DNA from: Pandoraea pneumonica
GTDB taxonomy: Bacteria > Pseudomonadota > Gammaproteobacteria > Burkholderiales > Burkholderiaceae
Assembly: GCF_902459645.1 (NCBI RefSeq)
Contig: NZ_CABPSK010000003.1
Coordinates: 1 to 64,000, forward strand
Direction of reading: 5' to 3'
DNA length: 64,000 bases
Both the position numbers and the translations under genes were made by a program. Below the pieces are notes generated by a model. The model had not been told where the DNA came from. It searched no databases and saw nothing but the letters and a program-made list of their open reading frames with translations. This document shows, piece after piece, positions 1 through 64,000 of this stretch (the stretch's first letter is position 1; each line of letters starts with the position of its first letter).

Positions 1-234
1 GGCTTTCCGGCCCGTCGCACTTACCTGCTTCGCTGCTTTCGCTGCGTCGCTGTCGTTGCGAGAGACGGAATATTAGTCACCTTCTTCGATGCGCGCAAGG
101 GGTTTGTGAAATTATTTTGAAAATCCCTCAATTAGCGTGCATTTCCCATCCCGTTCCTCGAGCCACTTGCCCACTTCCTCTATATAGAGATGCCGACACG
201 CCCCGGCATCGGTGGCTTTGGCACAATAGCGGGC

Positions 235-1245
235 ATGAACTCCGATCTCTCCCAGCAAGCCCCCGGCCACCCCCATCCGTTCTCGGCGCTTCTTCCCGAC
301 ACGGTGATTACCGCCGTGGAACATCTCGGCAGCTATAGCGACGGGCGGTTGCTCGCGCTCAATAGTTACGAGAACCGTGTCTATCAGGTAGGGATGGAAG
401 ACGGTCCGCCGCTCATCGCGAAGTTCTACCGCCCTGCCCGCTGGACCGACGACGCCATTCTTGAAGAACACGCCTTCACGCAAGACCTCGCACAGCGCGA
501 GATCCCGGTCGTGGCACCGCTCGCCATCGACGGCAAGACGTTGCACCACTTCGAAGGCTTTCGTTTTGCCGTGTTCCCTCGGCGCGGCGGCCGTGCGCCC
601 GAACTTCAAGATCCGGACACGCTCAACTGGCTCGGCCGCTTTCTGGGCCGCATTCACGCGGTCGGTGCGACGCAGCCCTTCACCCATCGCCTGACGCTCG
701 ATATCGACACCTACGGCCACGCCCCCGTCGAGTATCTATGGACAAACAACTTCATCCCCACCGATCTGCGTGACGCATGGCGCAGCATCGTCGATCTGGC
801 ACTCGCGGGTATTGCGCGCGCGTACGACCGGGCGGGTGACTTCAAATTGCTGCGCGTCCATGGCGATTGCCATGGCGGCAACGTGTTGTGGACCGACGCC
901 GGCCCCCACTTCGTCGACTTCGACGACACTTGCATGGCGCCGGCAATGCAGGATCTGTGGATGCTGCTCTCCGGCACACGCAGCGAAATGACCGTGCAGC
1001 TCGACGAAGTCTTGAGCGGCTACGAAGACTTCGCCGAATTCAACCCGCGCGAGCTTCACCTGACCGAAGCCCTGCGAACCCTGCGCCTCCTCCATTACAG
1101 TGCGTGGCTCGCGCGCCGCTGGGACGACCCCGCATTTCCCGCCGCATTCCCATGGTTCAACACGCAGCGCTACTGGCAGGACCGCATTCTGGAACTGCGC
1201 GAACAAGTCGCACTAATGGATGAGCCGCCGCTCGTCTGGCGCTAA
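235..1245 (+). CDS. srkA: SrkA/YihE-family stress response protein kinase
   Basis: A 336-residue homologue of E. coli SrkA (YihE), a cytoplasmic Ser/Thr kinase of the aminoglycoside-phosphotransferase/RIO-like fold linked to Cpx stress and survival. Visible family blocks are LNSYENRVYQV near residue 45, the ATP-lysine region AKFYRP, ILEEHAF, the catalytic loop HGDCHGGNVLW and the metal-binding DFDD. Length matches the usual ~330. I start at the ATG at 235, because the ATG at 190 adds 15 residues absent from the family. A short hairpin (GGCGCT/AGCGCC, 1238-1255) spans the stop but lacks a T-run. Its substrate cannot be read from the sequence. Confidence 0.9.
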   Translation: MNSDLSQQAPGHPHPFSALLPDTVITAVEHLGSYSDGRLLALNSYENRVYQVGMEDGPPLIAKFYRPARWTDDAILEEHAFTQDLAQREIPVVAPLAIDGKTLHHFEGFRFAVFPRRGGRAPELQDPDTLNWLGRFLGRIHAVGATQPFTHRLTLDIDTYGHAPVEYLWTNNFIPTDLRDAWRSIVDLALAGIARAYDRAGDFKLLRVHGDCHGGNVLWTDAGPHFVDFDDTCMAPAMQDLWMLLSGTRSEMTVQLDEVLSGYEDFAEFNPRELHLTEALRTLRLLHYSAWLARRWDDPAFPAAFPWFNTQRYWQDRILELREQVALMDEPPLVWR

Positions 1246-1313
1246 TTACAGCGCCGCCCCCCCGCGAGCCAATACCGGAGATACCCGGAACCTCATCGAT
1301 GCAAGCCCCACGC

Positions 1314-1772
1314 TCACCACCATCGCCACATGGCGACGGCGAGCGCGGCGGCAACGCACCACTCGGCAGACGACCCCGTCGTCACATACAGCGGCGAACG
1401 AAACCGTGTTCGCAGTGGCCAGCAAAGCGGCACACCCGAGGGCGTCAGCCAGTCGGCGAGCAAATGGGACAGATATCCCGCACACAGCGCCAATGCCCAT
1501 GGGGGCACGTGCCCCCATCCATAGACACAGGCGGCAACGAACAACATCAGCGGCAGCAGCGAATGCGTCATGCCGCGATGACCGAACACGCTGGAAATCG
1601 CCAGCGATATTGGGGCAAGCCGCTTTCCCAACAGACTCTTGGGATGATCGATATCGGGCAACAGCGCGCCGACAAGCGTCAATGGCCACGCGTGAACGCT
1701 GGCCGCCCAACCGGTGCGGTGCATCAGCCATGTCGCGCCGATACCGAAAATAAGATGACTTCTGGCTTGCAT
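1314..1772 (-). CDS. YdjM-like inner-membrane metal-dependent hydrolase family (DUF457)
   Basis: A 152-residue membrane protein of the YdjM/LexA-regulated hydrolase family. The N-terminus has MQARSHLIFG, followed by LLPDIDHPKS (an acidic/His metal motif), FGHRGMTHS and LSHLLADWLTPSG; these His/Asp clusters are the family signature. Several hydrophobic stretches separate them, so it should sit in the inner membrane with the metal site at its face. In E. coli ydjM is SOS-regulated, but I see no clear LexA box here. It converges on srkA, with 68 bp between stops. Enzymatic activity is unproven for the family. Confidence 0.8.
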   Translation of the reverse strand: MQARSHLIFGIGATWLMHRTGWAASVHAWPLTLVGALLPDIDHPKSLLGKRLAPISLAISSVFGHRGMTHSLLPLMLFVAACVYGWGHVPPWALALCAGYLSHLLADWLTPSGVPLCWPLRTRFRSPLYVTTGSSAEWCVAAALAVAMWRWW

Positions 1773-2176
1773 GAGGAGAGAAAGAGGGGGAAGACGCGGC
1801 GCCCGTCATCAACGCTCGCCCTTCTCGGCGTGGATCGTGATGACAGCGCCTTTCGCACGAGAGATCGCCCCGCGCGAAGGGCGGCGGAGTCTACCACCGA
1901 CGCGAGCGGCTTCCTACGACGTTCTCCCCACGACGCAAGTTCCGGAACACCACCGCGATGACATCTTCGTGACGCGCGCAACAGGCACGTACCAAGAATC
2001 GCCCATGTCATTTAAACGCGGTTGACGCTGCCTAGCGCCGCCACGTACGATCCGCCCGTTCGTTTCGATTTCCTATACGAGATCACGAGATCCCCAGCGG
2101 CACGCCCAGCCAACACCGGCCGTGTCGACGCAAAAAATCCAACGTCTGGCCACCCGCTGGTCAGCCGGAGTTTTCG
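1773..2176. other. Intergenic stretch without recognisable gene
   Basis: About 400 bp between the divergent YdjM-like gene and the barrel protein. I see no convincing frame, RNA or repeat. It must hold the promoters of both flanking genes, but no clear -35/-10 pair stands out. Confidence 0.4.
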
Positions 2177-2905
2177 ATGAAGAAGCTTCTGATCCTTGCC
2201 GCTGCCCTCACGCCGCTTGCCGCCAACGCGATGAATCCGCTCGTGACGGACGACACGGGCACGCAAGACACCGGTAACTGGCAATTGGAACTCAGTAGCG
2301 AATGGACATCGCTCGTCAACGCGCGCCAGCAGCAATGGAATTCCACGCTGACCTACGGTGTGCTGCCGAATCTCGACATCGCGATCCAGGCGCCGTATCA
2401 GCGCAATCGTCCTGACGGTGCTAGCTGGACAAACGGCCTAGGCGACCCGCAGTTGCAAGCCAAGTGGCGTTTTCTGGAGGGCGAGAACTGGAGCCTCGGC
2501 CTGAAGCCGTTCGTGACGCTGCCAACGGCAAGTCACGATCGCGGCCTGGGCAACGGCCGCGTCACGAGCGGCGCGAACATCCTGATGCAATACGACCTAG
2601 ATCGTTGGACGTTTCTCGGCAACCTGGGCTACACCTGGAACGACAACCGCGATGGCAATCGAAAGAGCTTGTGGAATGCGTCCGCCGCCGTGTTGTTCAA
2701 TGTGACCGACAAACTTCGCTTGGCGCTGGACATCGGCAACCAAACGAACGCCGATACGTCCTCGACCACGCGACCGGCTTACGCGTTGGTCGGTGCGATC
2801 TATAGCCCGACGAAAGACCTCGATCTCGACGTCGGCTACAAACGGGGCCTGAATCCGGCCTCGCTCGATCACTCCGTACAGGCCGGGGTAACGATTCGCT
2901 GGTAA
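2177..2905 (+). CDS. Outer-membrane beta-barrel, phenol-degradation MetA-pathway/transporter-like
   Basis: A 242-residue secreted protein with a classic signal peptide (MKKLLILAAALTPLAANA, cleavage near residue 18). The mature part alternates polar and aromatic residues in short strands (WQLELSSEW, NLDIAIQAPYQRN, GLGDPQLQAKWRF, GYTWNDNRDG) and ends in a typical barrel C-terminus, VTIRW. The pattern resembles the PF13557-type 'phenol MetA pathway' barrels, thought to be small-molecule channels, although substrate is unknown. A GGAG lies about 7 bases before the ATG. It appears monocistronic. It could equally be called a generic outer-membrane transporter. Confidence 0.75.
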   Translation: MKKLLILAAALTPLAANAMNPLVTDDTGTQDTGNWQLELSSEWTSLVNARQQQWNSTLTYGVLPNLDIAIQAPYQRNRPDGASWTNGLGDPQLQAKWRFLEGENWSLGLKPFVTLPTASHDRGLGNGRVTSGANILMQYDLDRWTFLGNLGYTWNDNRDGNRKSLWNASAAVLFNVTDKLRLALDIGNQTNADTSSTTRPAYALVGAIYSPTKDLDLDVGYKRGLNPASLDHSVQAGVTIRW

Positions 2906-3089
2906 CGCGCCCTTGGCCGCTCGTCACGGCGTACGAGGGTTATCGCAGCCACATTTATTCTGCGGTGCGACATGCGTGAGAGGCGCAGGAAATGCGTACC
3001 TCGCGCACGAATTTGCGGGTGTTCTTAAAATAAATTTCATAAACGTTTGACAGGATGCGCGTTATTCCCGTATTATTCTTCTTCTCAGA

Positions 3090-3166
3090 CGCGGGGTGGA
3101 GCAGTCTGGCAGCTCGTCGGGCTCATAACCCGAAGGTCACAGGTTCAAATCCTGTCCCCGCAACCA
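3090..3166 (+). tRNA. tRNA-fMet (CAU), initiator
   Basis: A 77-nt cloverleaf: acceptor CGCGGGG/CCCCGCA with the unpaired C1-A72 that marks initiator tRNA. The anticodon stem has three G-C pairs (GGG/CCC) flanking the loop CUCAUAA with anticodon CAU. The T arm is GGTTCAAATCC and CCA is encoded. Confidence 0.97.
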
Positions 3167-3172
3167 AATACG

Positions 3173-3210
3173 AAAAGCCCGTTGATCGCAAGATCAACGG
3201 GCTTTTGTTA
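3173..3210 (+). terminator. Intrinsic terminator after tRNA-fMet
   Basis: A perfect 15-bp stem (3173-3187 with 3192-3206) around a GCAA loop ends in a T-rich run seven bases after the tRNA CCA end. The A-run on the left arm lets it act in both directions, so it could also protect the tRNA from the leftward VOC gene. Confidence 0.9.
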
Positions 3211-3251
3211 TTTCGCGAACGAAATCGCGCTCGCTAGCCTCCACCTTCACT

Positions 3252-3650
3252 TCACGCATCGGTGGTCACGTCCGCCCCAATCTCCTGCGCCACGACGAAT
3301 CGATGCCCGTCGGGTGTTCCAACGACGAATTCCCGCATGCGGTAGGGCCGGTCCGTGGGGGGAGAGAGCAAGATCGCGTCATTCAACGCAAACGTTTTGT
3401 ACAACGCGTCGACATCGTCCGCTTCCAAATAGGCGAAGTAGCTGTGATCGCCGATTTGCGACGCCGGTGGCGTGTCGGGACACGCCCCCAGCATGACGCG
3501 AACGCTGCCTCGCGAGACAAGGCGCCAGTCCGATGCCTCCGTCCACGTCAGTTGAAAACCGAGCACATCGCGAAAATACGCCGCGCTGCGGTCGATGTCC
3601 TGAACCGCGAGGACGAACGCAAACGGCCGTAGCGTATCGATGTCGGACAT
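3252..3650 (-). CDS. VOC-family (glyoxalase/bleomycin-resistance-like) protein
   Basis: A 132-residue single-module vicinal oxygen chelate protein. Features seen are FAFVLAVQDIDRSAAYFRDVLGF at the start, which is the first beta-alpha-beta unit, HSYFAYLEADDVDALY in the middle, and a C-terminal MREFVVGTPDGHRFVVAQE with the usual metal-site Glu and the PDGH turn. Such proteins are glyoxalases, dioxygenases or antibiotic-binding proteins; nothing here picks one. It is transcribed alone and divergently from yjdM, with about 180 bp between starts. Confidence 0.8.
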   Translation of the reverse strand: MSDIDTLRPFAFVLAVQDIDRSAAYFRDVLGFQLTWTEASDWRLVSRGSVRVMLGACPDTPPASQIGDHSYFAYLEADDVDALYKTFALNDAILLSPPTDRPYRMREFVVGTPDGHRFVVAQEIGADVTTDA

Positions 3651-3828
3651 GAGTACTCTCCTTCTTTACTCAAACGAGCCGCACGGAAGACCTCGGGCGA
3701 GAACAGCGAGTGCGGCGGTTGCGCGGCAAACCGTCGCGTTCCAAGCATAGTCGACAACAGCGAGCGTTATACTCTCGCGCTTCTGTTCACGCGCCGGTTC
3801 ACCCCGGCGGCTAAAAGGATTACGTCCC

Positions 3829-4170
3829 ATGAGCGCACTGCCACCCTGTCCGAAATGCAATTCCGAGTTCACCTATGAAGACGGTGGTCTGTGCATCTGT
3901 CCGGAGTGCGCGCACGAGTGGTCGGCGCAAGCCGTCGCATCGAGCGAACCGACTGAGAAGGTCTATCGCGACTCGACCGGCACCGTCTTGCAAAACGGCG
4001 ACACCGTGACCGTCATTAAAGACCTGAAATTGAAGGGCTCGGGCGGCGTGATCAAGATGGGCACCAAAGTGAAAAACATCCGGCTGGTGGACAGCGACCA
4101 TGACATCGATTGCAAGATCGATGGCTTCGGTGCCATGAGCCTGAAAACGGAATTCGTCAAAAAGGTTTAA
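3829..4170 (+). CDS. yjdM: YjdM/PhnA-family zinc-ribbon protein
   Basis: A 113-residue homologue of E. coli YjdM (formerly PhnA). The N-terminal zinc ribbon [21 protein letters not shown] carries the two Cys pairs, then a linker and the conserved [25 protein letters not shown] domain with the terminal [12 protein letters not shown]...LKTEFVKKV. Length equals the family norm. Despite the old name it is not phosphonoacetate hydrolase; its role is unknown. An AAGGA is placed before the ATG. The stop overlaps by a few bases with an opposing GNAT remnant. Confidence 0.92.
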
Positions 4171-4333
4171 CCAACCTTGTCACATGCGTGGCGGTCTCGT
4201 CCGCCACCGCGTCAAAACCCAGCCGAAAGCAGAAATCTGCGGCAGCCTCGGTATCCGTCGTCAATCTGATCTGACGAAAATGAGGCACCACGCGCTGCAA
4301 AAGCGCGAGCACCAGCACCTCCCCCCAGCTGAG
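4157..4333 (-). pseudogene. Remnant of a GNAT-family N-acetyltransferase (C-terminal part only)
   Basis: Reading the minus strand gives 58 in-frame residues ending at a TGA within the yjdM tail. They include GEVLVLALLQRV, then EAAADFCFRLGFDAVADET, which matches the C-terminal half of GNAT acetyltransferases (acetyl-CoA helix remnant and the 'A..FY.rLGF' strand-turn). An in-frame TGA at 4334-4336 lies directly before it, and no start or N-terminal half is found toward the monooxygenase. I infer a decayed gene. A tiny real protein is possible but unlikely. Confidence 0.5.
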
Positions 4334-4427
4334 TCAGCCCGGTGACCCGCCTTTCCATATCGGGATGCCTATAATCGCCAAAACGATCGATCCTCGCGTC
4401 AGACGACCACGCAACGAAGGACTCCTC

Positions 4428-5972
4428 TTGATCTACGACGTCATCATCGCCGGCGCTGGCCCTGTCGGCTTATTTCTCGCCTGCGAACTGCGGCTCGCGG
4501 GTGTCTCGGTACTGGTGCTGGAGCAAGCCGACACGCCTGACTCGCCGTTGAAGCGACTGCCCTTCGGACTGCGCGGTTTGTCGATGCCCACGCTCGATGC
4601 TTTCTACCGCCGCGGCTTGCTCGACGAAATCACCGCCCCGCTGCGCAATAAAGACGGTGGCAAACAAGGCACGCCGAGCGTCCCCCATTGGATGCAGCAA
4701 GCGCGGCGTCCGGGCGGCCATTTCGCGGGCATCCAGTTTTTCCAAGACAACGTCGACACGTCGAAGTGGCAGTACTTTCTGCCCAACCCGGCGGGCACGA
4801 GCGTGGCGGTCGAGATGGAGCACATCGAAGCCGTACTGGCCACCCGCGCCATCGCAACAGGGGCATTCATCCAGCGAGGCCACGGCGTTGAAGGCTTCAC
4901 CCAAACCGACGACGGCGTCACCGTACACGCAGGCGGCAAGGCGTTCGAAGCGAAGTGGCTCGTCGGTTGCGACGGCGCACGCAGCGCGGTGCGCAAAGCG
5001 GCTGGCATCGACTTCATCGGCACCGATCCCGAATTCACCGGCTATTCGGCGCAGGTCGAGATGACCGATCCAGACAAACTCACGCCCGGCCGTCACTACA
5101 CGCCCACGGGGATGTACACCTACCAGGCGCCCGGCACCGTCGCCATCGCCGACTTCGACGGGGGGACATTCCATCGCACACAGCCGATCACCCTCGACCA
5201 TGTGCAGACCGTGTTGCGACGCGTGTCCAATACCGACGTCACGATAAGCAAACTCCTGCTCGCGACCACGTGGACCGACCGCGCGCATCAGGCCACGACC
5301 TACCGCAACGGCCGTGTGCTGCTCGCAGGCGACGCGGCGCACATCCACTCCCCGCTCGGCGGCCAAGGCCTCAATCTGGGATTGGGCGACGCCATGAATC
5401 TCGCGTGGAAGCTGGCAGCAACCCTGCACGACCACGCCCCAGCCGATCTACTCGACACTTATACGAGCGAACGCCACCCGGTCGGCGCGCAGATTCTCGA
5501 CTGGTCGCGCGCGCAAGTCGGCATCATGCGGCCGAGCCGGAGTTCGCGCGCACTCGAAGCGATCTTGCGCGATGTCATCGAAACACGCGACGGCGCAACC
5601 TACTTCGCCGAGCGCGTATGGGGCACCTCGCTGCGTTACGACCTCGGCAGCGACCACCCACTCGTGGGCCGCAGCGCCCCGGATATCTCTCTTATCGACG
5701 GAACGAAACTCGGCCCCCTCCTCGCGACCGGCAAAGGGCTGTTGCTAGACTTCGACGCCGCCCCATCGACGCAAGCCTTGATAAACCGCTGGCGTGACCG
5801 AATCACCTACGTCGGCCTCGATGCGCAAGACCGGTTGGGCTTACGCGCACTCCTTGTGCGACCTGACGGCTTCGTCGCGTGGGCCAGCGACACCTCATCG
5901 GCTCACGCCCTCGACCACGACGCCATCGCGCAAGCGGCCTCGCGATGGTTCGGCACCCCGGACGACGCATGA
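4428..5972 (+). CDS. FAD-dependent aromatic monooxygenase (PheA/TfdB family)
   Basis: A roughly 514-residue flavoprotein hydroxylase. The N-terminal FAD fold has VIIAGAGPVGLFLACELRLAG; the second FAD motif is RVLLAGDAAHIHSPLGGQGLNLGLGDAMNLAWKLA; VGCDGARSAVRKAAGI is the DG motif. A thioredoxin-like C-terminal domain follows from about residue 400, as in phenol hydroxylases. I place the start at the TTG at 4428, which has AAGGA six bases upstream and begins right before the FAD strand; the ATG at 4365 adds 21 unmatched residues. The substrate is probably an aromatic or polyketide-like ring. Its stop overlaps the start of the ABC exporter (ATGA), so the two are co-translated. Confidence 0.85.
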   Translation: MIYDVIIAGAGPVGLFLACELRLAGVSVLVLEQADTPDSPLKRLPFGLRGLSMPTLDAFYRRGLLDEITAPLRNKDGGKQGTPSVPHWMQQARRPGGHFAGIQFFQDNVDTSKWQYFLPNPAGTSVAVEMEHIEAVLATRAIATGAFIQRGHGVEGFTQTDDGVTVHAGGKAFEAKWLVGCDGARSAVRKAAGIDFIGTDPEFTGYSAQVEMTDPDKLTPGRHYTPTGMYTYQAPGTVAIADFDGGTFHRTQPITLDHVQTVLRRVSNTDVTISKLLLATTWTDRAHQATTYRNGRVLLAGDAAHIHSPLGGQGLNLGLGDAMNLAWKLAATLHDHAPADLLDTYTSERHPVGAQILDWSRAQVGIMRPSRSSRALEAILRDVIETRDGATYFAERVWGTSLRYDLGSDHPLVGRSAPDISLIDGTKLGPLLATGKGLLLDFDAAPSTQALINRWRDRITYVGLDAQDRLGLRALLVRPDGFVAWASDTSSAHALDHDAIAQAASRWFGTPDDA

Positions 5973-7738
5973 CGGCACCCGACACAAAGAACGCTCAGGA
6001 CAAGCAGGACAAACAAGCCACCGCCCCGGCCATCGGTCTGGGCAGCGCCGCCCGCGATCTCTATCGTGCGCTGTGGCACCACGCCGCTGGCGTGCGGCCG
6101 CAAATGCTCGGCGCGGCCGCATTGTTATCGGCGGCGCAGTTGCTGCGGCTGACGATGCCTTGGCTGGCCGCACAGGCGATCAACGCGCTTCAGCAAGACA
6201 ACATGGCGTTGGCGGGGCGCTGGATTCTCTACCTCGTCGGCGTCTATCTGCTGTCGTGGCTGCTGCATGGCCCGGGGCGCGTGTTGGAGCGCAACGTCGG
6301 CGTACGCGTGCGCGTTCGACTGGCCGATCAGCTTTACGCACGCATCGCCGCGGCCCCTCTGGTCTGGCGCGATGGCAGGCACTCGGGTGAGCTCCAGCAC
6401 CGAGTGGTGCAATCGAGCCGCGCGCTGTCCGACTTCGCGCAGAACCAGTTCGGTTACTTGCAAAGCGCGTTCAACTTCGTCGGGCCGCTGGTCGCCCTTG
6501 CCCTGCTCTCGCGCACGAGCGGCGTCATTGCGATCACCGGCTACGTCATCATCGCGATCATCATCCTGCGTTTCGACCGCGTGTTAATGCAGCTCGCGCG
6601 CGCCGAGAACGACGCCGAGCGCCGCTACGCCGCCGCATTACTCGACTTCGTCGGCAACGCTGGCACCGTCATCGGCTTGCGACTACAAGCCGCCTCGCGC
6701 AAAGTGCTTGGCCGCCGCATGGACGCCGTGATGGTGCCACTGCGTCGCACCGTCCTCGTGAACGAAGGCAAATGGTTCGCCGTCGACCTGCTTGGCATGG
6801 GACTCACGTGGATTCTGGTCGTGGTGTACGTGCTGCAATCGCGGCAGCCGGGCCAGGCGATTTTGCTCGGGACTGTCTTCATGATTTACCAGTACGCGCA
6901 GCAGGCGGCGACGGTGGTCGGCGCGATGGCGTCGAACTTCCAGAGCTTCGCGCGCATGCATACCGACTACGGCAGTGCCGAGCCGATTTGGCAGGCGCCT
7001 AGCGATCCAGACGCCGCGGTACCCGCCGTCGACCCCGAGGCCACATGGCAGACGCTCTCGTTGCACGGTGCCACCTGGCAGTACGCCAACAACACGCGCG
7101 GCGGACTGCATGACATCGATCTCGTGCTGCAACGTGGCGCGCGCGTGGCCCTGATCGGCCCGAGTGGTGGCGGCAAGAGCACGCTGCTGCGCATGCTCGC
7201 GGGCCTGTACCCGCCGCAAGCGGGCGAGTTGCGCAGCGACGGCACGGTCATCGACTGGCAGGAACTGCGCACGTTGGCCACCTTGATTCCGCAGGAAGCC
7301 GACGTCTTCGAGGCCAGCGTGAACGAGAATCTGACCTTCGGCGAACCTGCCGACGAGACGGCGGTGCAATCGGCGGTCCACACCGGAGCCTTCGACGACG
7401 TATTGCAGCGCTTGCCCGATGGGCTGGATAGCGCCCTGAGCGAGCGCGGCGGCAATTTATCCGGTGGCCAGCGCCAGCGTCTGGCGTTAGCGCGCGGCGC
7501 ATTGGCCGCACAGGGGAGTTCGTTGCTGCTACTCGACGAGCCGACCAGTGCGCTCGACCCGCTGGCCGAAGCCCGCGTCTTCGATCGCATGGACGCCGCA
7601 TTCCCGTCGTCCTGCATCGTGGCCTCGGTGCACCGGCCAAGCCTGCTCAGCCGCTTCGACACGATCGTCGTGATGGAAGCTGGGCGCGTAGTCGATGCCG
7701 GTCCGCGCGACGAAGTGTTGGCACGGCGCGGTCACTAA
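5969..7738 (+). CDS. ABC exporter, fused membrane and ATPase domains
   Basis: A 589-residue half-transporter. Residues ~40-320 form the six-helix exporter domain (LLSWLLHGPGRVLERNVG is the typical helix-3/4 region). The ATPase follows with Walker A GPSGGGKST, Q-loop LIPQEADVF, signature LSGGQRQRLALARG and Walker B LLLLDEPTSALD. It should work as a dimer in the inner membrane. The start overlaps the monooxygenase stop by ATGA, implying that the exported molecule may be a product or substrate of that enzyme. No inhibitor or lipid specificity can be seen. Confidence 0.88.
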   Translation: MTAPDTKNAQDKQDKQATAPAIGLGSAARDLYRALWHHAAGVRPQMLGAAALLSAAQLLRLTMPWLAAQAINALQQDNMALAGRWILYLVGVYLLSWLLHGPGRVLERNVGVRVRVRLADQLYARIAAAPLVWRDGRHSGELQHRVVQSSRALSDFAQNQFGYLQSAFNFVGPLVALALLSRTSGVIAITGYVIIAIIILRFDRVLMQLARAENDAERRYAAALLDFVGNAGTVIGLRLQAASRKVLGRRMDAVMVPLRRTVLVNEGKWFAVDLLGMGLTWILVVVYVLQSRQPGQAILLGTVFMIYQYAQQAATVVGAMASNFQSFARMHTDYGSAEPIWQAPSDPDAAVPAVDPEATWQTLSLHGATWQYANNTRGGLHDIDLVLQRGARVALIGPSGGGKSTLLRMLAGLYPPQAGELRSDGTVIDWQELRTLATLIPQEADVFEASVNENLTFGEPADETAVQSAVHTGAFDDVLQRLPDGLDSALSERGGNLSGGQRQRLALARGALAAQGSSLLLLDEPTSALDPLAEARVFDRMDAAFPSSCIVASVHRPSLLSRFDTIVVMEAGRVVDAGPRDEVLARRGH

Positions 7739-7753
7739 ACGCGCCGTAAGCCG

Positions 7754-8533
7754 TTACCCCCGCGCTCGCAGTATCGCGTCGGCAAATTCCACAAACCCGG
7801 CCCCGCCCGGCCCCTGCGTCACCCACGCGGGCGGCACGGGCAGTTGCGGCAGGTAATCGACGACGGTGCTCACCCCGGCCGTGTGTTTGAAATACGCGAA
7901 CATTGGGGCGTCGTTGGTCGAGTCGCCGGAATAAGCGACGACATCACGCGCCGTTTCGGGATCGACGCCGAAGGCTTCGGCCAGCACCCGCTTCGACATC
8001 GACAGCTTGTCGTAGCCCCCCAGCCAGCCCAACACCCACAAGTTATTGATCGTGGCGTCGGCCCCGGCAGCCAACAACGCGCTGACAATCTGCTGATCTT
8101 GTTCCGCGCCCGTGCGCCGATACGCAAGACTAGTCAGCCGAAACGCCTGATCGTCGGCACGTTGCGCCTCGGGAATCGCCGCCTCGATCGTCGCCGCAAT
8201 GGCGTGAAGCTGGCGCTGAACGTCGGCCACGCGCTCGTGGGCATGCCAATAGGTGCGCGTCACGCTGTGCCCATCCTGCCCGCGCGTGAGGAAAAGGCCG
8301 CCGTTCTCGGCAATCACGCCGTCGACCGGCCACATACGCGCCATCTGATCGCACCACCCGGCAGGGGCGGCGGTTACCGGAATCACCCGAATACCGTTAT
8401 CCTGCAAGCGCTCCAGCGCCGAATAGGTGGCGGCGGCCAGCCGCCCTCGGTAGGTCAGGGTCTCGTCCATATCGGTCAACACGAATTGGACAGTGGAGAA
8501 CTGATGGCGCGGTGCTAACGACAATGTCTGCAT
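7754..8533 (-). CDS. HAD-superfamily hydrolase, type IIB (sugar-phosphatase-like)
   Basis: A 259-residue HAD phosphatase. Motif I is VLTDMDETLTYRG, with the nucleophile Asp and acid/base Asp, but with E in place of the usual G after the second D. Motif II is VIPVTAA; motif III is the LSMSKRVL lysine and motif IV the YSGDSTNDAPMFAYF acidic pair. The large alpha/beta cap between II and III makes it type IIB (sucrose-phosphate, phosphomannomutase-like or mannosylglycerate phosphatases). Start chosen at MQTLSL; an ATG four codons upstream (8545) is also possible. It ends 16 bp from the convergent exporter. Confidence 0.8.
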   Translation of the reverse strand: MQTLSLAPRHQFSTVQFVLTDMDETLTYRGRLAAATYSALERLQDNGIRVIPVTAAPAGWCDQMARMWPVDGVIAENGGLFLTRGQDGHSVTRTYWHAHERVADVQRQLHAIAATIEAAIPEAQRADDQAFRLTSLAYRRTGAEQDQQIVSALLAAGADATINNLWVLGWLGGYDKLSMSKRVLAEAFGVDPETARDVVAYSGDSTNDAPMFAYFKHTAGVSTVVDYLPQLPVPPAWVTQGPGGAGFVEFADAILRARG

Positions 8534-8640
8534 GATGCAAGTCATCCGATGAGGTCACGACGATTATGCAGGCCGAAGCCAGACGCGTTCTTCCCGCCGC
8601 GGGAATCGTTAGCAGCGAAACGACTAAAGGACACCAGACC

Positions 8641-9018
8641 ATGGACGACGAACAGACCATTGCCGCCATCACCGCGCTGGAAGCCAAGCTGCGCGCGGCC
8701 ATGATCGCGAGCGATGTCGACGCGTTGAATGAATTGCTCGACGACGATCTGGTCTTCACCACCCCGGACGGGTATGTACTCTCCAAGGCGGAGGATTTGT
8801 CTGCGCATCGCGACGGGCAACTCCGTCTGACGCAACTGGATGTCTTCGACACGCAGATCCGCCGCATCGACAGTCTGTGCCTGACCACGACCAAAGCGAC
8901 GCTGGCAGGCCAGTACGGCTCGATGGCATTCGACGGCAAGTACGCGTACACGCGTTTGTGGCGACCGCACGGCGCGACATGGCGGGTGGTGGCAGGGCAA
9001 GCCGCCAAGATCGGATGA
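8641..9018 (+). CDS. NTF2-like (DUF4440/SnoaL-type) small protein
   Basis: A 125-residue protein of the nuclear-transport-factor-2 fold. It opens with DEQTIAAITALEAKLRAAMIASDVDALNELLDDDLVFTTPDG, the helix-loop-strand of DUF4440, and closes with YTRLWRPHGATWRVVAGQAAKIG, the twin terminal strands. Members bind small molecules or act as isomerases/hydrolases; function here is unknown. An AAAGGA 10 bases before the ATG at 8641 favours this start over the ATG at 8566. Confidence 0.75.
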   Translation: MDDEQTIAAITALEAKLRAAMIASDVDALNELLDDDLVFTTPDGYVLSKAEDLSAHRDGQLRLTQLDVFDTQIRRIDSLCLTTTKATLAGQYGSMAFDGKYAYTRLWRPHGATWRVVAGQAAKIG

Positions 9019-9048
9019 TCGGGCAATAGGCTAACAAGCACGCTCACC

Positions 9049-9870
9049 ATGCAAAACCCATCCAAACCCGCCGACTGGGTCAAACGCGCCACGCCGATCG
9101 ACGGTGTCGAGCGCATTGAGGCGTGGTTCCAAGGCAATGCCTACGCGATGCATCGCCACGACACCTACGCCATCGGCCGCACGCTCGCGGGTGTGCAAAG
9201 CTTCAATTACCGGCGCGACCGACGCGACAGTCTGCCGGGGCACACGATGGTGTTGCACCCCGACGAAGCGCACGACGGACAGGCCGGGACGGACGAAGGC
9301 TTCCGGTATCGCATGCTTTACGTGCAGCCGTCGGTCTTCCAAGAGGTGCTCGGCGGGCAAGCGCTGCCGTTTGTCGAAGGCGGCTTGTCGACCGACCCGC
9401 GTCTGGCCTCAGCGACCGAAGCGTTGCTCTTACAGGTGGGCGATACGCTGGAGCCGCTGGAGCAAAGCGACGCGCTCGCAGAACTCGCTCAGGCACTGGC
9501 CCTTGCCGCGGGCACGCCCCTCGTCGGGGGCAAGGGCGATTATTTCGCCGCCCGTCGCGCGCTCGACTATCTGCACGAAAACTGCACGCAGGCCGTCTCG
9601 CTCGAAGCGCTGGAAGCGGCGACGGGACGGGATCGCTGGAGCCTGTCGCGCGATTTCCGGCAGTTTTACGGCACTAGCCCGTACCGTTACCTGACGATGC
9701 GTCGACTCGACGTGGTGCGGCGGCTGCTGATGGCCGGACAACCGCTGGCGAACGCTGCTGCCGACGCGGGTTTCGCCGATCAAAGCCACATGTCGCGACA
9801 CTTTCTCAAGACGTTCGGCCTGACGCCGGGCCGCTGGCTCCAAGCTGCGCGCCGCAAAGCGGGTGCCTAG
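9049..9870 (+). CDS. AraC-family transcriptional regulator with cupin sensor
   Basis: A 273-residue regulator. The N-terminal cupin sensing domain includes AYAMHRHDTYAIGRTLAGVQ, and the DNA-binding double helix-turn-helix runs from ALDYLHENCTQAVSLEALEAATG to AAADAGFADQSHMSRHFLKTFGLTPGRW. It is one of the 'short His-rich cupin' AraC types often linked to exporters or metabolism of small aromatics/amino acids. The target is probably local, for example the downstream cupin gene, but no operator is evident. Confidence 0.88.
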   Translation: MQNPSKPADWVKRATPIDGVERIEAWFQGNAYAMHRHDTYAIGRTLAGVQSFNYRRDRRDSLPGHTMVLHPDEAHDGQAGTDEGFRYRMLYVQPSVFQEVLGGQALPFVEGGLSTDPRLASATEALLLQVGDTLEPLEQSDALAELAQALALAAGTPLVGGKGDYFAARRALDYLHENCTQAVSLEALEAATGRDRWSLSRDFRQFYGTSPYRYLTMRRLDVVRRLLMAGQPLANAAADAGFADQSHMSRHFLKTFGLTPGRWLQAARRKAGA

Positions 9871-10003
9871 GGCCTGTTCAGTCGCTCCCCCCGTCGCTCC
9901 ACCCGTCGCCCCACCCGCCGCCCCCAACCCCGCACAAACGTTCAATACGGTCGCCGCCCGAGCGCGTACGCTCGGCATTCCCCCCTCAAGACCGGAGACA
10001 ACG

Positions 10004-10429
10004 ATGTCCACCCCACAAGACAACACCTCGGCCGCCCCGACGCAGCGCGGACAGTCGCAGGCTATCGATCCGATAGCCAAAATCTCGCGCATCGACGGCC
10101 ATTGGCAGCCGCGTGTCGTCGCCGAGATGAACGACTATCAGTTCAAGGTCGTGAAGGTGATTGGCGACTTTGTCTGGCATGCCCATGCCGATACCGACGA
10201 AACCTTCATCGTGCTCGACGGCGAGCTGCATATCGACGTGCGCGACGCCGACGGCGAACGCACGATTGTCGTGCCTGCCGGACAGATGGTGGTGGTGCCT
10301 AAAGGGCTGGAACACAAGCCTTTCGCGCCCAGCGAGGCGAAGCTGATGCTGATCGAGCCTCGCGGCGTGGTCAATACGGGCGACGGCGATGCGGGCGATC
10401 GGACGGTGGCAAACGACCAGTGGATTTGA
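10004..10429 (+). CDS. Small cupin-domain protein
   Basis: A 141-residue single-domain cupin. Both cupin motifs are present: WHAHADTDETFIVLDGELHID (motif 1, with two His and a Glu) and PAGQMVVVPKGLEHKPFAP (motif 2, with the His). Function is open (isomerase, dioxygenase or sensor). A GGAG precedes the ATG at 10004. The 130 bp between the AraC gene and this start contain short CCCGTCGC-type repeats (about 9888-9925) that code for nothing convincing. Confidence 0.85.
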   Translation: MSTPQDNTSAAPTQRGQSQAIDPIAKISRIDGHWQPRVVAEMNDYQFKVVKVIGDFVWHAHADTDETFIVLDGELHIDVRDADGERTIVVPAGQMVVVPKGLEHKPFAPSEAKLMLIEPRGVVNTGDGDAGDRTVANDQWI

Positions 10430-10550
10430 CACCGACCTATTTTGTTCAGATTTCACAACAGATGTTTTCCAATCTGCGTATTTATCCGTCGCGCGTGGTC
10501 TCTTAAACTTGCAGTCATGTTGCGAGTCGGGAGGAGGCGCCCGGGCTTGC

Positions 10551-10595
10551 AAAAACTTCCGGCGTACTAACTAGCAGCTAGTGCGCCGGTTTTAG
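10551..10595. terminator. Bidirectional hairpin with flanking A/T runs
   Basis: A stem with CCGGCG at 10559-10564 and CGCCGG at 10584-10589, an inner CTAG/CTAG pairing, an A-run on the left and TTTTAGTT on the right. It lies 120-160 bp past the cupin stop, behind an AT-rich stretch. It probably ends the cupin transcript or an unannotated small RNA starting near 10450-10500. Confidence 0.5.
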
Positions 10596-10662
10596 TTGAA
10601 CCCCCTGCCGTCTCCATGGCGCGTGCCGCGAGTGCGGTGCGCCCGCACCACACACGACGGTC

Positions 10663-10908
10663 ATGACAAGAAAAATTGCATTAGCGGCCTTCCTTGCAAT
10701 CCCGGGATCTTTTGCGATCCTCGCGATTGCCTTGCTGCATCCCACGCTGCGGCGCGAACTCGCCCGGGCTGCCGGTCTTGAGCCCGTGTTCGCGAACCTC
10801 TCGCGTCAACTGGTGCTGTTCGCACTCGTCTGCCATTTGCACCTGCATCACCGCCAAGGCATGCGTATCTGCACGCAGGGCGCCGATTGCGACGCGTTCG
10901 CGCGCTGA
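10663..10908 (+). CDS. Hypothetical short protein with N-terminal membrane segment
   Basis: An 81-codon frame starting MTRKIALAAFLAIPGSF, a positively charged start plus a hydrophobic run like a signal anchor or signal peptide. A second hydrophobic stretch (LVLFALVCHLHLHH) is followed by a tail with two Cys. I recognise no family. The ribosome-binding site is weak. It lies between the cupin terminator and the nasS end. It could be real or chance coding in GC-rich DNA. Confidence 0.3.
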   Translation: MTRKIALAAFLAIPGSFAILAIALLHPTLRRELARAAGLEPVFANLSRQLVLFALVCHLHLHHRQGMRICTQGADCDAFAR

Positions 10909-10937
10909 TTTACGTCGCACGGATAGCGTCGCGCGGA

Positions 10938-12146
10938 TTACCTCGCCCGAATCGGAAACCCTTCCACATAGGCGCGCAAGTCACCGTCCGGCCCCCAGAC
11001 GCTTTCGTCCCATCGCCGACCATCGCATAGCACCTCCTGCACAGGTGCCGACGCGACCGGAACACCTTCGGCCTGTGCCGCTGCCTCGTAAAGTTCGGTC
11101 TGATTGACCTGCGCCGCGATCCGGGCGGCAGACGTCAGCGCGTCGTCACCCGTCATGCCCCAGCGGCGATATTGCGAGATGAACCACATCCCGTCCGACA
11201 AGCGCGGATAAGTCACCGTACCGTCATCGAAGAAGCTCACCGGCAACAGGGCATGGCGCCCCTGCAAGCGCCCAAAATCCCCAAGCAGACGCGCTGCGAT
11301 CAGGTCGCGCGGTGCACCAACCCACGCCGGTTCGGCCAGCCACCCGGCAGCTTCTTCGCGATGCCCTGGCAGATCAAGCCAGCGGCACGCACTGAGCAGC
11401 GTGCGCACCAGCGCCAGCGCCGTCTTTGGATACCGGGTCACAAAATCGCGGCGGCAAGCGAGCACCTTCTCGGGGTGATTCGGCCAGATATCGCTCGACA
11501 CCGCGACCGTCCGCCCGAGCCCACGCGCCTGCGCCACCGCGTGCCACGGTTCGCCACAGCAAAAACCGTCTAGCCCGCCCTCTTCCATCGCCGCCACCAT
11601 ATGCGCGGGCGGAATGACGATGCGCGCAATCTCCGAGAGCGGATCGATCCCCTGCGCGGCAAACCAGTAGTTGAGGAACATCGCGTGCGTGCCCGTCGGG
11701 AACGTCTGCGCGAATACCGGCGTGCGGCCCAGCGTCGCGAGCGCATCGCGCAAACTACCGGTCTGCGCCATCGCGTCGGCCAGCGACGGCGTCACCGTCA
11801 CCGCTTGCCCGTTCCGGTTGAGCACCATCAGCACGGCCATATCTTCGCGCGGCCCGCCAATGCCCAACTGCACCCCGTACACGAGGCCGTACAACGAATG
11901 CGCGGCATCGAGCTCGCCGGTGAGCAACTTGTCGCGCACGGCGGCCCACGACGACTCACGGCTCAACTCCAGCGTGAGCCCGTGCTCGTGCCCGAGTTCC
12001 AGCCGCTTGGCGACCACCAGCGGCGCAGCGTCCGAGAGCGCCACGAAGCCCACCCGCAAGTGGCGCTTTTCCGGCGCATGGCTTGATGTCCCACTCAGCG
12101 TGTCGGCGCGCCCTGCGCCGAAATCCATCCATGATGATGTCGACAT
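10938..12146 (-). CDS. nasS: NasS-like nitrate sensor (NrtA-type binding fold, cytoplasmic)
   Basis: A 402-residue protein of the NrtA/CmpA nitrate-binding family but without a signal peptide or lipobox, which separates the regulator NasS from transporter subunits. It starts into LRVGFVALSDAAPLVVAKRLELGHEHGLTLEL, and holds LNYWFAAQGIDPLSEI and GFCCGEPW, the family ligand region. Known role: nitrate-free NasS binds and silences NasT; nitrate or nitrite releases NasT to antiterminate. It sits nine bases after nasT as the last gene of the nir/nas operon, so the switch controls its own supply. Confidence 0.88.
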   Translation of the reverse strand: MSTSSWMDFGAGRADTLSGTSSHAPEKRHLRVGFVALSDAAPLVVAKRLELGHEHGLTLELSRESSWAAVRDKLLTGELDAAHSLYGLVYGVQLGIGGPREDMAVLMVLNRNGQAVTVTPSLADAMAQTGSLRDALATLGRTPVFAQTFPTGTHAMFLNYWFAAQGIDPLSEIARIVIPPAHMVAAMEEGGLDGFCCGEPWHAVAQARGLGRTVAVSSDIWPNHPEKVLACRRDFVTRYPKTALALVRTLLSACRWLDLPGHREEAAGWLAEPAWVGAPRDLIAARLLGDFGRLQGRHALLPVSFFDDGTVTYPRLSDGMWFISQYRRWGMTGDDALTSAARIAAQVNQTELYEAAAQAEGVPVASAPVQEVLCDGRRWDESVWGPDGDLRAYVEGFPIRAR

Positions 12147-12155
12147 GAGCCGTGT

Positions 12156-12731
12156 CTATCCCAGTAATTCGGCGATCGAGACGAGTTGGCGCGCCACTTC
12201 GACGAGCTTCTCGCCCTGATCCATCGCCCGTTTGCGCAGAAGGGCATACGCCTCCTGCTCGGAAATCCTGCGCCGGTCCATGAGCAAGCGCTTGGCCCGG
12301 TCAATGAGTTTGCGATCGGCCAACTCGCTCTCGGCCTTGGCCAGCCGTGCGCGCAGCTTCTCCTCGTGCGCGAAGCGCGCGAGCGCCACTTCGAGAATCG
12401 GTGCCAGCCGGTCGGCCGCCAGCCCTTCCACCGAATACGCCGTCACCCCGGCATCGACGGCAGCGCGAATCAGCGACTGATCACCGTCGGCGGAGAACAT
12501 CAGCACCGTGCGAGGCGCGGCAGCATTCATGACGGCGAGTTGTTCAAGCGTGTCACGCGACGGCGATTCGGTATCGATGATGACCACATCCGGGCGCTCG
12601 CTCTCGACCACGCGCGGCAACGCCTGCGGCTTGGCCACTTCGGCAAGCATCTCGCAGCCCAAACGCGCGAGCGCCGCGCGCAAGTCGCCAATGGGCTTGT
12701 CGGTATCGGTCACCAACAGCACGCGCAGCAT
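12156..12731 (-). CDS. nasT: NasT-like ANTAR-domain antitermination regulator
   Basis: A 191-residue response-regulator-like protein. A receiver-type domain (MLRVLLVTDTDK..., VVIIDTESPSRDTLEQL) fills residues 1-120. The C-terminal ANTAR RNA-binding domain is ADRKLIDRAKRLLMDRRR...SEQEAYALLRKRAM, the three-helix signature. Family role: when released from NasS it binds two-hairpin leader RNA and blocks a terminator. The probable target is the nirB leader at 19490-19640. I chose ATG 12731; a TTG at 12821 would extend it by 30 Pro/Asp-rich residues. Neither has a strong ribosome-binding site. Confidence 0.88.
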   Translation of the reverse strand: MLRVLLVTDTDKPIGDLRAALARLGCEMLAEVAKPQALPRVVESERPDVVIIDTESPSRDTLEQLAVMNAAAPRTVLMFSADGDQSLIRAAVDAGVTAYSVEGLAADRLAPILEVALARFAHEEKLRARLAKAESELADRKLIDRAKRLLMDRRRISEQEAYALLRKRAMDQGEKLVEVARQLVSIAELLG

Positions 12732-12931
12732 GCCGGGCGACGGGCCGGGGGCAAGTGGCGTGTCGGCCTGAGGATCGCGATCTGCGGTATCCGGTCGTTT
12801 CGGCAAGGTCGTGGGGGCCAAGGGGTTTAGGGGGAAATCAACGTATCACGCGATTGCCAGGAGATGCCGAAAGATTCGAGCCTCGCCCCTGCACCGCGTG
12901 CGATATCAGTATAGGCAGTCACTAGAACGCC

Positions 12932-13696
12932 TCAGGCCGCTCGCGCGATGACGGCATCGGTCGACGCATCGGCGTGCGGCACGGCAAGCGCCTCACCGAC
13001 TGCGCCGCCAACGAGCAAAATGGCCGGGCTGGCGAAATCGCCCGCCCTCACGTCCTGCGCCAGCCGCCCGAGCGACGTCACCAGCCGGCGCTCCTGCGCC
13101 GTGCCCGCCCACTGCACGGCCGCGGCCGGTGTCGCGGCATCGAGATGCGCGAGCAACGTCTCGCTCAGCGTTTCGACGCGATGCACGCCCATGTAAATCG
13201 CCAGCGTCGTACCCGTCGCGGCCAGCGCCGCCCAGTTCGGTGCCGTGCCGTCCTGCCGGTGCGCGGTGACGAACGTCACCCCCGCGCAATGATCGCGATG
13301 CGTGAGCGACATGCCAAGCCCGGCGGCCGCCGCGAACGCCGCCGAAACGCCGTTCACGATCTCCACCGGCACGCCGGCGAGCCGCAGCGCGCGCATCTCC
13401 TCGCCCGCACGGCCAAACATCAGCGCGTCGCCGCCTTTCACCCGCACCACATGCGCGCCGCGCCGGGCCAGTCGGCACATCAACCGCTCGATGAACGCTT
13501 GCGGCGTCGACCGGCAGCCGCCGCGCTTGCCCACGGCAATCACGCGTGCCTGCGGGGCGAGTGTGGCGATGTCCGGGTTGGCCAGATCGTCGACCAGCAG
13601 CACGTCGGCCTCGCTCAACACCCGCGCGGCGCGCAGTGTGAGCAGATCGAGTGCGCCGGGGCCCGCACTGAGCAGGGTCACTTTGCCGAGTTTCAT
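12932..13696 (-). CDS. cobA: Uroporphyrinogen-III C-methyltransferase (siroheme branch)
   Basis: A 254-residue SUMT that twice methylates uroporphyrinogen III with S-adenosylmethionine to precorrin-2, the precursor of siroheme. Motifs seen are LLSAGPGALDLLTLRAARVL (N-terminal SAM-binding loop), VVRVKGGDALMFGRAGEEM (second glycine motif) and NGVSAAFAAAAGLGMSLTHR. It lacks the CysG dehydrogenase/chelatase half, so other enzymes must finish siroheme. Its place between nasA and nasT supplies the cofactor for NirB. A strong GGAG lies eight bases before the ATG. Confidence 0.93.
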   Translation of the reverse strand: MKLGKVTLLSAGPGALDLLTLRAARVLSEADVLLVDDLANPDIATLAPQARVIAVGKRGGCRSTPQAFIERLMCRLARRGAHVVRVKGGDALMFGRAGEEMRALRLAGVPVEIVNGVSAAFAAAAGLGMSLTHRDHCAGVTFVTAHRQDGTAPNWAALAATGTTLAIYMGVHRVETLSETLLAHLDAATPAAAVQWAGTAQERRLVTSLGRLAQDVRAGDFASPAILLVGGAVGEALAVPHADASTDAVIARAA

Positions 13697-13748
13697 GATC
13701 GTTCTCCGTCAATTCTGCTAAGTCCTGTGGGTAATGCACAGCCGCCGC

Positions 13749-16526
13749 TTACATGGCGCCAGCGCTCGCCGGTTGCTCGTGTGCAAGCGGCAACGTCTTG
13801 GCGCTCACGCACATGCGCTGCAACTCCGGCACACACGATCCGCAGACCGTGCCGCAGCCGAGCGTCGTTTTAAGTTGTGTCACGTCGGCCCCGGCGGCAA
13901 TCGCTGCCGTGATGCTCGACGCCTTGATTTGTTTGCACTGACACACCGTGCGGTCGCGCGTCGCGCTCAGCGTAGCGGCACTGTCCGCCACAAAAACGGC
14001 ATGCCGCGCACGCGTCCACGGGGTGCCCTCTCGCACTCGCGCGAGCAACGAGGTCGATCCGGCGATATCCGCCTCGCTGCCTGCGACGAGCACGCCTTCG
14101 ATCACCGCGCCTTGCCACGCCACACGTTTGGTCATCGCGCGGCGCGCATCGCGGTATTCGAGCAACGCCTCGTCACGCGGCAACGCCAACGCCGTATGCA
14201 AGCGCTCGAGCCAGTCGGCGTCGGCCTGATCGTCGGCCGCCGAAACCACCACGCGGTCGTCGCCCTCCAGTCGCACTGTTGCGAAGCGCCGCTCGGCGAG
14301 CAACGGCTGCACTGCCGCGTGCAGTTGCAACGCGTCGCCGCGACAGACCGCCGATACCCGCCACGGCAGCGTTAGCGGGTCGACGCGCACCGCCGCATGC
14401 TTCAACTCCGGCTGTTTCGAATACTTGTCGACGGCCCCCGTCGTCGTGTCGTTGACGCCGCCACCGCCGAGAAACTGACCGCTCCAATGCATCGGCACAA
14501 AGACCGTGCCCGAGGCGACGTCGTCGCTCACCGCGAGCAGCAGCACGCGCTCGCCGCGACGGCTCGACAGCCGAACGAAATCCCCCGCGCGCAAACTGCG
14601 CCGCGTGGCATCGGTGGGGTGCATGGTCAGCGTCGGTTCGGGGGCATGTTCGAACAACTGCCCCACGCGCCCCGTGCGGCTCATGCCATGCCATTGATCG
14701 CGCAAGCGTCCGGTAATCAGCCGGAAGGGGTGACGGGCATTGATCGGTTCGGCCACCGGCTGGTATTCGAACGCGTGAAAGCGCGCACGGCCATCGCCTG
14801 TGGCGAACACGCCGTCTTCATAGCGGCGGGCAAGCCCGTTCGACGCCCCCACCGGATACGGCCATTGCTGCGGGCCGCGTCGTTCGAGCAGCGCGTAGTC
14901 GAGCCCACCGATATCGAGATCGCGCCCGAGGGTGAGTTGGCGGTGTTCGTTAAAGATCGCCTGCGTCGAATCGAAGACGAACGGCTCGACGGGCGCATCG
15001 AGTTGCGGCGCGAGTCGCCGTGCCACTTCGCTCGCAATCCACCAGTCGGCACGCGCCGCGCCGGGGGCATTCACAGCCGCACGCACGCGCGAAATGCGCC
15101 GCTCCGAATTGGTCACCGTACCGTCTTTCTCCCCCCAGCTTGACGCGGGCAGCAGCACGTCGGCATAAGGCACGGTGTCGGTCTGACGAAACGCCTCCTG
15201 CACCACAACGAACTCCGCAGCATTGAGGGCTTCGCGCACACGTGCGCTGTCGGGCATCGAGTGCACGGGGTTCGTGCAGGCAATCCAAATCGCTTTGATA
15301 CGGCCGTCGCGCACCGCGTCGAACATCTCGACGGCGGGCAGGCCCGGCCGGTCGGACAGCCCTGCGACGCCCCACAACTGTTCGACTTCGGCACGATGCG
15401 CCGCATTGCCAATCTCGCGATGGGCCGCGAGCATCGTCGCCAGCCCGCCCACCTCACGACCACCCATGGCGTTGGGCTGCCCGGTGAGCGAAAACGGCCC
15501 TGCCCCTGCGCGCCCGATTTGTCCGGTCGCCAGATGCAGATGAATCAACGCTAAGTTCTTCTCCGTGCCGTGACTCGACTGATTCAGCCCCATGCAATAC
15601 AGCGACAGCGCCGCCGGACTCTCGCCAAACCAGTCGGCCGCCTGACGCAACGCCGATTCCTCGATGCCGCACACATCCGCCACGAGTTGCGGCGGGTAGG
15701 CGCGCAGCACTTGCTTGAGCGCATCGAACCCTTCGGTGTGTGCGTCGATATACCGGCGGTCGATACGGCCTTCCCAAATCAGGTGATGCAGCATGCCGTG
15801 AAAGAGCGCGACATCGGTGCCGGGCACGATGGGCAGATGCAAGTCGGCCATCGCCGCCGTATCGGTGCGGCGCGGGTCTACGACGATCCAGCGAATCGAC
15901 GGATCGGCGGCGCGGGCCGCTTCCAACCGGCGGAACAGCACCGGATGCGCATAGGCCATGTTGCTGCCCGCGAAGATCACCGTCTTCGCCGCTTCCAAAT
16001 CGTCATAGCACGTGGGCGGGCCATCGGCGCCGAGCGCCATCTTGTATGCGCTCACTGCGCTCGACATGCACAGGCGCGAGTTTGTATCGATGTTGTTGGT
16101 GCGCACCAGCCCTTTGGCGAGCTTGTTGAAGACGTAGTAATCCTCGGTGAGCAGTTGCCCCGATACGTAGAACGCGACGGCGTCTGGCCCGTGCTGCCGG
16201 ATGATGTCGGCAAAGCGTGTCGCGACCGTCGTGAGGGCATCGTCCCAGGTGGCGGGGATGCGATCGGCCTCGCGCGACGTGCGCATCTCGGGCATCAGCA
16301 CGCGCCCGGCGAGCGATTGGGCGGTGAGCGGCAACGTCATGCCTTTGCTGCACAAGCGCCCGTAATTCGCCGGATGCGCCGGATCGCCCTGCACGCCGAC
16401 AATGCGCTCGCCATCGCTCTCGACCAGCACGCCGCAGCCCACGCCGCAATAGCAGCAGGTCGTCTTCGTCACGGTCGTCGCAGCAGGCGCTGTGATCGAC
16501 GGGGAAGCAGGGGTCAGAAGGTTCAT
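13749..16526 (-). CDS. nasA: Assimilatory nitrate reductase catalytic subunit
   Basis: A ~925-residue molybdopterin enzyme that reduces nitrate to nitrite in the cytoplasm. The N-terminal 4Fe-4S site reads TTCCYCGVGCGVLVES with the later C of LCSKG; MGD-binding blocks include YVSGQLLTEDYYVFNKLAKG and FAGSNMAYAHPV. The C-terminus carries a BFD-like 2Fe-2S domain, VCQCKQIKASSI...LGCGTVCGSCVPEL, typical of the NasA/NarB class that takes electrons from NAD(P)H partner or ferredoxin. Start at ATG 16526 has GGAG six bases upstream; frames further upstream are unlikely. It follows nirD in the operon. Confidence 0.94.
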   Translation of the reverse strand: MNLLTPASPSITAPAATTVTKTTCCYCGVGCGVLVESDGERIVGVQGDPAHPANYGRLCSKGMTLPLTAQSLAGRVLMPEMRTSREADRIPATWDDALTTVATRFADIIRQHGPDAVAFYVSGQLLTEDYYVFNKLAKGLVRTNNIDTNSRLCMSSAVSAYKMALGADGPPTCYDDLEAAKTVIFAGSNMAYAHPVLFRRLEAARAADPSIRWIVVDPRRTDTAAMADLHLPIVPGTDVALFHGMLHHLIWEGRIDRRYIDAHTEGFDALKQVLRAYPPQLVADVCGIEESALRQAADWFGESPAALSLYCMGLNQSSHGTEKNLALIHLHLATGQIGRAGAGPFSLTGQPNAMGGREVGGLATMLAAHREIGNAAHRAEVEQLWGVAGLSDRPGLPAVEMFDAVRDGRIKAIWIACTNPVHSMPDSARVREALNAAEFVVVQEAFRQTDTVPYADVLLPASSWGEKDGTVTNSERRISRVRAAVNAPGAARADWWIASEVARRLAPQLDAPVEPFVFDSTQAIFNEHRQLTLGRDLDIGGLDYALLERRGPQQWPYPVGASNGLARRYEDGVFATGDGRARFHAFEYQPVAEPINARHPFRLITGRLRDQWHGMSRTGRVGQLFEHAPEPTLTMHPTDATRRSLRAGDFVRLSSRRGERVLLLAVSDDVASGTVFVPMHWSGQFLGGGGVNDTTTGAVDKYSKQPELKHAAVRVDPLTLPWRVSAVCRGDALQLHAAVQPLLAERRFATVRLEGDDRVVVSAADDQADADWLERLHTALALPRDEALLEYRDARRAMTKRVAWQGAVIEGVLVAGSEADIAGSTSLLARVREGTPWTRARHAVFVADSAATLSATRDRTVCQCKQIKASSITAAIAAGADVTQLKTTLGCGTVCGSCVPELQRMCVSAKTLPLAHEQPASAGAM

Positions 16527-16587
16527 GACGGACTCCGGCGCGGACATGGTTCGAAAGGCTCGAAAGGCTCGATAGGACGCGTGGCGT

Positions 16588-16986
16588 TCAAACGGTGGCC
16601 GGTGCTTCTGCATTCGCTGGCTCGCCGACCTTCGTCGCGCCGTCAGCCGATGCATCGGCCGGGGCTTCGAACGACAGCAACACATCGCTGCCGTCGAGCC
16701 GCACGGCAAATCGTTGTGCGCAGCCCACGTCAGGCGCGCATGCCTGCCCGGTCGCCAAATCGATGTTCCAAGCGTGCAGCGGACACGTCACCCGCTCGCC
16801 GTGCACGATGCCCTGCGAGAGCGCGCCGCCCTTGTGCGGGCATTGATCGCGCAGCGCAAAGACCTTGTCGCTCTCGGTACGAAAGAGCGCGATGTTGCCG
16901 TCCGGATGCGGCAACACACGCGTCCCCAGACGCGGAATCGCGTCGATGTCGCACACGTGCAGCCAGATGGGTTGAGACATTTCCAT
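16588..16986 (-). CDS. nirD: Nitrite reductase small subunit (Rieske type)
   Basis: A 132-residue partner of NirB. It holds an intact Rieske motif (QCPHKGGALSQG and TCPLHAWNIDL; C-x-H and C-x-x-H), suggesting a 2Fe-2S centre in electron transfer to siroheme. The terminal 25 residues are an Ala/Asp-rich tail. I start at ATG 16986 with GAGGA seven bases upstream; a second ATG two codons on is possible. The gap to nirB is 10 bp. Its end and that of nirB share the same 14-base segment before the stop. Confidence 0.92.
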   Translation of the reverse strand: MEMSQPIWLHVCDIDAIPRLGTRVLPHPDGNIALFRTESDKVFALRDQCPHKGGALSQGIVHGERVTCPLHAWNIDLATGQACAPDVGCAQRFAVRLDGSDVLLSFEAPADASADGATKVGEPANAEAPATV

Positions 16987-16996
16987 AGCGTTGTCC

Positions 16997-19489
16997 TCAA
17001 ACGGTGGCCGGGGCGGCGGGGATAGCAGGGGTGGCAGCGCCGATGGCTGGCAACGGCGCGAGCGGCTGATACTCATTCGCCTGCTTACCGTCGATGCGGG
17101 CTTGCCACGGGTCGGGCAGACCATCGAGCGCGTAGAGCAACCGTTCGTAGAGCGCGCGACGGTTGGCTGCGTCTTGCACCACGCGCTGCTTCACATAGTC
17201 GAGCCCGACGCGTGCGACGTAGTGCACGGTGCGATCGAGGTAATACGCTTCTTCGCGATACAACTGGAGGAACGCGCCGGTGTATTCCTTCACCTCTTCG
17301 GCCGTCTTCACCTTGACGAGAAACTGCGCGACTTCGGTCTTGATGCCGCCGTTGCCGCCCACATAAAGCTCCCAGCCCGAATCGACCGCGATCACGCCGA
17401 CGTCTTTGATCCCCGCTTCGGCACAATTGCGCGGGCAGCCCGACACGGCCAGCTTGACCTTGTGCGGCGACCACATGTTCGCGAGCATCGTCTCGAGATC
17501 GATACCCATCTGCGTGCTGTTCTGCGTGCCAAATCGGCAGAACTCGCTCCCCACACACGTCTTCACCGTACGAATCGATTTGCCGTACGCGTGGCCAGAC
17601 GGCATGCCCAGATCGCGCCACACGCTCACGAGGTCTTCCTTCTTCACGCCGAGCAAGTCGATGCGCTGGCCGCCCGTGACCTTCACCATCGGAATCTGGT
17701 ATTTGTCGGCGACGTCGGCAATCCGGCGCAATTCGCTCGCGTTCGTCACACCGCCCTTCATCTGCGGCACGACCGAGAACGTGTTGTCCTTTTGGATGTT
17801 CGCGTGCACGCGTTCATTGACGAAGCGGCTTTGCGGATCGTCGACGGCTTCTTTGGGCCACGTGCTGAGCATGTAGTAGTTCAGTGCCGGGCGGCAGGTT
17901 GCACAGCCGTTCGGCGTGCGCCATTCAAGAAAGTCGTACGCGGCGCGATGCGACGTCAGACGGTGCTCGCGCACGGCACGGCGCACGTCGGCGTGCGACA
18001 AGTCGGTGCACCCGCAGATCGCCTTCTCCTTCGGAGCGGCATCGTAGGTCGAGCCCAGCGTGCTCATGAGAATCTGCTCGCACAGACCGGCGCACGAACC
18101 GCAGGAGCTCGCCGCCTTCGTATGCTTCTTCACGTCGTCGAGCGTGAACAAGCCCTTCTCGGTGATCGCTTTGACGATGGTGCCTTTGCACACGCCATTG
18201 CAGCCGCACACCTCGTCGGTATCGGCCATCGCGGCCGCGCGGCTTTGCCCTTGCGTGCCGACGTCGCCGACGCTCGATTCGCCGAACATGATGCTGTTGC
18301 GCAACTCGCCCAGCGCACGCCCTTCGCGCAGCAACTTGAAGTACCACGCGCCGTCGGCCGTGTCGCCGTACAAACAGGCGCCCACGAGTTTGTCGTCGCG
18401 AATCACGAGCTTCTTGTAGACGCCGCCCGCCGGATCGGACAGCACGATTTCTTCGGTGCCGTCACCGCCCAGAAAGTCGCCCGCCGAGAAAAGATCGATG
18501 CCGGTGACCTTGAGTTTGGTCGAGAGCACCGAACCGCGATAGCTGCCGATGCCCATGAGCGCGAGGTGATTCGCGCACACCTTGGCTTGCTCGAACAGTG
18601 GCGCGACGAGGCCATACGCCACACCGCGATGGCTCACGCATTCGCCGACCGCGTAGATGCGCGGATCGTATGTCTGGAGCGTGTCGGATACCACGATGCC
18701 GCGCGAGCAATACAACCCGGCAGCTTCGGCGAGCGTCGTGTTCGGGCGGATACCGGCGGCCATCACGACGAGGTCTGCCGCAATTTCGTCGCCGTTGCTA
18801 AAGCGAACCGCGCGCACAGCGCCAGACGTGCCGTCGTCGCCGTCACCCAAGATCGCTGCCGTTTGATGCGACAGGCGGAAGCTAAGGCCGCGTTCTTCCA
18901 ACGATTGCTGCAACAGCTTGCCCGCGGTCGCATCGAGTTGGCGCTCCAGCAATGTCTCGGCCAAATGCACCACGGTCACGTCCATGCCGCGCAGCTTCAG
19001 GCCGTTGGCCGCTTCCAACCCGAGCAAGCCGCCGCCGATGACCACCGCGTGGCGCTTGACGCGAGCGGTCTCGATCATTGTCTCGGTGTCGCGGATGTCG
19101 CGATAGCTGATCACGCCGTCCAGATCCTTACCCGGCACGGGCAGGATGAACGGGCTGGAACCGGTCGCAATCAGCAGGCGATCGTAAGGCGCTTCGGTGC
19201 CATCGGCGCAGCGCACCACGCGACGCGGACGGTCGATTTGCGTGACCTCTTTGCCCAGATGCAACGTGATGCCTTTCTCGGCATACCAATCGAGCGGATT
19301 GAGCACGATGTCGGCAAACGACTGCTCCCCCGCGAGTACCGGCGAAAGCAGGATGCGGTTGTAGTTCGGATGCGGCTCGGCGCCGAACACGGTGATGTCG
19401 TACTGATGCGGTGCGATTTCCAGCAGCTCCTCGAGCGTGCGGATTCCGGCCATGCCGTTGCCGATGACGACCAGACGAGGCTTGCGCAT
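16997..19489 (-). CDS. nirB: Assimilatory nitrite reductase, large subunit
   Basis: An 830-residue NAD(P)H-dependent siroheme nitrite reductase making ammonium. Order: FAD/NAD domain (residues ~1-320, VVIGNGMAGIRTLEEL), two BFD-type 2Fe-2S domains (CGCNGVCKG and CGCTDLSHADV), ferredoxin-like repeat, and the siroheme/4Fe-4S site with CVGSEFCRFGTQ and VSGCPRNCAEAG. The ATG at 19489 has AGGAG eight bases before it and starts directly at the FAD strand. It is the first gene of nirB-nirD-nasA-cobA-nasT-nasS, and its leader carries the operon control elements. No nitrate transporter gene is in the operon. Confidence 0.95.
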   Translation of the reverse strand: MRKPRLVVIGNGMAGIRTLEELLEIAPHQYDITVFGAEPHPNYNRILLSPVLAGEQSFADIVLNPLDWYAEKGITLHLGKEVTQIDRPRRVVRCADGTEAPYDRLLIATGSSPFILPVPGKDLDGVISYRDIRDTETMIETARVKRHAVVIGGGLLGLEAANGLKLRGMDVTVVHLAETLLERQLDATAGKLLQQSLEERGLSFRLSHQTAAILGDGDDGTSGAVRAVRFSNGDEIAADLVVMAAGIRPNTTLAEAAGLYCSRGIVVSDTLQTYDPRIYAVGECVSHRGVAYGLVAPLFEQAKVCANHLALMGIGSYRGSVLSTKLKVTGIDLFSAGDFLGGDGTEEIVLSDPAGGVYKKLVIRDDKLVGACLYGDTADGAWYFKLLREGRALGELRNSIMFGESSVGDVGTQGQSRAAAMADTDEVCGCNGVCKGTIVKAITEKGLFTLDDVKKHTKAASSCGSCAGLCEQILMSTLGSTYDAAPKEKAICGCTDLSHADVRRAVREHRLTSHRAAYDFLEWRTPNGCATCRPALNYYMLSTWPKEAVDDPQSRFVNERVHANIQKDNTFSVVPQMKGGVTNASELRRIADVADKYQIPMVKVTGGQRIDLLGVKKEDLVSVWRDLGMPSGHAYGKSIRTVKTCVGSEFCRFGTQNSTQMGIDLETMLANMWSPHKVKLAVSGCPRNCAEAGIKDVGVIAVDSGWELYVGGNGGIKTEVAQFLVKVKTAEEVKEYTGAFLQLYREEAYYLDRTVHYVARVGLDYVKQRVVQDAANRRALYERLLYALDGLPDPWQARIDGKQANEYQPLAPLPAIGAATPAIPAAPATV

Positions 19490-19515
19490 GTTGATTGCTC
19501 CTGTGGCAGCGCCCG

Positions 19516-19560
19516 AAAAACAAAACGGCGTCCGACCGTGCCGCAGCACGGAGGGACGCC
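19516..19560 (-). terminator. Leader attenuator terminator upstream of nirB
   Basis: On the minus strand a stem GGCGTCC/GGACGCC (19554-19560 with 19527-19533) with inner CCGTGC/GCACGG and a TGCG loop is followed by GTTTTGTTTTT. It ends 27 bases before the nirB start codon, so it would stop transcription inside the leader unless antiterminated, as expected for a NasT target. Confidence 0.85.
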
Positions 19561-19640
19561 GTTGTCCTGTGGGTACAACGCAGGCTTGCCCCTGACGTCG
19601 CACCGGTATCGATGCCGGCGACGCCTTTGCCGCTGGCGTT
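19561..19640 (-). promoter_or_regulatory. Candidate NasT-responsive leader RNA
   Basis: The first ~80 nt of the predicted leader fold into small hairpins: an ACGCC/GGCGT stem, then CGTCG..CGACG with inner CCGG/CCGG closing on CATCGATA, then CAGG/CCTG with a six-base loop, then GTTGT/ACAAC, just before the terminator. The ATCGAT loop has A at 1 and G at 4 as in ANTAR hexaloops, though a C-A mismatch closes it. Position before a terminator, with nasT in the same operon, is the main evidence; exact hairpins are inference. Confidence 0.5.
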
Positions 19641-19648
19641 AGTGCTTA

Positions 19649-19665
19649 CGCAACAAGCATGCCAG
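19649..19665 (-). promoter_or_regulatory. Sigma-54 promoter for the nirB operon
   Basis: The minus strand reads CTGGCATGCTTGTTGCG, matching YTGGCAC-N5-TTGCW with exact GG-N10-GC spacing. It places the start site near 19638, giving a leader of about 150 nt to the nirB ATG that fully contains the attenuator. Sigma-54 control fits nitrogen regulation. Confidence 0.75.
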
Positions 19666-19755
19666 CGGATCGTCAACTATCGGCAAAGCGTTGCCGAATA
19701 AGGCTGAGGAGGAGGAGGAGTGCCAATGGCTTGGCAGCAAGCGCGGCTTCGGTGC

Positions 19756-19772
19756 TGCACCGCAGCAGTGCA
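19756..19772. promoter_or_regulatory. Candidate NtrC binding site
   Basis: TGCACCGCAGCAGTGCA has GCAC-N7-GTGC dyad symmetry, the same spacing as the enteric glnA NtrC sites. It is roughly 100 bp upstream of the sigma-54 element, a normal enhancer distance. Confidence 0.6.
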
Positions 19773-19830
19773 TGGCACGCGATGTCCGCACCACGATGAC
19801 GCGATCGGCCCACGATCCGGCATGCGCCGA

Positions 19831-21321
19831 TCAGCGCGCCGTACGAGGCGAATGTCCGCTCACTTGCGCGCCCGCATTGGCAGGTAAGCGTGCTCCGTCG
19901 ATCAGACCGAGCAGCGCCAGCGCGCCCATCGCGACGAACGTCCAGCGGAAGCTCGCCGCGCTATAGGGACTGGCGCCCGCCACTTCAGTCACCTTGAGCA
20001 CGAGCGCACCGAGCGCGATGCCCAGACCGGAGGTCATCTGTTGCAACGCTGAGAACAGCGTCGAGGCACCGCTCATGTCGTCGGGCGGCACATCGGCAAA
20101 GCCCATCGTCGCCAGCGTCGTGAACTGCACCGACCGGCAGATGCCGCCGAAGAGCAACACGAGTGCGGTAATCCAAAACGGCGTCGTCGCCGTGAGCAAC
20201 GCACACATCGCAAAACCGATCGCCACGAGTACGCCGTTGCCAAGCAGCACGCCGCGAAAGCCGAAGCGTCGCATGATCGGTGTGGTGGCAGGCTTGATGC
20301 CGAGATTGCCCGCGAACAGCGCTAGCATCAACAAGCCGGATGTGACCGCGCTCATTCCGAATGCCAATTGGAACATGAGCGGCAGCAGAAACGGCGCACT
20401 GCCGATGGCGATCCGGAACAGCGAGCCGCCCCACACCACCACCGCGAATGTCTGCACACGCATCGCGCCCAGATTGAGCAGCGGGTGCGGTGTGCGCAGA
20501 AAGTGCCGCACCGACCATCCCATTGCGACACCACCGATGACGAGACACGCGATGACCATCGGCCAATCGGCCGGTGTGCGGCTGGCTAGCTCCACGCCGA
20601 ACATCAGCGCGCTGGCCCCGACGCCACTCGCGACAAAGCCCGCGAAATCAAACGGCTTGCGCTGCCCCGGCGACGGTTTCACCAGCCACAATGCCGCGGC
20701 GAACGCCGCGATACCCAGCGGCACGTTGATCAGGAAAATCCAGTGCCAACTCCACGTCGACGAGATGAAGCCGCCTAAGGCTGGCCCCAGTACAGGCGCT
20801 GCGAGTCCCGGCCAGGTGATGGTGGCGATGGCGCGAACGAGCGCCGGTTTGGGGGTATTGCGCAAGACGACGAGCCGCCCGACAGGCACCATCATCGCCC
20901 CGGCCAGCCCCTGCAAGACACGACACACGGTGAACATGCCGAGGCTGGTGCTCATCGCGCAAAGCACCGACGCGAGGGTGAACAGCGCAATGGCCGACGG
21001 AAACACTCGGCGCGGGCCAAGCCGGTCGGCGAGCCAGCCACTCGCAGGAATGAACGCCGCGAGGGCCACCAGATAAGCGGATAAGCCGATGGAAAGTGCA
21101 GAAGGCGCGACACCGAAGTCGTGCGCCATGGCGGGCAGCGACGTGGTGATGATCGTCGCGTCGAGGTTCTCCATGAAGAAGGTCGACGCGACGAGCAACG
21201 GCAATGCCGTTTGCGATACCGTCCGGGCCGGTGGTGCCGGTGATGCCGGTGATGCCGGTGATGCCGGTGATGCCGGTGGCAGGGAAGACGATTGCGGGTC
21301 TTGCGATGACGAATCGGACAC
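19831..21321 (-). CDS. MFS drug:H+ antiporter (DHA2, 14-helix type)
   Basis: A 496-residue permease. After a low-complexity N-terminus (Ser/Pro/Ala repeats), TMs begin at LPLLVASTFFMENLDATIITTSLP, the DHA2 'LD.TIVN.ALP' motif; motif A is GWLADRLGPRRVF and motif C appears in VGRLVV...LGPALGGF. It should export drugs or small organics and is not a NarK-type nitrate carrier. Start is a GTG at 21321 with weak ribosome binding; an internal start after the repeats would still give a full MFS domain. It ends ~60 bp from the NtrC site but is not part of the nir operon. Confidence 0.85.
   Translation of the reverse strand: MSDSSSQDPQSSSLPPASPASPASPASPAPPARTVSQTALPLLVASTFFMENLDATIITTSLPAMAHDFGVAPSALSIGLSAYLVALAAFIPASGWLADRLGPRRVFPSAIALFTLASVLCAMSTSLGMFTVCRVLQGLAGAMMVPVGRLVVLRNTPKPALVRAIATITWPGLAAPVLGPALGGFISSTWSWHWIFLINVPLGIAAFAAALWLVKPSPGQRKPFDFAGFVASGVGASALMFGVELASRTPADWPMVIACLVIGGVAMGWSVRHFLRTPHPLLNLGAMRVQTFAVVVWGGSLFRIAIGSAPFLLPLMFQLAFGMSAVTSGLLMLALFAGNLGIKPATTPIMRRFGFRGVLLGNGVLVAIGFAMCALLTATTPFWITALVLLFGGICRSVQFTTLATMGFADVPPDDMSGASTLFSALQQMTSGLGIALGALVLKVTEVAGASPYSAASFRWTFVAMGALALLGLIDGARLPANAGAQVSGHSPRTAR
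21231..21280. repeat. 9-bp tandem repeat in the MFS gene N-terminus
   Basis: About five copies of GGTGATGCC (plus strand), the first variant GGTGGTGCC. In the protein they give repeated Pro-Ala-Ser units. Multiples of nine keep the frame, so copy-number change would alter tail length only. Confidence 0.85.
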
Positions 21322-21368
21322 GACGGCAGCTCTTGGGGGCAGCGAACGCCAGCGAGTGTATTACAAGC

Positions 21369-22538
21369 TCAATCGTCCTGCATCAGCGCGCGTCCGATGA
21401 TCAGTTGCTGAATCTGCGTCGTGCCCTCATACAAACGCAGTAAGCGCACGTCGCGATAGAAGCGCTCGACCTTGTATTCGTTGATGTAGCCTGCGCCGCC
21501 ATGCACTTGCACGCCACGATCGGCCACACGCCCGACCATTTCGGTACAGAACAGCTTGGCGCACGACGCCAGCATGCTCACTTCGGCATCGCGCTTACCG
21601 GCCGGTTTGGCGTCGTAGCGCAACGCACAGTCCTGCACCATCGACCAGCCTGCATAAAGCTCAGCCTGACTATCGGCAAGCATGGCCTGCACCAGTTGAA
21701 AGTCGCCAATGCGCTGGCCGAACTGCTTGCGCTCGCGCGCATACGCCACGGCTTCATCGAGAATGCGCTTCGCCATCCCGCAAGAGAGTGCGGCGACATG
21801 CAAGCGTCCGCGATCGAGCACCTTCATTGCCGTCTTGAAGCCCTTGCCCGCCTCGCCGCCGATGATGTTGGCGGCAGGCACGCGCACGCCGTCGAGCACG
21901 ACGTCACAGGTTTTCGTGCCGCGCTGGCCCATCTTCTTATCGGGCTTGCCGAGCGAGAGCCCCGGCGTGTCGGAGGGGACGATAAACGCCGAAATACCGC
22001 CCGCGCCTTCGCCGCCCGTGCGCGCCATCAGCGTGAATGCCCCTGCGCGCGGCGCGTTCGTAATGAAACGCTTCACGCCGTCGATGACATAGTGGTCGCC
22101 GTCGAGCACGGCACGCGTCTTGAGCGCCGCAGGGTCGGACCCGGCGTCGGGCTCGGTCAGCGCGAACGACATGATCAGATCGCCGCTGGCCACGCGCGGC
22201 AGCAGTTCGCCTTTCTGCGCCTCGGTGCCGTCCATCAGAATGCCCTGCGAGCCGATGCCGACGTTCGTGCCGAACACCGAGCGAAACGCCAGCGACGTTT
22301 GCCCGAACTCGTACGCGACGCGCACTTCCTGCGCCATCGAGAGGCCAATGCCGCCGTATTCCTCAGGAATCGACAGGCCGAACAGGCCCATTTCCTTCAT
22401 ATCGTCGACCAGCTTCGCCGGGACTTCGTCGTGTTCCTCGACGTCGTTCTCGGCGGGCACGAGACGCTCGCGAATGAAGCGCTGCACGCTGGCGAGCAGC
22501 AGTTCGAACGATTCGCTATCCAGTCCTTTCGATGTCAT
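21369..22538 (-). CDS. Acyl-CoA dehydrogenase (pimeloyl/acyl-CoA type)
   Basis: A 389-residue FAD acyl-CoA dehydrogenase. Seen are the FALTEPDAGSDPAALKT flavin-binding loop, the GQRIGDFQLVQAMLAD helix, the QVHGGAGYINEYKVERFYRDVR segment and the YEGTTQIQ with the catalytic Glu. It is the last gene of the ring-degradation cluster. Since the ring enzyme encoded at 24303-25457 uses an Asp variant, this normal-type enzyme may act on pimeloyl-CoA or a chain intermediate; that assignment is inference. A GGAA ribosome-binding site precedes the ATG. Confidence 0.88.
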   Translation of the reverse strand: MTSKGLDSESFELLLASVQRFIRERLVPAENDVEEHDEVPAKLVDDMKEMGLFGLSIPEEYGGIGLSMAQEVRVAYEFGQTSLAFRSVFGTNVGIGSQGILMDGTEAQKGELLPRVASGDLIMSFALTEPDAGSDPAALKTRAVLDGDHYVIDGVKRFITNAPRAGAFTLMARTGGEGAGGISAFIVPSDTPGLSLGKPDKKMGQRGTKTCDVVLDGVRVPAANIIGGEAGKGFKTAMKVLDRGRLHVAALSCGMAKRILDEAVAYARERKQFGQRIGDFQLVQAMLADSQAELYAGWSMVQDCALRYDAKPAGKRDAEVSMLASCAKLFCTEMVGRVADRGVQVHGGAGYINEYKVERFYRDVRLLRLYEGTTQIQQLIIGRALMQDD

Positions 22539-22591
22539 AAGCCGTATTTCCTCAGAGCCTGTCTGCGCGACGACGCTTGTTGCGCGGGCCG

Positions 22592-24235
22592 TCAGGTGCC
22601 CGCTTGCAGCATCTCGCGCAATTTGAATTTCTGTATCTTACCCGTGGGCGTGGTCGGCAGCGCATCACGCACTTCCAGCCGCTCGGGCCAGTACTGCCGT
22701 GCCACTTTATGCGACGCGAGAAATGCCGTGAGGTCTGTCAAATCGATGGCCTGCCCCGCGCGCGGCACGACCATCGCACATGCGCGCTCGCCCAATCGCT
22801 CGTCCGGGTACGCCACGATCGCCACCGTCGCCACAGCCGGATGCCGATACAGCAACGCTTCGATTTCGACCACCGGAATGTTCTCGCCGCCGCGAATGAT
22901 CACGTCCTTGCTGCGCCCGGCGATACGCACGTAGCCCGTTGCATCGAGATAGGCGAGATCGCCCGTGTCGAACCAGCCTTGCGCATCGGTGCCGTTCCAC
23001 TGCGCGCGCTTCAGATACCCGCCGAAATTCGAACACGAGCGCACGAGCAAACGCCCGGTTTCGCCCGCGGGAACGTCTTGATCTTGCGCATCGACCACAC
23101 GAAGTTCGACGCCGGGCAGCGGGCATCCGTCGGTGGTCGACGCACGGGTATCGTCATCGTCGAGCCGCGTGAGCGTGACCGCGCCGTTCTCCGTCATGCC
23201 CCATGCGGAAACGATCTTCGCGCCCAGCACCTTGCGCGCCTGCTCCACCACTGGCCCCGGAATCGGCGCGCCCGCGCACAGAAACGCGCGCAGGCTCGGC
23301 ACCGGCTCGCCGCTCGCCGCGACGGCTTTCGTCAGATCGGCCAGAAACGGCGTGGACGCCATGGTGAACGTCACCCCGTATTCACGGATCAGCCGCACGG
23401 CATGGTTCGGGTCCCAGACATCGAGCATGACGGCGCTCGCACCGAGCAAGACCGGCATCATCAGCCCGTACATGAAGCCGGTTTGATGGGCCAGCGGCGA
23501 GCCCATCAGAATGACGTCGTCGCGCCCGAGCCGCATGCGATCGGCATAGGCGACGATATTCGAGAACGTGGTGTTCGCACTGTGCATCACGCCCTTGGGC
23601 TCGCCCGTGGTGCCCGACGTGTACATCAACTGCATGACGTCGTCGGGCCGCGCCCGAGCGGCTTGCAGGGCGGCGCGCTCAGTGGCGTTTGCCGCAGGTT
23701 CGCCCGACATCATCAGCGCGTCGAAACTGTCGTCGCCTTCGGTTTCGCCAACGACAACGACATGCGCGAGCGACGGCAAGTCGCGCTGCAAGGCACGCGC
23801 CATCGTCGCGTGATCGAAGCCACGGAATTGCTGCGGCACGATAAACACCTTCGCTTCGCCGTGCCGCAGCATGAACGATAGCTCGCGCTCGCGGAAGATG
23901 TGCATCAGCGGGTTGAGTACCGCACCAAGCCGGGCGCAGGCGAGATACGCCACCGCAAACACCCAGCCGTTCGGCAGTTGGCAAGCCACCACATCGCCGC
24001 GCCCGACGCCTCGTCGAAGCAGGCCGAGGGCAAGACGCTCGGCGGCATCGGCCAGTGCGGCGTAAGTGAGTTGCGTGGTCTCGCCGGTAGCGGAGGACAC
24101 CGCCGTGAGCGCCACCTTGTCGGGAAACGCCACAAGCGCCGCGTCGAGGGCATCGTTGATCGTGCGCTCCGGCCACCAGCCGCGCGCCACGCTGTGCTCG
24201 CGCCGAGGGGGTAACAACACCGCATCGAATTCCAT
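22592..24235 (-). CDS. aliA: Acyl-CoA ligase, likely cyclohexanecarboxylate-CoA ligase
   Basis: A 547-residue adenylate-forming ligase. Core motifs are YTSGTTGEPKGVMHS (P-loop), the SAWGMTENG block, FDTGDLAYLD, RSKDVIIRGGENIPVVEIE and the C-terminal catalytic lysine in PTTPTGKIQKFKLRE. This activates a carboxylic acid to its CoA ester with ATP. Neighbouring BadI, BadH and BadR homologues point to cyclohexanecarboxylate, as for AliA of Rhodopseudomonas. The ATG at 24235 has GGAG ten bases before. The substrate could also be another cyclic or medium-chain acid. Confidence 0.8.
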   Translation of the reverse strand: MEFDAVLLPPRREHSVARGWWPERTINDALDAALVAFPDKVALTAVSSATGETTQLTYAALADAAERLALGLLRRGVGRGDVVACQLPNGWVFAVAYLACARLGAVLNPLMHIFRERELSFMLRHGEAKVFIVPQQFRGFDHATMARALQRDLPSLAHVVVVGETEGDDSFDALMMSGEPAANATERAALQAARARPDDVMQLMYTSGTTGEPKGVMHSANTTFSNIVAYADRMRLGRDDVILMGSPLAHQTGFMYGLMMPVLLGASAVMLDVWDPNHAVRLIREYGVTFTMASTPFLADLTKAVAASGEPVPSLRAFLCAGAPIPGPVVEQARKVLGAKIVSAWGMTENGAVTLTRLDDDDTRASTTDGCPLPGVELRVVDAQDQDVPAGETGRLLVRSCSNFGGYLKRAQWNGTDAQGWFDTGDLAYLDATGYVRIAGRSKDVIIRGGENIPVVEIEALLYRHPAVATVAIVAYPDERLGERACAMVVPRAGQAIDLTDLTAFLASHKVARQYWPERLEVRDALPTTPTGKIQKFKLREMLQAGT

Positions 24236-24302
24236 CGCTTCGTCTCCTGTCGGTCTGTCGTTCTCGTTATCGATGATGCGCAATGATGCTGCGGGGTACG
24301 GC

Positions 24303-25457
24303 TTAGATCGGCACCGCCTCGCGTCCGGCGCGGGCACGCGCGATGATCGTTTTCATGATTTGCGCAGTCCCGTCGCCAATCTGGAAGCCCAACACATCGC
24401 GCAGACGCTGCTCCATTGGCCCCCGGTCGTAACCGCCGTGCCCGAACATCAGCAGGCATTGGTGGATGGCGTCGTAAGCCAACTTCGGCCCCCACCACTT
24501 GCACATGGCGGCTTCTGCGCTGTGCGGCAACCCGCGATCCTTGAGCCAAAGCGTTTGCAGGCAGAGCAGACGCGCGGCCTCCACCTGCGTGTCGAAGTCC
24601 GCGAGCGGATGCGATACGCCCTGAAACGCCGAAAGCGGTTTGCCGAACGCTTCGCGCTGTGCGACGTAATCCCACGTCTCGTCGAGCGACGCGCGGGCCA
24701 CGGCCAACACTTGCAATCCGATGAGCGCGCGAGAGAAGTCGAAGCCCTGCATCACTTGGACGAAGCCCTCGCCGGGCGCGCCAAGCACGTGATCGGCGTC
24801 GACCTTCACGTTCTCGAAGAAAAGCGAGCCGCGCCCAATCGCGCGCTGGCCATGGCAATCGAAGCGCTGCCGCGTGATGCCCGGCAGATCGAGCGGCACG
24901 AGAAACGCCGAGACGCCGCGCGCCCCCGCCGATATTTCACCGGTGCGGGCAAAGACCACGGCGGCATCCGCTTGATCGGCGGCGGAGATCGACGTCTTCT
25001 CGCCGTTGAGCACATAGTGCGTGCCGTTGAAATCGGCGCGCATGCGCAGGCTTGCGGCGTCGGAGCCGCCACGCGGTTCCGTGAGCGCTATCGCGAGCAA
25101 CGTCTCGCCTTGCGTGAGTTTGGTCAGCCACGGCGTGACGATCTCAGGCTTGCCGTGATCGGCCAGAATTTGCCCGTTGAGCGACGCGAGCAAATTGACG
25201 TACGACATGCTCAGATCGGCGCGCGCAATCGCTTCGTGAATCACCCCGGCGGCGAGCCGTCCCATCCCTTGCCCGCCATAAATTTCCGGCAATTCCGGCG
25301 CGATCAGGCCCAACGCCCCCATCTCGCGCATCAGCGCGCGGTCGAGCACACGGGTTTTGTCGCGTTCGAGAAAGCCGGGCGCAATGCGTTCCTGCGCAAA
25401 GCGCTGGGTGTGTTCGGCCAACGCGACGAGGTCGTCGTCGAGATACGGATTGTGCAT
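24303..25457 (-). CDS. aliB: Acyl-CoA dehydrogenase, likely cyclohexanecarboxyl-CoA dehydrogenase
   Basis: A 384-residue acyl-CoA dehydrogenase with ALTEPRGGSDAASLRMRADF and the FGHGGYDRGPMEQRLRDVLG helix. The usual catalytic Glu motif (YEGT) reads IGDGTAQIMK, with Asp about residue 362. Literature as I recall it reports this Glu-to-Asp change in cyclohexanecarboxyl-CoA dehydrogenases, which form the 1-ene ring. Start at ATG 25457 (MHNPYLDD). Thirty bases separate it from badI. Pathway role rests on context plus that residue. Confidence 0.8.
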   Translation of the reverse strand: MHNPYLDDDLVALAEHTQRFAQERIAPGFLERDKTRVLDRALMREMGALGLIAPELPEIYGGQGMGRLAAGVIHEAIARADLSMSYVNLLASLNGQILADHGKPEIVTPWLTKLTQGETLLAIALTEPRGGSDAASLRMRADFNGTHYVLNGEKTSISAADQADAAVVFARTGEISAGARGVSAFLVPLDLPGITRQRFDCHGQRAIGRGSLFFENVKVDADHVLGAPGEGFVQVMQGFDFSRALIGLQVLAVARASLDETWDYVAQREAFGKPLSAFQGVSHPLADFDTQVEAARLLCLQTLWLKDRGLPHSAEAAMCKWWGPKLAYDAIHQCLLMFGHGGYDRGPMEQRLRDVLGFQIGDGTAQIMKTIIARARAGREAVPI

Positions 25458-25486
25458 AGCCCTGCTCCTCGCTTCGATGACGGGAC

Positions 25487-26269
25487 TTACTTGGCGTATT
25501 TGCGGAAGTCGGGTTTGCGCTTCTCTTGAAACGCGCGCACGCCTTCTCGCGACTCTTCCGTCTCGTAATAGAGCTTGAGCGCGTACATCCCCATGCCGGC
25601 GATGCCCGCCTGCTGTGCCGTATCCATATTGAAAGAGCGCTTCGCGATGGCGATGGCCGTGGGGCTGCGCTCCATGATTTCGTCGCACCACTTCTGCACT
25701 TCGGCGTCGAGTTGCTCGTGCGGCACCACCGTGTTGACGAGTCCCATCTCGAGCGCTTCGGCGGCGGTATAACGACGGCACAAATACCAAATTTCGCGCG
25801 CCTTCTTCTCCCCGACCACGCGGGCGAGGAACGCCGTGCCGAAGCCCGGATCGACCGAGCCGACTTTGGGGCCGACTTGCCCAAACACCGCCTTCTCCGA
25901 AGCGATGGTGAAGTCGCACAGTGTGCAGATCACATTGCCGCCGCCAATGGCATAGCCCTGCACGCGGGCAATGACCGGCTTCGGTACGTCGCGAATCGCG
26001 TTATGCAGTTCTTCCATCGGCAGGCCGATGGTGCCGCGTCCGTCGTACTGCCCCTCGTGCGCCGACTGATCGCCGCCCGTGCAAAACGCCTTCTCGCCCG
26101 CCCCCGCCAACACGATGCTGCCGATCTCGCGGTCGTAGCCCGCTTTGTTGATCGCGTGAATCAGTTCATCGCAGGTCCGCCCGCGAAACGCATTCATCTT
26201 GTCGGGACGGTTGATCGTGATCCATGCCGCGCCGTTGCGCACTTCGTAGCGAATGTCTTCGTAGTTCAT
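25487..26269 (-). CDS. badI: 2-ketocyclohexanecarboxyl-CoA hydrolase (crotonase family)
   Basis: A 260-residue crotonase-fold enzyme, equal in length to BadI. It opens the ring of 2-ketocyclohexanecarboxyl-CoA to pimeloyl-CoA. Blocks include AWITINRPDKMNAFRGRTCDELIHAI, CTGGDQSAHEGQYDGRG, VQGYAIGGGNVICTLCDFTIA, GPKVGSVDPGFGTAFLARVVGEKKAREIWYLCRRYTA; the last resembles both BadI and MenB, the other Dieckmann-type family. Company of a BadH-like dehydrogenase favours BadI over MenB. GGAG-type binding site precedes ATG. Confidence 0.85.
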   Translation of the reverse strand: MNYEDIRYEVRNGAAWITINRPDKMNAFRGRTCDELIHAINKAGYDREIGSIVLAGAGEKAFCTGGDQSAHEGQYDGRGTIGLPMEELHNAIRDVPKPVIARVQGYAIGGGNVICTLCDFTIASEKAVFGQVGPKVGSVDPGFGTAFLARVVGEKKAREIWYLCRRYTAAEALEMGLVNTVVPHEQLDAEVQKWCDEIMERSPTAIAIAKRSFNMDTAQQAGIAGMGMYALKLYYETEESREGVRAFQEKRKPDFRKYAK

Positions 26270-26341
26270 CGTCTGTCTCCAAACCGGGGCGGATGGCCCA
26301 CGGCAGATATCAGTGACTGGGGAATGGGGGAATGAGCGGAA

Positions 26342-27109
26342 TCAGCCGTTCATCGTCAAGCCGCCGGAGACGCTCAGCACCTGACCGGTGACAAACGCCG
26401 CGTCGTCGCTGGCAAAGAAGGCGATGGCGCCCGGCAGATCGTCCGGCTGGCCGATACGGCCAAGGGGAATCGCTTTGGTGAAGGCTTCGACCAGCTTCTC
26501 GGGGTTGCCTGCGCCTTCCTTGTAATCGGCGAAGAGCGCCGTGTCGGTCGGCCCCGGGCACACCACATTGACCGTGATGCCGTGACGCGCATGCTCGCGG
26601 GCGAGCGTTTTCGAGAAAGCCACGATGCCGCCCTTGCAGGCCGCATACACCGCTTCTCCCGATGAACCGACCCGTGCCGCGTCGGAAGCGATATTGACGA
26701 TGCGTCCGCTGCGCCGGGCGATCATCCCGGGCAATACCGCGTGATGCATATGCAGCGCGCCCACCAAATTGATGGCGATCAGACGCTCCCACTCTTGCGG
26801 CACCGTCTTGGTAAACGGCTTGAAGATGTCCCACCCGGCGTTGTTGACCAACACGTCAATCGGGCCAAGAGCCTGCACCGCCGCCGCGACGGCGGCATCG
26901 ACTTGTTCGCGCACGGTGATGTCGCAGGCAAACGCCTGCGCCCGGCCGCCCGCTTCCACTATCTCGCCCGCCACGCGCTCGGCGGCCGTCAGATCGCGGT
27001 CGAACACGGCCACCGCCGCCCCCTCACGCGCCAACCGGCGCGACGTTGCGCCACCGATACCGCCCCCACCGCCCGTCACAATGACGGTCTTGCCTTCGAA
27101 GCGCTGCAT
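26342..27109 (-). CDS. badH: 2-hydroxycyclohexanecarboxyl-CoA dehydrogenase (SDR)
   Basis: A 255-residue short-chain dehydrogenase. Cofactor motif TGGGGGIGGATSRRLA, DRDLTAAERVA (Asp after strand 2, so NAD rather than NADP), NNAG, catalytic SDAARVGSS and YAACKGG tetrad. It would oxidise the 2-hydroxy to the 2-keto ring before BadI. It is the first gene of the minus-strand cluster, divergent from the marR gene with the operator palindrome about 75 bp upstream of its ATG. GGAG precedes the start. Confidence 0.85.
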   Translation of the reverse strand: MQRFEGKTVIVTGGGGGIGGATSRRLAREGAAVAVFDRDLTAAERVAGEIVEAGGRAQAFACDITVREQVDAAVAAAVQALGPIDVLVNNAGWDIFKPFTKTVPQEWERLIAINLVGALHMHHAVLPGMIARRSGRIVNIASDAARVGSSGEAVYAACKGGIVAFSKTLAREHARHGITVNVVCPGPTDTALFADYKEGAGNPEKLVEAFTKAIPLGRIGQPDDLPGAIAFFASDDAAFVTGQVLSVSGGLTMNG

Positions 27110-27182
27110 ATCTCGTCTCCAGAGTTGCTGGCGGGCACGGTATCCTTGCTGACCTCGCAGGTATCTCGCCCGCCCATCAAAT

Positions 27183-27202
27183 TACGTCAACATATTGACG
27201 TA
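27183..27202. promoter_or_regulatory. Perfect palindrome, likely BadR (MarR-type) operator
   Basis: TACGTCAACATATTGACGTA has 8-base perfect arms around CATA, midway between the divergent badH and marR starts. Size and symmetry fit a MarR dimer site controlling both directions. Confidence 0.8.
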
Positions 27203-27254
27203 TACTAGACATCACTTTCGCGATACGCAAGCGCTCGGCTGCGGAGTCTTTGAT

Positions 27255-27791
27255 ATGGATAACCCTAAGAATAATTTGGATATCACGCGCATGGAGCTAG
27301 CCAACCGGCTGTTCTTCCGGCTCTATCAATGTGCCAACATGTTGCATAAAACCGGTACGCGGGCCGTGGAAGATCTCGGCCTGACGACCCAGCAATGGGC
27401 CGTCCTCGGCGCGCTCTCTCGCCCGGAAGTGCCAGACGGTATGAGCGTGGGCGATTTGGCGCGCTATCTGATGGTGAGTCGACAGAATCTGTCGGGGCTG
27501 ATCAGCCGGATGGAACGCGACGGCCACGTCGCCAGCGCACCGGATGGGCGCGATCGCCGCTCGCGCCTCGTCACCATGACCGAGCACGGACACGCGGTAT
27601 GGCACCGTGAAGCGGTGCCGCGTATTCACGACTATTACGGGCAAGCGCTCGACGAATTCTCGACCGGCGACATCACCCACACGCTGCACTACCTGCTCAA
27701 ACTGCTCGACAACATGAAGCAGATCGACGGCGCGGCGGGCTCAGAAAATGGGACGAGCGACGACGGCGAAATGACCGGCGCTCAAAAATAA
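27255..27791 (+). CDS. badR: MarR-family regulator, BadR-like
   Basis: A 178-residue winged-helix regulator starting MDNPKNNLD. It has LGLTTQQWAVLGALSRPE..SVGDLARYLMVSRQNLSGLISRMERDGHVASAPDGRDRRSRLVTMTEHG, the full MarR DNA-binding region. The start at 27255 is chosen since GGAG lies about 9 bases upstream; the TTG at 27195 sits inside the operator. Divergent placement from ring-degradation genes and homology of context to Rhodopseudomonas BadR suggest a repressor released by a CoA-ester ring intermediate. Confidence 0.85.
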   Translation: MDNPKNNLDITRMELANRLFFRLYQCANMLHKTGTRAVEDLGLTTQQWAVLGALSRPEVPDGMSVGDLARYLMVSRQNLSGLISRMERDGHVASAPDGRDRRSRLVTMTEHGHAVWHREAVPRIHDYYGQALDEFSTGDITHTLHYLLKLLDNMKQIDGAAGSENGTSDDGEMTGAQK

Positions 27792-27793
27792 AA

Positions 27794-27830
27794 CAGCCCG
27801 GCGGCGCGAAATATACGCGCTGCGGGGCTG
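27794..27830 (+). terminator. Terminator after the badR-like gene
   Basis: The stem CAGCCC..GGGGCTG with inner GCGCG/CGCGC closes on AAATATA. It begins 3 bases after the stop codon; the T-run is weak (ATTCTT), with A-run on the left. Confidence 0.6.
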
Positions 27831-27910
27831 ATTCTTGCGCACCGTCATCGGCTGAAAAGCCAATACCAGCAAGGGTTTACGGGCATTCCTTCGTCTGGAG
27901 CAATACCGTA

Positions 27911-27937
27911 TTAACTAGCATCCTAATTATTAGTTAA
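27911..27937. promoter_or_regulatory. Inverted repeat, candidate MarR operator
   Basis: TTAACTA and TAGTTAA are 13 bases apart, ending 16 bp before the second marR ATG, in AT-rich DNA. They overlap the expected promoter of the efflux operon. Confidence 0.55.
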
Positions 27938-27953
27938 CATATAATCTTTCTCC

Positions 27954-28427
27954 ATGACCTCCCTAGAATCGCTCCGCTTCGCTTTCACCAGCCACTTGTT
28001 GCTGGCCGGTAAGCAGTGGCGCCAGTTATCGCAAAGCGCAATCGTCGAGTACGGCATTTCTGCCGCCAGCGCCGGGCCGCTGCTGTTCATCCGCCGTCTT
28101 GGCCAGGGTGTGCGTCAGGTCGAGCTTGCCGAATATGTCGGGCTCGAAGGCGCCTCGCTGGTACGGCTGCTCGATCAGTTGTGCGCGGCCGGGCTCGTGC
28201 TGCGCGAAGTCGATGCCAGCGACCGGCGCGCCAACGCGCTGCGGCTGACGGAGGCCGGCGAAGCGCTCGCCGAAAAGCTCGAAATCGAACTCAGTCAGTT
28301 GCGCGCGAAGGTGTTTGCGAACGTGCCGCGCGAAGATTTCGAAGCGGTGCTGCGCGTGTTCGAAATTCTCTCCAGCGCGACCGGTCCCGACGCGACCATT
28401 CTCGCGATGGAGCCCCCAAAGAAGTAA
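27954..28427 (+). CDS. MarR-family regulator of the aromatic-acid efflux operon
   Basis: A 157-residue MarR protein: SAASAGPLLFIRRLGQGVRQVELAEYVGLEGASLVRLLDQLCAAGLVLREVDASDRRANALRLTEAG covers the winged helix. It is followed after three bases by the FUSC permease, so they share a transcript. I expect it to repress the operon until an aromatic acid binds. No strong ribosome-binding site is visible before the ATG, so the transcript may be nearly leaderless. Confidence 0.88.
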   Translation: MTSLESLRFAFTSHLLLAGKQWRQLSQSAIVEYGISAASAGPLLFIRRLGQGVRQVELAEYVGLEGASLVRLLDQLCAAGLVLREVDASDRRANALRLTEAGEALAEKLEIELSQLRAKVFANVPREDFEAVLRVFEILSSATGPDATILAMEPPKK

Positions 28428-28430
28428 ACC

Positions 28431-30440
28431 GTGCTCAATTGGCCATCCTCACGCGACTGGATTTTCTCCATCAAGGCGTTTCTCGCCTCGATGCTGGCGC
28501 TCTACATTGCCCTCGCGCTCGGTTTGCCGCGCCCCTACTGGGCGATGGCCACGGTGTACATCGTGTCGCATCCGCTCACGGGCGCGACCCGCTCCAAAGC
28601 GTTGTACCGGGTGCTCGGCACGTTGCTGGGCGCCGCAGCGTCGATCGTTTTCGTCCCCGCGCTCGTCAACACACCTGAATTGCTGATGGCCGCCGTCGGC
28701 CTGTGGACCGGCACGCTGCTCTATATCTCGTTGCTGCATCGTTCGCCGCGCAGCTATGTGTTTCTGCTGGCGTCGTACACGCTGCCGCTGATTGCCCTGC
28801 CTGCGGTCGGCACGCCCGACGGCATCTTCGACATCGCCATCGCCCGATCGGAAGAGATCATTCTGGGCATCGTGTGCGCAAGCGTCGTCGGCGCGGTCGT
28901 CTTGCCCACGAGCGTGGCGAAAGTCTTGCACGACCGCTCGGGCCGCTGGCTCGTCGACGCCGCGCGCTGGACCATGGACATGCTCTCGGCAGACCCCGAC
29001 GGCAAGGCCTCACGCCACATGAGCCGTCACCGAATGGCGGCCGACATTCTGGCGCTCGACCAGTTGATCAGCCAGCTTTCGTACGATGCGGACACCTCCG
29101 CCCGTGTGCGCGACGCGCAAGAACTGCGCGGGCGCATGACGATGATGATGCCGGTGCTTTCAACGGTTGCATCGCTCGTGCAAACGCTTCGCCAGCACCC
29201 GCAGGGTGCCCCCGAGGCGCTCGAAGCGAAGATGGCCGACGTGGTCGCATGGCTGCGCCAAGGCGCGCCGTCGCCCGCCCCGGCGCATTTGCTCATGCCG
29301 TCGCAGCCGGTCCAACCGGCTGGTGAAGCATCCGATTGGTATAGCGCGCTCGTCTCCGCCACTGAAGACCGCCTGCGCTCGCTGGTGCAACTCTGGCAAG
29401 ACTGCGTCGCGCTGCAACGCCGCTTCGGTCAGTCGGACGATGCGCCCGAATGGACGCCCGCTTTCCCGTATTGGGAACTGGGCGGCGCGCGTCACTACGA
29501 CCACGGGCTGCTGCTGTTCTCGACGATCTCTGCAGCGCTGTGTACGTTCCTGATGGGCATGGCGTGGATCTACACCGGCTGGAACGATGGCGCCGCTGGC
29601 GTCTCGCTCGGCGCCGTGGCCTGCTGTTTCTTCGCGGCCATGGACGAACCCGCGCCGTTTATCCGCTCATTCTTCTGGGCGACGGCCGTGTGCGTGGTGT
29701 TTGCCGCCGTGTACGTGTTCTTCATCCTGACGAACGCCCACGACTTCGGTCTGCTCGTCGCGATGTTTGCGGTGCCGTATTTGTTGCTCGGCACGTTCAT
29801 CCCGCAGCCGCGCTTCACCATGGTGGCCATGCTCGTTGCGGTGAATACGGCGAGCTTTGTCGGGATTCAAGGCGGTTACAGCGCCGACTTCTCGGCGTTT
29901 TTCAACAGCAACATTGCGGGCCTCGCTGGCGTGTTGTTCGCGCTGCTCTGGACCTTGCAGACGCGGCCCTTCGGCACGCGCGTCGCGATGCGGCGGCTCA
30001 TTCATTCGAGCTGGCGCGACATCGCGAAGAATGCGGTCGGCCGCTCGGTTGCCGAACACGGCCGTCTGCGCGCCCGCCTGCTCGACCGGCTCGGCCAGTT
30101 GGTGCCGCGACTGGCGGCCAGCGAAAGCGAAACGTCGAGCGACGGCTTCACCGAAGTGCGCGTCGAACTCTCGGCGCTGGCGTTGCAGCGCGAGCTGCCG
30201 CATTTGAATTCCTCGCAGCGCGATGCCGTACAGGCCGTGCTCACCGACGTGGCGCGCTTTTATCAGTCGCGACTCGACGAACAGGTGAGCGAGCCCGACA
30301 TCACGCTGCACGACAAACTGCTGGGCGCTGTGCGCTCGTTGGTGGCCCATAGCGATCAGGCGGCGCGTAGTGCGCGCGCCTCGCTCATGGACATCCACGT
30401 CGCGCTGTTCCCGACCACACGACCTGAGAGTGCCCAATGA
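28431..30440 (+). CDS. FUSC-family (AaeB-like) inner-membrane permease
   Basis: A 669-residue aromatic acid exporter-type protein. Two membrane blocks are seen: residues ~15-160 (FLASMLALYIALALGLPRPYWAMATVYIVSHPLTGATRSKALYRVLGT, the FUSC signature) and ~355-510 (YDHGLLLFSTISAALCTFLMGM onward), each followed by cytoplasmic regions. It pairs with the HlyD-type subunit to export hydroxylated aromatic acids or fusaric acid. The start is GTG at 28431, three bases after marR. It overlaps the DUF1656 gene by four bases. Confidence 0.9.
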   Translation: MLNWPSSRDWIFSIKAFLASMLALYIALALGLPRPYWAMATVYIVSHPLTGATRSKALYRVLGTLLGAAASIVFVPALVNTPELLMAAVGLWTGTLLYISLLHRSPRSYVFLLASYTLPLIALPAVGTPDGIFDIAIARSEEIILGIVCASVVGAVVLPTSVAKVLHDRSGRWLVDAARWTMDMLSADPDGKASRHMSRHRMAADILALDQLISQLSYDADTSARVRDAQELRGRMTMMMPVLSTVASLVQTLRQHPQGAPEALEAKMADVVAWLRQGAPSPAPAHLLMPSQPVQPAGEASDWYSALVSATEDRLRSLVQLWQDCVALQRRFGQSDDAPEWTPAFPYWELGGARHYDHGLLLFSTISAALCTFLMGMAWIYTGWNDGAAGVSLGAVACCFFAAMDEPAPFIRSFFWATAVCVVFAAVYVFFILTNAHDFGLLVAMFAVPYLLLGTFIPQPRFTMVAMLVAVNTASFVGIQGGYSADFSAFFNSNIAGLAGVLFALLWTLQTRPFGTRVAMRRLIHSSWRDIAKNAVGRSVAEHGRLRARLLDRLGQLVPRLAASESETSSDGFTEVRVELSALALQRELPHLNSSQRDAVQAVLTDVARFYQSRLDEQVSEPDITLHDKLLGAVRSLVAHSDQAARSARASLMDIHVALFPTTRPESAQ

Positions 30441-30646
30441 GCGGAGAGATCGACATCTACGGCGTTTTTGTGCCGATGCTGCTGGCCCTGATGATCGTGG
30501 CCTTCGTGCTGACAGGTGCGCTGCGCTTCTTGCTTGCGCGCATCGGCTTTTACAAGCTCGTCTGGCACCGTTCGTTATTCAACCTTGCTGTGTACATCAT
30601 TGCGCTGGGCGGCATTGTCGCTATCGCGCGCGCCTGTCAATCATGA
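30437..30646 (+). CDS. DUF1656 small membrane protein (AaeX-like)
   Basis: A 69-residue protein with two hydrophobic helices (VFVPMLLALMIVAFVLTGALRF and SLFNLAVYIIALGGIVAIA). The family is nearly always encoded between a FUSC permease and a HlyD adaptor, as in E. coli aaeXAB, and probably assists that pump. Its ATG overlaps the permease stop and its stop overlaps the next ATG, so translation is coupled. Confidence 0.9.
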   Translation: MSGEIDIYGVFVPMLLALMIVAFVLTGALRFLLARIGFYKLVWHRSLFNLAVYIIALGGIVAIARACQS

Positions 30647-31626
30647 AACTGAAACTTCGCTCTCTTGGCCCCGTCGTTCTGACGCTTGGCGTCTCCGTCG
30701 TTGCGGTCTTCGTGCTCCTGCATTTGTGGGACTACTACACCGTCGCCCCGTGGACACGTGATGGCCGCATTCGCGCCGACATCGTGCAGGTGGCCCCCGA
30801 CGTCTCCGGCCTCATTACCGACGTGGAAGTCAAAGACAACCAGCCCGTACATCGTGGCGACCTGCTCTTCGTGATCGACCGCGACCGCTACACGCTGGCG
30901 CTGCAACAAGCCGAAGCGAATGCCGCCGCACTGCGCGCCACGCTGGCCCAGTCGCGCCGCGAGAACGCCCGCAATCATCAACTGACCGAAGTGGTCGCGA
31001 AGGAAGTGGTCGAAGCCGGTCAGGCCAAGGTCGAGTCGGGCGAGGCCGCACTGGCGCAGGCCACTGCCGCCGTGCAACTCGCCAAGCTCAATCTGGAACG
31101 CACCCGCGTGCTGGCCCCCGCCGACGGCTACCTGAACGACCGCCTGCCGCGTGTTGGCGACTACGTGAGCACGGGCCGCCCGGTGCTCTCGATGGTCGAT
31201 GCCAATTCGCTGCACGTGGAAGGCTATTTCGAAGAAACGAAGATGCGCGGCATTCACATCGGCGACAAGGTCGAAGTGCGCCTCATGGGCGAGCGCCACG
31301 TGTTGCACGGTCATGTGCAGAGCATCGTTGCCGGTATCGAAGATCGCGACCGCACCAGCGGCGCGTCGATGCTGCCGAACGTCAACCCGACGTTCAACTG
31401 GGTGCGTCTTGCCCAGCGCATTCCGGTGCGCATTGCGCTCGACGATGTGCCCAAGGATATGCGTCTCGTCGCCGGCCGCACCGCGACGGTGACCGTCGTG
31501 GAAGATCGGGGCGGCAAGTCTAAGGAAGGCAATCCGTCGAAGGCTGCCGCAGCCGCCAACGACGCTGCGCAAACGCAAGTCGCCGCAGCGCGCACGACCG
31601 GTTCCCTTCAGGGAGCGCAGCAGTGA
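30643..31626 (+). CDS. HlyD-family periplasmic adaptor (AaeA-like)
   Basis: A 327-residue membrane fusion protein: one N-terminal membrane anchor (PVVLTLGVSVVAVFVLLHLW), biotinyl-lipoyl half DIVQVAPDVSGLITDVEVKDNQPVHRGDLLFVIDRDRYTLAL, a coiled-coil hairpin (residues ~85-150), and the second half SMVDANSLHVEGYFEETKMRGIHIGDKVEVRLMG. It links the FUSC permease to the outer-membrane channel. Start overlaps the DUF1656 stop (ATGA) and its end overlaps the channel gene. Confidence 0.9.
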   Translation: MKLKLRSLGPVVLTLGVSVVAVFVLLHLWDYYTVAPWTRDGRIRADIVQVAPDVSGLITDVEVKDNQPVHRGDLLFVIDRDRYTLALQQAEANAAALRATLAQSRRENARNHQLTEVVAKEVVEAGQAKVESGEAALAQATAAVQLAKLNLERTRVLAPADGYLNDRLPRVGDYVSTGRPVLSMVDANSLHVEGYFEETKMRGIHIGDKVEVRLMGERHVLHGHVQSIVAGIEDRDRTSGASMLPNVNPTFNWVRLAQRIPVRIALDDVPKDMRLVAGRTATVTVVEDRGGKSKEGNPSKAAAAANDAAQTQVAAARTTGSLQGAQQ

Positions 31627-33140
31627 AAACGAGATTTTTGTTGATGAGTGCAGTGGCCGCGGCCGCCGCACTCGTCGCCGGATGTACGACCGTCGGGCCC
31701 GACTACCATCTGCCGGAGAATTCGGTGATGCGCTCGGCGCAAGCCAACGGCCCGATTGCCACGGCGAATCAACGCGCCGTGTCGATCGGCGAGGTGCCCG
31801 ACGACTGGTGGCAACTCTATGACGACGCCAAGCTCGACGCGCTCGTCAAGCAGGCGCTCGCCGCCAATACCAATGTGCGCGTCGCCGTGGCTAATGTGCA
31901 GCGCGCCATTGCCATGTATCACGAAGTCGAATCGGAAAACCTGCCGCAAGGCGGCGTGGAAGCCAATGCGGCACGCGCACAACTCTCGGGCGAGAGTTTC
32001 CTTCAGGAAGAGAAGCTGCCGGTGATCAATCTGGCGGCAGCCGCGCTGTCGATCTCGTATCAGATCGACTTCTTCGGCAAGCTCGCCCGTGCAGACGAAG
32101 CCGCGCTCGCCGCAGCAGAAGCCAGCCATGCCGCGCTCGACGTGGCCCGCGTGAGCGTGGCCGCCGAGACGGTGCGCGCTTATGTGCAAAGCTGCGCGGC
32201 CAATCACGAATACGACATCGCCAACGATCAACTGAAGTTGCAGGAAAAGAGCGTCGCGATCACGCGCAAGCTGGTCGACGTTGGCCGCGATCAGCCGACC
32301 GACTTGCTGCGCGCACAGGCGCAAGCCGACACGCTGCGCGCAGCCCTGCCCCACTTCAAGGCGGAGCACGAAGCGGCCACGTACAGGCTTGCCGTCATGC
32401 TTGGCAAGGTGCCGGGCTCGCTCGACGCGAGCGTGACCGAGTGCCGTCAGATTCCGCAACTCAAGCAAGCGTTGCCGGTCGGTGACGGCACGGCGCTGCT
32501 CAAGCGCCGCCCCGATGTGCGCCAAGCCGAGCGCGAGCTGGCGTCGGCCACCGCAAAGATCGGTGTGGCGACGGCAGATTTGTATCCGTCGATTCGCATC
32601 GGCGCATCGGTGGGCGCGAGCGGCATGCTCGAACACTTCGGACAAGGCCGCACGGAGCAGTGGAGCGTCGGCCCGATGATCACCTGGTCGTTGCCGACCA
32701 ACGGCGTGCGCGCGCACATCAAGGGCATGGAAGCGGGCGCCGATGCGGCACTGGCTCACTTCGACGGCGTGGTGCTCAAAGCCTTGCAGGAAACGCAGAC
32801 TTCACTCTCGGCGTACACCCACGAACTTGAGCGCGACGACGCATTGCGCGACGCACGCGACAAGTCGCGGCAAGCCGCCGATCAGAACCGCCAGTTGTAT
32901 CAGGCCGGACGCGCGCCGTACCTCACGAGTCTCGACGCTGATCGCACCCACGCCAACACGGAAGCGGCACTGGCCGCCTCGCAAACGCAGGTGGCGATGG
33001 ATCAGATCAATCTGTTCCTCGCGCTTGGCGGCGGCTGGCAGTCGAGCGCCGCACACGACGCCACCGCGCTCGCTGAATCCCATGCGAAGCCGGAGACGGC
33101 GAAAGGCGTCGCAGTCGCCACGGAAGTGAAAACGAACTAA
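31623..33140 (+). CDS. NodT-family outer-membrane efflux lipoprotein
   Basis: A 505-residue TolC-type channel with lipoprotein signal AAAALVAGCTTVGPDY (lipid Cys near residue 22). Repeat architecture shows DDWWQLYDDAKLDALVKQALAANTNVRVAVANV, the RRPDVRQAERELASATAKIGVATADLYPSIRIGAS block and a C-terminal helix pair ending in ALGGGW. It closes a complete marR-FUSC-DUF1656-HlyD-channel operon, so the whole tripartite pump comes from one transcript. Confidence 0.92.
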   Translation: MKTRFLLMSAVAAAAALVAGCTTVGPDYHLPENSVMRSAQANGPIATANQRAVSIGEVPDDWWQLYDDAKLDALVKQALAANTNVRVAVANVQRAIAMYHEVESENLPQGGVEANAARAQLSGESFLQEEKLPVINLAAAALSISYQIDFFGKLARADEAALAAAEASHAALDVARVSVAAETVRAYVQSCAANHEYDIANDQLKLQEKSVAITRKLVDVGRDQPTDLLRAQAQADTLRAALPHFKAEHEAATYRLAVMLGKVPGSLDASVTECRQIPQLKQALPVGDGTALLKRRPDVRQAERELASATAKIGVATADLYPSIRIGASVGASGMLEHFGQGRTEQWSVGPMITWSLPTNGVRAHIKGMEAGADAALAHFDGVVLKALQETQTSLSAYTHELERDDALRDARDKSRQAADQNRQLYQAGRAPYLTSLDADRTHANTEAALAASQTQVAMDQINLFLALGGGWQSSAAHDATALAESHAKPETAKGVAVATEVKTN

Positions 33141-33187
33141 GGATATGGCGCCCACGCGGCGCCAGTGGCGAGGTTCAACAGACCAAT

Positions 33188-33225
33188 AAGCGGATGACGT
33201 CGAAAGACGCATCCGCTTTTTGTTT
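33188..33225 (+). terminator. Terminator after the FUSC efflux operon
   Basis: AAGCGGATG pairs with CATCCGCTT (with inner CGTC/GACG on a GAAA loop), followed by TTTTGTTTTG, about 48 bp past the channel gene stop. Confidence 0.85.
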
Positions 33226-33270
33226 TGTCCCTATCGTGGCAATGGGAGAGGGAGGAAGCCCCAGAAACAC

Positions 33271-33306
33271 ACAAGCCCCGTCGGGAACGAATCCTCGGGC
33301 GGGGCT
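33271..33306 (-). terminator. Possible terminator for the DUF4148 gene
   Basis: On the minus strand AGCCCCG..CGGGGCT forms a stem with inner CCCGA/TCGGG pairing. The following TGTGTGTTTCT is only moderately T-rich. It lies 130 bp past the DUF4148 stop, so assignment is tentative. Confidence 0.35.
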
Positions 33307-33433
33307 GTGGTAAGTGACGCGGTACGGCGTCGGGGCGATTCGCGCGGCGCGGGCGGGACCAACAAGGTCAGGCGGGCCGTCGGCGAATCAGGTGCTGCTG
33401 TGACAACAGATCAAACTGACAACGTGCACTAGC

Positions 33434-33697
33434 TTAGTTGGTCATCGGTTGCGTTGCGACACCTTGCTGCGCTGCTTCAATTTCGGCCGTACGTTTTTGC
33501 AATTGAATCGACTGTTCGTAGGTGTACGGGAAGTTGAATTCCGTCACCGGCGAAAGACCGAGTTCACGAGCCGCTTGCAGTTCAGCGCGCACATGCGCAC
33601 GCGTCACACCACCGGTTTGTGTCTGGTCGGCGAATGCCGAGCCGGCAGCCATGGCAAAGCCAACGAGCGCGACGGCAGTCAACAGGTTCTTTTTCAT
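33434..33697 (-). CDS. DUF4148 secreted small protein
   Basis: An 87-residue exported protein with signal peptide MKKNLLTAVALVGFAMAAGSAFA and the DUF4148 core VTRAHVRAELQAARELGLSPVTEFNFPYTYE. These are abundant, multi-copy periplasmic proteins in Burkholderiales without known function. A strong AAAAGGAG lies before the ATG, and a TATAAT element is found upstream, so it is probably well expressed. Confidence 0.9.
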   Translation of the reverse strand: MKKNLLTAVALVGFAMAAGSAFADQTQTGGVTRAHVRAELQAARELGLSPVTEFNFPYTYEQSIQLQKRTAEIEAAQQGVATQPMTN

Positions 33698-33759
33698 GGA
33701 AAACTCCTTTTATCGTTAATTTGTCGCTCAGGAACCGAAAACCGCATATCAATCAGCTT

Positions 33760-33800
33760 TCGTCCTGAGTAAATTATAGTTTTCCCCTAGCAATGAGCCA
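33760..33800 (-). promoter_or_regulatory. Likely promoter of the DUF4148 gene
   Basis: The minus strand carries a perfect TATAAT at 33773-33778 in an AT-rich stretch; the -35 (about TGGCTC) is poor. It gives a ~65-nt leader ahead of the strong ribosome-binding site. Confidence 0.4.
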
Positions 33801-33975
33801 GCCCGAATGCGACAACACACTGTTTCGCAAAAGCTGTTAAATCGCGTGGAATTGGGAACTAAATGGCGCTGAAATGGCGCCCAAATTGCAGATACCGGAC
33901 AACGAGACAGCATCGATCTCTCGAAGATCGAGCTATCTCGTCAGACGGAATTGGAAGGGGCGGTTTTTAGGCGAA

Positions 33976-34743
33976 TCAGGGCGCGATCAAGCCGCTGCTA
34001 ATTGCCGCAGCAATGGCCTGATGCCGATTGACGGCGCCGAGCTTGCGCTTGGCGTTATTGATGTGAAACGTCACCGTGTGCTCGGAGATCTTCAGAATTA
34101 AACCGATCTCCCATGCCGTTTTTCCGCGCGCGGCCCACAGCAAGCTTTCAATTTCGCGTGGACTCAGTTTTCCCGCACTGCGGCTCGCCACCCATTGCAT
34201 GTCGAGTTGCTGCACCGCCTGGTGGAAATACAGCGCACTCAGGTAAATCTCGCCAACCATGCGTGCTTCGTGTTCGGCGCACTCGTCAGGCGATTGCGGT
34301 GTCGCTGCGGTGAAGATGGCGCGCTCGCCCGCCGCCCCATAGAGCGGAATGCTCACGCCACAACCCAGCCCATGCTCGCGCGCATCCGCGAAAATCGGAT
34401 GCGGCCGTTTCTGTGTGAGAAACGAGCGCCAGAGAATCGGCAGCGGCGACAGGTTCGCAGCGACGAGCACCGGGTCGACTTCCGCATACCCTGCGACCTG
34501 ATATCGCTCGATCCACGCGCCGGGAAATGTCGTGAAGATGTGGCGGCTCGGCATGCCCTCGGCGCTAATGCGCTCGTCGCCCGATTGGAAGGCTGCGGCC
34601 TCACGCTCGCGGCGCGGCAGCAACGGTGCATAAAACAGCGAGCGATAACCCAGTGCGTGCGTCAGTTGCTGAAATTCCGCGTCAAGCGCCTCGACCGAGC
34701 GGGCGCTAAGGAGCCCCTCATACCGGTAAAGATTGTGATGCAT
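33976..34743 (-). CDS. LuxR-type quorum-sensing regulator, no adjacent luxI (LuxR solo)
   Basis: A ~255-residue two-domain LuxR. The signal-binding domain keeps the key residues at W77, Y81, D90, P91, W105 and G129 (TraR W57, Y61, D70, P71, W85, G113 equivalents), so it should bind an acyl-homoserine lactone. The GerE-type HTH is LSPREIESLLWAARGKTAWEIGLILKISEHTVTFHINNAKRKLGAVNR. No synthase gene exists in the window. Start is ambiguous: ATG 34743 fits family length, ATG 34803 adds 20 residues; neither has a clear ribosome-binding site. Confidence 0.85.
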   Translation of the reverse strand: MHHNLYRYEGLLSARSVEALDAEFQQLTHALGYRSLFYAPLLPRREREAAAFQSGDERISAEGMPSRHIFTTFPGAWIERYQVAGYAEVDPVLVAANLSPLPILWRSFLTQKRPHPIFADAREHGLGCGVSIPLYGAAGERAIFTAATPQSPDECAEHEARMVGEIYLSALYFHQAVQQLDMQWVASRSAGKLSPREIESLLWAARGKTAWEIGLILKISEHTVTFHINNAKRKLGAVNRHQAIAAAISSGLIAP

Positions 34744-34878
34744 TTCGAATTGCACGTTCTTGTTAGATGCCGATGTTCGCGCATTGTAGTCCGAGCTTCG
34801 CATTTTGCGGATAGTTTATTTTGAGCAGTAAAACAACACGCCTTGTTGACGTGGACTGCCAATTATTAACATGCGACA

Positions 34879-35772
34879 TCATGTCGCGCTGCCCAGACCT
34901 TCGAGCGCTTGCAACACTCGCCGCAACCCCGGGGCGAGCGGTTTATCTTGTCGAACCACGATCGCCAGCGTGCGCGCAAGATCCGGCGTCAACGCGGCAA
35001 TGCGCAGCCCTCGCCGATGGTGCGCAGCGCTCACCGCCATGCGAGGCACGATGCTGTAACCCAGTCCGGCGGACACCATCTCTTTGATGGCTTCGATACT
35101 CCCCAAAGCCATCACCGGACGAATGCGCAAGCCCGCTTGCAAAAACCACTCATCGATCAACAGGCGCGTGCTGCTGCCCGCCTCGAAAGCCACCATGGGG
35201 GCGGCGGCGAGCGCATGCGGCGTAATTTCTTCCGGCCAGTCTTGCTCGCTCAACGGGGCAATGGCCACGAATTCGTCGCGCAGCACCGGCGTGATATGCA
35301 GGCTGCGCCCGGCGGCAGGCAACGTGACGAGCCCCACGTCGAGACGGTTTTCCGTCACCGCCGCCACCACGTCGTCGGTGTTGCCGGTACTCACGCGAAT
35401 GTCGAGCGCCGGATGGCGCTTGCGCATGGCGCGCAGCATCGGCGGCAATAAGTGAATGCAGGCCGTCGCCCCCGTGCCGATCGCGACTTCTCCCGCAATG
35501 CCTTGCGCATGTGTGGACAATGCCTGCAAGGCCTCTTCGACGGCCGCATCGATACGATGCGCGTGTTCGAGCAACGTCAGACCTGCGGACGAAGGCTTGA
35601 GCCGCTTGCCCACCCGCTCGATCAGACGCACATTCAGGCGCTGTTCCAACTGCCGCACCTGAAGGCTCACGGCGGGTTGCGACAGATCGAGGCGATCGGC
35701 GGCGGCAGAGAAGCTTCCCGCGTCGATCACCTCGGCAAAGGTATGCAGTTGATCCAGATTGAGGCGTCGCAT
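34879..35772 (-). CDS. LysR-family regulator
   Basis: A 297-residue LTTR: HTH DQLHTFAEVIDAGSFSAAADRLDLSQPAVSLQVRQLEQRLNVRLIERVGKRLKPSSAG, then an effector domain (IAGEVAIGTGATACIHLLPPMLRAM...). It is divergent from an MFS gene 140 bp away, with a T-N11-A dyad between them; it probably controls that transporter and itself. Start at ATG 35772; upstream in-frame codons do not fit the family. Effector unknown. Confidence 0.88.
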   Translation of the reverse strand: MRRLNLDQLHTFAEVIDAGSFSAAADRLDLSQPAVSLQVRQLEQRLNVRLIERVGKRLKPSSAGLTLLEHAHRIDAAVEEALQALSTHAQGIAGEVAIGTGATACIHLLPPMLRAMRKRHPALDIRVSTGNTDDVVAAVTENRLDVGLVTLPAAGRSLHITPVLRDEFVAIAPLSEQDWPEEITPHALAAAPMVAFEAGSSTRLLIDEWFLQAGLRIRPVMALGSIEAIKEMVSAGLGYSIVPRMAVSAAHHRRGLRIAALTPDLARTLAIVVRQDKPLAPGLRRVLQALEGLGSAT

Positions 35773-35784
35773 CTCAAAGTTTCC

Positions 35785-35801
35785 CTTATGGATCGAATAA
35801 G
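35785..35801. promoter_or_regulatory. LysR-type T-N11-A box
   Basis: CTTATGGATCGAATAAG is a 5-base dyad that contains TATGGATCGAATA (T-N11-A). It is 13 bp upstream of the lysR ATG and about 110 bp from the MFS start, a standard divergent LTTR layout. Confidence 0.6.
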
Positions 35802-35911
35802 ATGCCAAGACTTTACCAAGAGATGGCCTGCGCGCACTATGGCAACTCTGCGCCTTCCATCCTTTCATTCCTCGCCGCCCGTACGGATACGGGCATGCTC
35901 CCGACATCACC

Positions 35912-37087
35912 ATGCCCACCGTCGTCACGCTAGGCCTTGCGCAACTCATTAACTGGGGCGTGAGCTTTTATCTGCCCGGCGCGTTCGCGTGGCGCATCGT
36001 GCGCGCGACCGGCTGGGCACAGACGGTCGTGTTCGCCGGGCCGTCGCTCGCCATGCTCGTGATGGCCGCCGTCTCGCCGTACTCGGGCCGTTGGCTAGAA
36101 CGCTTCGGCGGGCGGCGTGTGATGTGTGCGGGCACCCTCATCTGTTCGGCGGGTTGCGCAGTGCTGGCCAGCAGCACGACGCTCGTGCAGTTTTTCGCTG
36201 CTTGGTGTTTGCTTGGCGTCGGCATGCGGCTGTCGCTCTACGACGCGGCCTTCGCCACGCTCGCCGCGCTTTACGGCGCGGCAGCCCGCCGCCCGATGAC
36301 ACAAATCACCTTGATGGGCGGCTTCGCCACCACCGTTTTCTGGCCGTTAGGGAACTGGCTGGGCGATACCTGGGGCTGGCGCATCGGCGTGTGCGTTTTC
36401 GGCGGCATCGGGCTGATCGCGTGGGCATTGCTGCGCAGCCTGCCGCCCACGCCCCCGCGAGTAGTCACAGCAGGCGAGCGTCCCTTGGCGGCCACCGCAT
36501 TGCCGTGGCGTCCCGCCCTGCTTTACGGCAGCGTGATGGCGTTAGTTTCCATTCTGTCGTCGGGGCTGGCCGCGCATTTGACCTCGCTACTCGGCGCCCA
36601 CGGGCTGCCGGTCGGGCTTGCGGCGCTATGGGGAGTGGGTCAGGTGTGTGCCCGCATGCTGGAGTGGCTGCAACCGCGGCAGGCAAGTGCGGTGAAGCTC
36701 AACGTCGTGGTCGGCTGTGGTCTGCCGCTGTGCTTTGCGCTGGGGCTAGCGGGGATGTCGTCGCTCGCGGCGGCGGCTGTCTTCATCTTTTTGTATGGCG
36801 CGCTCAATGGGCTGGCGACGCTGCTGCGCGCCAGCTTGCCGCTCGAACTCTTCGCCCACGGGGCCTACGCCCGCGCGTTAGGTACGCTGCTCACCCCAGC
36901 GTTCGCCCTCGCGGCCATCGCGCCATGGGGCTACGCGCTGGCGCGGGAGCAATGGGGCGACCTCGCGATTCTCTGGGTGTCGCTCGCCATCGGCCTGCTT
37001 ATCGCGTGTGCGGCGCTAGCGCTGCTGCGTCTGGCGCGGCAAGCGCCTGTTCCACAAACGCCCGCAGAAACTCGATCCACGACTTGA
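35912..37087 (+). CDS. MFS transporter
   Basis: A 391-residue 12-helix permease. Motif A-like YSGRWLERFGGRRVMCAGTL follows helix 2, and LGVGMRLSLYDAAFATLAALYG and the N-domain end GWRIGVCVFGGIGLIAWALL are typical of the YcaD/CynX-like subgroup. Substrate unknown; the divergent LysR would set inducibility. Its last 89 bases lie antisense to the 3' end of the next LysR gene. Confidence 0.85.
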   Translation: MPTVVTLGLAQLINWGVSFYLPGAFAWRIVRATGWAQTVVFAGPSLAMLVMAAVSPYSGRWLERFGGRRVMCAGTLICSAGCAVLASSTTLVQFFAAWCLLGVGMRLSLYDAAFATLAALYGAAARRPMTQITLMGGFATTVFWPLGNWLGDTWGWRIGVCVFGGIGLIAWALLRSLPPTPPRVVTAGERPLAATALPWRPALLYGSVMALVSILSSGLAAHLTSLLGAHGLPVGLAALWGVGQVCARMLEWLQPRQASAVKLNVVVGCGLPLCFALGLAGMSSLAAAAVFIFLYGALNGLATLLRASLPLELFAHGAYARALGTLLTPAFALAAIAPWGYALAREQWGDLAILWVSLAIGLLIACAALALLRLARQAPVPQTPAETRSTT

Positions 37088-37940
37088 CCTTCGCGTCGAG
37101 ATACAAGCGCGACGCGTAGACGGCATACACGTACGTGCCCTGCAATTCATAGTCGGGCAGCACGCGTACCAACGCGCCGCTGCGCAGCGCGGGCAGTGCC
37201 GAGAGCAGCGGCACCGGCCCCACGCCGCATCCGCTAATGAGCGCCGCCGCGAGCGAATCCGCCGTGTTCACACGCAGGCGGCCCGCGGGCACGGGAATCT
37301 TCACCCGGCCATCCGGCCCCTCGAAATGCCAGTGATCGACCGAATAATGCGGCGCCACGAGCCTCACTTGCGTGTGCTGCGCCAGGTCCTCCAGCGAGCC
37401 AGGCGCGCCGTGCATTTCAAGGTATAGCGGTGCCGCGCACAGCACCGACGCCATGCGGCAAATGCGTGTGGACACGAGACCGGAGTCGGGTAGCTGGGCG
37501 GTCGCGAGGCGCAGCGACACGTCGATATTCTCTTCGAGCAAGTCGGGCACGCGGGAGGACAACAGCAGGTCGGCCTGCACCTCCGGATACTGCTCAAGAA
37601 AACGCGCCAGCGCGGGAATGACAAACACTTGTCCGAAGCTCGCCGGGGCGTGAAGGCGCAACGTGCCACTTGGCGCGGCCGTCGCGGCACCGGCTTCCGC
37701 CTCGGAGACGTCGACCATCGCGATGATGTCGCGACAGCGCGCCAGATAGCGATGACCGGCGTCGGTCAGCGCCAGCTTGCGTGTCGTGCGATGCAGCAGA
37801 CGTGTGCGCAGGTGCGCTTCAAGCTCCGAGACGGCCTTCGACGCCTGTGCCGTGGTCATGTCGAGCGCACGCGCCGCACCGGCAAAACTCGCCGCATCGG
37901 CCACGCGCACGAAGATCCGCATGTTCTTGAGAGTGTTCAT
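36999..37940 (-). CDS. LysR-family regulator (CrgA/DsdC-like subgroup)
   Basis: A 313-residue LTTR opening MNTLKNMRIFVRVADAASFAGAARALDMTTAQASKAVSELEAHLRTRLLHRTTRKLALTDAGHRYL, the AaeR/CrgA-type HTH. The effector domain contains RLHAPASFGQVFVIPALARFLEQYPEVQADLLLS. Target unknown; the nearest divergent gene is the nitroreductase, 130 bp away. The last 30 codons (to ALAPHTR) overlap the opposing MFS gene by 89 bp; whether the native protein is this long is uncertain. Confidence 0.88.
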   Translation of the reverse strand: MNTLKNMRIFVRVADAASFAGAARALDMTTAQASKAVSELEAHLRTRLLHRTTRKLALTDAGHRYLARCRDIIAMVDVSEAEAGAATAAPSGTLRLHAPASFGQVFVIPALARFLEQYPEVQADLLLSSRVPDLLEENIDVSLRLATAQLPDSGLVSTRICRMASVLCAAPLYLEMHGAPGSLEDLAQHTQVRLVAPHYSVDHWHFEGPDGRVKIPVPAGRLRVNTADSLAAALISGCGVGPVPLLSALPALRSGALVRVLPDYELQGTYVYAVYASRLYLDAKVKSWIEFLRAFVEQALAAPDAAALAPHTR

Positions 37941-38073
37941 GGAGCGTCATGATATATGCACGTGCCGCGATATTGGTTGGGATCGGGGCGCGCGCTTGGT
38001 ATGCTTGCGGCCCGTTGGTCCGTCTTCACCCTGCATCACCCCTTTTGCTAAATTCGCCTACGAGACTCTCCGT

Positions 38074-38670
38074 ATGACCGATACGACACCCCGCCAAGCC
38101 GACCATCCGATCGATCCGCAATTCGTGGCCCGCTGGTCGCCGCGTGCGTTCACCGACGAAACGCTGCCCGAAGCCACTCTGAACACGTTCTTCGAAGCCG
38201 CCCGTTGGGCCCCCTCGGCCTACAACGCGCAACCGTGGCGCTTTGTGTACGCCCGCCGTGGCACGCCGCACTGGGAGCAATTCGTCGGCTTCCTCAACGA
38301 ATTCAACCAAAGCTGGGCAAAGCACGCCGCCGCCATCGTCATCGTGATCTCGAAGTCGACGCTGACGCCGCCGGGCTCGCAGCAAGAAGTGCCCGCACCG
38401 ACGCACGCCCTCGACACGGGCGCCGCGTGGGGCTACCTCGCACTGCAAGCCTCGCTCTCGGGCTGGGCCACGCACGCGATGGCTGGCATCGAACACGACA
38501 AGATTCGCAATGAACTCGATCTGTCGTCGAAGTACACCATCGAAGCGGCCATCGCCATCGGCCGCCCGGGCGACCCCGCTACGCTGCCCGAAGGCCTGCG
38601 TTCGCGCGAAGTGCCGAGCCCGCGCGAGCCGCTCGCCAAGATCGCTGCTGAAGGGCGCTTCGCGTTCTGA
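38074..38670 (+). CDS. Nitroreductase-family FMN oxidoreductase
   Basis: A 198-residue flavoprotein: FVARWSPRAFTDETLPEATLNTFFEAARWAPSAYNAQPWRFVYARRG holds the N-terminal FMN-binding Arg/Ser pattern; TGAAWGYLALQASLSGWATHAMAG is the central helix and IAIGRPGD the terminal FMN strand. It reduces nitro- or quinone-like compounds with NAD(P)H. I use ATG 38074; the longer frame adds unrelated residues. It is divergent from a LysR gene, which may regulate it. Confidence 0.88.
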   Translation: MTDTTPRQADHPIDPQFVARWSPRAFTDETLPEATLNTFFEAARWAPSAYNAQPWRFVYARRGTPHWEQFVGFLNEFNQSWAKHAAAIVIVISKSTLTPPGSQQEVPAPTHALDTGAAWGYLALQASLSGWATHAMAGIEHDKIRNELDLSSKYTIEAAIAIGRPGDPATLPEGLRSREVPSPREPLAKIAAEGRFAF

Positions 38671-38712
38671 TGCGCGGCGCGGCAGCGTCGCGTTTGCTGC
38701 CCGCCAGATGTG

Positions 38713-38752
38713 AAAAACCCCGCCGGGTCTGTCGAACCGGCGGGGTTTTTCT
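38713..38752. terminator. Bidirectional terminator between nitroreductase and RND operon
   Basis: AAAAACCCCGCCGG pairs perfectly with CCGGCGGGGTTTTT around a short loop. It lies between convergent gene ends (38670 and 38775) and has T-runs in both directions. Confidence 0.92.
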
Positions 38753-38774
38753 TTAACGGCTTACTCGCCATCGA

Positions 38775-40232
38775 TCAGGATGCGGACCGCTCAGGCTCCC
38801 AGCCGCCACCCAGCGCACGATACAGCGCCACGTGATTGACCAGCACGCGCTGCTTCACGTCGATCAACTGTTGCGCCGCCTGAAACTCACTGCGCTGCGC
38901 GTCGAGCAATTCGAGATAGCTCGCCACGCCGTTCACATAGCGGCGCTTGGCGAGCCGCAGACGCTCACGCTCGCCGTCCGAGACCCGCTTTTGCGCCTGA
39001 AACTGACGCGCCAGTTGCGACTGTGCCGCCAGCGCATCGTCGACTTCGGCGAAGGCCGTCTGGATGGTTTGCTCGTACGTCACCACTGCCATTTCCTTGC
39101 GCACTTCCGCAAGATTCAGGCCTTGGATATTGCGGCCGCCATCGAAGATCGGCACGGTGATTTGCGGCACGAACGACCAGACACCCGAGCCTGCCCCAAA
39201 CAGATCGGCAAAGCGCGTGCTGGCAGTGCCAATGTCCGTGGTGAGCTTGATCGACGGGAAGAACGCCGCACGCGCTGCGCCGATATTGGCGTTGGTGGCG
39301 CGCAATTGCGCTTCCGCACGGCGAATGTCGGGGCGGCGCATCAGCAGCGACGACGGCAGCCCGGCAGCCACCGGCACTACGAAGGCATCGTCGAGCGTGG
39401 CAGCAGACACCGGCCGCGTGCCGACATCGCCCGTGAGCACCTGCAAGGCATGCACGACCTGACTGCGCTGACGCTCACGCTCGGCCAACGCCGCGCGCGC
39501 CACTTCGACTTGCGTCGTTTCGGTGTTCAGGTCGAGATCATCGACCAGCCCGCGCTCGGCCCGCAGACGAATCACGCGAATCCCTTCCTCGCGCGCCGCC
39601 AACACTTCGCGGGCGTAGTTGATCTGCTCGCTCAATGCCACCAGGCCGATGTACGACGTGGCGACTTCAGCGACCAGACTGACCTGCGCCGCGCGCTGGG
39701 CTTCCTCGCTGGCGAGGTACTCGTTGAGCGCGGCGTCCTTCAGACTGCGCACGCGCCCGAAGAAGTCGAGTTCGAACGCGCTCACGCCGAGCGTCGCGCG
39801 CAGATCGTTGGCGACATAGTTGCCCGTCGTGCCGCCGTTGCCGTCTGGTGTGCCCGCATAACGCTGACGCCCGAACGTGCCGCCCGCTTGCACGCTTGGC
39901 AGCAAGTTGGCCGCTTCAATGCCGTATAGCGCACGCGCTTCCTGCACGCGTAGCGAAGCCAGGCGTAGGTCGCGATTCTGCGCGAGCGCCTTGCGAATCA
40001 GCCCTTGCAGGCCCGGATCGGTGAACACTTCCGCCCAATCGGCGTCGGCGCTCGGCGCAGGCGTGAGCGCTGTTAGCGAACTGAGCGCTGGTGACGCCGC
40101 GCCAGCACCCTCCGGCGCGGCCTCGAAAGTCGTCGGCATCGGTGCTGCCGGACGCTCATACGTCGGTGCTAACGTGCAACCGGCCAGCATCGCAAACAGC
40201 GCGAGCGATGCCAGCATGCCGGTGCGGTTCAT
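38775..40232 (-). CDS. RND-pump outer-membrane lipoprotein (OprM/NodT family)
   Basis: A 485-residue TolC-fold channel with lipoprotein signal LALFAMLAGCTLAPTYERP (lipid Cys near 19). Repeats include DADWAEVFTDPGLQGLIRKALAQNRDLRLASLRVQEARALYGIEAANLLPSVQ, LLMRRPDIRRAEAQLRATNANIGAARAAFFPSIKLT and an ALGGGWEP end. It follows the RND permease by 32 bp and is the third gene of mfp-rnd-omf. Start ATG 40232 has GGGA at proper distance; codons before are unlikely. Confidence 0.93.
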   Translation of the reverse strand: MNRTGMLASLALFAMLAGCTLAPTYERPAAPMPTTFEAAPEGAGAASPALSSLTALTPAPSADADWAEVFTDPGLQGLIRKALAQNRDLRLASLRVQEARALYGIEAANLLPSVQAGGTFGRQRYAGTPDGNGGTTGNYVANDLRATLGVSAFELDFFGRVRSLKDAALNEYLASEEAQRAAQVSLVAEVATSYIGLVALSEQINYAREVLAAREEGIRVIRLRAERGLVDDLDLNTETTQVEVARAALAERERQRSQVVHALQVLTGDVGTRPVSAATLDDAFVVPVAAGLPSSLLMRRPDIRRAEAQLRATNANIGAARAAFFPSIKLTTDIGTASTRFADLFGAGSGVWSFVPQITVPIFDGGRNIQGLNLAEVRKEMAVVTYEQTIQTAFAEVDDALAAQSQLARQFQAQKRVSDGERERLRLAKRRYVNGVASYLELLDAQRSEFQAAQQLIDVKQRVLVNHVALYRALGGGWEPERSAS

Positions 40233-40264
40233 GGTCATCCCGTCAGTACGGGGTCGAAACTTCG

Positions 40265-43200
40265 TCATACATTCCCCTCGGCGGCCGACGTGATGTCACG
40301 CGAGGCATCCGCCTGATTCGAATCCGGGCGGCGCACAAAACGGCCCACCCACAGGAAAAACAACGGCACGAGGAAGATCGCCAGCACGGTGGCCGACATG
40401 ATCCCTCCCAGCACCGCCACGCCGATAGCACGTTGTGCGCCAGAGGCCGGGCCCGTCGCGATAGCCAGCGGGATCACGCCGAAGCCGAAGGCCAGCGAGG
40501 TCATCACAATCGGTCGCAGGCGCAGACGTGCCGCTTCGATTGCAGCTTCGACCCAGCCCATGCCGTGCTTGACCAAGTCGTTGGCGACTTCCACGATCAG
40601 AATCGCGTTCTTCGCCGACAGACCGATGGTCGCGATCAGGCCGACCTTGAAGTAGATGTCGTTGGGCATACCGAGCAGACTCACCGCGCCCAGCGCTCCG
40701 ATCACCCCCAGCGGCACCACCATGATGACGGCCGCCGGAATGGCCCAGCTTTCATAGAGCGCAGCGAGCGCGAGAAACACCACCAACACCGACAACGCGA
40801 ACAACATCGGCGCCTGCGCCCCGGAAATACGCTCTTCCCGCGACTGACCGCTCCACTCGTGACCGATGCCCTTTGGCAAGTCGGCCATCAACTGCTCCAT
40901 GCGCGCCATCGCTTCGCCGCTGCTCTTGCCCGGCGCCGACTCGCCCTGAATCGTGAACGACGGATAGCCGTTGTAACGCTTGAACTGCGGTGCACCGAGT
41001 TTCCACTTGAGCGAGACGAACGCCGAGAGTGGCACCATCTCGCCGTTGGCATTGCGCACGCGCAGATTGCCGACGTTCTCCGGCGACACGCGCTGACGGC
41101 CATCGGCTTGCACGATCACGCGGCGGTTCTCTGCACCGAGCATGAAGTCGCCCACGTAGTCCGAGCCGAACATCGTAGCGAGCGTGGTGTTCACTTCGTC
41201 CATGCTCACTTTCAGCGCTTCCATCTTGCGACGGTCGAGCGTGACGTCGATCTGGGGCACATCGCCCTGACCGGCGAAGATCACGTTCTTGAGCACCGGG
41301 TCTTCCACTGCTTGCTTGAGCAGTTGGTCACGTGCGGCGATAAGCGTTTCGTTGCCGACACCGGCACGGTCTTGCAGGCGCAGGCTGAAGCCGTTCGACG
41401 AACCCAGTTCCGGCAGCGCCGGGCTGTTCATCGCCAGCACCATGCGATCGGGCTGGCCGCCGAACTTGGCATTCACGCGATCGACGATGGCGTTCACGCC
41501 GTCGTGCTTCGACGTACGCTCGTGCCAGTCTTTGAGCGTGACGAACAACATGCCGCCGCCCGGCCCTGCGCCGAACTCGTTCCAGCCGCCCAGCACGAAG
41601 ACGTGTTTGACCGGCTCGTCCTTCATCAGATAGCTCTCGATGCGCTTGAGTGCCGTCATCGCTTCCGGCAGCGTCGCCCCCTGCGGCTCGGATGCCATCA
41701 CCATGAAGCTGCCCGTGTCTTCCTCCGGAATAAAGGCCGACGGCAGTCGCATGAAGGCCAGCGGCACGGCGATCAGCACAATGCCGTAGACCACGATGGC
41801 GCGCCACGGACGGCGCAACGTGTTGCTGACCGTGCGTGTGTAACGCTCGGTGCCCAGTGCAAACGTACGGTTGAACCAGCCGAAGAAACCGCGTTTCTCG
41901 TGGTGATCGGCCGAGATCGGGCGCAACAACGTCGCGCACAGCGCCGGGGTCAACGACAGTGCGAGGAACGCCGAGAAGCTGATCGACACCGCGAGCGTCA
42001 CCGCGAACTGGCGATAGATGTTGCCCACGGCGCCAGAGAAGAACGCCATCGGCACGAACACCGTCACCAGCACGACCGTAATGCCCACGATGGCGCCGCT
42101 GATCTGCCGCATGGCTTTGACCGTCGCGGCATAAGGCGGCAGCCCCTCTTCGACCATGATCCGCTCGGTGTTCTCGACCACGACGATGGCGTCGTCAACC
42201 AGAATACCGATGGCGAGCACCATGCCGAACATCGTGAGCGTATTGATCGAGTAGCCCAGACCGAGCAGAACCCCGCACGTGCCGAGCAATGCGACCGGCA
42301 CAACAAGCGTCGGGATCAACGTGGCCCGCAAGTTCTGCATGAACAGGTACATCACCAGAAACACGAGCACGACGGCTTCGAGCAAGGTCTTGAACACCTT
42401 CTGGATCGACACCTTCACGAACGACGCCGTCTCATACGGAATTTGGTACGAGACGCCTGCCGGGAACAGGCTCGCTTGCTCGTCCATGACCGCGCGTACG
42501 GCCTTCATCACTTCGATGGCATTCGACCCGGCGGCGAGCTTGATGCCCATTGCCGTGGCCGGCAAGCCGTCGACGCGAGACGAATAGTTGTAGTCGGACG
42601 CACCCAATTCCACACGCGCGACATCGCCCAGCCGGATGGCCGAGCCGTCGGCCCGCACGCGCAGCGGAATATTGGCAAACTCCTCTGGCGTGGACAGCGC
42701 GCTGTCGGAGACCACGTTCGCGTTGATCGGTGCAGCCGTAGGCGTCGCGCCTGCGCCGAGATCGCCGATGGTCACGCGCGCGTTGTAGGCGCGCACTTTC
42801 GAGACGATGTCGGACGCCGTCAGATCGAGCGCCACCAGTTTGGACGGATCGGGCCAGATGCGAATGGCCTTCTCGGTACCCCAGAACTGCACCTGCCCGA
42901 CGCCGGGCACGCGCTTGAGCTGGTTCATGACCTGCGAGGCGGCGATCTCCCCAAGGTCGAACTCGTCGACGGACGGATTGCTCGACGAGAGCGTGACCAC
43001 CATTTGCACGTTGTCCGCTGCGCGCTCGACCTTCACGCCATAGCGGCGCACGACTTCCGGCAGACGCGACTCGATGGTCTTCAACCGGTTCTGCACTTCA
43101 ACGGCGGCCAGATCGAGACTGGTGCCTTGCTTGAACGACAAACTAATCGACGATTCGCCGTTTCCGCTCGATGCACTCATGTACATCAAGCCCGGCGCGC

Positions 43201-43411
43201 CGTTCATCTGACGTTCGATCACGGCAGTCACCGAGTCTTCGACGACCTTGGCCGATGCACCCGGATAGCTGCTCCAGATGCTGACGATCGGCGGCGCGAT
43301 ATCCGGGTACTGCGCGACCGGCAGTGCACGGATCGACAACAGCCCGACCAGCGTAATGATTAGGGCGATCACCCAGGCAAAGACCGGGCGATCGATAAAG
43401 AAACGAGCCAT
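40265..43411 (-). CDS. RND multidrug permease (AcrB/MexF type, HAE1)
   Basis: A 1,048-residue inner-membrane pump. The first helix is FFIDRPVFAWVIALIITLVGLLSIRALPVAQYPDIAPP; proton-relay Asp pair in TM4 (GILVDDAIVVVEN); typical ALGAVSLLGMPNDIYFKVGLIATIGLSAKNAILIVEVAND in TM10-11. Length equals family norm. It exports hydrophobic drugs, dyes or solvents with its neighbours. Two bases separate it from the adaptor gene stop upstream, showing translational coupling. A divergent LysR gene lies beyond the adaptor. Confidence 0.95.
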   Translation of the reverse strand: MARFFIDRPVFAWVIALIITLVGLLSIRALPVAQYPDIAPPIVSIWSSYPGASAKVVEDSVTAVIERQMNGAPGLMYMSASSGNGESSISLSFKQGTSLDLAAVEVQNRLKTIESRLPEVVRRYGVKVERAADNVQMVVTLSSSNPSVDEFDLGEIAASQVMNQLKRVPGVGQVQFWGTEKAIRIWPDPSKLVALDLTASDIVSKVRAYNARVTIGDLGAGATPTAAPINANVVSDSALSTPEEFANIPLRVRADGSAIRLGDVARVELGASDYNYSSRVDGLPATAMGIKLAAGSNAIEVMKAVRAVMDEQASLFPAGVSYQIPYETASFVKVSIQKVFKTLLEAVVLVFLVMYLFMQNLRATLIPTLVVPVALLGTCGVLLGLGYSINTLTMFGMVLAIGILVDDAIVVVENTERIMVEEGLPPYAATVKAMRQISGAIVGITVVLVTVFVPMAFFSGAVGNIYRQFAVTLAVSISFSAFLALSLTPALCATLLRPISADHHEKRGFFGWFNRTFALGTERYTRTVSNTLRRPWRAIVVYGIVLIAVPLAFMRLPSAFIPEEDTGSFMVMASEPQGATLPEAMTALKRIESYLMKDEPVKHVFVLGGWNEFGAGPGGGMLFVTLKDWHERTSKHDGVNAIVDRVNAKFGGQPDRMVLAMNSPALPELGSSNGFSLRLQDRAGVGNETLIAARDQLLKQAVEDPVLKNVIFAGQGDVPQIDVTLDRRKMEALKVSMDEVNTTLATMFGSDYVGDFMLGAENRRVIVQADGRQRVSPENVGNLRVRNANGEMVPLSAFVSLKWKLGAPQFKRYNGYPSFTIQGESAPGKSSGEAMARMEQLMADLPKGIGHEWSGQSREERISGAQAPMLFALSVLVVFLALAALYESWAIPAAVIMVVPLGVIGALGAVSLLGMPNDIYFKVGLIATIGLSAKNAILIVEVANDLVKHGMGWVEAAIEAARLRLRPIVMTSLAFGFGVIPLAIATGPASGAQRAIGVAVLGGIMSATVLAIFLVPLFFLWVGRFVRRPDSNQADASRDITSAAEGNV

Positions 43412-43413
43412 GA

Positions 43414-44610
43414 TTAATGCGTCTCCGCTTTAGCGGGTGTAGAGGCGGCGGCGGCTTTTTGCGCGCCGTCGGCCTTCACTTTGACTTGCATGCCGTCGGC
43501 GAACTGCGCCACGTTGTGCACGATCACCTGCTCGCCGCCCTTGAGGCCATCGGTCACGAGCCACTCGCGGCCTTCGATGGCTTCGGCGCGCACTTTGGTG
43601 TCGTGCACCTTGCCCTGCGCATCGACCACGCGTACGACGGCACCGTCAGCGGTGCGAAGCAGCGACTCGCGCGGCACACGCACGATGTTCGGATTGACGG
43701 CGCCTTGCATGCGCACTTGCACGAACGCGCCGGGCAGCAGCACGCCGTCCGGGTTCGGCAGCAATGCGCGCATGGCGATGGTGTCCGTGCCCGGATCGAC
43801 AGCCAGATCGGTGAAGAGCAGCTTGCCCGGCAAGTCATATTCGCGGCCATCGGGCAGCGTCACGTGCACCTTCGGTGCGGCAGCCTCGTTGCCGTTTTGC
43901 AACTTGCCGGCGCGCAAATCGCGCGTCATGGCGTATACCTCGGCGGCGGGTTGCGAGAAGTTCACGTAGATCGGATCGATCTGCTCCACCCGTGTGAGCA
44001 ACGTGGGCGAATCGAGGCCGACTAGCGCGCCCTCCGTCACTTCGGCACGACGCACGCGCCCCGCAATCGGGGAGACGACGTTCGTGTAACCCAAGTTGAG
44101 TTCGGCGCGACGCACTTCCGCACGCGCGGCGAGCACGTCGGCCCGGGTACGGGCTTCGGCGGCACGCGACTCGGCGTCTTCGCGCGCGCTGATGGCACGC
44201 TCTTCAAGCAGGCCACGATAGCGCTCGATCTTGTCTTTTGCGGAATCGTGTTCGGCCTGCGCCTTCGCAAGCGCGCCGCGTGCGGCATCGAGCGCGGCCG
44301 AGAGCGGCTGCGGGTCGATGCGGAACAGCACGTCGCCGCGCGCAACCTGCTGACCTTCCTGATAGCGGCGCTCCATGACGACGCCGCCTGCGCGAGCGCG
44401 CACGTCGGCACTGCGGAATGCCTCGAGGCGTCCCGGCTGTTGCGTCGTGAGCGGTTCGGCACGGCGTTCGACCGTGCGCACCACGGCTTCCGGGGTGGCG
44501 TCGGCCTTATCTTCTTTGCCGCGGTCGGTACAGGCTGCGAGTGCGAGTAGACCCACGAGGGCGCCCGTTAGCATTCCGAAACGGGCTCGGTGTTCGATTT
44601 TTGATGACAT
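43414..44610 (-). CDS. RND periplasmic adaptor (AcrA/MexE type), lipoprotein
   Basis: A 398-residue membrane fusion protein with lipobox GALVGLLALAACTDR. Lipoyl half VVMERRYQEGQQVARGDVLFRIDPQPLSAALDAARGALAKAQAEHD, alpha-hairpin to residue ~165, then ARAEVRRAELNLGYTNVVSPIAGRVRRAEVTEGALVG, and a C-terminal beta domain with PDGVLLPGAFVQVRM. First gene of the mfp-rnd-omf operon; controlled by the ~300-bp divergent region. Confidence 0.93.
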   Translation of the reverse strand: MSSKIEHRARFGMLTGALVGLLALAACTDRGKEDKADATPEAVVRTVERRAEPLTTQQPGRLEAFRSADVRARAGGVVMERRYQEGQQVARGDVLFRIDPQPLSAALDAARGALAKAQAEHDSAKDKIERYRGLLEERAISAREDAESRAAEARTRADVLAARAEVRRAELNLGYTNVVSPIAGRVRRAEVTEGALVGLDSPTLLTRVEQIDPIYVNFSQPAAEVYAMTRDLRAGKLQNGNEAAAPKVHVTLPDGREYDLPGKLLFTDLAVDPGTDTIAMRALLPNPDGVLLPGAFVQVRMQGAVNPNIVRVPRESLLRTADGAVVRVVDAQGKVHDTKVRAEAIEGREWLVTDGLKGGEQVIVHNVAQFADGMQVKVKADGAQKAAAASTPAKAETH

Positions 44611-44914
44611 GTAAAAACGTTGGACTTACGACATCCGGTCGGGGGGGTGCCGATACCGCGTTGGGAGCGCGGTGCCGGCCCGGGAGCAGCGCCGGCGATG
44701 GGGAACCGGGCATCTGCGTCTCTTCATGGGTCGCCGTGGTTGGCAGGTGCGCGTTGCGCGAAGAGGTCTGAACTGAAGACCACCGGACCGGGGATCCGGT
44801 CGTCTGCCGCCTCGCCTGTTTCGGCGTTTCAAATTGGCGTTTCACTAGGAGAACCGCGATTCTGACGTGAAATCGATGTTAGAAAAAGTTGGAACCTATC
44901 TATAGAATGGATGG
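44611..44914. promoter_or_regulatory. Divergent control region of RND operon and LysR gene
   Basis: A 304-bp gap between divergent starts. It holds a 10-bp stem with one mismatch (44778-44787 with 44795-44804, core ACCGGA/TCCGGT), and an AT-richer part near 44850-44905 with TCTATAGAAT before the LysR start. I cannot define operator boxes. No coding frame is convincing. Confidence 0.4.
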
Positions 44915-45787
44915 ATGAACTGGACAATTGAACAATTGCGCTATTTTGTGGCGGCAGCCGAAGAGGGATCGATATCGGCTGCCGCGCGTCGTTTGGGCAA
45001 AGCCCAGTCGGCCGTCAGCACCGCCATCGCGCTGCTGGAAGCCGATCTGGGGTTCGAACTGTTCGATCGCAGCCGCCGCAACGCCCGGCTGACCGATCAG
45101 GGCGACGTCATGCTGCTCGAAGCCAAGGAGTTGTTGCGCCAGGCCGAGGGCTTGAACCACCGGGCTAATGCGCTGGCGTATGGCGAGCAGCCGCAGTTGT
45201 CGCTCGCCATCGACGAAGCGTTGCCCTATCAGGCAGTGAGCGAGCTCGTCCGCGATCTCGCGCATCAGTTCGCCTATCTGGAGCTCACGCTGCTCAACGG
45301 CACCTCCACCGAAGTGGCGGAATACGTGGAGAAGCAACGGGCCGATATCGGCTTTCACGTCGACCGTGGCGCGATTTCTTCCGCGCTTGGGCACAAGTAC
45401 GTGGGGTCAGCCGTGCAAGGGGTGTTCGTCGCGGGCGACCATCCGCTCGCCTTTCGCGATCATGTGACGCGTGGCGATCTGGCGAGATACCGGCAAATTC
45501 TGTTGCAGATGGACGACTTCACGCCCTTGCAGCTCAGCCCCTCGATTTGGCGCGCCGATAGCTCGTACGTGATCGCCAGCATGGTCGTCGACAAGCTCGG
45601 CTGGGCCGTGCTGCCCATCGACATTGCGAAGTACGAAGACCTGCACGAATTGCGCTGCGACGACTTGGGATTGCCGCAATTGCCCGTGCGCATGGTGTGG
45701 CGTTTTGGGAGAGAACCCAACGACGTGATGCGCTGGTGCGAGGCGCGATTTGGGGAATTGCTGCGCGCCAGTGTGAGCACGCAGTAG
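44915..45787 (+). CDS. LysR-family regulator of the RND operon
   Basis: A 290-residue LTTR: MNWTIEQLRYFVAAAEEGSISAAARRLGKAQSAVSTAIALLEADLGFELFDRSRRNARLTDQGDVML is the HTH. The effector domain (EQPQLSLAIDEALPYQAVSELV onward) is normal length. Divergence from the mfp-rnd-omf operon, as for MexT-type activators, suggests it controls efflux. ATG at 44915 follows a duplicated ATGG; an ATG four bases earlier is out of frame. Confidence 0.88.
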   Translation: MNWTIEQLRYFVAAAEEGSISAAARRLGKAQSAVSTAIALLEADLGFELFDRSRRNARLTDQGDVMLLEAKELLRQAEGLNHRANALAYGEQPQLSLAIDEALPYQAVSELVRDLAHQFAYLELTLLNGTSTEVAEYVEKQRADIGFHVDRGAISSALGHKYVGSAVQGVFVAGDHPLAFRDHVTRGDLARYRQILLQMDDFTPLQLSPSIWRADSSYVIASMVVDKLGWAVLPIDIAKYEDLHELRCDDLGLPQLPVRMVWRFGREPNDVMRWCEARFGELLRASVSTQ

Positions 45788-45810
45788 CGCATCCGGCGGC
45801 ATCCATCGAT

Positions 45811-45838
45811 AAAACGGGCGGCGCGCGACGCGCCGCCC
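45811..45838 (-). terminator. Terminator ending the phosphatase operon
   Basis: A perfect GGGCGGCGCG/CGCGCCGCCC stem with a three-base loop, followed on the minus strand by GTTTTATC. It sits in the 64-bp gap between the convergent LysR and phosphatase stops and may act on both. Confidence 0.85.
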
Positions 45839-45851
45839 ATCGACTCACCGA

Positions 45852-47240
45852 TTACTTCGCTTCGACGTAGGTCTCGGGCGCAGTCGCCGAGCGGTCGATG
45901 ACGCCGTCGGTCAGCGATTCGAACTGCGCCAACGTCATCCACTCGTTGCCGATGGACTTCGGTCGATACACCGCGCGCAACGGCGCGTTGGCGTCGTCGA
46001 GCGGCACGAGGTTGCGTGTCTGGTCGAGACTCTGCGCCACGTACGACACCCGAACGAAACGCTTCCCGTCGCGCGGACGAACAAAGCGTTCGAACATCAG
46101 CATGCCTCCCGGCACCACATCGTTGTCGGTATATGCGCCCAGTTTCCAGTCGAAACCGAGCATTGCGCGCACCTGCGAGATGTTGGTGTCGTGCGCCACG
46201 AACACCGTCAGCCGTGCGGGCGGCGGTACCCCTTTCACGCGCTTGGCCTTGGCAGACACCGGTGCCGCGTCTATCGCCATCGCCACCTGACTCAGCAACT
46301 GCGAGCCTCCCCGGCGCGCGAGATACGGCGTGTGATTGACCAGATCGTATTTAGCGCTACGCAAGCCCATCAGGCGGATGACATCGGCTTCGCCCTTCAC
46401 ATGCCCGAAGGCAATGCGCTCGAGCGGCCAGCCGTCCGCATACTGCATACGAATGGTCTCGCTCATGCTTGCGCCCACCGATACCGGCCCGGTCAACCCG
46501 ATCTTTCCGCTGTCCTTCACGCCCCATGCTTTCGAATACAGCCCACAGGCCTCGGCCCCTCGCTTAGCCGCGCAATCGGCCGGAACACCGACGGCATCGA
46601 CCATCGCGGCGACATCGGCCTCGTACTTCTTGCGAGCAAGTTCAGGATCGCCGCCCATCGCCTGCAAGATGGCGTCATAAGCGAGCTTGGGGTCAGGCGT
46701 GCCCAGCCCGATTTCACCGCCATGGAACAACGTGTCCGAGGCGTTGTTCGTGTGTTTCACCGGCACACCACAGCCGGGGAACATGCCTTCGAGCAGGGCT
46801 TTCGCCGTCGCCTGCGTGCGCGCAGAAGGGCTGGTCCAGACGAAGGTTTCGCTCGCACCCGCGCAGCGCCCTTCGCCCAGCAGCCCGGCACGTTTGAGCG
46901 TGCCGCGCTCCCACGCGCCCAGCAAGGTCACCGCCTTGTAGCCGTGCGGCGTCAGTTGCCCGTCCGCGACTTCGAAAGCTGGCCACGGTTGCGCTGACGC
47001 CGCGTCCATCTTCGGTGTATCGGTGGCCGCACGTACCCCGTGGCGCATCACGATCACCGCACGCTCCAATCGCAGCCCGGAAGGCGCCCACGCGGCGGAC
47101 TGCGCCGATTCGGCGGGAACAGCCTGCGCTGGTGAAGCCGCGTGCGCCCCGAAGGGCACGAACGCCGTCATCAGACCGCTGGCGATGACGCCCGCCATCG
47201 CCCCCCACCCTGCGCCGCTCACACGGCAAATTGCTTGCAT
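45852..47240 (-). CDS. Periplasmic histidine acid phosphatase (AppA/Agp family, phytase-like)
   Basis: A 462-residue secreted phosphatase of clade-2 histidine phosphatases. After a signal peptide (GVIASGLMTAFVPFGAHAA) comes the catalytic AVIVMRHGVRAATDTP (RHGxRxxT nucleophile site) and the proton-donor motif FVAHDTNISQVRAMLG (HDTN). E. coli AppA phytase has the near-identical RHGVRAPT and HDTN. It should release phosphate from phosphomonoesters such as phytate or glucose-1-phosphate in the periplasm. ATG 47240 has GGGAG nine bases before. It follows the TonB-dependent receptor after only 17 bp, so the pair is probably co-transcribed. Substrate is inferred. Confidence 0.88.
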   Translation of the reverse strand: MQAICRVSGAGWGAMAGVIASGLMTAFVPFGAHAASPAQAVPAESAQSAAWAPSGLRLERAVIVMRHGVRAATDTPKMDAASAQPWPAFEVADGQLTPHGYKAVTLLGAWERGTLKRAGLLGEGRCAGASETFVWTSPSARTQATAKALLEGMFPGCGVPVKHTNNASDTLFHGGEIGLGTPDPKLAYDAILQAMGGDPELARKKYEADVAAMVDAVGVPADCAAKRGAEACGLYSKAWGVKDSGKIGLTGPVSVGASMSETIRMQYADGWPLERIAFGHVKGEADVIRLMGLRSAKYDLVNHTPYLARRGGSQLLSQVAMAIDAAPVSAKAKRVKGVPPPARLTVFVAHDTNISQVRAMLGFDWKLGAYTDNDVVPGGMLMFERFVRPRDGKRFVRVSYVAQSLDQTRNLVPLDDANAPLRAVYRPKSIGNEWMTLAQFESLTDGVIDRSATAPETYVEAK

Positions 47241-47257
47241 GGTGTTCTGTCTCCCGA

Positions 47258-49504
47258 TCAGAAGTCGATACGCGCGTTGAGGCTGAGCGTGCGCGGCGCA
47301 CCGACCTGGAGATAGTTCTCCTGGTAGTACGACCAGTAGCGGCGATCGGTGAGGTTCGTCACGTTGGCGCGCAGCGTCACGAGCTTGCCATACACACGCG
47401 TGCGATAGCCGACACCGGCGTCGAGCAGTGCCGACGGGTTGATGTAGTTGACGTTGCCCGAGTCGATGGCCATGCCGCCGAGGTAGCGCACGCCGAACTG
47501 GAAGTACAGGCCTTGCACCGCCGGGACACGCCACGTGGCCTGGAACGCCGCCTGCCAATTCGGTGCACCGACGGCACGCTTGCCGTTCACACCTGCCGCC
47601 GCGTTCACGTACTTCGAATCGAGGCCCATCACGCTCGCGTCGAGCGTCAGGCTGCGCAGCACATCGACCGAGCCGCCCAGTTCGAAGCCCTGATAGCGCA
47701 CCTTGCCGTCTTGCACGAAGTAGTTCGCGCTGTTGACGTACTCCGCCCCGCGCTCCACACGGAACAACGCGGCCGTGGCACGCCAGCGGCCCTGATCCGT
47801 CTTCACGCCCACTTCGTACTGATGGCTCTTGATCGGGGCCATCTGTTGATTGGCGTTCTTCGTCGTGCTGTCTGCCGTGCCGCCCTGCTCCAGCGATTCG
47901 ACATAGCTGGTGTAGAACGTCAGATCGCTGCGCGGCGAGTACATCAACGCGACCGTCGGCGTGACCGGCGACGCGTGGTAAGTCGTCGCCGCCGCGGTGG
48001 CCGAAGCATGTGCGATTTCGTCGTACGTCTGGTAACGCACGCCCGCCAGCAACGACCATGAGCCGTACGAGATACGGTCGCTCGCGAAGATGGCGCGTTG
48101 CGTCAGCTTGTCGTCGCCGTACGTACCGCCGCTGAAGTTGATGTTGTTGGCCGAGTAGATCGTCGGCGAGTAGAGATTGCCGTTGCCAACGACCACCTTC
48201 GGCGTGTTGACCGACTTGTTCGATAGCAGCACGAGGTTGCTCGCGCCGAGCACGACTTCATGCGTGAGCGGCCCAGTATTGAACTTGCCTTCGACCGTTG
48301 CCTGCACTTCGTCGAACTCGTAGCTGTGATATTCGGCGCTGATGCGGTCCGAGTAGTCGCCCTTGTTGCTCGAAATGTAGTACTGATCCTTCTTGTACTG
48401 ACGCACCGAATCCGAGTAGCGATAGGCCACCTTCGCCACCCACTCCGGCGCGATCTTGTACTGCACGCCAAGCGTGGCCATTTTGTAGGTCACGTCGGTG
48501 TAAGAGCCGTTGCTATACAGCTTCGAGCGGCCCGAGATCGGACCGGGCACCAAGTACTTGGGGCTGGTGATGATGTCGACGCCGCCCGACGTGCGACGCT
48601 CTTGCCACATCGTGTCGAGCGTCACCGTCAGGTCGTTGGTCAGTCGCGCGTCGAGTCCAAGGCCCACCGACGTGCGGTTGATCTTGGCGCTATCGGCCGC
48701 CGCGTTGCCCTCTTCGTGCACGGCGTTGAAGCGGTAACCGAAACGGTCGTCCTTACCGAAACGCCCGCCCGTATCGATGTGTTCCTTCCACACGCCGTCT
48801 TCGCTCCACCCTTGGTCGTAGCTCAGCGTGAACTGCTCCGTCGCGCGCTTGGTGACGTAGTTGACGATACCGCCCGGGCTGCCGAAGCCGTACATGAAGC
48901 CCGTCAGGCCCTTGAGCACTTCAATGCGATCGAACATCTCCAGCGGCATTTCCACGCCACGGTTCACGCTTGCGAGGCCGTCGATTTTGTAGCCATTCAG
49001 GTCGTCGAGCGGCAGGCCGCGCACGGCCAGCGTGGCCGGGTGCGTGCTGTAGCTGGTGCTGATCGACGTGACCGACGCGTCGTACTTCACCGCTTCCGAG
49101 AGGATGTTGGCTTGGCGGTCCTCAATCTCTTCACCCGACACCGATTTGATCGAAAACGGCGTATCGATTTCGGCGTGATCGCCAAGCGCACCGGCGCTGG
49201 CACTGCGCTTGAGGCTCGTGGGCGAGACGATCTGCGAGGCGGAGACGTTCACTTCCGGCAGCATGGTTTCGCCAGTTGCCGCAACTGATGTCGTGGCAGC
49301 AGCGTCGGCCTTAGCTTGCGCTTGCGCAGCCAACGGCAGCAAACCGGCCAGACAGAGGCCTGCGGCGACAAGGCGCGCGTACAGCGCTGATGTGGGGAGA
49401 GACATTGGCGCTGAGCGCTTGGCGTGCTTGGTGTGCGAAGTCGTCGAAGCGCTCGCGGCGGCGGGCGAGCGATGCGTCAGGCGTTGCGATAGGTCGTGGC
49501 GCAT
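47258..49504 (-). CDS. TonB-dependent outer-membrane receptor (siderophore-receptor family)
   Basis: A ~748-residue receptor. Signal segment LVAAGLCLAGLLPLAAQAQA, plug domain with IDTPFSIKSVSGEEIEDRQANILSEAVKYDASV, LAVRGLPLDDLNGYKIDGL, VEMPLEMFDRIEVLKGLTGFMYGFGSPGGIVNYVTKRATE, then a ~22-strand barrel ending YLQVGAPRTLSLNARIDF. Fold class resembles siderophore receptors, but no siderophore gene is near; its partner is the downstream phosphatase. Start uncertain: ATG 49504 (used), 49405 (directly before signal), or 49540. A 210-bp gap lies between it and exbD. Confidence 0.9.
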   Translation of the reverse strand: MRHDLSQRLTHRSPAAASASTTSHTKHAKRSAPMSLPTSALYARLVAAGLCLAGLLPLAAQAQAKADAAATTSVAATGETMLPEVNVSASQIVSPTSLKRSASAGALGDHAEIDTPFSIKSVSGEEIEDRQANILSEAVKYDASVTSISTSYSTHPATLAVRGLPLDDLNGYKIDGLASVNRGVEMPLEMFDRIEVLKGLTGFMYGFGSPGGIVNYVTKRATEQFTLSYDQGWSEDGVWKEHIDTGGRFGKDDRFGYRFNAVHEEGNAAADSAKINRTSVGLGLDARLTNDLTVTLDTMWQERRTSGGVDIITSPKYLVPGPISGRSKLYSNGSYTDVTYKMATLGVQYKIAPEWVAKVAYRYSDSVRQYKKDQYYISSNKGDYSDRISAEYHSYEFDEVQATVEGKFNTGPLTHEVVLGASNLVLLSNKSVNTPKVVVGNGNLYSPTIYSANNINFSGGTYGDDKLTQRAIFASDRISYGSWSLLAGVRYQTYDEIAHASATAAATTYHASPVTPTVALMYSPRSDLTFYTSYVESLEQGGTADSTTKNANQQMAPIKSHQYEVGVKTDQGRWRATAALFRVERGAEYVNSANYFVQDGKVRYQGFELGGSVDVLRSLTLDASVMGLDSKYVNAAAGVNGKRAVGAPNWQAAFQATWRVPAVQGLYFQFGVRYLGGMAIDSGNVNYINPSALLDAGVGYRTRVYGKLVTLRANVTNLTDRRYWSYYQENYLQVGAPRTLSLNARIDF

Positions 49505-49751
49505 GGTGATCGAAGTGGGTGAGCTTAAGGTTGTGGTCATTTGGCAACCGGCTACGTTTAGCTCGCCGTCGGCACTGGCGCGGGCGTGCAAACGCCCCCA
49601 CCGGTGCCGCAGCAGCGGCCGGTATGCCTTATCGAAATGGGTAGAACTCGGGAGATTCAGACGATCCGCTTGCGGCGCAATACCGCAGGCGCGTCGTCTC
49701 AGGTGGCGCTGATCGCTCGAAGGCGATGGGCAGATTCCGGCCGTCGGGCCT

Positions 49752-50168
49752 TCAGCGTTTGGCGGCCTCGCTGACAAAGCCAATCTTCGCGAGACCGCCC
49801 GACTGCGCCGCCGACATCACTTGCATGACATCCTCGTACGGCGTCTTGCGATCTGCGCGCAGGTGCAACTCCGGTTGGGGCTGCGCATGGGCGGCGTCGG
49901 CAATCAGGGCGCGCATGCCGTCGACATCGACCACACGATCGTTCCAGTGGATCGCCCCTGTCGCATCGATCGCCACATCGATCGTCTGCGGCTTCACCTC
50001 GGCGGGTGCGGACGCGGCGCGTGGCAAATCGATCTTCACCGCGTGTTGCAGGGCAGGCATCGTGATGATGAAGATCACGAGCAGTACCAGCATCACGTCC
50101 ACGAGCGGCGTGGTGTTGATCTCGGGATTGAAGTCGTCTTCGACTTCGCTAGGCACAGAACCGGCCAT
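49752..50168 (-). CDS. exbD: ExbD, proton-motive TonB energiser subunit
   Basis: A 138-residue single-span protein: DDFNPEINTTPLVDVMLVLLVIFIITMPAL includes the membrane helix with the essential Asp (PLVDVMLVLLV), followed by the periplasmic domain. Works with ExbB to drive TonB. Its start codon abuts the exbB stop, so translation is coupled. As second energiser gene in tonB-exbB-exbD-receptor it appears dedicated to this receptor. Confidence 0.94.
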   Translation of the reverse strand: MAGSVPSEVEDDFNPEINTTPLVDVMLVLLVIFIITMPALQHAVKIDLPRAASAPAEVKPQTIDVAIDATGAIHWNDRVVDVDGMRALIADAAHAQPQPELHLRADRKTPYEDVMQVMSAAQSGGLAKIGFVSEAAKR

Positions 50169-50945
50169 TTATGCGGCCTCCGGCATGGCTTCTCGGCGGC
50201 GAGCATCCTTGGCCGTCGCAAGCGTCGTGGTATCGGCACCGGCATCGATACGCCCGCCGCCTTCCGGCAAGCGCTGTCCGACGACGATCATGTCGTGCAA
50301 TTCGTACGTGAACGCCGACATCGCAGCGACCGACGTCTTGTTTGCGCGCAGCAAGGCGTTGTACGCCAGCGATGCGGGGATGGCGACGGCCAGACCAAGT
50401 GCGGTCATCACCAACGTCTCACCGACCGGCCCGGCGACTTCGCCGATGCTCGCTTGCCCCGATGCGCCGATGGTCATCAACGCGTGATAAATGCCCCACA
50501 CCGTGCCGAACAAGCCGATGAACGGAGCGCTGGAGCCCACCGTCGCCAGCACCGGCATGCCGCTTTGCATGCGCACCTGACGGCGGGCGATGCGCTCGCG
50601 CAAGGCGCGGGTCAACCAATCGGACAGCACCGGCGGGGTGCGCCCGGCCGCAGTCGCTTGGTGGTGTTGCAGTGTGGCGTCGAGACTGGTGTGGGCGAGT
50701 TCGACGAACGGGTTGCCGCGCACATCACCGTCGAGCGCTGCCACGCCGTCGCGCAACGAACCGGCTTTCCAGAACGCGCCAGTGGCCTGATCGGCCATGC
50801 GGCGCAAACGCCAATTCGAGAACGCTTTGGTCACGATGACGTACCACGACGCCACCGACATCACGAACAGCATCAGGGCGACGCCCTTGATCACGCCGTC
50901 GGCTTGCGCCCACAGCGTGTCGAAACCGATTTGAGGAATTGCCAT
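50169..50945 (-). CDS. exbB: ExbB/TolQ-type proton channel subunit
   Basis: A 258-residue MotA/TolQ/ExbB protein with three membrane spans: VIKGVALMLFVMSVASWYVIVTKAF, GMPVLATVGSSAPFIGLFGTVWGIYHALM, and EVAGPVGETLVMTALGLAVAIPASLAYN. The 'APFIGLFGTVWGI' and 'ALxTTxxGLxxAIP'-like stretches are the family signature. It forms the pentameric channel that powers TonB. Placed 33 bp after tonB. Confidence 0.94.
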   Translation of the reverse strand: MAIPQIGFDTLWAQADGVIKGVALMLFVMSVASWYVIVTKAFSNWRLRRMADQATGAFWKAGSLRDGVAALDGDVRGNPFVELAHTSLDATLQHHQATAAGRTPPVLSDWLTRALRERIARRQVRMQSGMPVLATVGSSAPFIGLFGTVWGIYHALMTIGASGQASIGEVAGPVGETLVMTALGLAVAIPASLAYNALLRANKTSVAAMSAFTYELHDMIVVGQRLPEGGGRIDAGADTTTLATAKDARRREAMPEAA

Positions 50946-50978
50946 AAGAGCCTCGGGAGAAATAAGCGAATGAGCGGG

Positions 50979-51785
50979 TCAGGTGTCGAGCGAAAAACGC
51001 AACGGCACGATCACGTAGACGGCTTGCGGCTTGCCGTCCTCGGTATAGGGTTTGAACACGGCGCGTTGCACGGCCTGCACGCCAGCCGCATCAAGTGCGA
51101 CCGAGCCGGACGATTGGCGCACCGTAATCTCGCGCGGCAGGCCGTCTGCGCCGACGAGCACCCGCACTGTCACCACGCCCTCTTCCGCCATGCGGCGCGA
51201 CGACTCGGGGTAGACGAGCACCGGCGCGCGCAGGTACTGCACGCCATGCGTGATGGTGCGAGGCGTTGACGGGACGACGGGCTGCGGCGTCGCGGCGGGT
51301 GCCGCTGCGGCGCTCGGTGCCGCCGATGGCGCAGGTGCCGGTGTTGGGTCGGCCGTCGGCGCGCTCGGCGCGGGCGTGCTTTGCGGCGACGGTGCGACAG
51401 GTCGCGGCGTCACCTTGGGCACCACTTGCGGCTTCTGAGGTGTTTGGGGCTTCGGCGGCTGCGGCGTCTGAGCCTGCGGTTGTGCGACGGCGGGCGTCGG
51501 TGTCTCTTGCACGAGCGTGGCGTAGATCGGTGCAGGTGGCGTAACGACTGTCGGTTCGCTATGCCATTGCAACGCCAGCGCGAGGGCTACGCCGTGCAAC
51601 GCGAGCACGCCCGCGAGCCACAAGGTCTGCGAGGCGCGTCGCGATACCGCTTGCGGCGCACCAGACGCCACCGGGGCATCCGACGTTGCAGCAGTGCGCG
51701 AACGCACAGCTTGCGCGGAACCCGTCAACCAACTGGGCAACGCCGGGACTTGCAGCGGCGGCATCGCGCCATTCGCTCCAGACAT
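50979..51785 (-). CDS. tonB: TonB energy-transducing protein
   Basis: A 268-residue TonB. A long (~55-residue) cytoplasmic start precedes the anchor helix TLWLAGVLALHGVALALALQW, then the Pro/Ala/Lys-rich periplasmic spacer (PKPQTPQKPQVVPK..., residues ~95-180) and the C-terminal domain APVLVYPESSRRMAEEGVVTVRVLVGADGLPREITVRQSSGSVALDAAGVQAVQRAVFKPY, which contacts receptor TonB boxes. First gene of tonB-exbB-exbD-receptor-phosphatase; control region with a Pho-box-like element upstream. GGAG precedes the ATG. Confidence 0.93.
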   Translation of the reverse strand: MSGANGAMPPLQVPALPSWLTGSAQAVRSRTAATSDAPVASGAPQAVSRRASQTLWLAGVLALHGVALALALQWHSEPTVVTPPAPIYATLVQETPTPAVAQPQAQTPQPPKPQTPQKPQVVPKVTPRPVAPSPQSTPAPSAPTADPTPAPAPSAAPSAAAAPAATPQPVVPSTPRTITHGVQYLRAPVLVYPESSRRMAEEGVVTVRVLVGADGLPREITVRQSSGSVALDAAGVQAVQRAVFKPYTEDGKPQAVYVIVPLRFSLDT

Positions 51786-51861
51786 CGAACTCTCCTTGCG
51801 CGTCTTTGCAAACGCAGGTCATCAACGGCATCGAATCGCACGCGGTTATTTTTGCAATCTA

Positions 51862-51879
51862 TTTGCACACGTGTGCAAA
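51862..51879. promoter_or_regulatory. Perfect 18-bp palindrome in the tonB leader
   Basis: TTTGCACACGTGTGCAAA is fully symmetric. It lies about 80 bp upstream of tonB, and just downstream of the predicted start site (~51910), a position suited to a repressor. Related TTGCA elements occur nearby (ATTGCA..TGCAAT at 52031-52048). Confidence 0.75.
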
Positions 51880-51916
51880 ACGACGCAGACAACATGCGAT
51901 TCGGACAACGAGACGA

Positions 51917-51950
51917 ATTGTAGAAACTACGTATGACCTCACCGTGACAG
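51917..51950 (-). promoter_or_regulatory. Pho-box-like promoter for tonB operon
   Basis: The minus strand at 51933-51950 reads CTGTCACGGTGAGGTCAT, two 7-base repeats (CTGTCAC, AGGTCAT) with 4-base spacing as in PhoB boxes. Ten bases on is TACAAT (51917-51922), the same box-to-minus-10 distance as I recall for E. coli pstS. The second repeat has two mismatches. Confidence 0.5.
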
Positions 51951-52027
51951 GGCTGGCCGTAGGCAGTGAATTTTTCGTGTTGTCCGCGGGGGCTTCGCTT
52001 GGGGTCTGACGTCGTGTTGCAAACGTG

Positions 52028-52048
52028 AAAATTGCAATCGAATGCAAT
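52028..52048 (-). terminator. Possible weak terminator/dyad after imp-family gene
   Basis: ATTGCA and TGCAAT flank a six-base loop and are followed on the minus strand by TTTTC, about 30 bp past the inositol-monophosphatase gene stop. The stem is short, so read-through to tonB is possible; it might instead be a regulator dyad. Confidence 0.35.
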
Positions 52049-52076
52049 ACCGGTGAAACAAATGCCGTGACGACGC

Positions 52077-53021
52077 TTATTCAGGAGACGGGTCGCCGTG
52101 CCGGATCGATGCACCGACGATATCGTTGAGCGTGTTGTAGAGCGGCTTGCTGGACGCAAGAATCGGATTGCCGCGCGTTAGCCCGTCGTCCGCCAGAAAG
52201 TCGCTTACGCGCCCACCGGCTTCTTGCACGAGCACCACACCGGCCAAGCAGTCCCACGCATGAATGTGCGGTTCGTAATAGCCGATGAGTCGCCCAGCGG
52301 CGGTATAGGCCATCATCAGCGCGCCAGAGCCAATGCGTACGAACATGCCTCCGCGCGCGAGCCAGCCATCGAGAAACGACAGAAAGTCTGCGCGGTCGAC
52401 ACGATGCGATACGCCCACGCCGAGCACGCCTTGTGTCGGCGCATCGACATCCGCCACATGCAACGCCGTGCTCACACGCGTGATGTTCGATTCGCCGCCG
52501 TCGGGCTGGCGCGGCGTCGATGGGCTTGCCAGCACGGCGTTGTCGACGAAAGCACCGCGTCCGGTCGCACTGTGAAAGAGTTCATCGGCATTCGGATCGT
52601 AGATCGCGCCAATCGCGGGCACGCCGTCGACGATCACCGCGATCGACACACACCACGCATGCATGCCGTGCAGAAAGCAGGCCGTACCGTCGATGGGATC
52701 GACCACCCACATGACGCGCGATGCCGTTGGGATGCGGCCTGCCGCTGCACTTTCTTCGCCGAGGAAGGCATCGTTCGGAAATGCAGCCGCCACACGCTCG
52801 CGTACCAGTTGCTCGATGGCGCGATCGGCCACGCTCACGACATCCTGCACGCCTTTGTATTCCACCGTCAGCGCATCACGCGTGCGGAACATGGCGAGTG
52901 CGCGAAGACCAGCCTCACGGGCGATGACTTGCGCAAGTTCATATCTCGAATCGAGGGTATCGAGTGTGCCGTCGGCACCAGCGCTTGCCGACGGCGTCAT
53001 TTGACGTTCTGTCCCGGTCAT
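52077..53021 (-). CDS. Inositol-monophosphatase-family phosphatase
   Basis: A 314-residue Mg2+-dependent phosphatase (FIG superfamily). Metal motifs are FLGEESAA, WVVDPIDGTACFLHGM and HIHAWDCLAGVVLVQEAGGRV, all with key acidic residues. No signal peptide, so cytoplasmic. Its ATG overlaps the upstream ATPase stop, so it is part of the ABC operon and likely dephosphorylates the imported sugar or inositol phosphate. Members also act on fructose-1,6-bisphosphate, histidinol phosphate or PAP; the exact substrate is unknown. Confidence 0.88.
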   Translation of the reverse strand: MTGTERQMTPSASAGADGTLDTLDSRYELAQVIAREAGLRALAMFRTRDALTVEYKGVQDVVSVADRAIEQLVRERVAAAFPNDAFLGEESAAAGRIPTASRVMWVVDPIDGTACFLHGMHAWCVSIAVIVDGVPAIGAIYDPNADELFHSATGRGAFVDNAVLASPSTPRQPDGGESNITRVSTALHVADVDAPTQGVLGVGVSHRVDRADFLSFLDGWLARGGMFVRIGSGALMMAYTAAGRLIGYYEPHIHAWDCLAGVVLVQEAGGRVSDFLADDGLTRGNPILASSKPLYNTLNDIVGASIRHGDPSPE

Positions 53022-54148
53022 TGAGCGGCTCCTACGATGGCTGCGCCACGTGCATGCAAGCCGACGGCGACGCGCGTGCCGACGGGGAACGGAATTTCGA
53101 ATTGATGTGACAAGACCACGAGGTCTCCTGCGGAGGTTTGAACGAAGTACTGCGTGGCGCGCCCCAGATAAGTGGCGCGCCGGATTTCACCGATAGGACC
53201 GCGCGGCGCGTCGGCGCAGTCTTCGGAATTTCGGACTGAAGCGGGGACGGCATGCAGCGTCAGCGCTTCCGGGCGGATGGCGACGCGAGCGTGGGTCAAC
53301 GCCGGTCCGGCATACGGCAACGTGAGCGGCAGCCCGTGAAAATCGCATTGCGCGTGACCGTCGCGTTGGGCGATAACGGGCAGGTCGATCAGGTTGGCGT
53401 TGCTGATAAATGTCGCGACAAACGCATCGGCGGGCTGCTCGACGAGCGTGCGCGGTGCGTCTTGCTGCGCGATGCGGCCGTCGTGCATGACGATCACTTG
53501 ATCGCTGATCGCCAGCGCCTCCTCCTGATCGTGTGTGACGTAAACCACCGTCAGACCGAGTTGCGTCTGAAGATCGCGGATGTCTTCACGCACGCGCACC
53601 CGCAGGCGAGCGTCGAGATTCGAGAGCGGTTCGTCGAACAACATGACTTCCGGCTCAAGCACCAAGGCTCGCGCGACGGCCACCCGTTGTTGCTGTCCAC
53701 CGGATAACTCGGCTGGCATGCGTTGCGCCATCGCGGTGAGACCGACGCGCGCGAGCGATTCTAAAACGCGCTCGCGTAATGCCTGCTGGGGCACGCGCGT
53801 GACCGTGAGGCCATAAGCGACGTTCTCGAACACACTCATGTGCGGAAACAGCGCGTACGACTGAAACACCATGCTGACGTCGCGATGTTGCGCGCCAAGG
53901 CGTGTCACGTCCCGGCCGCCGAGGGTGATGCGTCCCGCGTCGGGAAGCTCAAGCCCGGCGATCAGGCGCAGTGTCGTCGTCTTGCCGCAACCACTGGGTC
54001 CGAGCAATGTCGTCAATGTGCCCGGTGCCACGGTGAACGACAGATCGGGGATGGCGACATGATTGCCCCATGCCTTGCGGACGTTCTCGAAAGTTAGCGC
54101 GCCGCGGGTGTTGGGTGCGATCTGAGGTGCGAATTGAGGGGCGTTCAT
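53018..54148 (-). CDS. ABC importer ATPase (PotA/FbpC/AfuC type)
   Basis: A 376-residue importer ATPase. Walker A LLGPSGCGKTTTLRLIAG, Q-loop MVFQSYALFPHMSV, signature ELSGGQQQRVAVARAL, Walker B VMLFDEPLSNLDARLR and H-loop VYVTHDQEEALAI. The C-terminal ~110 residues form an OB-type TOBE domain. It energises the fused permease. The start overlaps the permease stop and the stop overlaps the phosphatase start. The class includes Fe3+, polyamine and sugar-phosphate importers. Confidence 0.9.
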   Translation of the reverse strand: MNAPQFAPQIAPNTRGALTFENVRKAWGNHVAIPDLSFTVAPGTLTTLLGPSGCGKTTTLRLIAGLELPDAGRITLGGRDVTRLGAQHRDVSMVFQSYALFPHMSVFENVAYGLTVTRVPQQALRERVLESLARVGLTAMAQRMPAELSGGQQQRVAVARALVLEPEVMLFDEPLSNLDARLRVRVREDIRDLQTQLGLTVVYVTHDQEEALAISDQVIVMHDGRIAQQDAPRTLVEQPADAFVATFISNANLIDLPVIAQRDGHAQCDFHGLPLTLPYAGPALTHARVAIRPEALTLHAVPASVRNSEDCADAPRGPIGEIRRATYLGRATQYFVQTSAGDLVVLSHQFEIPFPVGTRVAVGLHARGAAIVGAAQ

Positions 54149-55992
54149 GCGAGGGATTTCCTGCCGATTCGAGACGTGCGTGCTGTGCGTGGTGTTCGCG
54201 GTGCGTCACCGGGCGTTTCGGACGGCGGCAGGGTCGTCGCCACCGTCATGCGAGTGCGTTTGGTTTCGCTCGCCCGCAAGCCCGCCTCCAGCGATACGAC
54301 GATGGCGAACAGCACCACGACCAACACGCCTGCATAGGCCAGCGCGGGACCATAGCTGCCGTTCGAGATGAGGCCGATCAGGTAGGTCGTAGCAAGATCG
54401 TGATCGGCGCTCACGAGAAATACGACAGCGCTCACGGCCGTGGCTGCACGCACGAAGCCGTAGATAAGCGCCGCCGCGCAGGCGGGGCGCAGTAACGGCA
54501 GCAAGACGCGGCGCAGCGTTGTCCAACTGCCTGCACGCAGGGTCGCCGACGCCTCGTCAAGACTCGGATCGATCTGTGCCAATGCGCCCACCGTCGTGCG
54601 CAAGCCCATCGGCATGTTTCGGAACAGAAACGACAGCACGAGAATGGCCCCGGTGCCGGTCAGCGCCAGCGGTGCGGCGTTAAACGTCTGCGCGTAAGCC
54701 AGACCGATAACGGTGCCCGGAATGGCGAAAGCGGCGACGAGGGCGCCCTCCAGCCAGCGCCGCCCGGCAAACTGACGGCGCGCGATCAGCCAGCCGCCGA
54801 GTACGGCGGCAATGGCCGTCAGGGGCGCGGCAATGGCCGCCAGACGTAACGTTTCCAGCGCCGAAGGCCACGCCTGACCGGTGAGCGTCAGCGCGCCGTC
54901 TTCTATCGCGATGCCGAACACGTCGGTCAGGTGCGCCAGCGTCCAATGGAAATCGACGCCCCACAACGTCACGAACCCGCCCGCGAGCAACGTGCCGTAG
55001 ACCGCCAGCGTCAACAGGCACCACGGCGCGACAAGTGCCGTCAGCGACCATGAGAGACGTGCGTCGAGCGGCGCGGCGCGGCCGCCTCCGCCCTTCCCGT
55101 TCACCGCGACATAGCTGCGCTCACCTAGCCAGCGGCGTTGCAGCGCGAACGCGCCGAGCGCTAGCAACAGCAACCAGACCGCGAGTGCTGCGGCGCGGCC
55201 CGGATCTTGTTCAGCGCCGACAACGGCAAAGTACAGATCGGAAGACAGCACCCGGAAGTTGCCGCCCAGCACCAGCGGATTGCCGAAGTCGGCAAGACTC
55301 TCGATGAAACACAGCAGCCATGCATTGGCGAGACCGGGACGCATCATCGGCCACGTCACGGTGCGAAACGTTTGCCAATGCGTAGCGCGCAGCGTGGCGG
55401 CGGCTTCTTCGAGCACCGCAGGCAGGCGCTGCACCACGCCCACCACCGTTAGAAAAGCGACTGGCGTGAATGCCAGACACTGCGCAAGCCAGAGGCCCAG
55501 GGGACCGTACAGCCAGCGCCCCGGGGCGACACCCAGCGCGTTGGCAATGGCTTGCGTGATCGCGCCGTTGCGTCCGAGCAGCAGAATCAACGCGAGCCCC
55601 ACGGCGAAGGGAGGCGTGATCGCAGGCAGCATGGCGACACCGCGCAGCAACGCCGCTCCGGCTCGCGAGCGCGCCAGAGCGCCGCGCGTGGCGAGTAACG
55701 CGAGGGCTGCACCGAGCACCGTCGATGCCACTGCGGACGCGATACCAAGCGCAATGCTGTGCCAGCCACTGCCGCAGGCGCCGACGCCGCGCAAGCAGCC
55801 GAGCCGCCAAACGTCCGGGGCCAGTGTCGTCCACACGGCTCGCAGATCGCCGCCCGCGCTTTGCCATGCGGGCACCAGCGAGAAAAGGCTATTGGCAAGC
55901 GGCCACGCGACGAAAACACCGAGTGCCAGCACGGTGGCAATCAGCACACCGCGCGTGAACACGTCGTGCGGCAGCTTAGCGGGCGTGGGCAT
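54145..55992 (-). CDS. ABC importer permease, two domains fused
   Basis: A 615-residue membrane protein with two binding-protein-dependent permease halves. EAA loops appear as EEAAATLRATHWQTFRTVTWPMMRPG (residue ~190) and DEASATLRAGSWTTLRRVLLPLLRP (~500), so one polypeptide supplies both halves, as in FbpB/AfuB. First helix GVLIATVLALGVFVAWPLAN. Start ATG 55992 (MPTPAKLPH) overlaps the binding-protein stop by 17 bases. Confidence 0.9.
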   Translation of the reverse strand: MPTPAKLPHDVFTRGVLIATVLALGVFVAWPLANSLFSLVPAWQSAGGDLRAVWTTLAPDVWRLGCLRGVGACGSGWHSIALGIASAVASTVLGAALALLATRGALARSRAGAALLRGVAMLPAITPPFAVGLALILLLGRNGAITQAIANALGVAPGRWLYGPLGLWLAQCLAFTPVAFLTVVGVVQRLPAVLEEAAATLRATHWQTFRTVTWPMMRPGLANAWLLCFIESLADFGNPLVLGGNFRVLSSDLYFAVVGAEQDPGRAAALAVWLLLLALGAFALQRRWLGERSYVAVNGKGGGGRAAPLDARLSWSLTALVAPWCLLTLAVYGTLLAGGFVTLWGVDFHWTLAHLTDVFGIAIEDGALTLTGQAWPSALETLRLAAIAAPLTAIAAVLGGWLIARRQFAGRRWLEGALVAAFAIPGTVIGLAYAQTFNAAPLALTGTGAILVLSFLFRNMPMGLRTTVGALAQIDPSLDEASATLRAGSWTTLRRVLLPLLRPACAAALIYGFVRAATAVSAVVFLVSADHDLATTYLIGLISNGSYGPALAYAGVLVVVLFAIVVSLEAGLRASETKRTRMTVATTLPPSETPGDAPRTPRTARTSRIGRKSLA

Positions 55993-57151
55993 AAATTTCC
56001 GTGTTCCAGCGCTGCAACAGGCGCTTGCGCGTGGCGGGGTCGCCGAAGCGGGCGGCGTCGTAATCAATCAACTTGATGCTGGCGGGCAGTGGCGCGAGCT
56101 TCGGTATCGCGGCGTCTCGGTTGGACGGCAGTTGGTAGGCGTGCGCCTGTTCGGCGAGCGACTGCACGTCGGCACGCAAAGCGAATTCGTAGAACTGTTT
56201 TGCGAGCGCGGGATGCGCTGCGCCTGCGATCAGACTCATGCCGCCGATTTCGAAGCCTGTGCCTTCGCATGGGGCGACGGTGGCAATGTCGAAACCTGCG
56301 ACGCGTTGCTTGACGAGGTCGTGCAGGAATTCGATCGCGATGCTCGCTTCGCCGCGTGATGCCGCTTCACCCGGTGCGACGCCTGTCGCGGTGTATTGGC
56401 TGACGTTGGTGTTCAGCGCGCGCAAGTAGCGGAACGCTTCGTCCTCGCCCATCAGTTGCACGAAGGTGGCGAGTGCGACGTAGGCGGTGCCCGATGCGTT
56501 TGGATTGGCGATCTGAATCTCGCCCTTCCATGTGGGTGCGAGCAGGTCGCGCCAGCATTTCGGCGGATCGAGGCGGCGTTTGCGCAATTCCGTCGCGTTA
56601 TAGCCGATGCCGAGCAGTCCCTGATACACGCCGACGGTGCGCTCACGCCCCGTCTGTGCGAAGCGCTGCGCCCAGGGCTGCAACTGCGGCAGAGACGGCG
56701 AGCGGTACGCCTCGGTAAGCCCTTCGAACGCGGCTTGCAGATGCGAATCGCCGGAACCTGCCCACCACACGTCGAATTGGGGGCGGGCGCGTTGCGCGGT
56801 GAGCAGCGCGAGGGCTTCGCCCGCACTTTTACGAATCATCGCTACGCCGATGCCTGTGTCTTTCTCGAAGCGCTTCTTCATCAGTTGGCACCATTCGAGA
56901 TCCGCCGAGCACAGCAGGCTCAGACGGTCGGCGGCGTGCGCGGTCGATGGCGGCAGCATCGTTGCGGCGGCTGCGATGCACAGCGCGGCGGCGAGCGTGC
57001 GGCGTGCCGTTCGTAGCAGCCGGACCGCGAAACCGACGCGTGCGGGTAGCGCGGGTTGGGCGGGTCGCGTCGATAGCGCGGCCCGTATCGACGCATTGCA
57101 CTCGTTTGCAATGTTGGGCGCAACGATCGGAGGTTTGGGCTTCGTAAGCAT
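55976..57151 (-). CDS. Periplasmic substrate-binding protein (AfuA-like)
   Basis: A 391-residue periplasmic binding protein with an unusually long n-region; the hydrophobic part TLAAALCIAAAATMLPPSTAHA ends near residue 73. Core: LLCSADLEWCQLMKKRFEKDTGIGVAMIRKSAGEALALL, then FDVWWAGSGDSHLQAAFEGL. The WW-G-G-D-x-H block is typical of AfuA-type proteins that bind hexose phosphates though commonly annotated as iron transporters; no paired Tyr iron motif (YY) is seen. I infer a phosphorylated ligand. Start is ATG 57151, 36 bp after lacI-type gene. Confidence 0.85.
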   Translation of the reverse strand: MLTKPKPPIVAPNIANECNASIRAALSTRPAQPALPARVGFAVRLLRTARRTLAAALCIAAAATMLPPSTAHAADRLSLLCSADLEWCQLMKKRFEKDTGIGVAMIRKSAGEALALLTAQRARPQFDVWWAGSGDSHLQAAFEGLTEAYRSPSLPQLQPWAQRFAQTGRERTVGVYQGLLGIGYNATELRKRRLDPPKCWRDLLAPTWKGEIQIANPNASGTAYVALATFVQLMGEDEAFRYLRALNTNVSQYTATGVAPGEAASRGEASIAIEFLHDLVKQRVAGFDIATVAPCEGTGFEIGGMSLIAGAAHPALAKQFYEFALRADVQSLAEQAHAYQLPSNRDAAIPKLAPLPASIKLIDYDAARFGDPATRKRLLQRWNTEIYAHAR

Positions 57152-57187
57152 GGGAAGGGGCGGAGTCGGTCCGTGATGGGCGCTGTG

Positions 57188-58207
57188 TCAGCCAGTGGTG
57201 GCGCGGCGCACGAAGGTGACGGGAGCGATGCGGACTTCTGCGGCACGCGAGAAGTCGGTGATGCGGTGGGAGAGCATGTCGACGACGCTATGGGCGAGCG
57301 TGTCGGTGTTCTGTGCGATGGTCGACAGGCGATAGCTGTCGAGCGCGGCGTGCTGGATGTCGTCGAAGCCGACGAGGCGCATGTCTTCAGGGAAGCGGCG
57401 GCCAAACGTGCGGCGGGCTTCGTCCATGAACCCGAGCGCAACCATGTCGGTGGCGCAGAAGACGCCGTCGGGCGCATGCGCCGCGTCGGCTAGCACTTCA
57501 CGCGCCGCGAGTTGCCCGGCTTCGTACGACGAGATCGTGGAATTGCACAGCGTGATCCGGTTCTTGCGCACGCCCAGACGGGTGAGTGCGTCGACATAGC
57601 CTTCGCAGCGTTGGCGGCCGCTGAAGTGCGTGGTGTGCGGCCCAATGAAGGCGAAACGTGTCGCGCCGGAATTGAACAGTTCGCGCGCGGCGAGTGCGCC
57701 ACCGGCGTGGTTATCGCTGTTGATGACGTCCGCGCCTTCGAGTTCGGGGGCACGGTTGATCATGGCGACGGGCACTTTTCGCTCGATGTACTCGCGCGCG
57801 AGTGAGAGCGGCGGTGCGCCGGACGTCATGATGACGCCTGCGATGCGATAGCTCAGCAGACGCTGCAAGGCGTAGCTGGTCTGATCGGGGTCGTCGGCGT
57901 TCATGAGAATGGGCAGCAAGCCGCGCGCGCCGAGGTGATGGGCGATGGGGGCGAGCAGTTGAGCGCGAAAGGGGCTGACCAGCGCGGAGGTGACGACGCC
58001 CACGAACGTGCTCCGACCCTGAATCATGTTCCGGGCGTTGATGTCGACGTGGTAGTTCAGCGTCTTCGCGGCTTCGAGCACACGGGCGCGCGTCTTAGGC
58101 GAGACGCTGGCACCGGGTGTGAAGGTGCGCGAAACGGCAGAGCGAGACACCCCAGCCATGCGCGCCACATCCTCGGCAATCGCCCAGCTCTTTTCTTTGT
58201 CGGTCAT
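57188..58207 (-). CDS. LacI-family regulator of the ABC operon
   Basis: A 339-residue LacI protein: IAEDVARMAGVSRSAVSRTFTPGASVSPKTRARVLEAAKTLNYHVDINARNMIQG is the HTH plus hinge, then a sugar-binding-type effector domain (VGVVTSALVSPFRAQLLAPIAHHL, GARELFNSGATRFAFIG). First gene of lacI-SBP-permease-ATPase-phosphatase. A LacI regulator suggests that the imported ligand or its dephosphorylated product is sugar- or polyol-like. Start ATG 58207 has no strong binding site. Confidence 0.88.
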   Translation of the reverse strand: MTDKEKSWAIAEDVARMAGVSRSAVSRTFTPGASVSPKTRARVLEAAKTLNYHVDINARNMIQGRSTFVGVVTSALVSPFRAQLLAPIAHHLGARGLLPILMNADDPDQTSYALQRLLSYRIAGVIMTSGAPPLSLAREYIERKVPVAMINRAPELEGADVINSDNHAGGALAARELFNSGATRFAFIGPHTTHFSGRQRCEGYVDALTRLGVRKNRITLCNSTISSYEAGQLAAREVLADAAHAPDGVFCATDMVALGFMDEARRTFGRRFPEDMRLVGFDDIQHAALDSYRLSTIAQNTDTLAHSVVDMLSHRITDFSRAAEVRIAPVTFVRRATTG

Positions 58208-58511
58208 CGAAACAATGGGAGCGGGTACGCGAAAGAGGCCAGCACGGAAGTGGTCGCGCCAGCACGATGACCGCGTAGCTTAAAGGCGGGGTGTGTCGGA
58301 TGTGTGACAGGGGGAATGCCACTTGGTAGTGCCGATAGATACGGCTCCGTCCAAACGCAAGTGGAGGACTGAGGACATCCCCACCAGCTTTTAGGAAAAC
58401 CCAAGTAGGCACGCTACCGGATTTCTTATAGCGATGATAGTTGATTGGAATCCATAATAAATGGCAGAATTCGCCATCTACACGAGCACTAAAATAAACA
58501 AGGAAAAATAA
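58208..58511. other. Gap upstream of the LacI-type gene
   Basis: A 304-bp divergent region. GC falls toward the right end (58430-58511). I cannot fix a LacI operator palindrome or clear promoter, and see no coding frame. Confidence 0.35.
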
Positions 58512-58880
58512 ATGCACCCAGTGATAGCGAAGACTTTCGGTGGCCTGTCTGTTCAGTACTACACTCGTCAGTTTCTCTTTGGCCTGATTTTCCCCGCACT
58601 TATCTTGTTCGTTTTGAATCGGGGTAATCAGCCGCACGGGCCAGCATTTATGGCTTACGCACTGTTTGCGATCAACACATTGCTATACCCTTATTCTCGC
58701 TTCGTCTATGAGAGCATCGTCGGCTATATCATGGGCAGCAACGTCTTCTTCGTGAATGCAATTCTTATGCTATTCGTAAAATCGATCACGATGGCAATCT
58801 GCTGGTCGTTCGCAATCTTTATCGCGCCGTTCGGTCTCATGTACCTCTATTTTCACCACAGCCGGAAATCGGCCGGTTAA
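58512..58880 (+). CDS. AT-rich orphan membrane protein, unknown function
   Basis: A 122-residue hydrophobic protein with about three membrane segments (FLFGLIFPALILFVL, AFMAYALFAINTLLYPYS, FVNAILMLFVKSITMAICWSFAIFIAPFGLMYLYF) and a short basic tail. The DNA is markedly less GC-rich than its neighbours, with AT-rich third positions, so it looks acquired. A good AAGGA lies eight bases upstream. No family recognised; size and hydrophobicity recall small immunity or phage-associated membrane proteins, but that is only a resemblance. Confidence 0.65.
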   Translation: MHPVIAKTFGGLSVQYYTRQFLFGLIFPALILFVLNRGNQPHGPAFMAYALFAINTLLYPYSRFVYESIVGYIMGSNVFFVNAILMLFVKSITMAICWSFAIFIAPFGLMYLYFHHSRKSAG

Positions 58881-58923
58881 ATTGGCGCGACTTGGTGTCG
58901 CGAATCCAGCAACGTACGTGTCT

Positions 58924-59175
58924 TCAAATTCCCGCACGTCCTAACTCAGCAACCTCGCTCTCGGTGTTGTTCGCAAAAAGTGCCCCTTCGGCATTGGCAC
59001 ATTTAGGCGGCGCACCGAAGCACGCGCTTTTGTACGTGTCCGCTACGTTCGACAGCGTCAGCTGTGATTGAACGCGTATCGCCCTGCCGCCATCTACACG
59101 CACGACCGCACCGACAAAGTAGTCATATGGGCCTCGATGGTGCCGCAGTCGACGCGGGGGGCGGCCAAGCCTCAA
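58924..59175 (-). pseudogene. Possible gene remnant next to tRNA-Arg
   Basis: An 83-codon minus-strand frame from TTG. The latter part (YDYFVGAVVRVDGGRAIRV...SNVADTYKSACFGAPPKCANAEGALFANNTESEVAEL) reads like real protein, including two Cys, while the Arg/Pro-rich start does not. It lacks a start codon with ribosome-binding site. I think it is the tail of a former gene, possibly island-derived. It could be coding by chance. Confidence 0.3.
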
Positions 59176-59290
59176 ACGGGCTAATTGCGCTCGCTGGACC
59201 TAGCCACCGAAGTGAGCAGTGCATTGGTTGATGAAAGTGCGATGAACACGCAACTCGATGGAAGCGGGCGACCGTGGGCCCTTGTAGAAC

Positions 59291-59367
59291 TGGCCTGCCC
59301 AGAGGGATTCGAACCCCCGACCGTCGGCTTAGAAGGCCGATGCTCTATCCAACTGAGCTATGGGCAG
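59291..59367 (-). tRNA. tRNA-Arg (UCU)
   Basis: A 77-nt cloverleaf on the minus strand: acceptor CTGCCCA/TGGGCAG, D arm GCTCAGTTGGATAGAGC, anticodon loop CTTCTAA with UCU, T arm GGGGGTTCGAATCCCTC, discriminator G and encoded CCA. Its 3' end faces the AT-rich patch at 58430-59290. Confidence 0.96.
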
Positions 59368-59584
59368 TGCGTGTTGGCGGCGACCGAGTGTCGCTGCCGG
59401 AAGGTTCCGGGGCGTTCAGCGCTTTGCGGTAGATGATTCGCAATCGCAAACTGCACGCAAACGCCCGAGGAATCGGCGATTATAGCGCACGCGCATGCCA
59501 ATTTCATCCGCGCCGCCTCGGGAGATGTCCTCTTTACGTGCCACTCCCTTCCCATCTAGACTGCTGATGTGGAGGGACGCGCTC

Positions 59585-60799
59585 ATGAACGAGATCGAAC
59601 GCGAACAACGCTACGGCGCACATAACTATGCCCCGCTCCCCGTCGTGCTCTCGCACGCCAAGGGCGTCTGGGTCTGGGATGTCGAAGGCACCCGCTATCT
59701 CGACATGATGAGCGCCTACTCCGCCGTCAGCCACGGCCATGCCCACCCTCGCCTTGTCGCGGCACTCACCGCGCAAGCGCAACGGCTCGCTATCGTCTCG
59801 CGCGCCTTCTATTCCGACAAGCTCGGCGCCTTCCTCGAACGCCTGTGCGATCTCACCACCCTCGGCGGCGCCCTGCCGATGAACACCGGTGCCGAAGCCG
59901 TCGAAACCGCCATCAAAGCCGCCCGCCGCTGGGGCTACAGCGTCAAACGCATTCCCGCCGAAAAAGCCGAAATCATCGTCGCCGACGGGAATTTCCACGG
60001 CCGCACCACCACCATCGTCGGCTTCTCCTCCGAACCCGCCTATCGCGCCGATTTCGGCCCGTTCGCGCCCGGTTTCATCCGCGTACCCTTCGGAGACATC
60101 GACGCCGTACGCGCCGCCATCACCCCCAACACCTGCGCCGTCCTCTTCGAAACGATTCAAGGCGAAGGCGGTGTAGTCGTGCCGCCCGACGGCTTCCTGC
60201 GCGCGCTGCGCGATCTGTGCACCGAGCAGAACGTGCTCATGCTGCTCGATGAAATTCAATCCGGGCTCGGGCGCACCGGGCGATGGTTCGCTTATCAGCA
60301 CGAAGGCATCGTGCCGGATGGGGTGATGCTGGGCAAAGCCCTCGGCGGTGGATTGCTGCCAGTCTCGGCATTTGTCGCGCGGCACGACGTGATCGACCTG
60401 TTCGAACCCGGCAGCCATGGCTCGACCTTCGGCGGCAATGCGCTGGCCGCTACCGTCGCGCTCGAAGCGCTCGACGTCATGGCTGATGAAGACCTACCCG
60501 GTAGAAGCGCGGAAATGGGGGAATATTTGCTCTCTCGCCTGCGCGCGATTCATTCGCCGGTCATTCGAGAAGTGCGCGGTCGCGGGCTTTGGGTCGGCAT
60601 CGAAATCGATCCCGCATTGGCCGACGCGCATGATCTGGCGATGCGTTTGCTGCGACGCCACATCCTCGCGAAAGAAACGCGCTCGACCGTGCTGCGGCTC
60701 GCGCCGCCACTCATCATCGAGCGCGCGGAAATCGATATGTGTGTCGGCGCACTCAAAGCGGTACTCGCTGAAGCAGAAGCCGAGCAAATCACCGCTTAG
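59585..60799 (+). CDS. rocD: Ornithine aminotransferase-like class III aminotransferase
   Basis: A 404-residue PLP enzyme that would move the delta-amino group of ornithine to 2-oxoglutarate. Seen are NYAPLPVVLSHAKGVWVWDVEGTRYLDMMSAYSAVSHGHAHPRL (ornithine aminotransferase style), MNTGAEAVETAIKAARRWGY, IQGEGGVVVPPDGFL, LLDEIQSGLGRTG and the PLP lysine in LGKALGGG. Start at ATG 59585 has GGAGGG about nine bases upstream. Could be a related acetylornithine-type enzyme but motif order favours RocD. Confidence 0.9.
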   Translation: MNEIEREQRYGAHNYAPLPVVLSHAKGVWVWDVEGTRYLDMMSAYSAVSHGHAHPRLVAALTAQAQRLAIVSRAFYSDKLGAFLERLCDLTTLGGALPMNTGAEAVETAIKAARRWGYSVKRIPAEKAEIIVADGNFHGRTTTIVGFSSEPAYRADFGPFAPGFIRVPFGDIDAVRAAITPNTCAVLFETIQGEGGVVVPPDGFLRALRDLCTEQNVLMLLDEIQSGLGRTGRWFAYQHEGIVPDGVMLGKALGGGLLPVSAFVARHDVIDLFEPGSHGSTFGGNALAATVALEALDVMADEDLPGRSAEMGEYLLSRLRAIHSPVIREVRGRGLWVGIEIDPALADAHDLAMRLLRRHILAKETRSTVLRLAPPLIIERAEIDMCVGALKAVLAEAEAEQITA

Positions 60800-60819
60800 T
60801 GTGAAGACCCGTGCGCGGC

Positions 60820-61149
60820 TCAATGCGCCGACGACTTCGACCAGAGATTCATCACCAAGACCCCGGCGATAATGAGCGCCATGCCGAGCATCGCCGCGGC
60901 ATCGAGTTTCTGCCCGAACAATACGCGCGACGCGATCGAGATCAGCACAATCCCCAGCCCCGACCACATCGCATACGCGATGCCCACGGGGATGGTGCGC
61001 AGCGTGAGCGACAACATGTAGAACGCCACGCCATACCCCGCCACGACCAGCACGACCGGCCCCACGCGCGAGAATCCGTCCGACGCCTTGAGCGCCGACG
61101 TGGCAATCACCTCCGCCACGATCGCCACCAGCAAGTACAGATACGCCAT
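60820..61149 (-). CDS. SMR-family multidrug efflux protein (EmrE-like)
   Basis: A 109-residue protein with four helices. The N-terminus AYLYLLVAIVAEVIATSALKAS contains the essential Glu13/14-type residue; YGVAFYMLSLTLRTIPVGIAYAMWSGLGIVL and helix four GMALIIAGVLVMNLWS are the EmrE signature. It exports quaternary amines with protons as a dual-topology dimer. Start at ATG 61149. Convergent with rocD, stops 20 bp apart. Confidence 0.93.
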   Translation of the reverse strand: MAYLYLLVAIVAEVIATSALKASDGFSRVGPVVLVVAGYGVAFYMLSLTLRTIPVGIAYAMWSGLGIVLISIASRVLFGQKLDAAAMLGMALIIAGVLVMNLWSKSSAH

Positions 61150-61307
61150 CGTTATCCTCCGGTTTTCAAGGCCGCCCATCATAACCGACAGCCCCCGAAA
61201 ATTTGTCTTGCACAACCGTGCGACGCCTTGCTAAAGTCGCCGTCACGGTGTGGCCAGCACACCGGCGTCGCTCGGACGGTTCCGGGCGCTTACGTTCCAG
61301 GATCAAC

Positions 61308-62525
61308 ATGTCAGGCTCCCAGAGCTCGCGCAGCTTTGCGCGCATCAATCGTCTTCCCCCGTACGTCTTCAACATCACCGCCGAACTCAAAATGGCGGCG
61401 CGCCGTCGTGGCGAAGACATCATCGACCTCTCGATGGGCAACCCTGACGGGGCCACGCCGCCCCACATCGTCAGCAAGCTCGTCGAAGTGGCACAACGCC
61501 CCGATACGCACGGCTACTCCACTTCGCGTGGCATTCCGCGTCTGCGCCGCGCCATCACCCGCTGGTACAAAGACCGCTACGACGTCGAACTCGACCCCGA
61601 GCGCGAAGCCATCGTCACGATCGGTTCGAAGGAAGGCCTCGCCCACTTGATGCTCGCCACGCTCGATCAAGGCGACACGGTACTCGTGCCCAACCCCTCG
61701 TACCCGATTCACATCTACGGCGCGGTCATCGCCGGTGCGAACATCCGCTCCGTGCCCATGACGCCCGGCATCGACTTCTTCACCGAACTCGAACGCGGGA
61801 TTCGTGAGAGCCATCCGAAGCCCAAGATGGTGATTCTCGGCTTCCCGTCGAACCCCACCGCCCAGTGCGTCGAACTCGAATTCTTCGAGCGCGTGATCGA
61901 ACTCGCCCGCAAGCACGACATTCTCGTCGTGCACGATCTGGCCTACGCCGATATCGTCTATGACGGCTACAAAGCGCCGTCGATCATGCAAGTACCGGGC
62001 GCGCAAGACGTCGCCGTCGAGTTCTTCACGCTGTCGAAGAGCTACAACATGGCGGGATGGCGCATCGGCTTCATGGTCGGCAACTCGGAGCTGGTCGCCG
62101 CGCTTGCACGCATCAAGAGCTATCACGACTACGGCACGTTCACGCCCGTGCAAGTCGCTGCTATCGCTGCGCTGGAAGGCGACCAGACGTGTGTCGAAGA
62201 GATTCGCGCGCAATATCAGCGCCGTCGCGACGTGCTCTATAAAGGCTTGATCGAAGCCGGTTGGGCCGTCGATCTGCCCAAGGCATCGATGTATATCTGG
62301 GCGCGCATCCCCGAGCCGTATCGGGCGCTCGGTTCGCTGGAATTCGCGAAGAAGTTGCTCGCGCAAGCGAAGGTGTCGGTTTCGCCCGGCATCGGCTTCG
62401 GCGAGTACGGCGACGAATACGTGCGCTTCGCGCTGATCGAAAACGAATCGCGAATTCGTCAGGCAGTGCGCGGCATCAAGCACATGTTCCGTGACGACGG
62501 ACTCGTGACGCCGACCGTCGCGTAA
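61308..62525 (+). CDS. alaC: AlaC-type class I aminotransferase
   Basis: A 405-residue PLP aminotransferase close to E. coli AlaC (glutamate-pyruvate). [42 protein letters not shown] at the start; [43 protein letters not shown]-lysine [20 protein letters not shown]. Length fits AlaC/AlaA. ATG 61308 follows GGA at suitable spacing; the upstream frame gives no family match. Likely housekeeping alanine synthesis. Confidence 0.92.
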
Positions 62526-62565
62526 GCAACCACGTCAACGTGTCGTCGCGACACGTCGCAACACG

Positions 62566-62598
62566 CCGGGGCTTCCGTTCAGACGGAAGCCCCGGTTT
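62566..62598 (+). terminator. Terminator after alaC
   Basis: Perfect stem CCGGGGCTTCCGT/ACGGAAGCCCCGG on a TCAG loop, then TTTGCTTTCC, between convergent gene ends. Confidence 0.9.
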
Positions 62599-62625
62599 GC
62601 TTTCCAGCACCGCCGCCGACACCAC

Positions 62626-63405
62626 CTACGCGCGAACTTCCAAATACCGGCTCGGCACATCGCCCAGCACACGGCGAAATGCCGAAGTAAAGGCGCTTGG
62701 GCTGCCATAGCCCAAATCGAGCGCGACGCGCGTCACCGACTGCCCTTCGCTCAGACGTGCAATCGCCGCCAACAAACACACTTGCTGTCGCCATTCGGCA
62801 AAACTCACACCCGCCTCCTCGCGGAACCGACGCGTGAACGTCCGTCGACTCATCGACGCCGCAGCCGCCACAGCATCGAGATCCGTCGCAATCGACGGCG
62901 CAGCGAAGATCGTTCTGCACACATCCGCCAGCCGCGCATCACTCGGCATCGGGGCATGCAACGACAAGCGCGGCATCGCGGCAATCTCTGCGATCAACAA
63001 GTCCATGAGCTTGCCGTCTCGCCCGTCGACGTCGTACATCGCAGGCAAATCTACAGCGTCATCCATCAATTGCCGAAGCAACGGCGACACGCCGTAGACG
63101 CAGCAATGCGAAGGCATCCCTGCCGCCTCGGCAGCGTCACTAGCGATGAACGTGTTGAGCATCGTCACGGCGCCGCTCATGGTCATCTCATGCTGCATGC
63201 CCGCAGGCACCCAACAAGCGCGTTGCGGCGGCACGAACCAACGCCCCTGCGGCGTCGCGACCGTAATCATGCCGCGCGAAGCGAACGCGAACTGGCCGCG
63301 TGCGTGCGCGTGTTCGGGATAGGTCGAGCCTGCCGCATAGTCGTTGGCTGTCACGACCACGGTACGTGGCAAGGCTTCGTAGGGATCGAGCGGGGTATTG
63401 CGCAT
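62626..63405 (-). CDS. AraC-family regulator with cupin sensor
   Basis: A 259-residue AraC protein. Cupin part: YPEHAHARGQFAFASRGMITVATPQGRWFVPPQRACWVPAGMQHEM. HTH: AAPSIATDLDAVAAAASMSRRTFTRRFREEAGVSFAEWRQQVCLLAAIARLSEGQSVTRVALDLGYGSPSAFTSAFRRVLGDVPSRYL. This subtype often regulates a divergent transporter or hydrolase; here the alpha/beta hydrolase lies divergent about 100 bp away and is a likely target. Start ATG 63405. Confidence 0.88.
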   Translation of the reverse strand: MRNTPLDPYEALPRTVVVTANDYAAGSTYPEHAHARGQFAFASRGMITVATPQGRWFVPPQRACWVPAGMQHEMTMSGAVTMLNTFIASDAAEAAGMPSHCCVYGVSPLLRQLMDDAVDLPAMYDVDGRDGKLMDLLIAEIAAMPRLSLHAPMPSDARLADVCRTIFAAPSIATDLDAVAAAASMSRRTFTRRFREEAGVSFAEWRQQVCLLAAIARLSEGQSVTRVALDLGYGSPSAFTSAFRRVLGDVPSRYLEVRA

Positions 63406-63503
63406 GGCCCGAATTCTACAGTGATTGACCCAGCATTGACGGCGGGCAACGGCATCGACACCTACGATTCCCGCTGTCGACACTATTCACACACGGAGTT
63501 GTG

Positions 63504-64000
63504 ATGCCCAATACCTTTCATCGCGTGGGGACTGGCCCCCACGTGGTTCTTGTCCTGCATGGCTGGTTCGGCGACGCGCACGCGTTCGACGCCATCGAAG
63601 CGTGGCTCTCCCGCGACGAGTTCACCTACGTCTTCATGGACTACCGCGGCTACGGCGGCATGCGTGAGGTCGCGGGCGCCTACACCATCGATGAGATTGC
63701 CGATGACGCGCTAGCACTCGCCGACGCCCTTGGTGCGCAGCAATTCAGCCTTATCGGGCACTCGATGGGAGCGATGGCGATCGAGAAGATCGCCGTCCTT
63801 GCGTCTGAACGCGTTCGCGCGTTGATACCCGTGACACCGGTGCCATGCGGCGGCGTGCCGTTCGACGCGCAGCGACGTGCGATGTTCGAAAATGCCGCGC
63901 ATGACATCGAATTGCGCCAGGCGATCATCGACCGCAGCACGGGCCACCGGCTGCCATCGCAATGGATCGAATGGAAAGCGGCTTACTCGGCATCGCGCTC
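63504..64000 (+). CDS. Alpha/beta-hydrolase, cut by window end
   Basis: The first 165 residues of an alpha/beta-hydrolase running off the window. MPNTFHRVGTGPHVVLVLHGWFGDAHAF gives the HGWF oxyanion turn, FMDYRGYGG follows, and the nucleophile elbow is SLIGHSMGAMAIEKIA (GHSMG). GGAG lies five bases before the ATG at 63504. Asp and His of the triad would lie beyond the edge. Substrate unknown; divergent AraC gene probably controls it. Confidence 0.85.
   Translation, partial: MPNTFHRVGTGPHVVLVLHGWFGDAHAFDAIEAWLSRDEFTYVFMDYRGYGGMREVAGAYTIDEIADDALALADALGAQQFSLIGHSMGAMAIEKIAVLASERVRALIPVTPVPCGGVPFDAQRRAMFENAAHDIELRQAIIDRSTGHRLPSQWIEWKAAYSASR

Follow-up and report, generated by a model that had tools for sequence, protein, structure and literature searches.

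Among the closest described relatives of the locus reported here are the phytase operons of Klebsiella, in which genes for a LacI-family regulator, an inositol monophosphatase-family enzyme (IMPase), an MFS importer and a phytase lie together. For this operon a Pho-like control has been suggested (PMC11219571), and the part of the literature that we searched holds no description of control by its LacI protein. Also related is AfuABC of Actinobacillus, whose binding protein AfuA takes hexose and heptose phosphates; residues H205, D206 and E229 form the AfuA motif used below, and inositol does not appear in the sections of that paper available to us (PMC4546632). In Citromicrobium a gene for a TonB-dependent receptor adjoins a phytase gene, and phytate is among the substrates listed for a receptor cluster (PMC3400609).

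We describe a Pandoraea locus that shares something with each of these systems. It lies in a window of 64 kb, the whole stretch of DNA analysed, and we read it, with a probability of roughly 75%, as a two-input capture module for inositol phosphates. Like the Klebsiella PhyK locus, it combines a regulator of the same LacI subfamily, the same operator, an IMPase and a histidine phosphatase (LacI, IMPase and phosphatase are 49, 50 and 33% identical to those of K. pneumoniae); unlike it, the module has an ABC importer and a receptor where Klebsiella has an MFS importer, and the Klebsiella PhyK stretch is without receptor or TonB-ExbBD. With AfuABC it has in common the binding-protein family and the essential ring-binding residues, whereas its importer is linked to an IMPase and a phytase and its ligand is predicted from sequence. 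The receptor-phytase pair, with phytate as the proposed substrate, recalls Citromicrobium, for which the portions of the report that we could consult mention no TonB-ExbBD, ABC importer, IMPase or LacI (PMC3400609).

With its parts named and with two promoters and three operator sites located, the module opens questions of uptake and of dual control to direct test. To our knowledge, bacterial uptake of phytate, as against its mere hydrolysis outside the cell, is largely an open question.

Gene layout and conservation

Inspection of open reading frames and domains across the window places ten intact, collinear genes at 45852..58207, all on the minus strand (Table 1), in the order LacI, AfuA-like binding protein (SBP), fused permease, ATPase, IMPase, TonB, ExbB, ExbD, receptor and His_Phos_2 phosphatase. 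Domain assignment of all ten upheld the gene order, strand and coordinates of the first-pass annotation. The gaps between IMPase and tonB (291 bp) and between exbD and receptor (346 bp) imply at least two transcription units; below, the genes from lacI to IMPase are called the ABC half and the remainder the TonB half. The permease reading frame reaches TTG 56067, the ATG at 55989 being the likelier start, and ATG 49405 is the most probable start of the receptor (715 aa). For the phosphatase, a mechanical open reading frame of 735 aa was replaced by a call of 462 aa, with a signal peptide recognized by eye. A scan of 45600-59500, which includes the exbD-receptor gap, found no known RNAs or riboswitches besides tRNA; the RNA folding of 49400-49751 is somewhat better than that of shuffles (z -2.4). 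A DNA search of a plasmid collection returned four records, with one short piece of 74-78% identity in each.

Table 1. Genes and predicted control sites of the module, in window coordinates
Feature	Coordinates	Strand	Evidence or position
Pho-box-like 18-mer CTGTCACACATCCGACAC	58293..58310	-	10 nt before TAAGCT (58282-58277); lacI/ABC-half promoter
LacI-family regulator, probable inositol-phosphate-responsive repressor	57188..58207	-	Pfam LacI + Peripla_BP_3
LacI-type operator TTGCAAACGAGTGCAA	57096..57111	-	One of two exact genome places
AfuA-like periplasmic binding protein (SBP), translation start uncertain	55976..57151	-	PDB profile match
Fused ABC permease	54145..55989	-	Two BPD_transp_1 stretches
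ABC ATPase	53018..54148	-	TOBE_2
Inositol monophosphatase-family phosphatase (IMPase)	52077..53021	-	PF00459, 179 bits
Second, weaker LacI-type operator TTGCATTCGATTGCAA	52032..52047	-	2 mismatches; upstream of tonB promoter
Pho-box-like 18-mer CTGTCACGGTGAGGTCAT	51933..51950	-	10 nt before TACAAT (51922-51917); tonB-half promoter
Perfect palindromic LacI-type operator TTGCACACGTGTGCAA	51863..51878	-	Before tonB
Dedicated TonB	50979..51785	-	PF03544 (TonB_C)
ExbB/TolQ-family protein	50169..50945	-	PF01618
ExbD/TolR-family protein	49752..50168	-	PF02472
TonB-dependent outer-membrane receptor, siderophore-type sequence family	47258..49405	-	Plug + barrel
Histidine acid phosphatase, phytase-type	45852..47240	-	PF00328 (His_Phos_2), 87 bits

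The ten genes are one conserved unit. Among 32 genomes of the genus, orthologues of the phosphatase and of the SBP occur in the identical seven, and all seven hold the ten genes in the same order (in one, G022, the TonB alignment covers only the last 99 of 268 residues). Two Paraburkholderia also carry the ten-gene module, collinear, and the complete module is present in a genome of Paraburkholderia tropica. Across the family sample of 398 genomes (E <= 1e-80 for both proteins), the phosphatase was found in nine, the SBP in 13 and both in eight, a co-occurrence with Fisher p 8e-13 over genomes that are not phylogenetically independent. This phosphatase is missing from five of the 13 SBP-bearing genomes; the stretches around those five SBPs contain no TonB-half genes, bar one distant phosphatase (33%) in one of them, and thus the ABC half is also found without the TonB half. 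The first-pass annotation would have been undone by halves that never co-occur, and the comparison of gene order across Burkholderiaceae disposes of that possibility: they stand together in all nine genomes with a phosphatase at >=56% (seven same-genus, two Paraburkholderia). The more distant phosphatase of Chitinasiproducens (47%) has none of the other nine genes in its 21-kb stretch.

Operators and Pho-box-like promoters

The LacI regulator contains a stretch, GVSRSAVSRTFTPGAS, that is identical in the K. pneumoniae regulator of the phytase operon. The 5.85-Mb genome matches its putative operator TTGCANACGNGTGCAA exactly in just two locations, and each half is preceded by one of them. The site before the SBP gene falls within the first codons of that reading frame as drawn and is present in all seven same-genus modules; the footprint of the weaker site is likewise kept in 7/7 loci, and both Paraburkholderia have two operator sites before tonB as well. 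The predicted Pho-type promoter of the TonB half sits between two predicted LacI operators.

Promoters were sought with what we take to be the Pho-box consensus and its 10-nt spacing to the -10 element, from which the matches differ at three to five positions. A box with at most four mismatches, followed after 10 nt by TA...T, occurs twice in the 64 kb, both times at a half-module promoter; the same scan at gaps of 5-9 and 11-15 gave no matches, and 20 Markov controls averaged 0.05. With up to five mismatches there were 15 matches in eight relative loci, all at half-module promoters (other gaps, 0-3). All seven same-genus loci keep the lacI/ABC-half site, as does Paraburkholderia sp. Ac-20340, and the genome's own pstS has the identical layout, with five mismatches. 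Both module promoters thus have the box-to--10 arrangement of a Pho regulon as far as sequence layout goes. A scan with a sigma-70-type consensus found no promoters (shuffles averaged 1.4), a null that agrees with Pho-type promoters and is not evidence for them. Where both halves are present they are tied by the operator and the Pho-box-like promoters common to both, and they look like one regulon.

The operator extends well beyond the module. It occurs at 25 places in the 32 genus genomes (14 in the module, 10 at a PI-PLC/ABC/LacI locus, one elsewhere), against one match for a reversed control pattern, and in at least 68 of the 398 family genomes, against at least two for the control. When one mismatch is allowed in the genome studied, the pattern shows no excess of matches over its reversed control, and two such places (C1:1533805 and C3:552444), with no module, PI-PLC-locus, iol or porin match in their 7-kb stretches, were put down to chance. 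In Klebsiella, a perfect operator ends 12 nt before the IMPase gene of K. aerogenes, and one with a single mismatch ends 14 nt before that of K. pneumoniae, whose operon phosphatase is PhyK (877 bits to 2WNH).

The PI-PLC/ABC/LacI locus (Pandoraea and Burkholderia-type; L051, L075 and others) resembles the module in its LacI (51%), identical operator, ABC import and, in nine of ten same-genus loci, an IMPase. It differs in that the ABC system is of SBP_bac_1 type with two permeases, a PI-PLC-X protein replaces the phytase and no receptor was seen. Elsewhere, in L072, the divergent genes iolG and iolC flank the operator, with a LacI/ABC/IMPase operon alongside, and in L069 the operator precedes genes for a porin and a distant phosphatase of AppA type; another sister operon, with the same LacI subfamily and the operator or a near match, carries GDPD and IMPase. 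L073 has ABC matches only, with no LacI or IMPase match, and L065 and L068, being one genome, were counted once. In 14 sister loci, the scan for Pho boxes gave five matches (one each in L072, L073 and L085, two in L094), none of which could be placed ahead of a correctly oriented module-type gene. It gave none in four PI-PLC loci (L049, L051, L075, L078), none in K. pneumoniae and two, oriented the opposite way, in K. aerogenes.

Proposed function and alternatives

Histidine acid phosphatases carry the motif RHGxRxP. The module's enzyme has the N-terminal RHG and the C-terminal HD of that family within His_Phos_2; its RHGVRAAT, with Ala where the last Pro is expected, and its HDTN are invariant in 7/7 phosphatases. 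The AppA-family model NF007552 scores 224 bits, below its 585-bit cut-off, and the protein is therefore filed as a relative of AppA and not as AppA itself. Its best solved match is 2WNH, the Klebsiella 3-phytase PhyK. The enzyme is probably of phytase type, with hydrolysis of phytate predicted.

The receptor is what gives an iron module its appeal. Under that explanation, receptor and TonB-ExbBD would import a ferric chelate (a xenosiderophore or ferric phytate), the phosphatase would free the iron, and the ABC/IMPase half, which does occur elsewhere without the TonB half, would be an add-on. The receptor scores 319 bits with the siderophore-receptor model TIGR01783 (cut-off 223.5), a match that denotes a sequence family and is not proof of cargo, and its nearest solved relatives, FemA and BauA, are siderophore receptors. 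However, with what we assume to be the Fur-box consensus, no site at <=7/19 mismatches was found in the module promoters, the sole module matches lying inside exbD, and a Fur box in these promoters was rejected; they carry Pho-box-like and LacI sites instead. Receptor orthologues (88-97% in six same-genus relatives, 75% in both Paraburkholderia module loci) follow the module: in the 398 family genomes, receptors at >=76% occur solely in eight module genomes, the next among the matches listed being at 45%, and L066, L069-L073, L085 and L091-L094 have no receptor match. Several sister loci have a general porin beside the same-subfamily regulator, and the SBP has the ring-binding residues of AfuA. 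We consider the iron module unlikely.

Those residues also bear on a second explanation, scavenging of hexose or other sugar phosphates as by AfuABC, with phosphatase and IMPase acting on glucose-1-phosphate or fructose phosphates. The best PDB match of the SBP profile is AfuA (4R72-4R75, E 1e-106), and H277, D278 and E301, mapped by eye, are the equivalents of H205, D206 and E229 (D and E in 15/15 aligned sequences, H in 14/15); Ser37 of AfuA is Ala110 here. A glucose-1-phosphatase model also matches the phosphatase (151 bits, cut-off 425), yet phytase models and PDB entries outscore the glucose-1-phosphatase ones, and the sister operons carry PI-PLC, PhyK, GDPD with IMPase, and iolG/iolC. 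We consider hexose-phosphate scavenging less likely still than the iron module. Import of 2-aminoethylphosphonate by a PhnSTU2-type system with unrelated neighbours, rejected on NCBIfam cut-offs, is highly improbable: the top-scoring models for the three ABC components include PhnS2, PhnU2 and PhnT2, but these all fall short (161 of 393, 218 of 593 and 330 of 458 bits), the ten genes include no phosphonate enzyme, and the AEP-binding protein in PDB matches at 8e-13 versus 1e-106 for AfuA.

The organic-phosphate reading of the first-pass annotation, which had left hexose phosphate possible, is thereby sustained and narrowed to inositol phosphates, because the sister operons carry PhyK, PI-PLC and iolG/iolC genes. 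From sequence and context we infer that inositol phosphates are probably the ligand and that the module is apparently switched on by phosphate hunger together with an inositol-phosphate signal. Phosphate starvation would lead PhoB to turn on both transcription units, which the LacI-family repressor would hold until its effector, an inositol phosphate or inositol itself, appears. Powered by its own TonB-ExbBD, the receptor would admit inositol polyphosphate to the periplasm, as phytate and perhaps in the form of a metal chelate; there the PhyK-like phosphatase would trim it and release phosphate. What is left, inositol monophosphate, would enter the cell through the AfuA-like importer and lose its last phosphate to the IMPase. 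No iolE scored above cut-off in the 32 genus genomes (weak scores of 20-25 bits, cut-off 290, in 22), so phosphate, not carbon, is the likely gain.

We give slightly better than even odds to a broader claim: that this would be the first complete system to take inositol polyphosphate actively through both membranes, with a self-energised phytate receptor and an AND gate formed by phosphate hunger (a PhoB promoter flanked by LacI operators) and by a LacI repressor that senses inositol phosphates and whose conserved operator recurs from Klebsiella phytase operons to Burkholderia PI-PLC and iol loci. The part of the literature searched yielded no regulator that senses inositol phosphates jointly with PhoB.

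The conserved operator may be used to search genomes for additional genes related to phytate, phosphoinositides and inositol. Fourteen operator places outside the genus were examined from among the matches listed: eight are of PI-PLC type, one is a hybrid ABC/IMPase/porin locus (L085), one lies beside a porin remnant (L086), and in four (L074, L079, L080, L084) the operator, which is thus not exclusive to inositol-phosphate genes, precedes a TAT-type lipoprotein. The AlphaFold model of that lipoprotein is too poor to use (pLDDT 31.5), and the protein had no relative in Pfam or PHROG and none convincing in PDB.

Gene order and distribution of the module

All ten genes that the first-pass annotation had claimed are present and intact on the minus strand, in the order claimed. 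They form two blocks separated by the 291 bp between the genes for the inositol monophosphatase-family enzyme (IMPase) and TonB; the genes for the TonB-dependent receptor and the phosphatase lie 17 nt apart.

Coordinates of module features and of loci discussed in the text (G000, the window's own genome; L, fetched loci of relatives; other positions are those of the window)
Feature	Position	Strand	Remark
Phosphatase	45852-47240	minus	462 aa, corrected ORF length
Receptor	47258-49405	minus	715 aa, most likely extent, corrected ORF length
First gene block			lacI-SBP-permease-ATPase-IMPase
Second gene block			tonB-exbB-exbD, 346 bp, receptor-phosphatase
exbD-receptor gap	49406-49751		
tRNA-Arg (tct)	59291-59367		upstream of module
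Second histidine acid phosphatase	G000:C2:1126765-1127952		distant (33%)
PI-PLC-X/ABC locus	L051:8061-14123		homologues in L049-L058, L075-L078, L081-L083, L087
iolG and iolC-aldolase fusion, operator between starts	L072:4398-7707		
TAT-type lipoprotein	L074:4751-6319, L079:6469-8037, L080:4902-6470, L084:6292-7860, L069:2-868		operator upstream

The exbD-receptor gap is predicted to fold somewhat stably (z -2.4), and Rfam gave no hit there. In three same-genus genomes (G010, G027, G009) the 3′ end of tRNA-Arg is about 240 bp or less from lacI, and the module may therefore occupy an integration hot spot. A match to a second, distant histidine acid phosphatase such as the one in the own genome is found in 24 of the 32 same-genus genomes.

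The window's named relatives are Pandoraea (Pandoraea sp. PE-S2T-3, P. iniqua, P. bronchicola, Pandoraea sp. ASV26 and one MAG). A close phosphatase (identity at least 73% besides self) occurs in 7 of the 32 genomes, own included, and a close AfuA-like binding protein (SBP; at least 78%) in the identical seven. Gene order was compared across Burkholderiaceae, as the first-pass annotation had proposed, using tblastn with the ten proteins within the genus: both halves co-occur and are collinear in six same-genus relatives (receptor identity 88–97%; in G022 TonB aligns over its last 99 residues only) and in Paraburkholderia sp. Ac-20340 and P. tropica, which have all ten genes in the same order (receptor 75%). 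Chitinasiproducens palmae has the phosphatase alone (47%) within the 21 kb examined. Among 398 family genomes (E <= 1e-80) nine have the phosphatase, 13 the SBP and eight both. Four of the five with SBP and no phosphatase carry LacI, ABC and IMPase genes and the fifth ABC genes only; TonB-half genes were not found in these five loci, save one distant phosphatase. Receptor orthologues of at least 76% identity are found in the eight module genomes, and others reach at most 45% among the matches listed.

Two proposed inputs to one probable regulon

A perfect palindrome, TTGCACACGTGTGCAA, lies upstream of tonB and a related operator, TTGCAAACGAGTGCAA, at the SBP start; these are the only exact matches to the pattern TTGCANACGNGTGCAA across the 5.85 Mb genome, where matches at one mismatch are no richer than those of the reversed control pattern. 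Both operators are kept in all seven same-genus modules, as is an additional weaker one upstream of tonB; in each of the two Paraburkholderia a single site with one mismatch precedes SBP and a pair precedes tonB. Across the 32 genomes 25 occurrences of the pattern were counted (14 in modules, 10 at a second locus, 1 elsewhere), against one of the reversed control. The operator also precedes the gene of a conserved lipoprotein, TAT-type and roughly 523 aa long (4/14 fetched family loci, plus L069), for which Pfam and PHROG gave no relative and the PDB no convincing one; the operator therefore does not by itself prove an inositol-phosphate function.

Footprinting revealed a conserved TGTCA-type block at both half-module promoters. 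A scan with the Pho-box consensus (up to 4 mismatches, then TA...T at exactly 10 nt) hit two places in the 64-kb window, these same promoters; gaps of 5–9 and 11–15 gave none, and 20 Markov-1 random sequences of window length gave a mean of 0.05. The own-genome pstS promoter has the same layout with 5 mismatches. Allowing up to 5 mismatches, eight relative loci gave 15 matches at gap 10, every one of them at one of the two promoters (that of P. tropica lacI falls outside the fetched stretch); the remaining gaps between 4 and 16 gave 0–3 each. At the tonB promoter, the start predicted from the -10-like hexamer falls between two LacI sites. The simplest reading of these sites would be an AND gate of PhoB activation and LacI repression. 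In none of 14 sister loci scanned was a Pho-box match placed before a module-type gene.

No iolE above cut-off was found in the 32 genomes, which together with the Pho-type promoters points to a putative role in phosphate scavenging rather than carbon use; the relative with iol genes (L072) may use inositol as a carbon source.

Sister loci and the probable ligand class

Four sister arrangements carry the same LacI subfamily with the operator or a near match. The first occurs in 10 of the 32 same-genus genomes, which are all ten with a PI-PLC-X match in the genus, and comprises an ABC importer, LacI and a PI-PLC-X protein in 10/10 and an IMPase in 9/10; in other genera it accounts for 8 of the 14 operator places fetched. 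It resembles an importer of glycerophosphoinositol or phosphoinositides that shares the module's operator. The PI-PLC-X gene is divergent from the LacI paralogue and beside the ABC importer, and in L051 its product by eye lacks an obvious signal peptide.

In the second, seen in one genome (L072, with the genus label of Paraburkholderia sp. Ac-20340), a LacI/SBP/permease/ATPase/IMPase half adjoins iolG (420 bits; cut-off 355) and an iolC-aldolase fusion (1028 bits; cut-off 600); the two genes are divergent, and the operator separates their starts. In the third, Klebsiella pneumoniae and K. aerogenes, LacI (48–49%) heads inositol monophosphatase, MFS (split in the K. aerogenes annotation into G-3-P permease and UhpC) and histidine phosphatase genes, and the operator lies 12–14 nt before IMPase. 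Against 2WNH, the solved Klebsiella 3-phytase named PhyK in PMC11219571, the phosphatase of K. pneumoniae scores 877 bits; 2WNH is also the best PDB match of the window phosphatase profile. In the fourth, a Rhizobium LacI (40%) lies between glycerophosphodiester phosphodiesterase and inositol monophosphatase genes, after an ABC importer; here the closest operator match has two mismatches. In L069 the neighbours of the ABC half are a distantly related AppA-type phosphatase and an outer-membrane porin, each preceded by an operator. The common denominator of these loci is inositol phosphate, the probable ligand class.

The best PDB match of the SBP profile is AfuA (E 1e-106). By-eye mapping on the HMMER alignment equates SBP H277, D278 and E301 with AfuA H205, D206 and E229, whose loss abolishes binding (PMC4546632); the S-G-T phosphate loop (PMC8427247) is kept, whereas AfuA Ser37 is Ala110 in the SBP.

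Receptor cargo and known parts

The receptor is of siderophore type by family model, and its cargo is the weakest link of the inositol-phosphate reading. The case for such a cargo consists of apparent co-regulation, module-only co-occurrence in the family sample, the occurrence of porins close to this regulator in sister loci, and module promoters in which no Fur-like site was found.

AfuABC, PhyK/AppA-type phytases and IMPases are already known. The ten-gene combination, the LacI operator of phytase operons and joint PhoB/LacI control are apparently new, none being found in the open-licence literature searched (including PMC11219571, PMC12838507, PMC3400609, PMC9414882 and PMC2597717). In Citromicrobium a receptor gene adjoins a phytase gene (PMC3400609), an adjacency resembling the receptor-phosphatase pair of the module.
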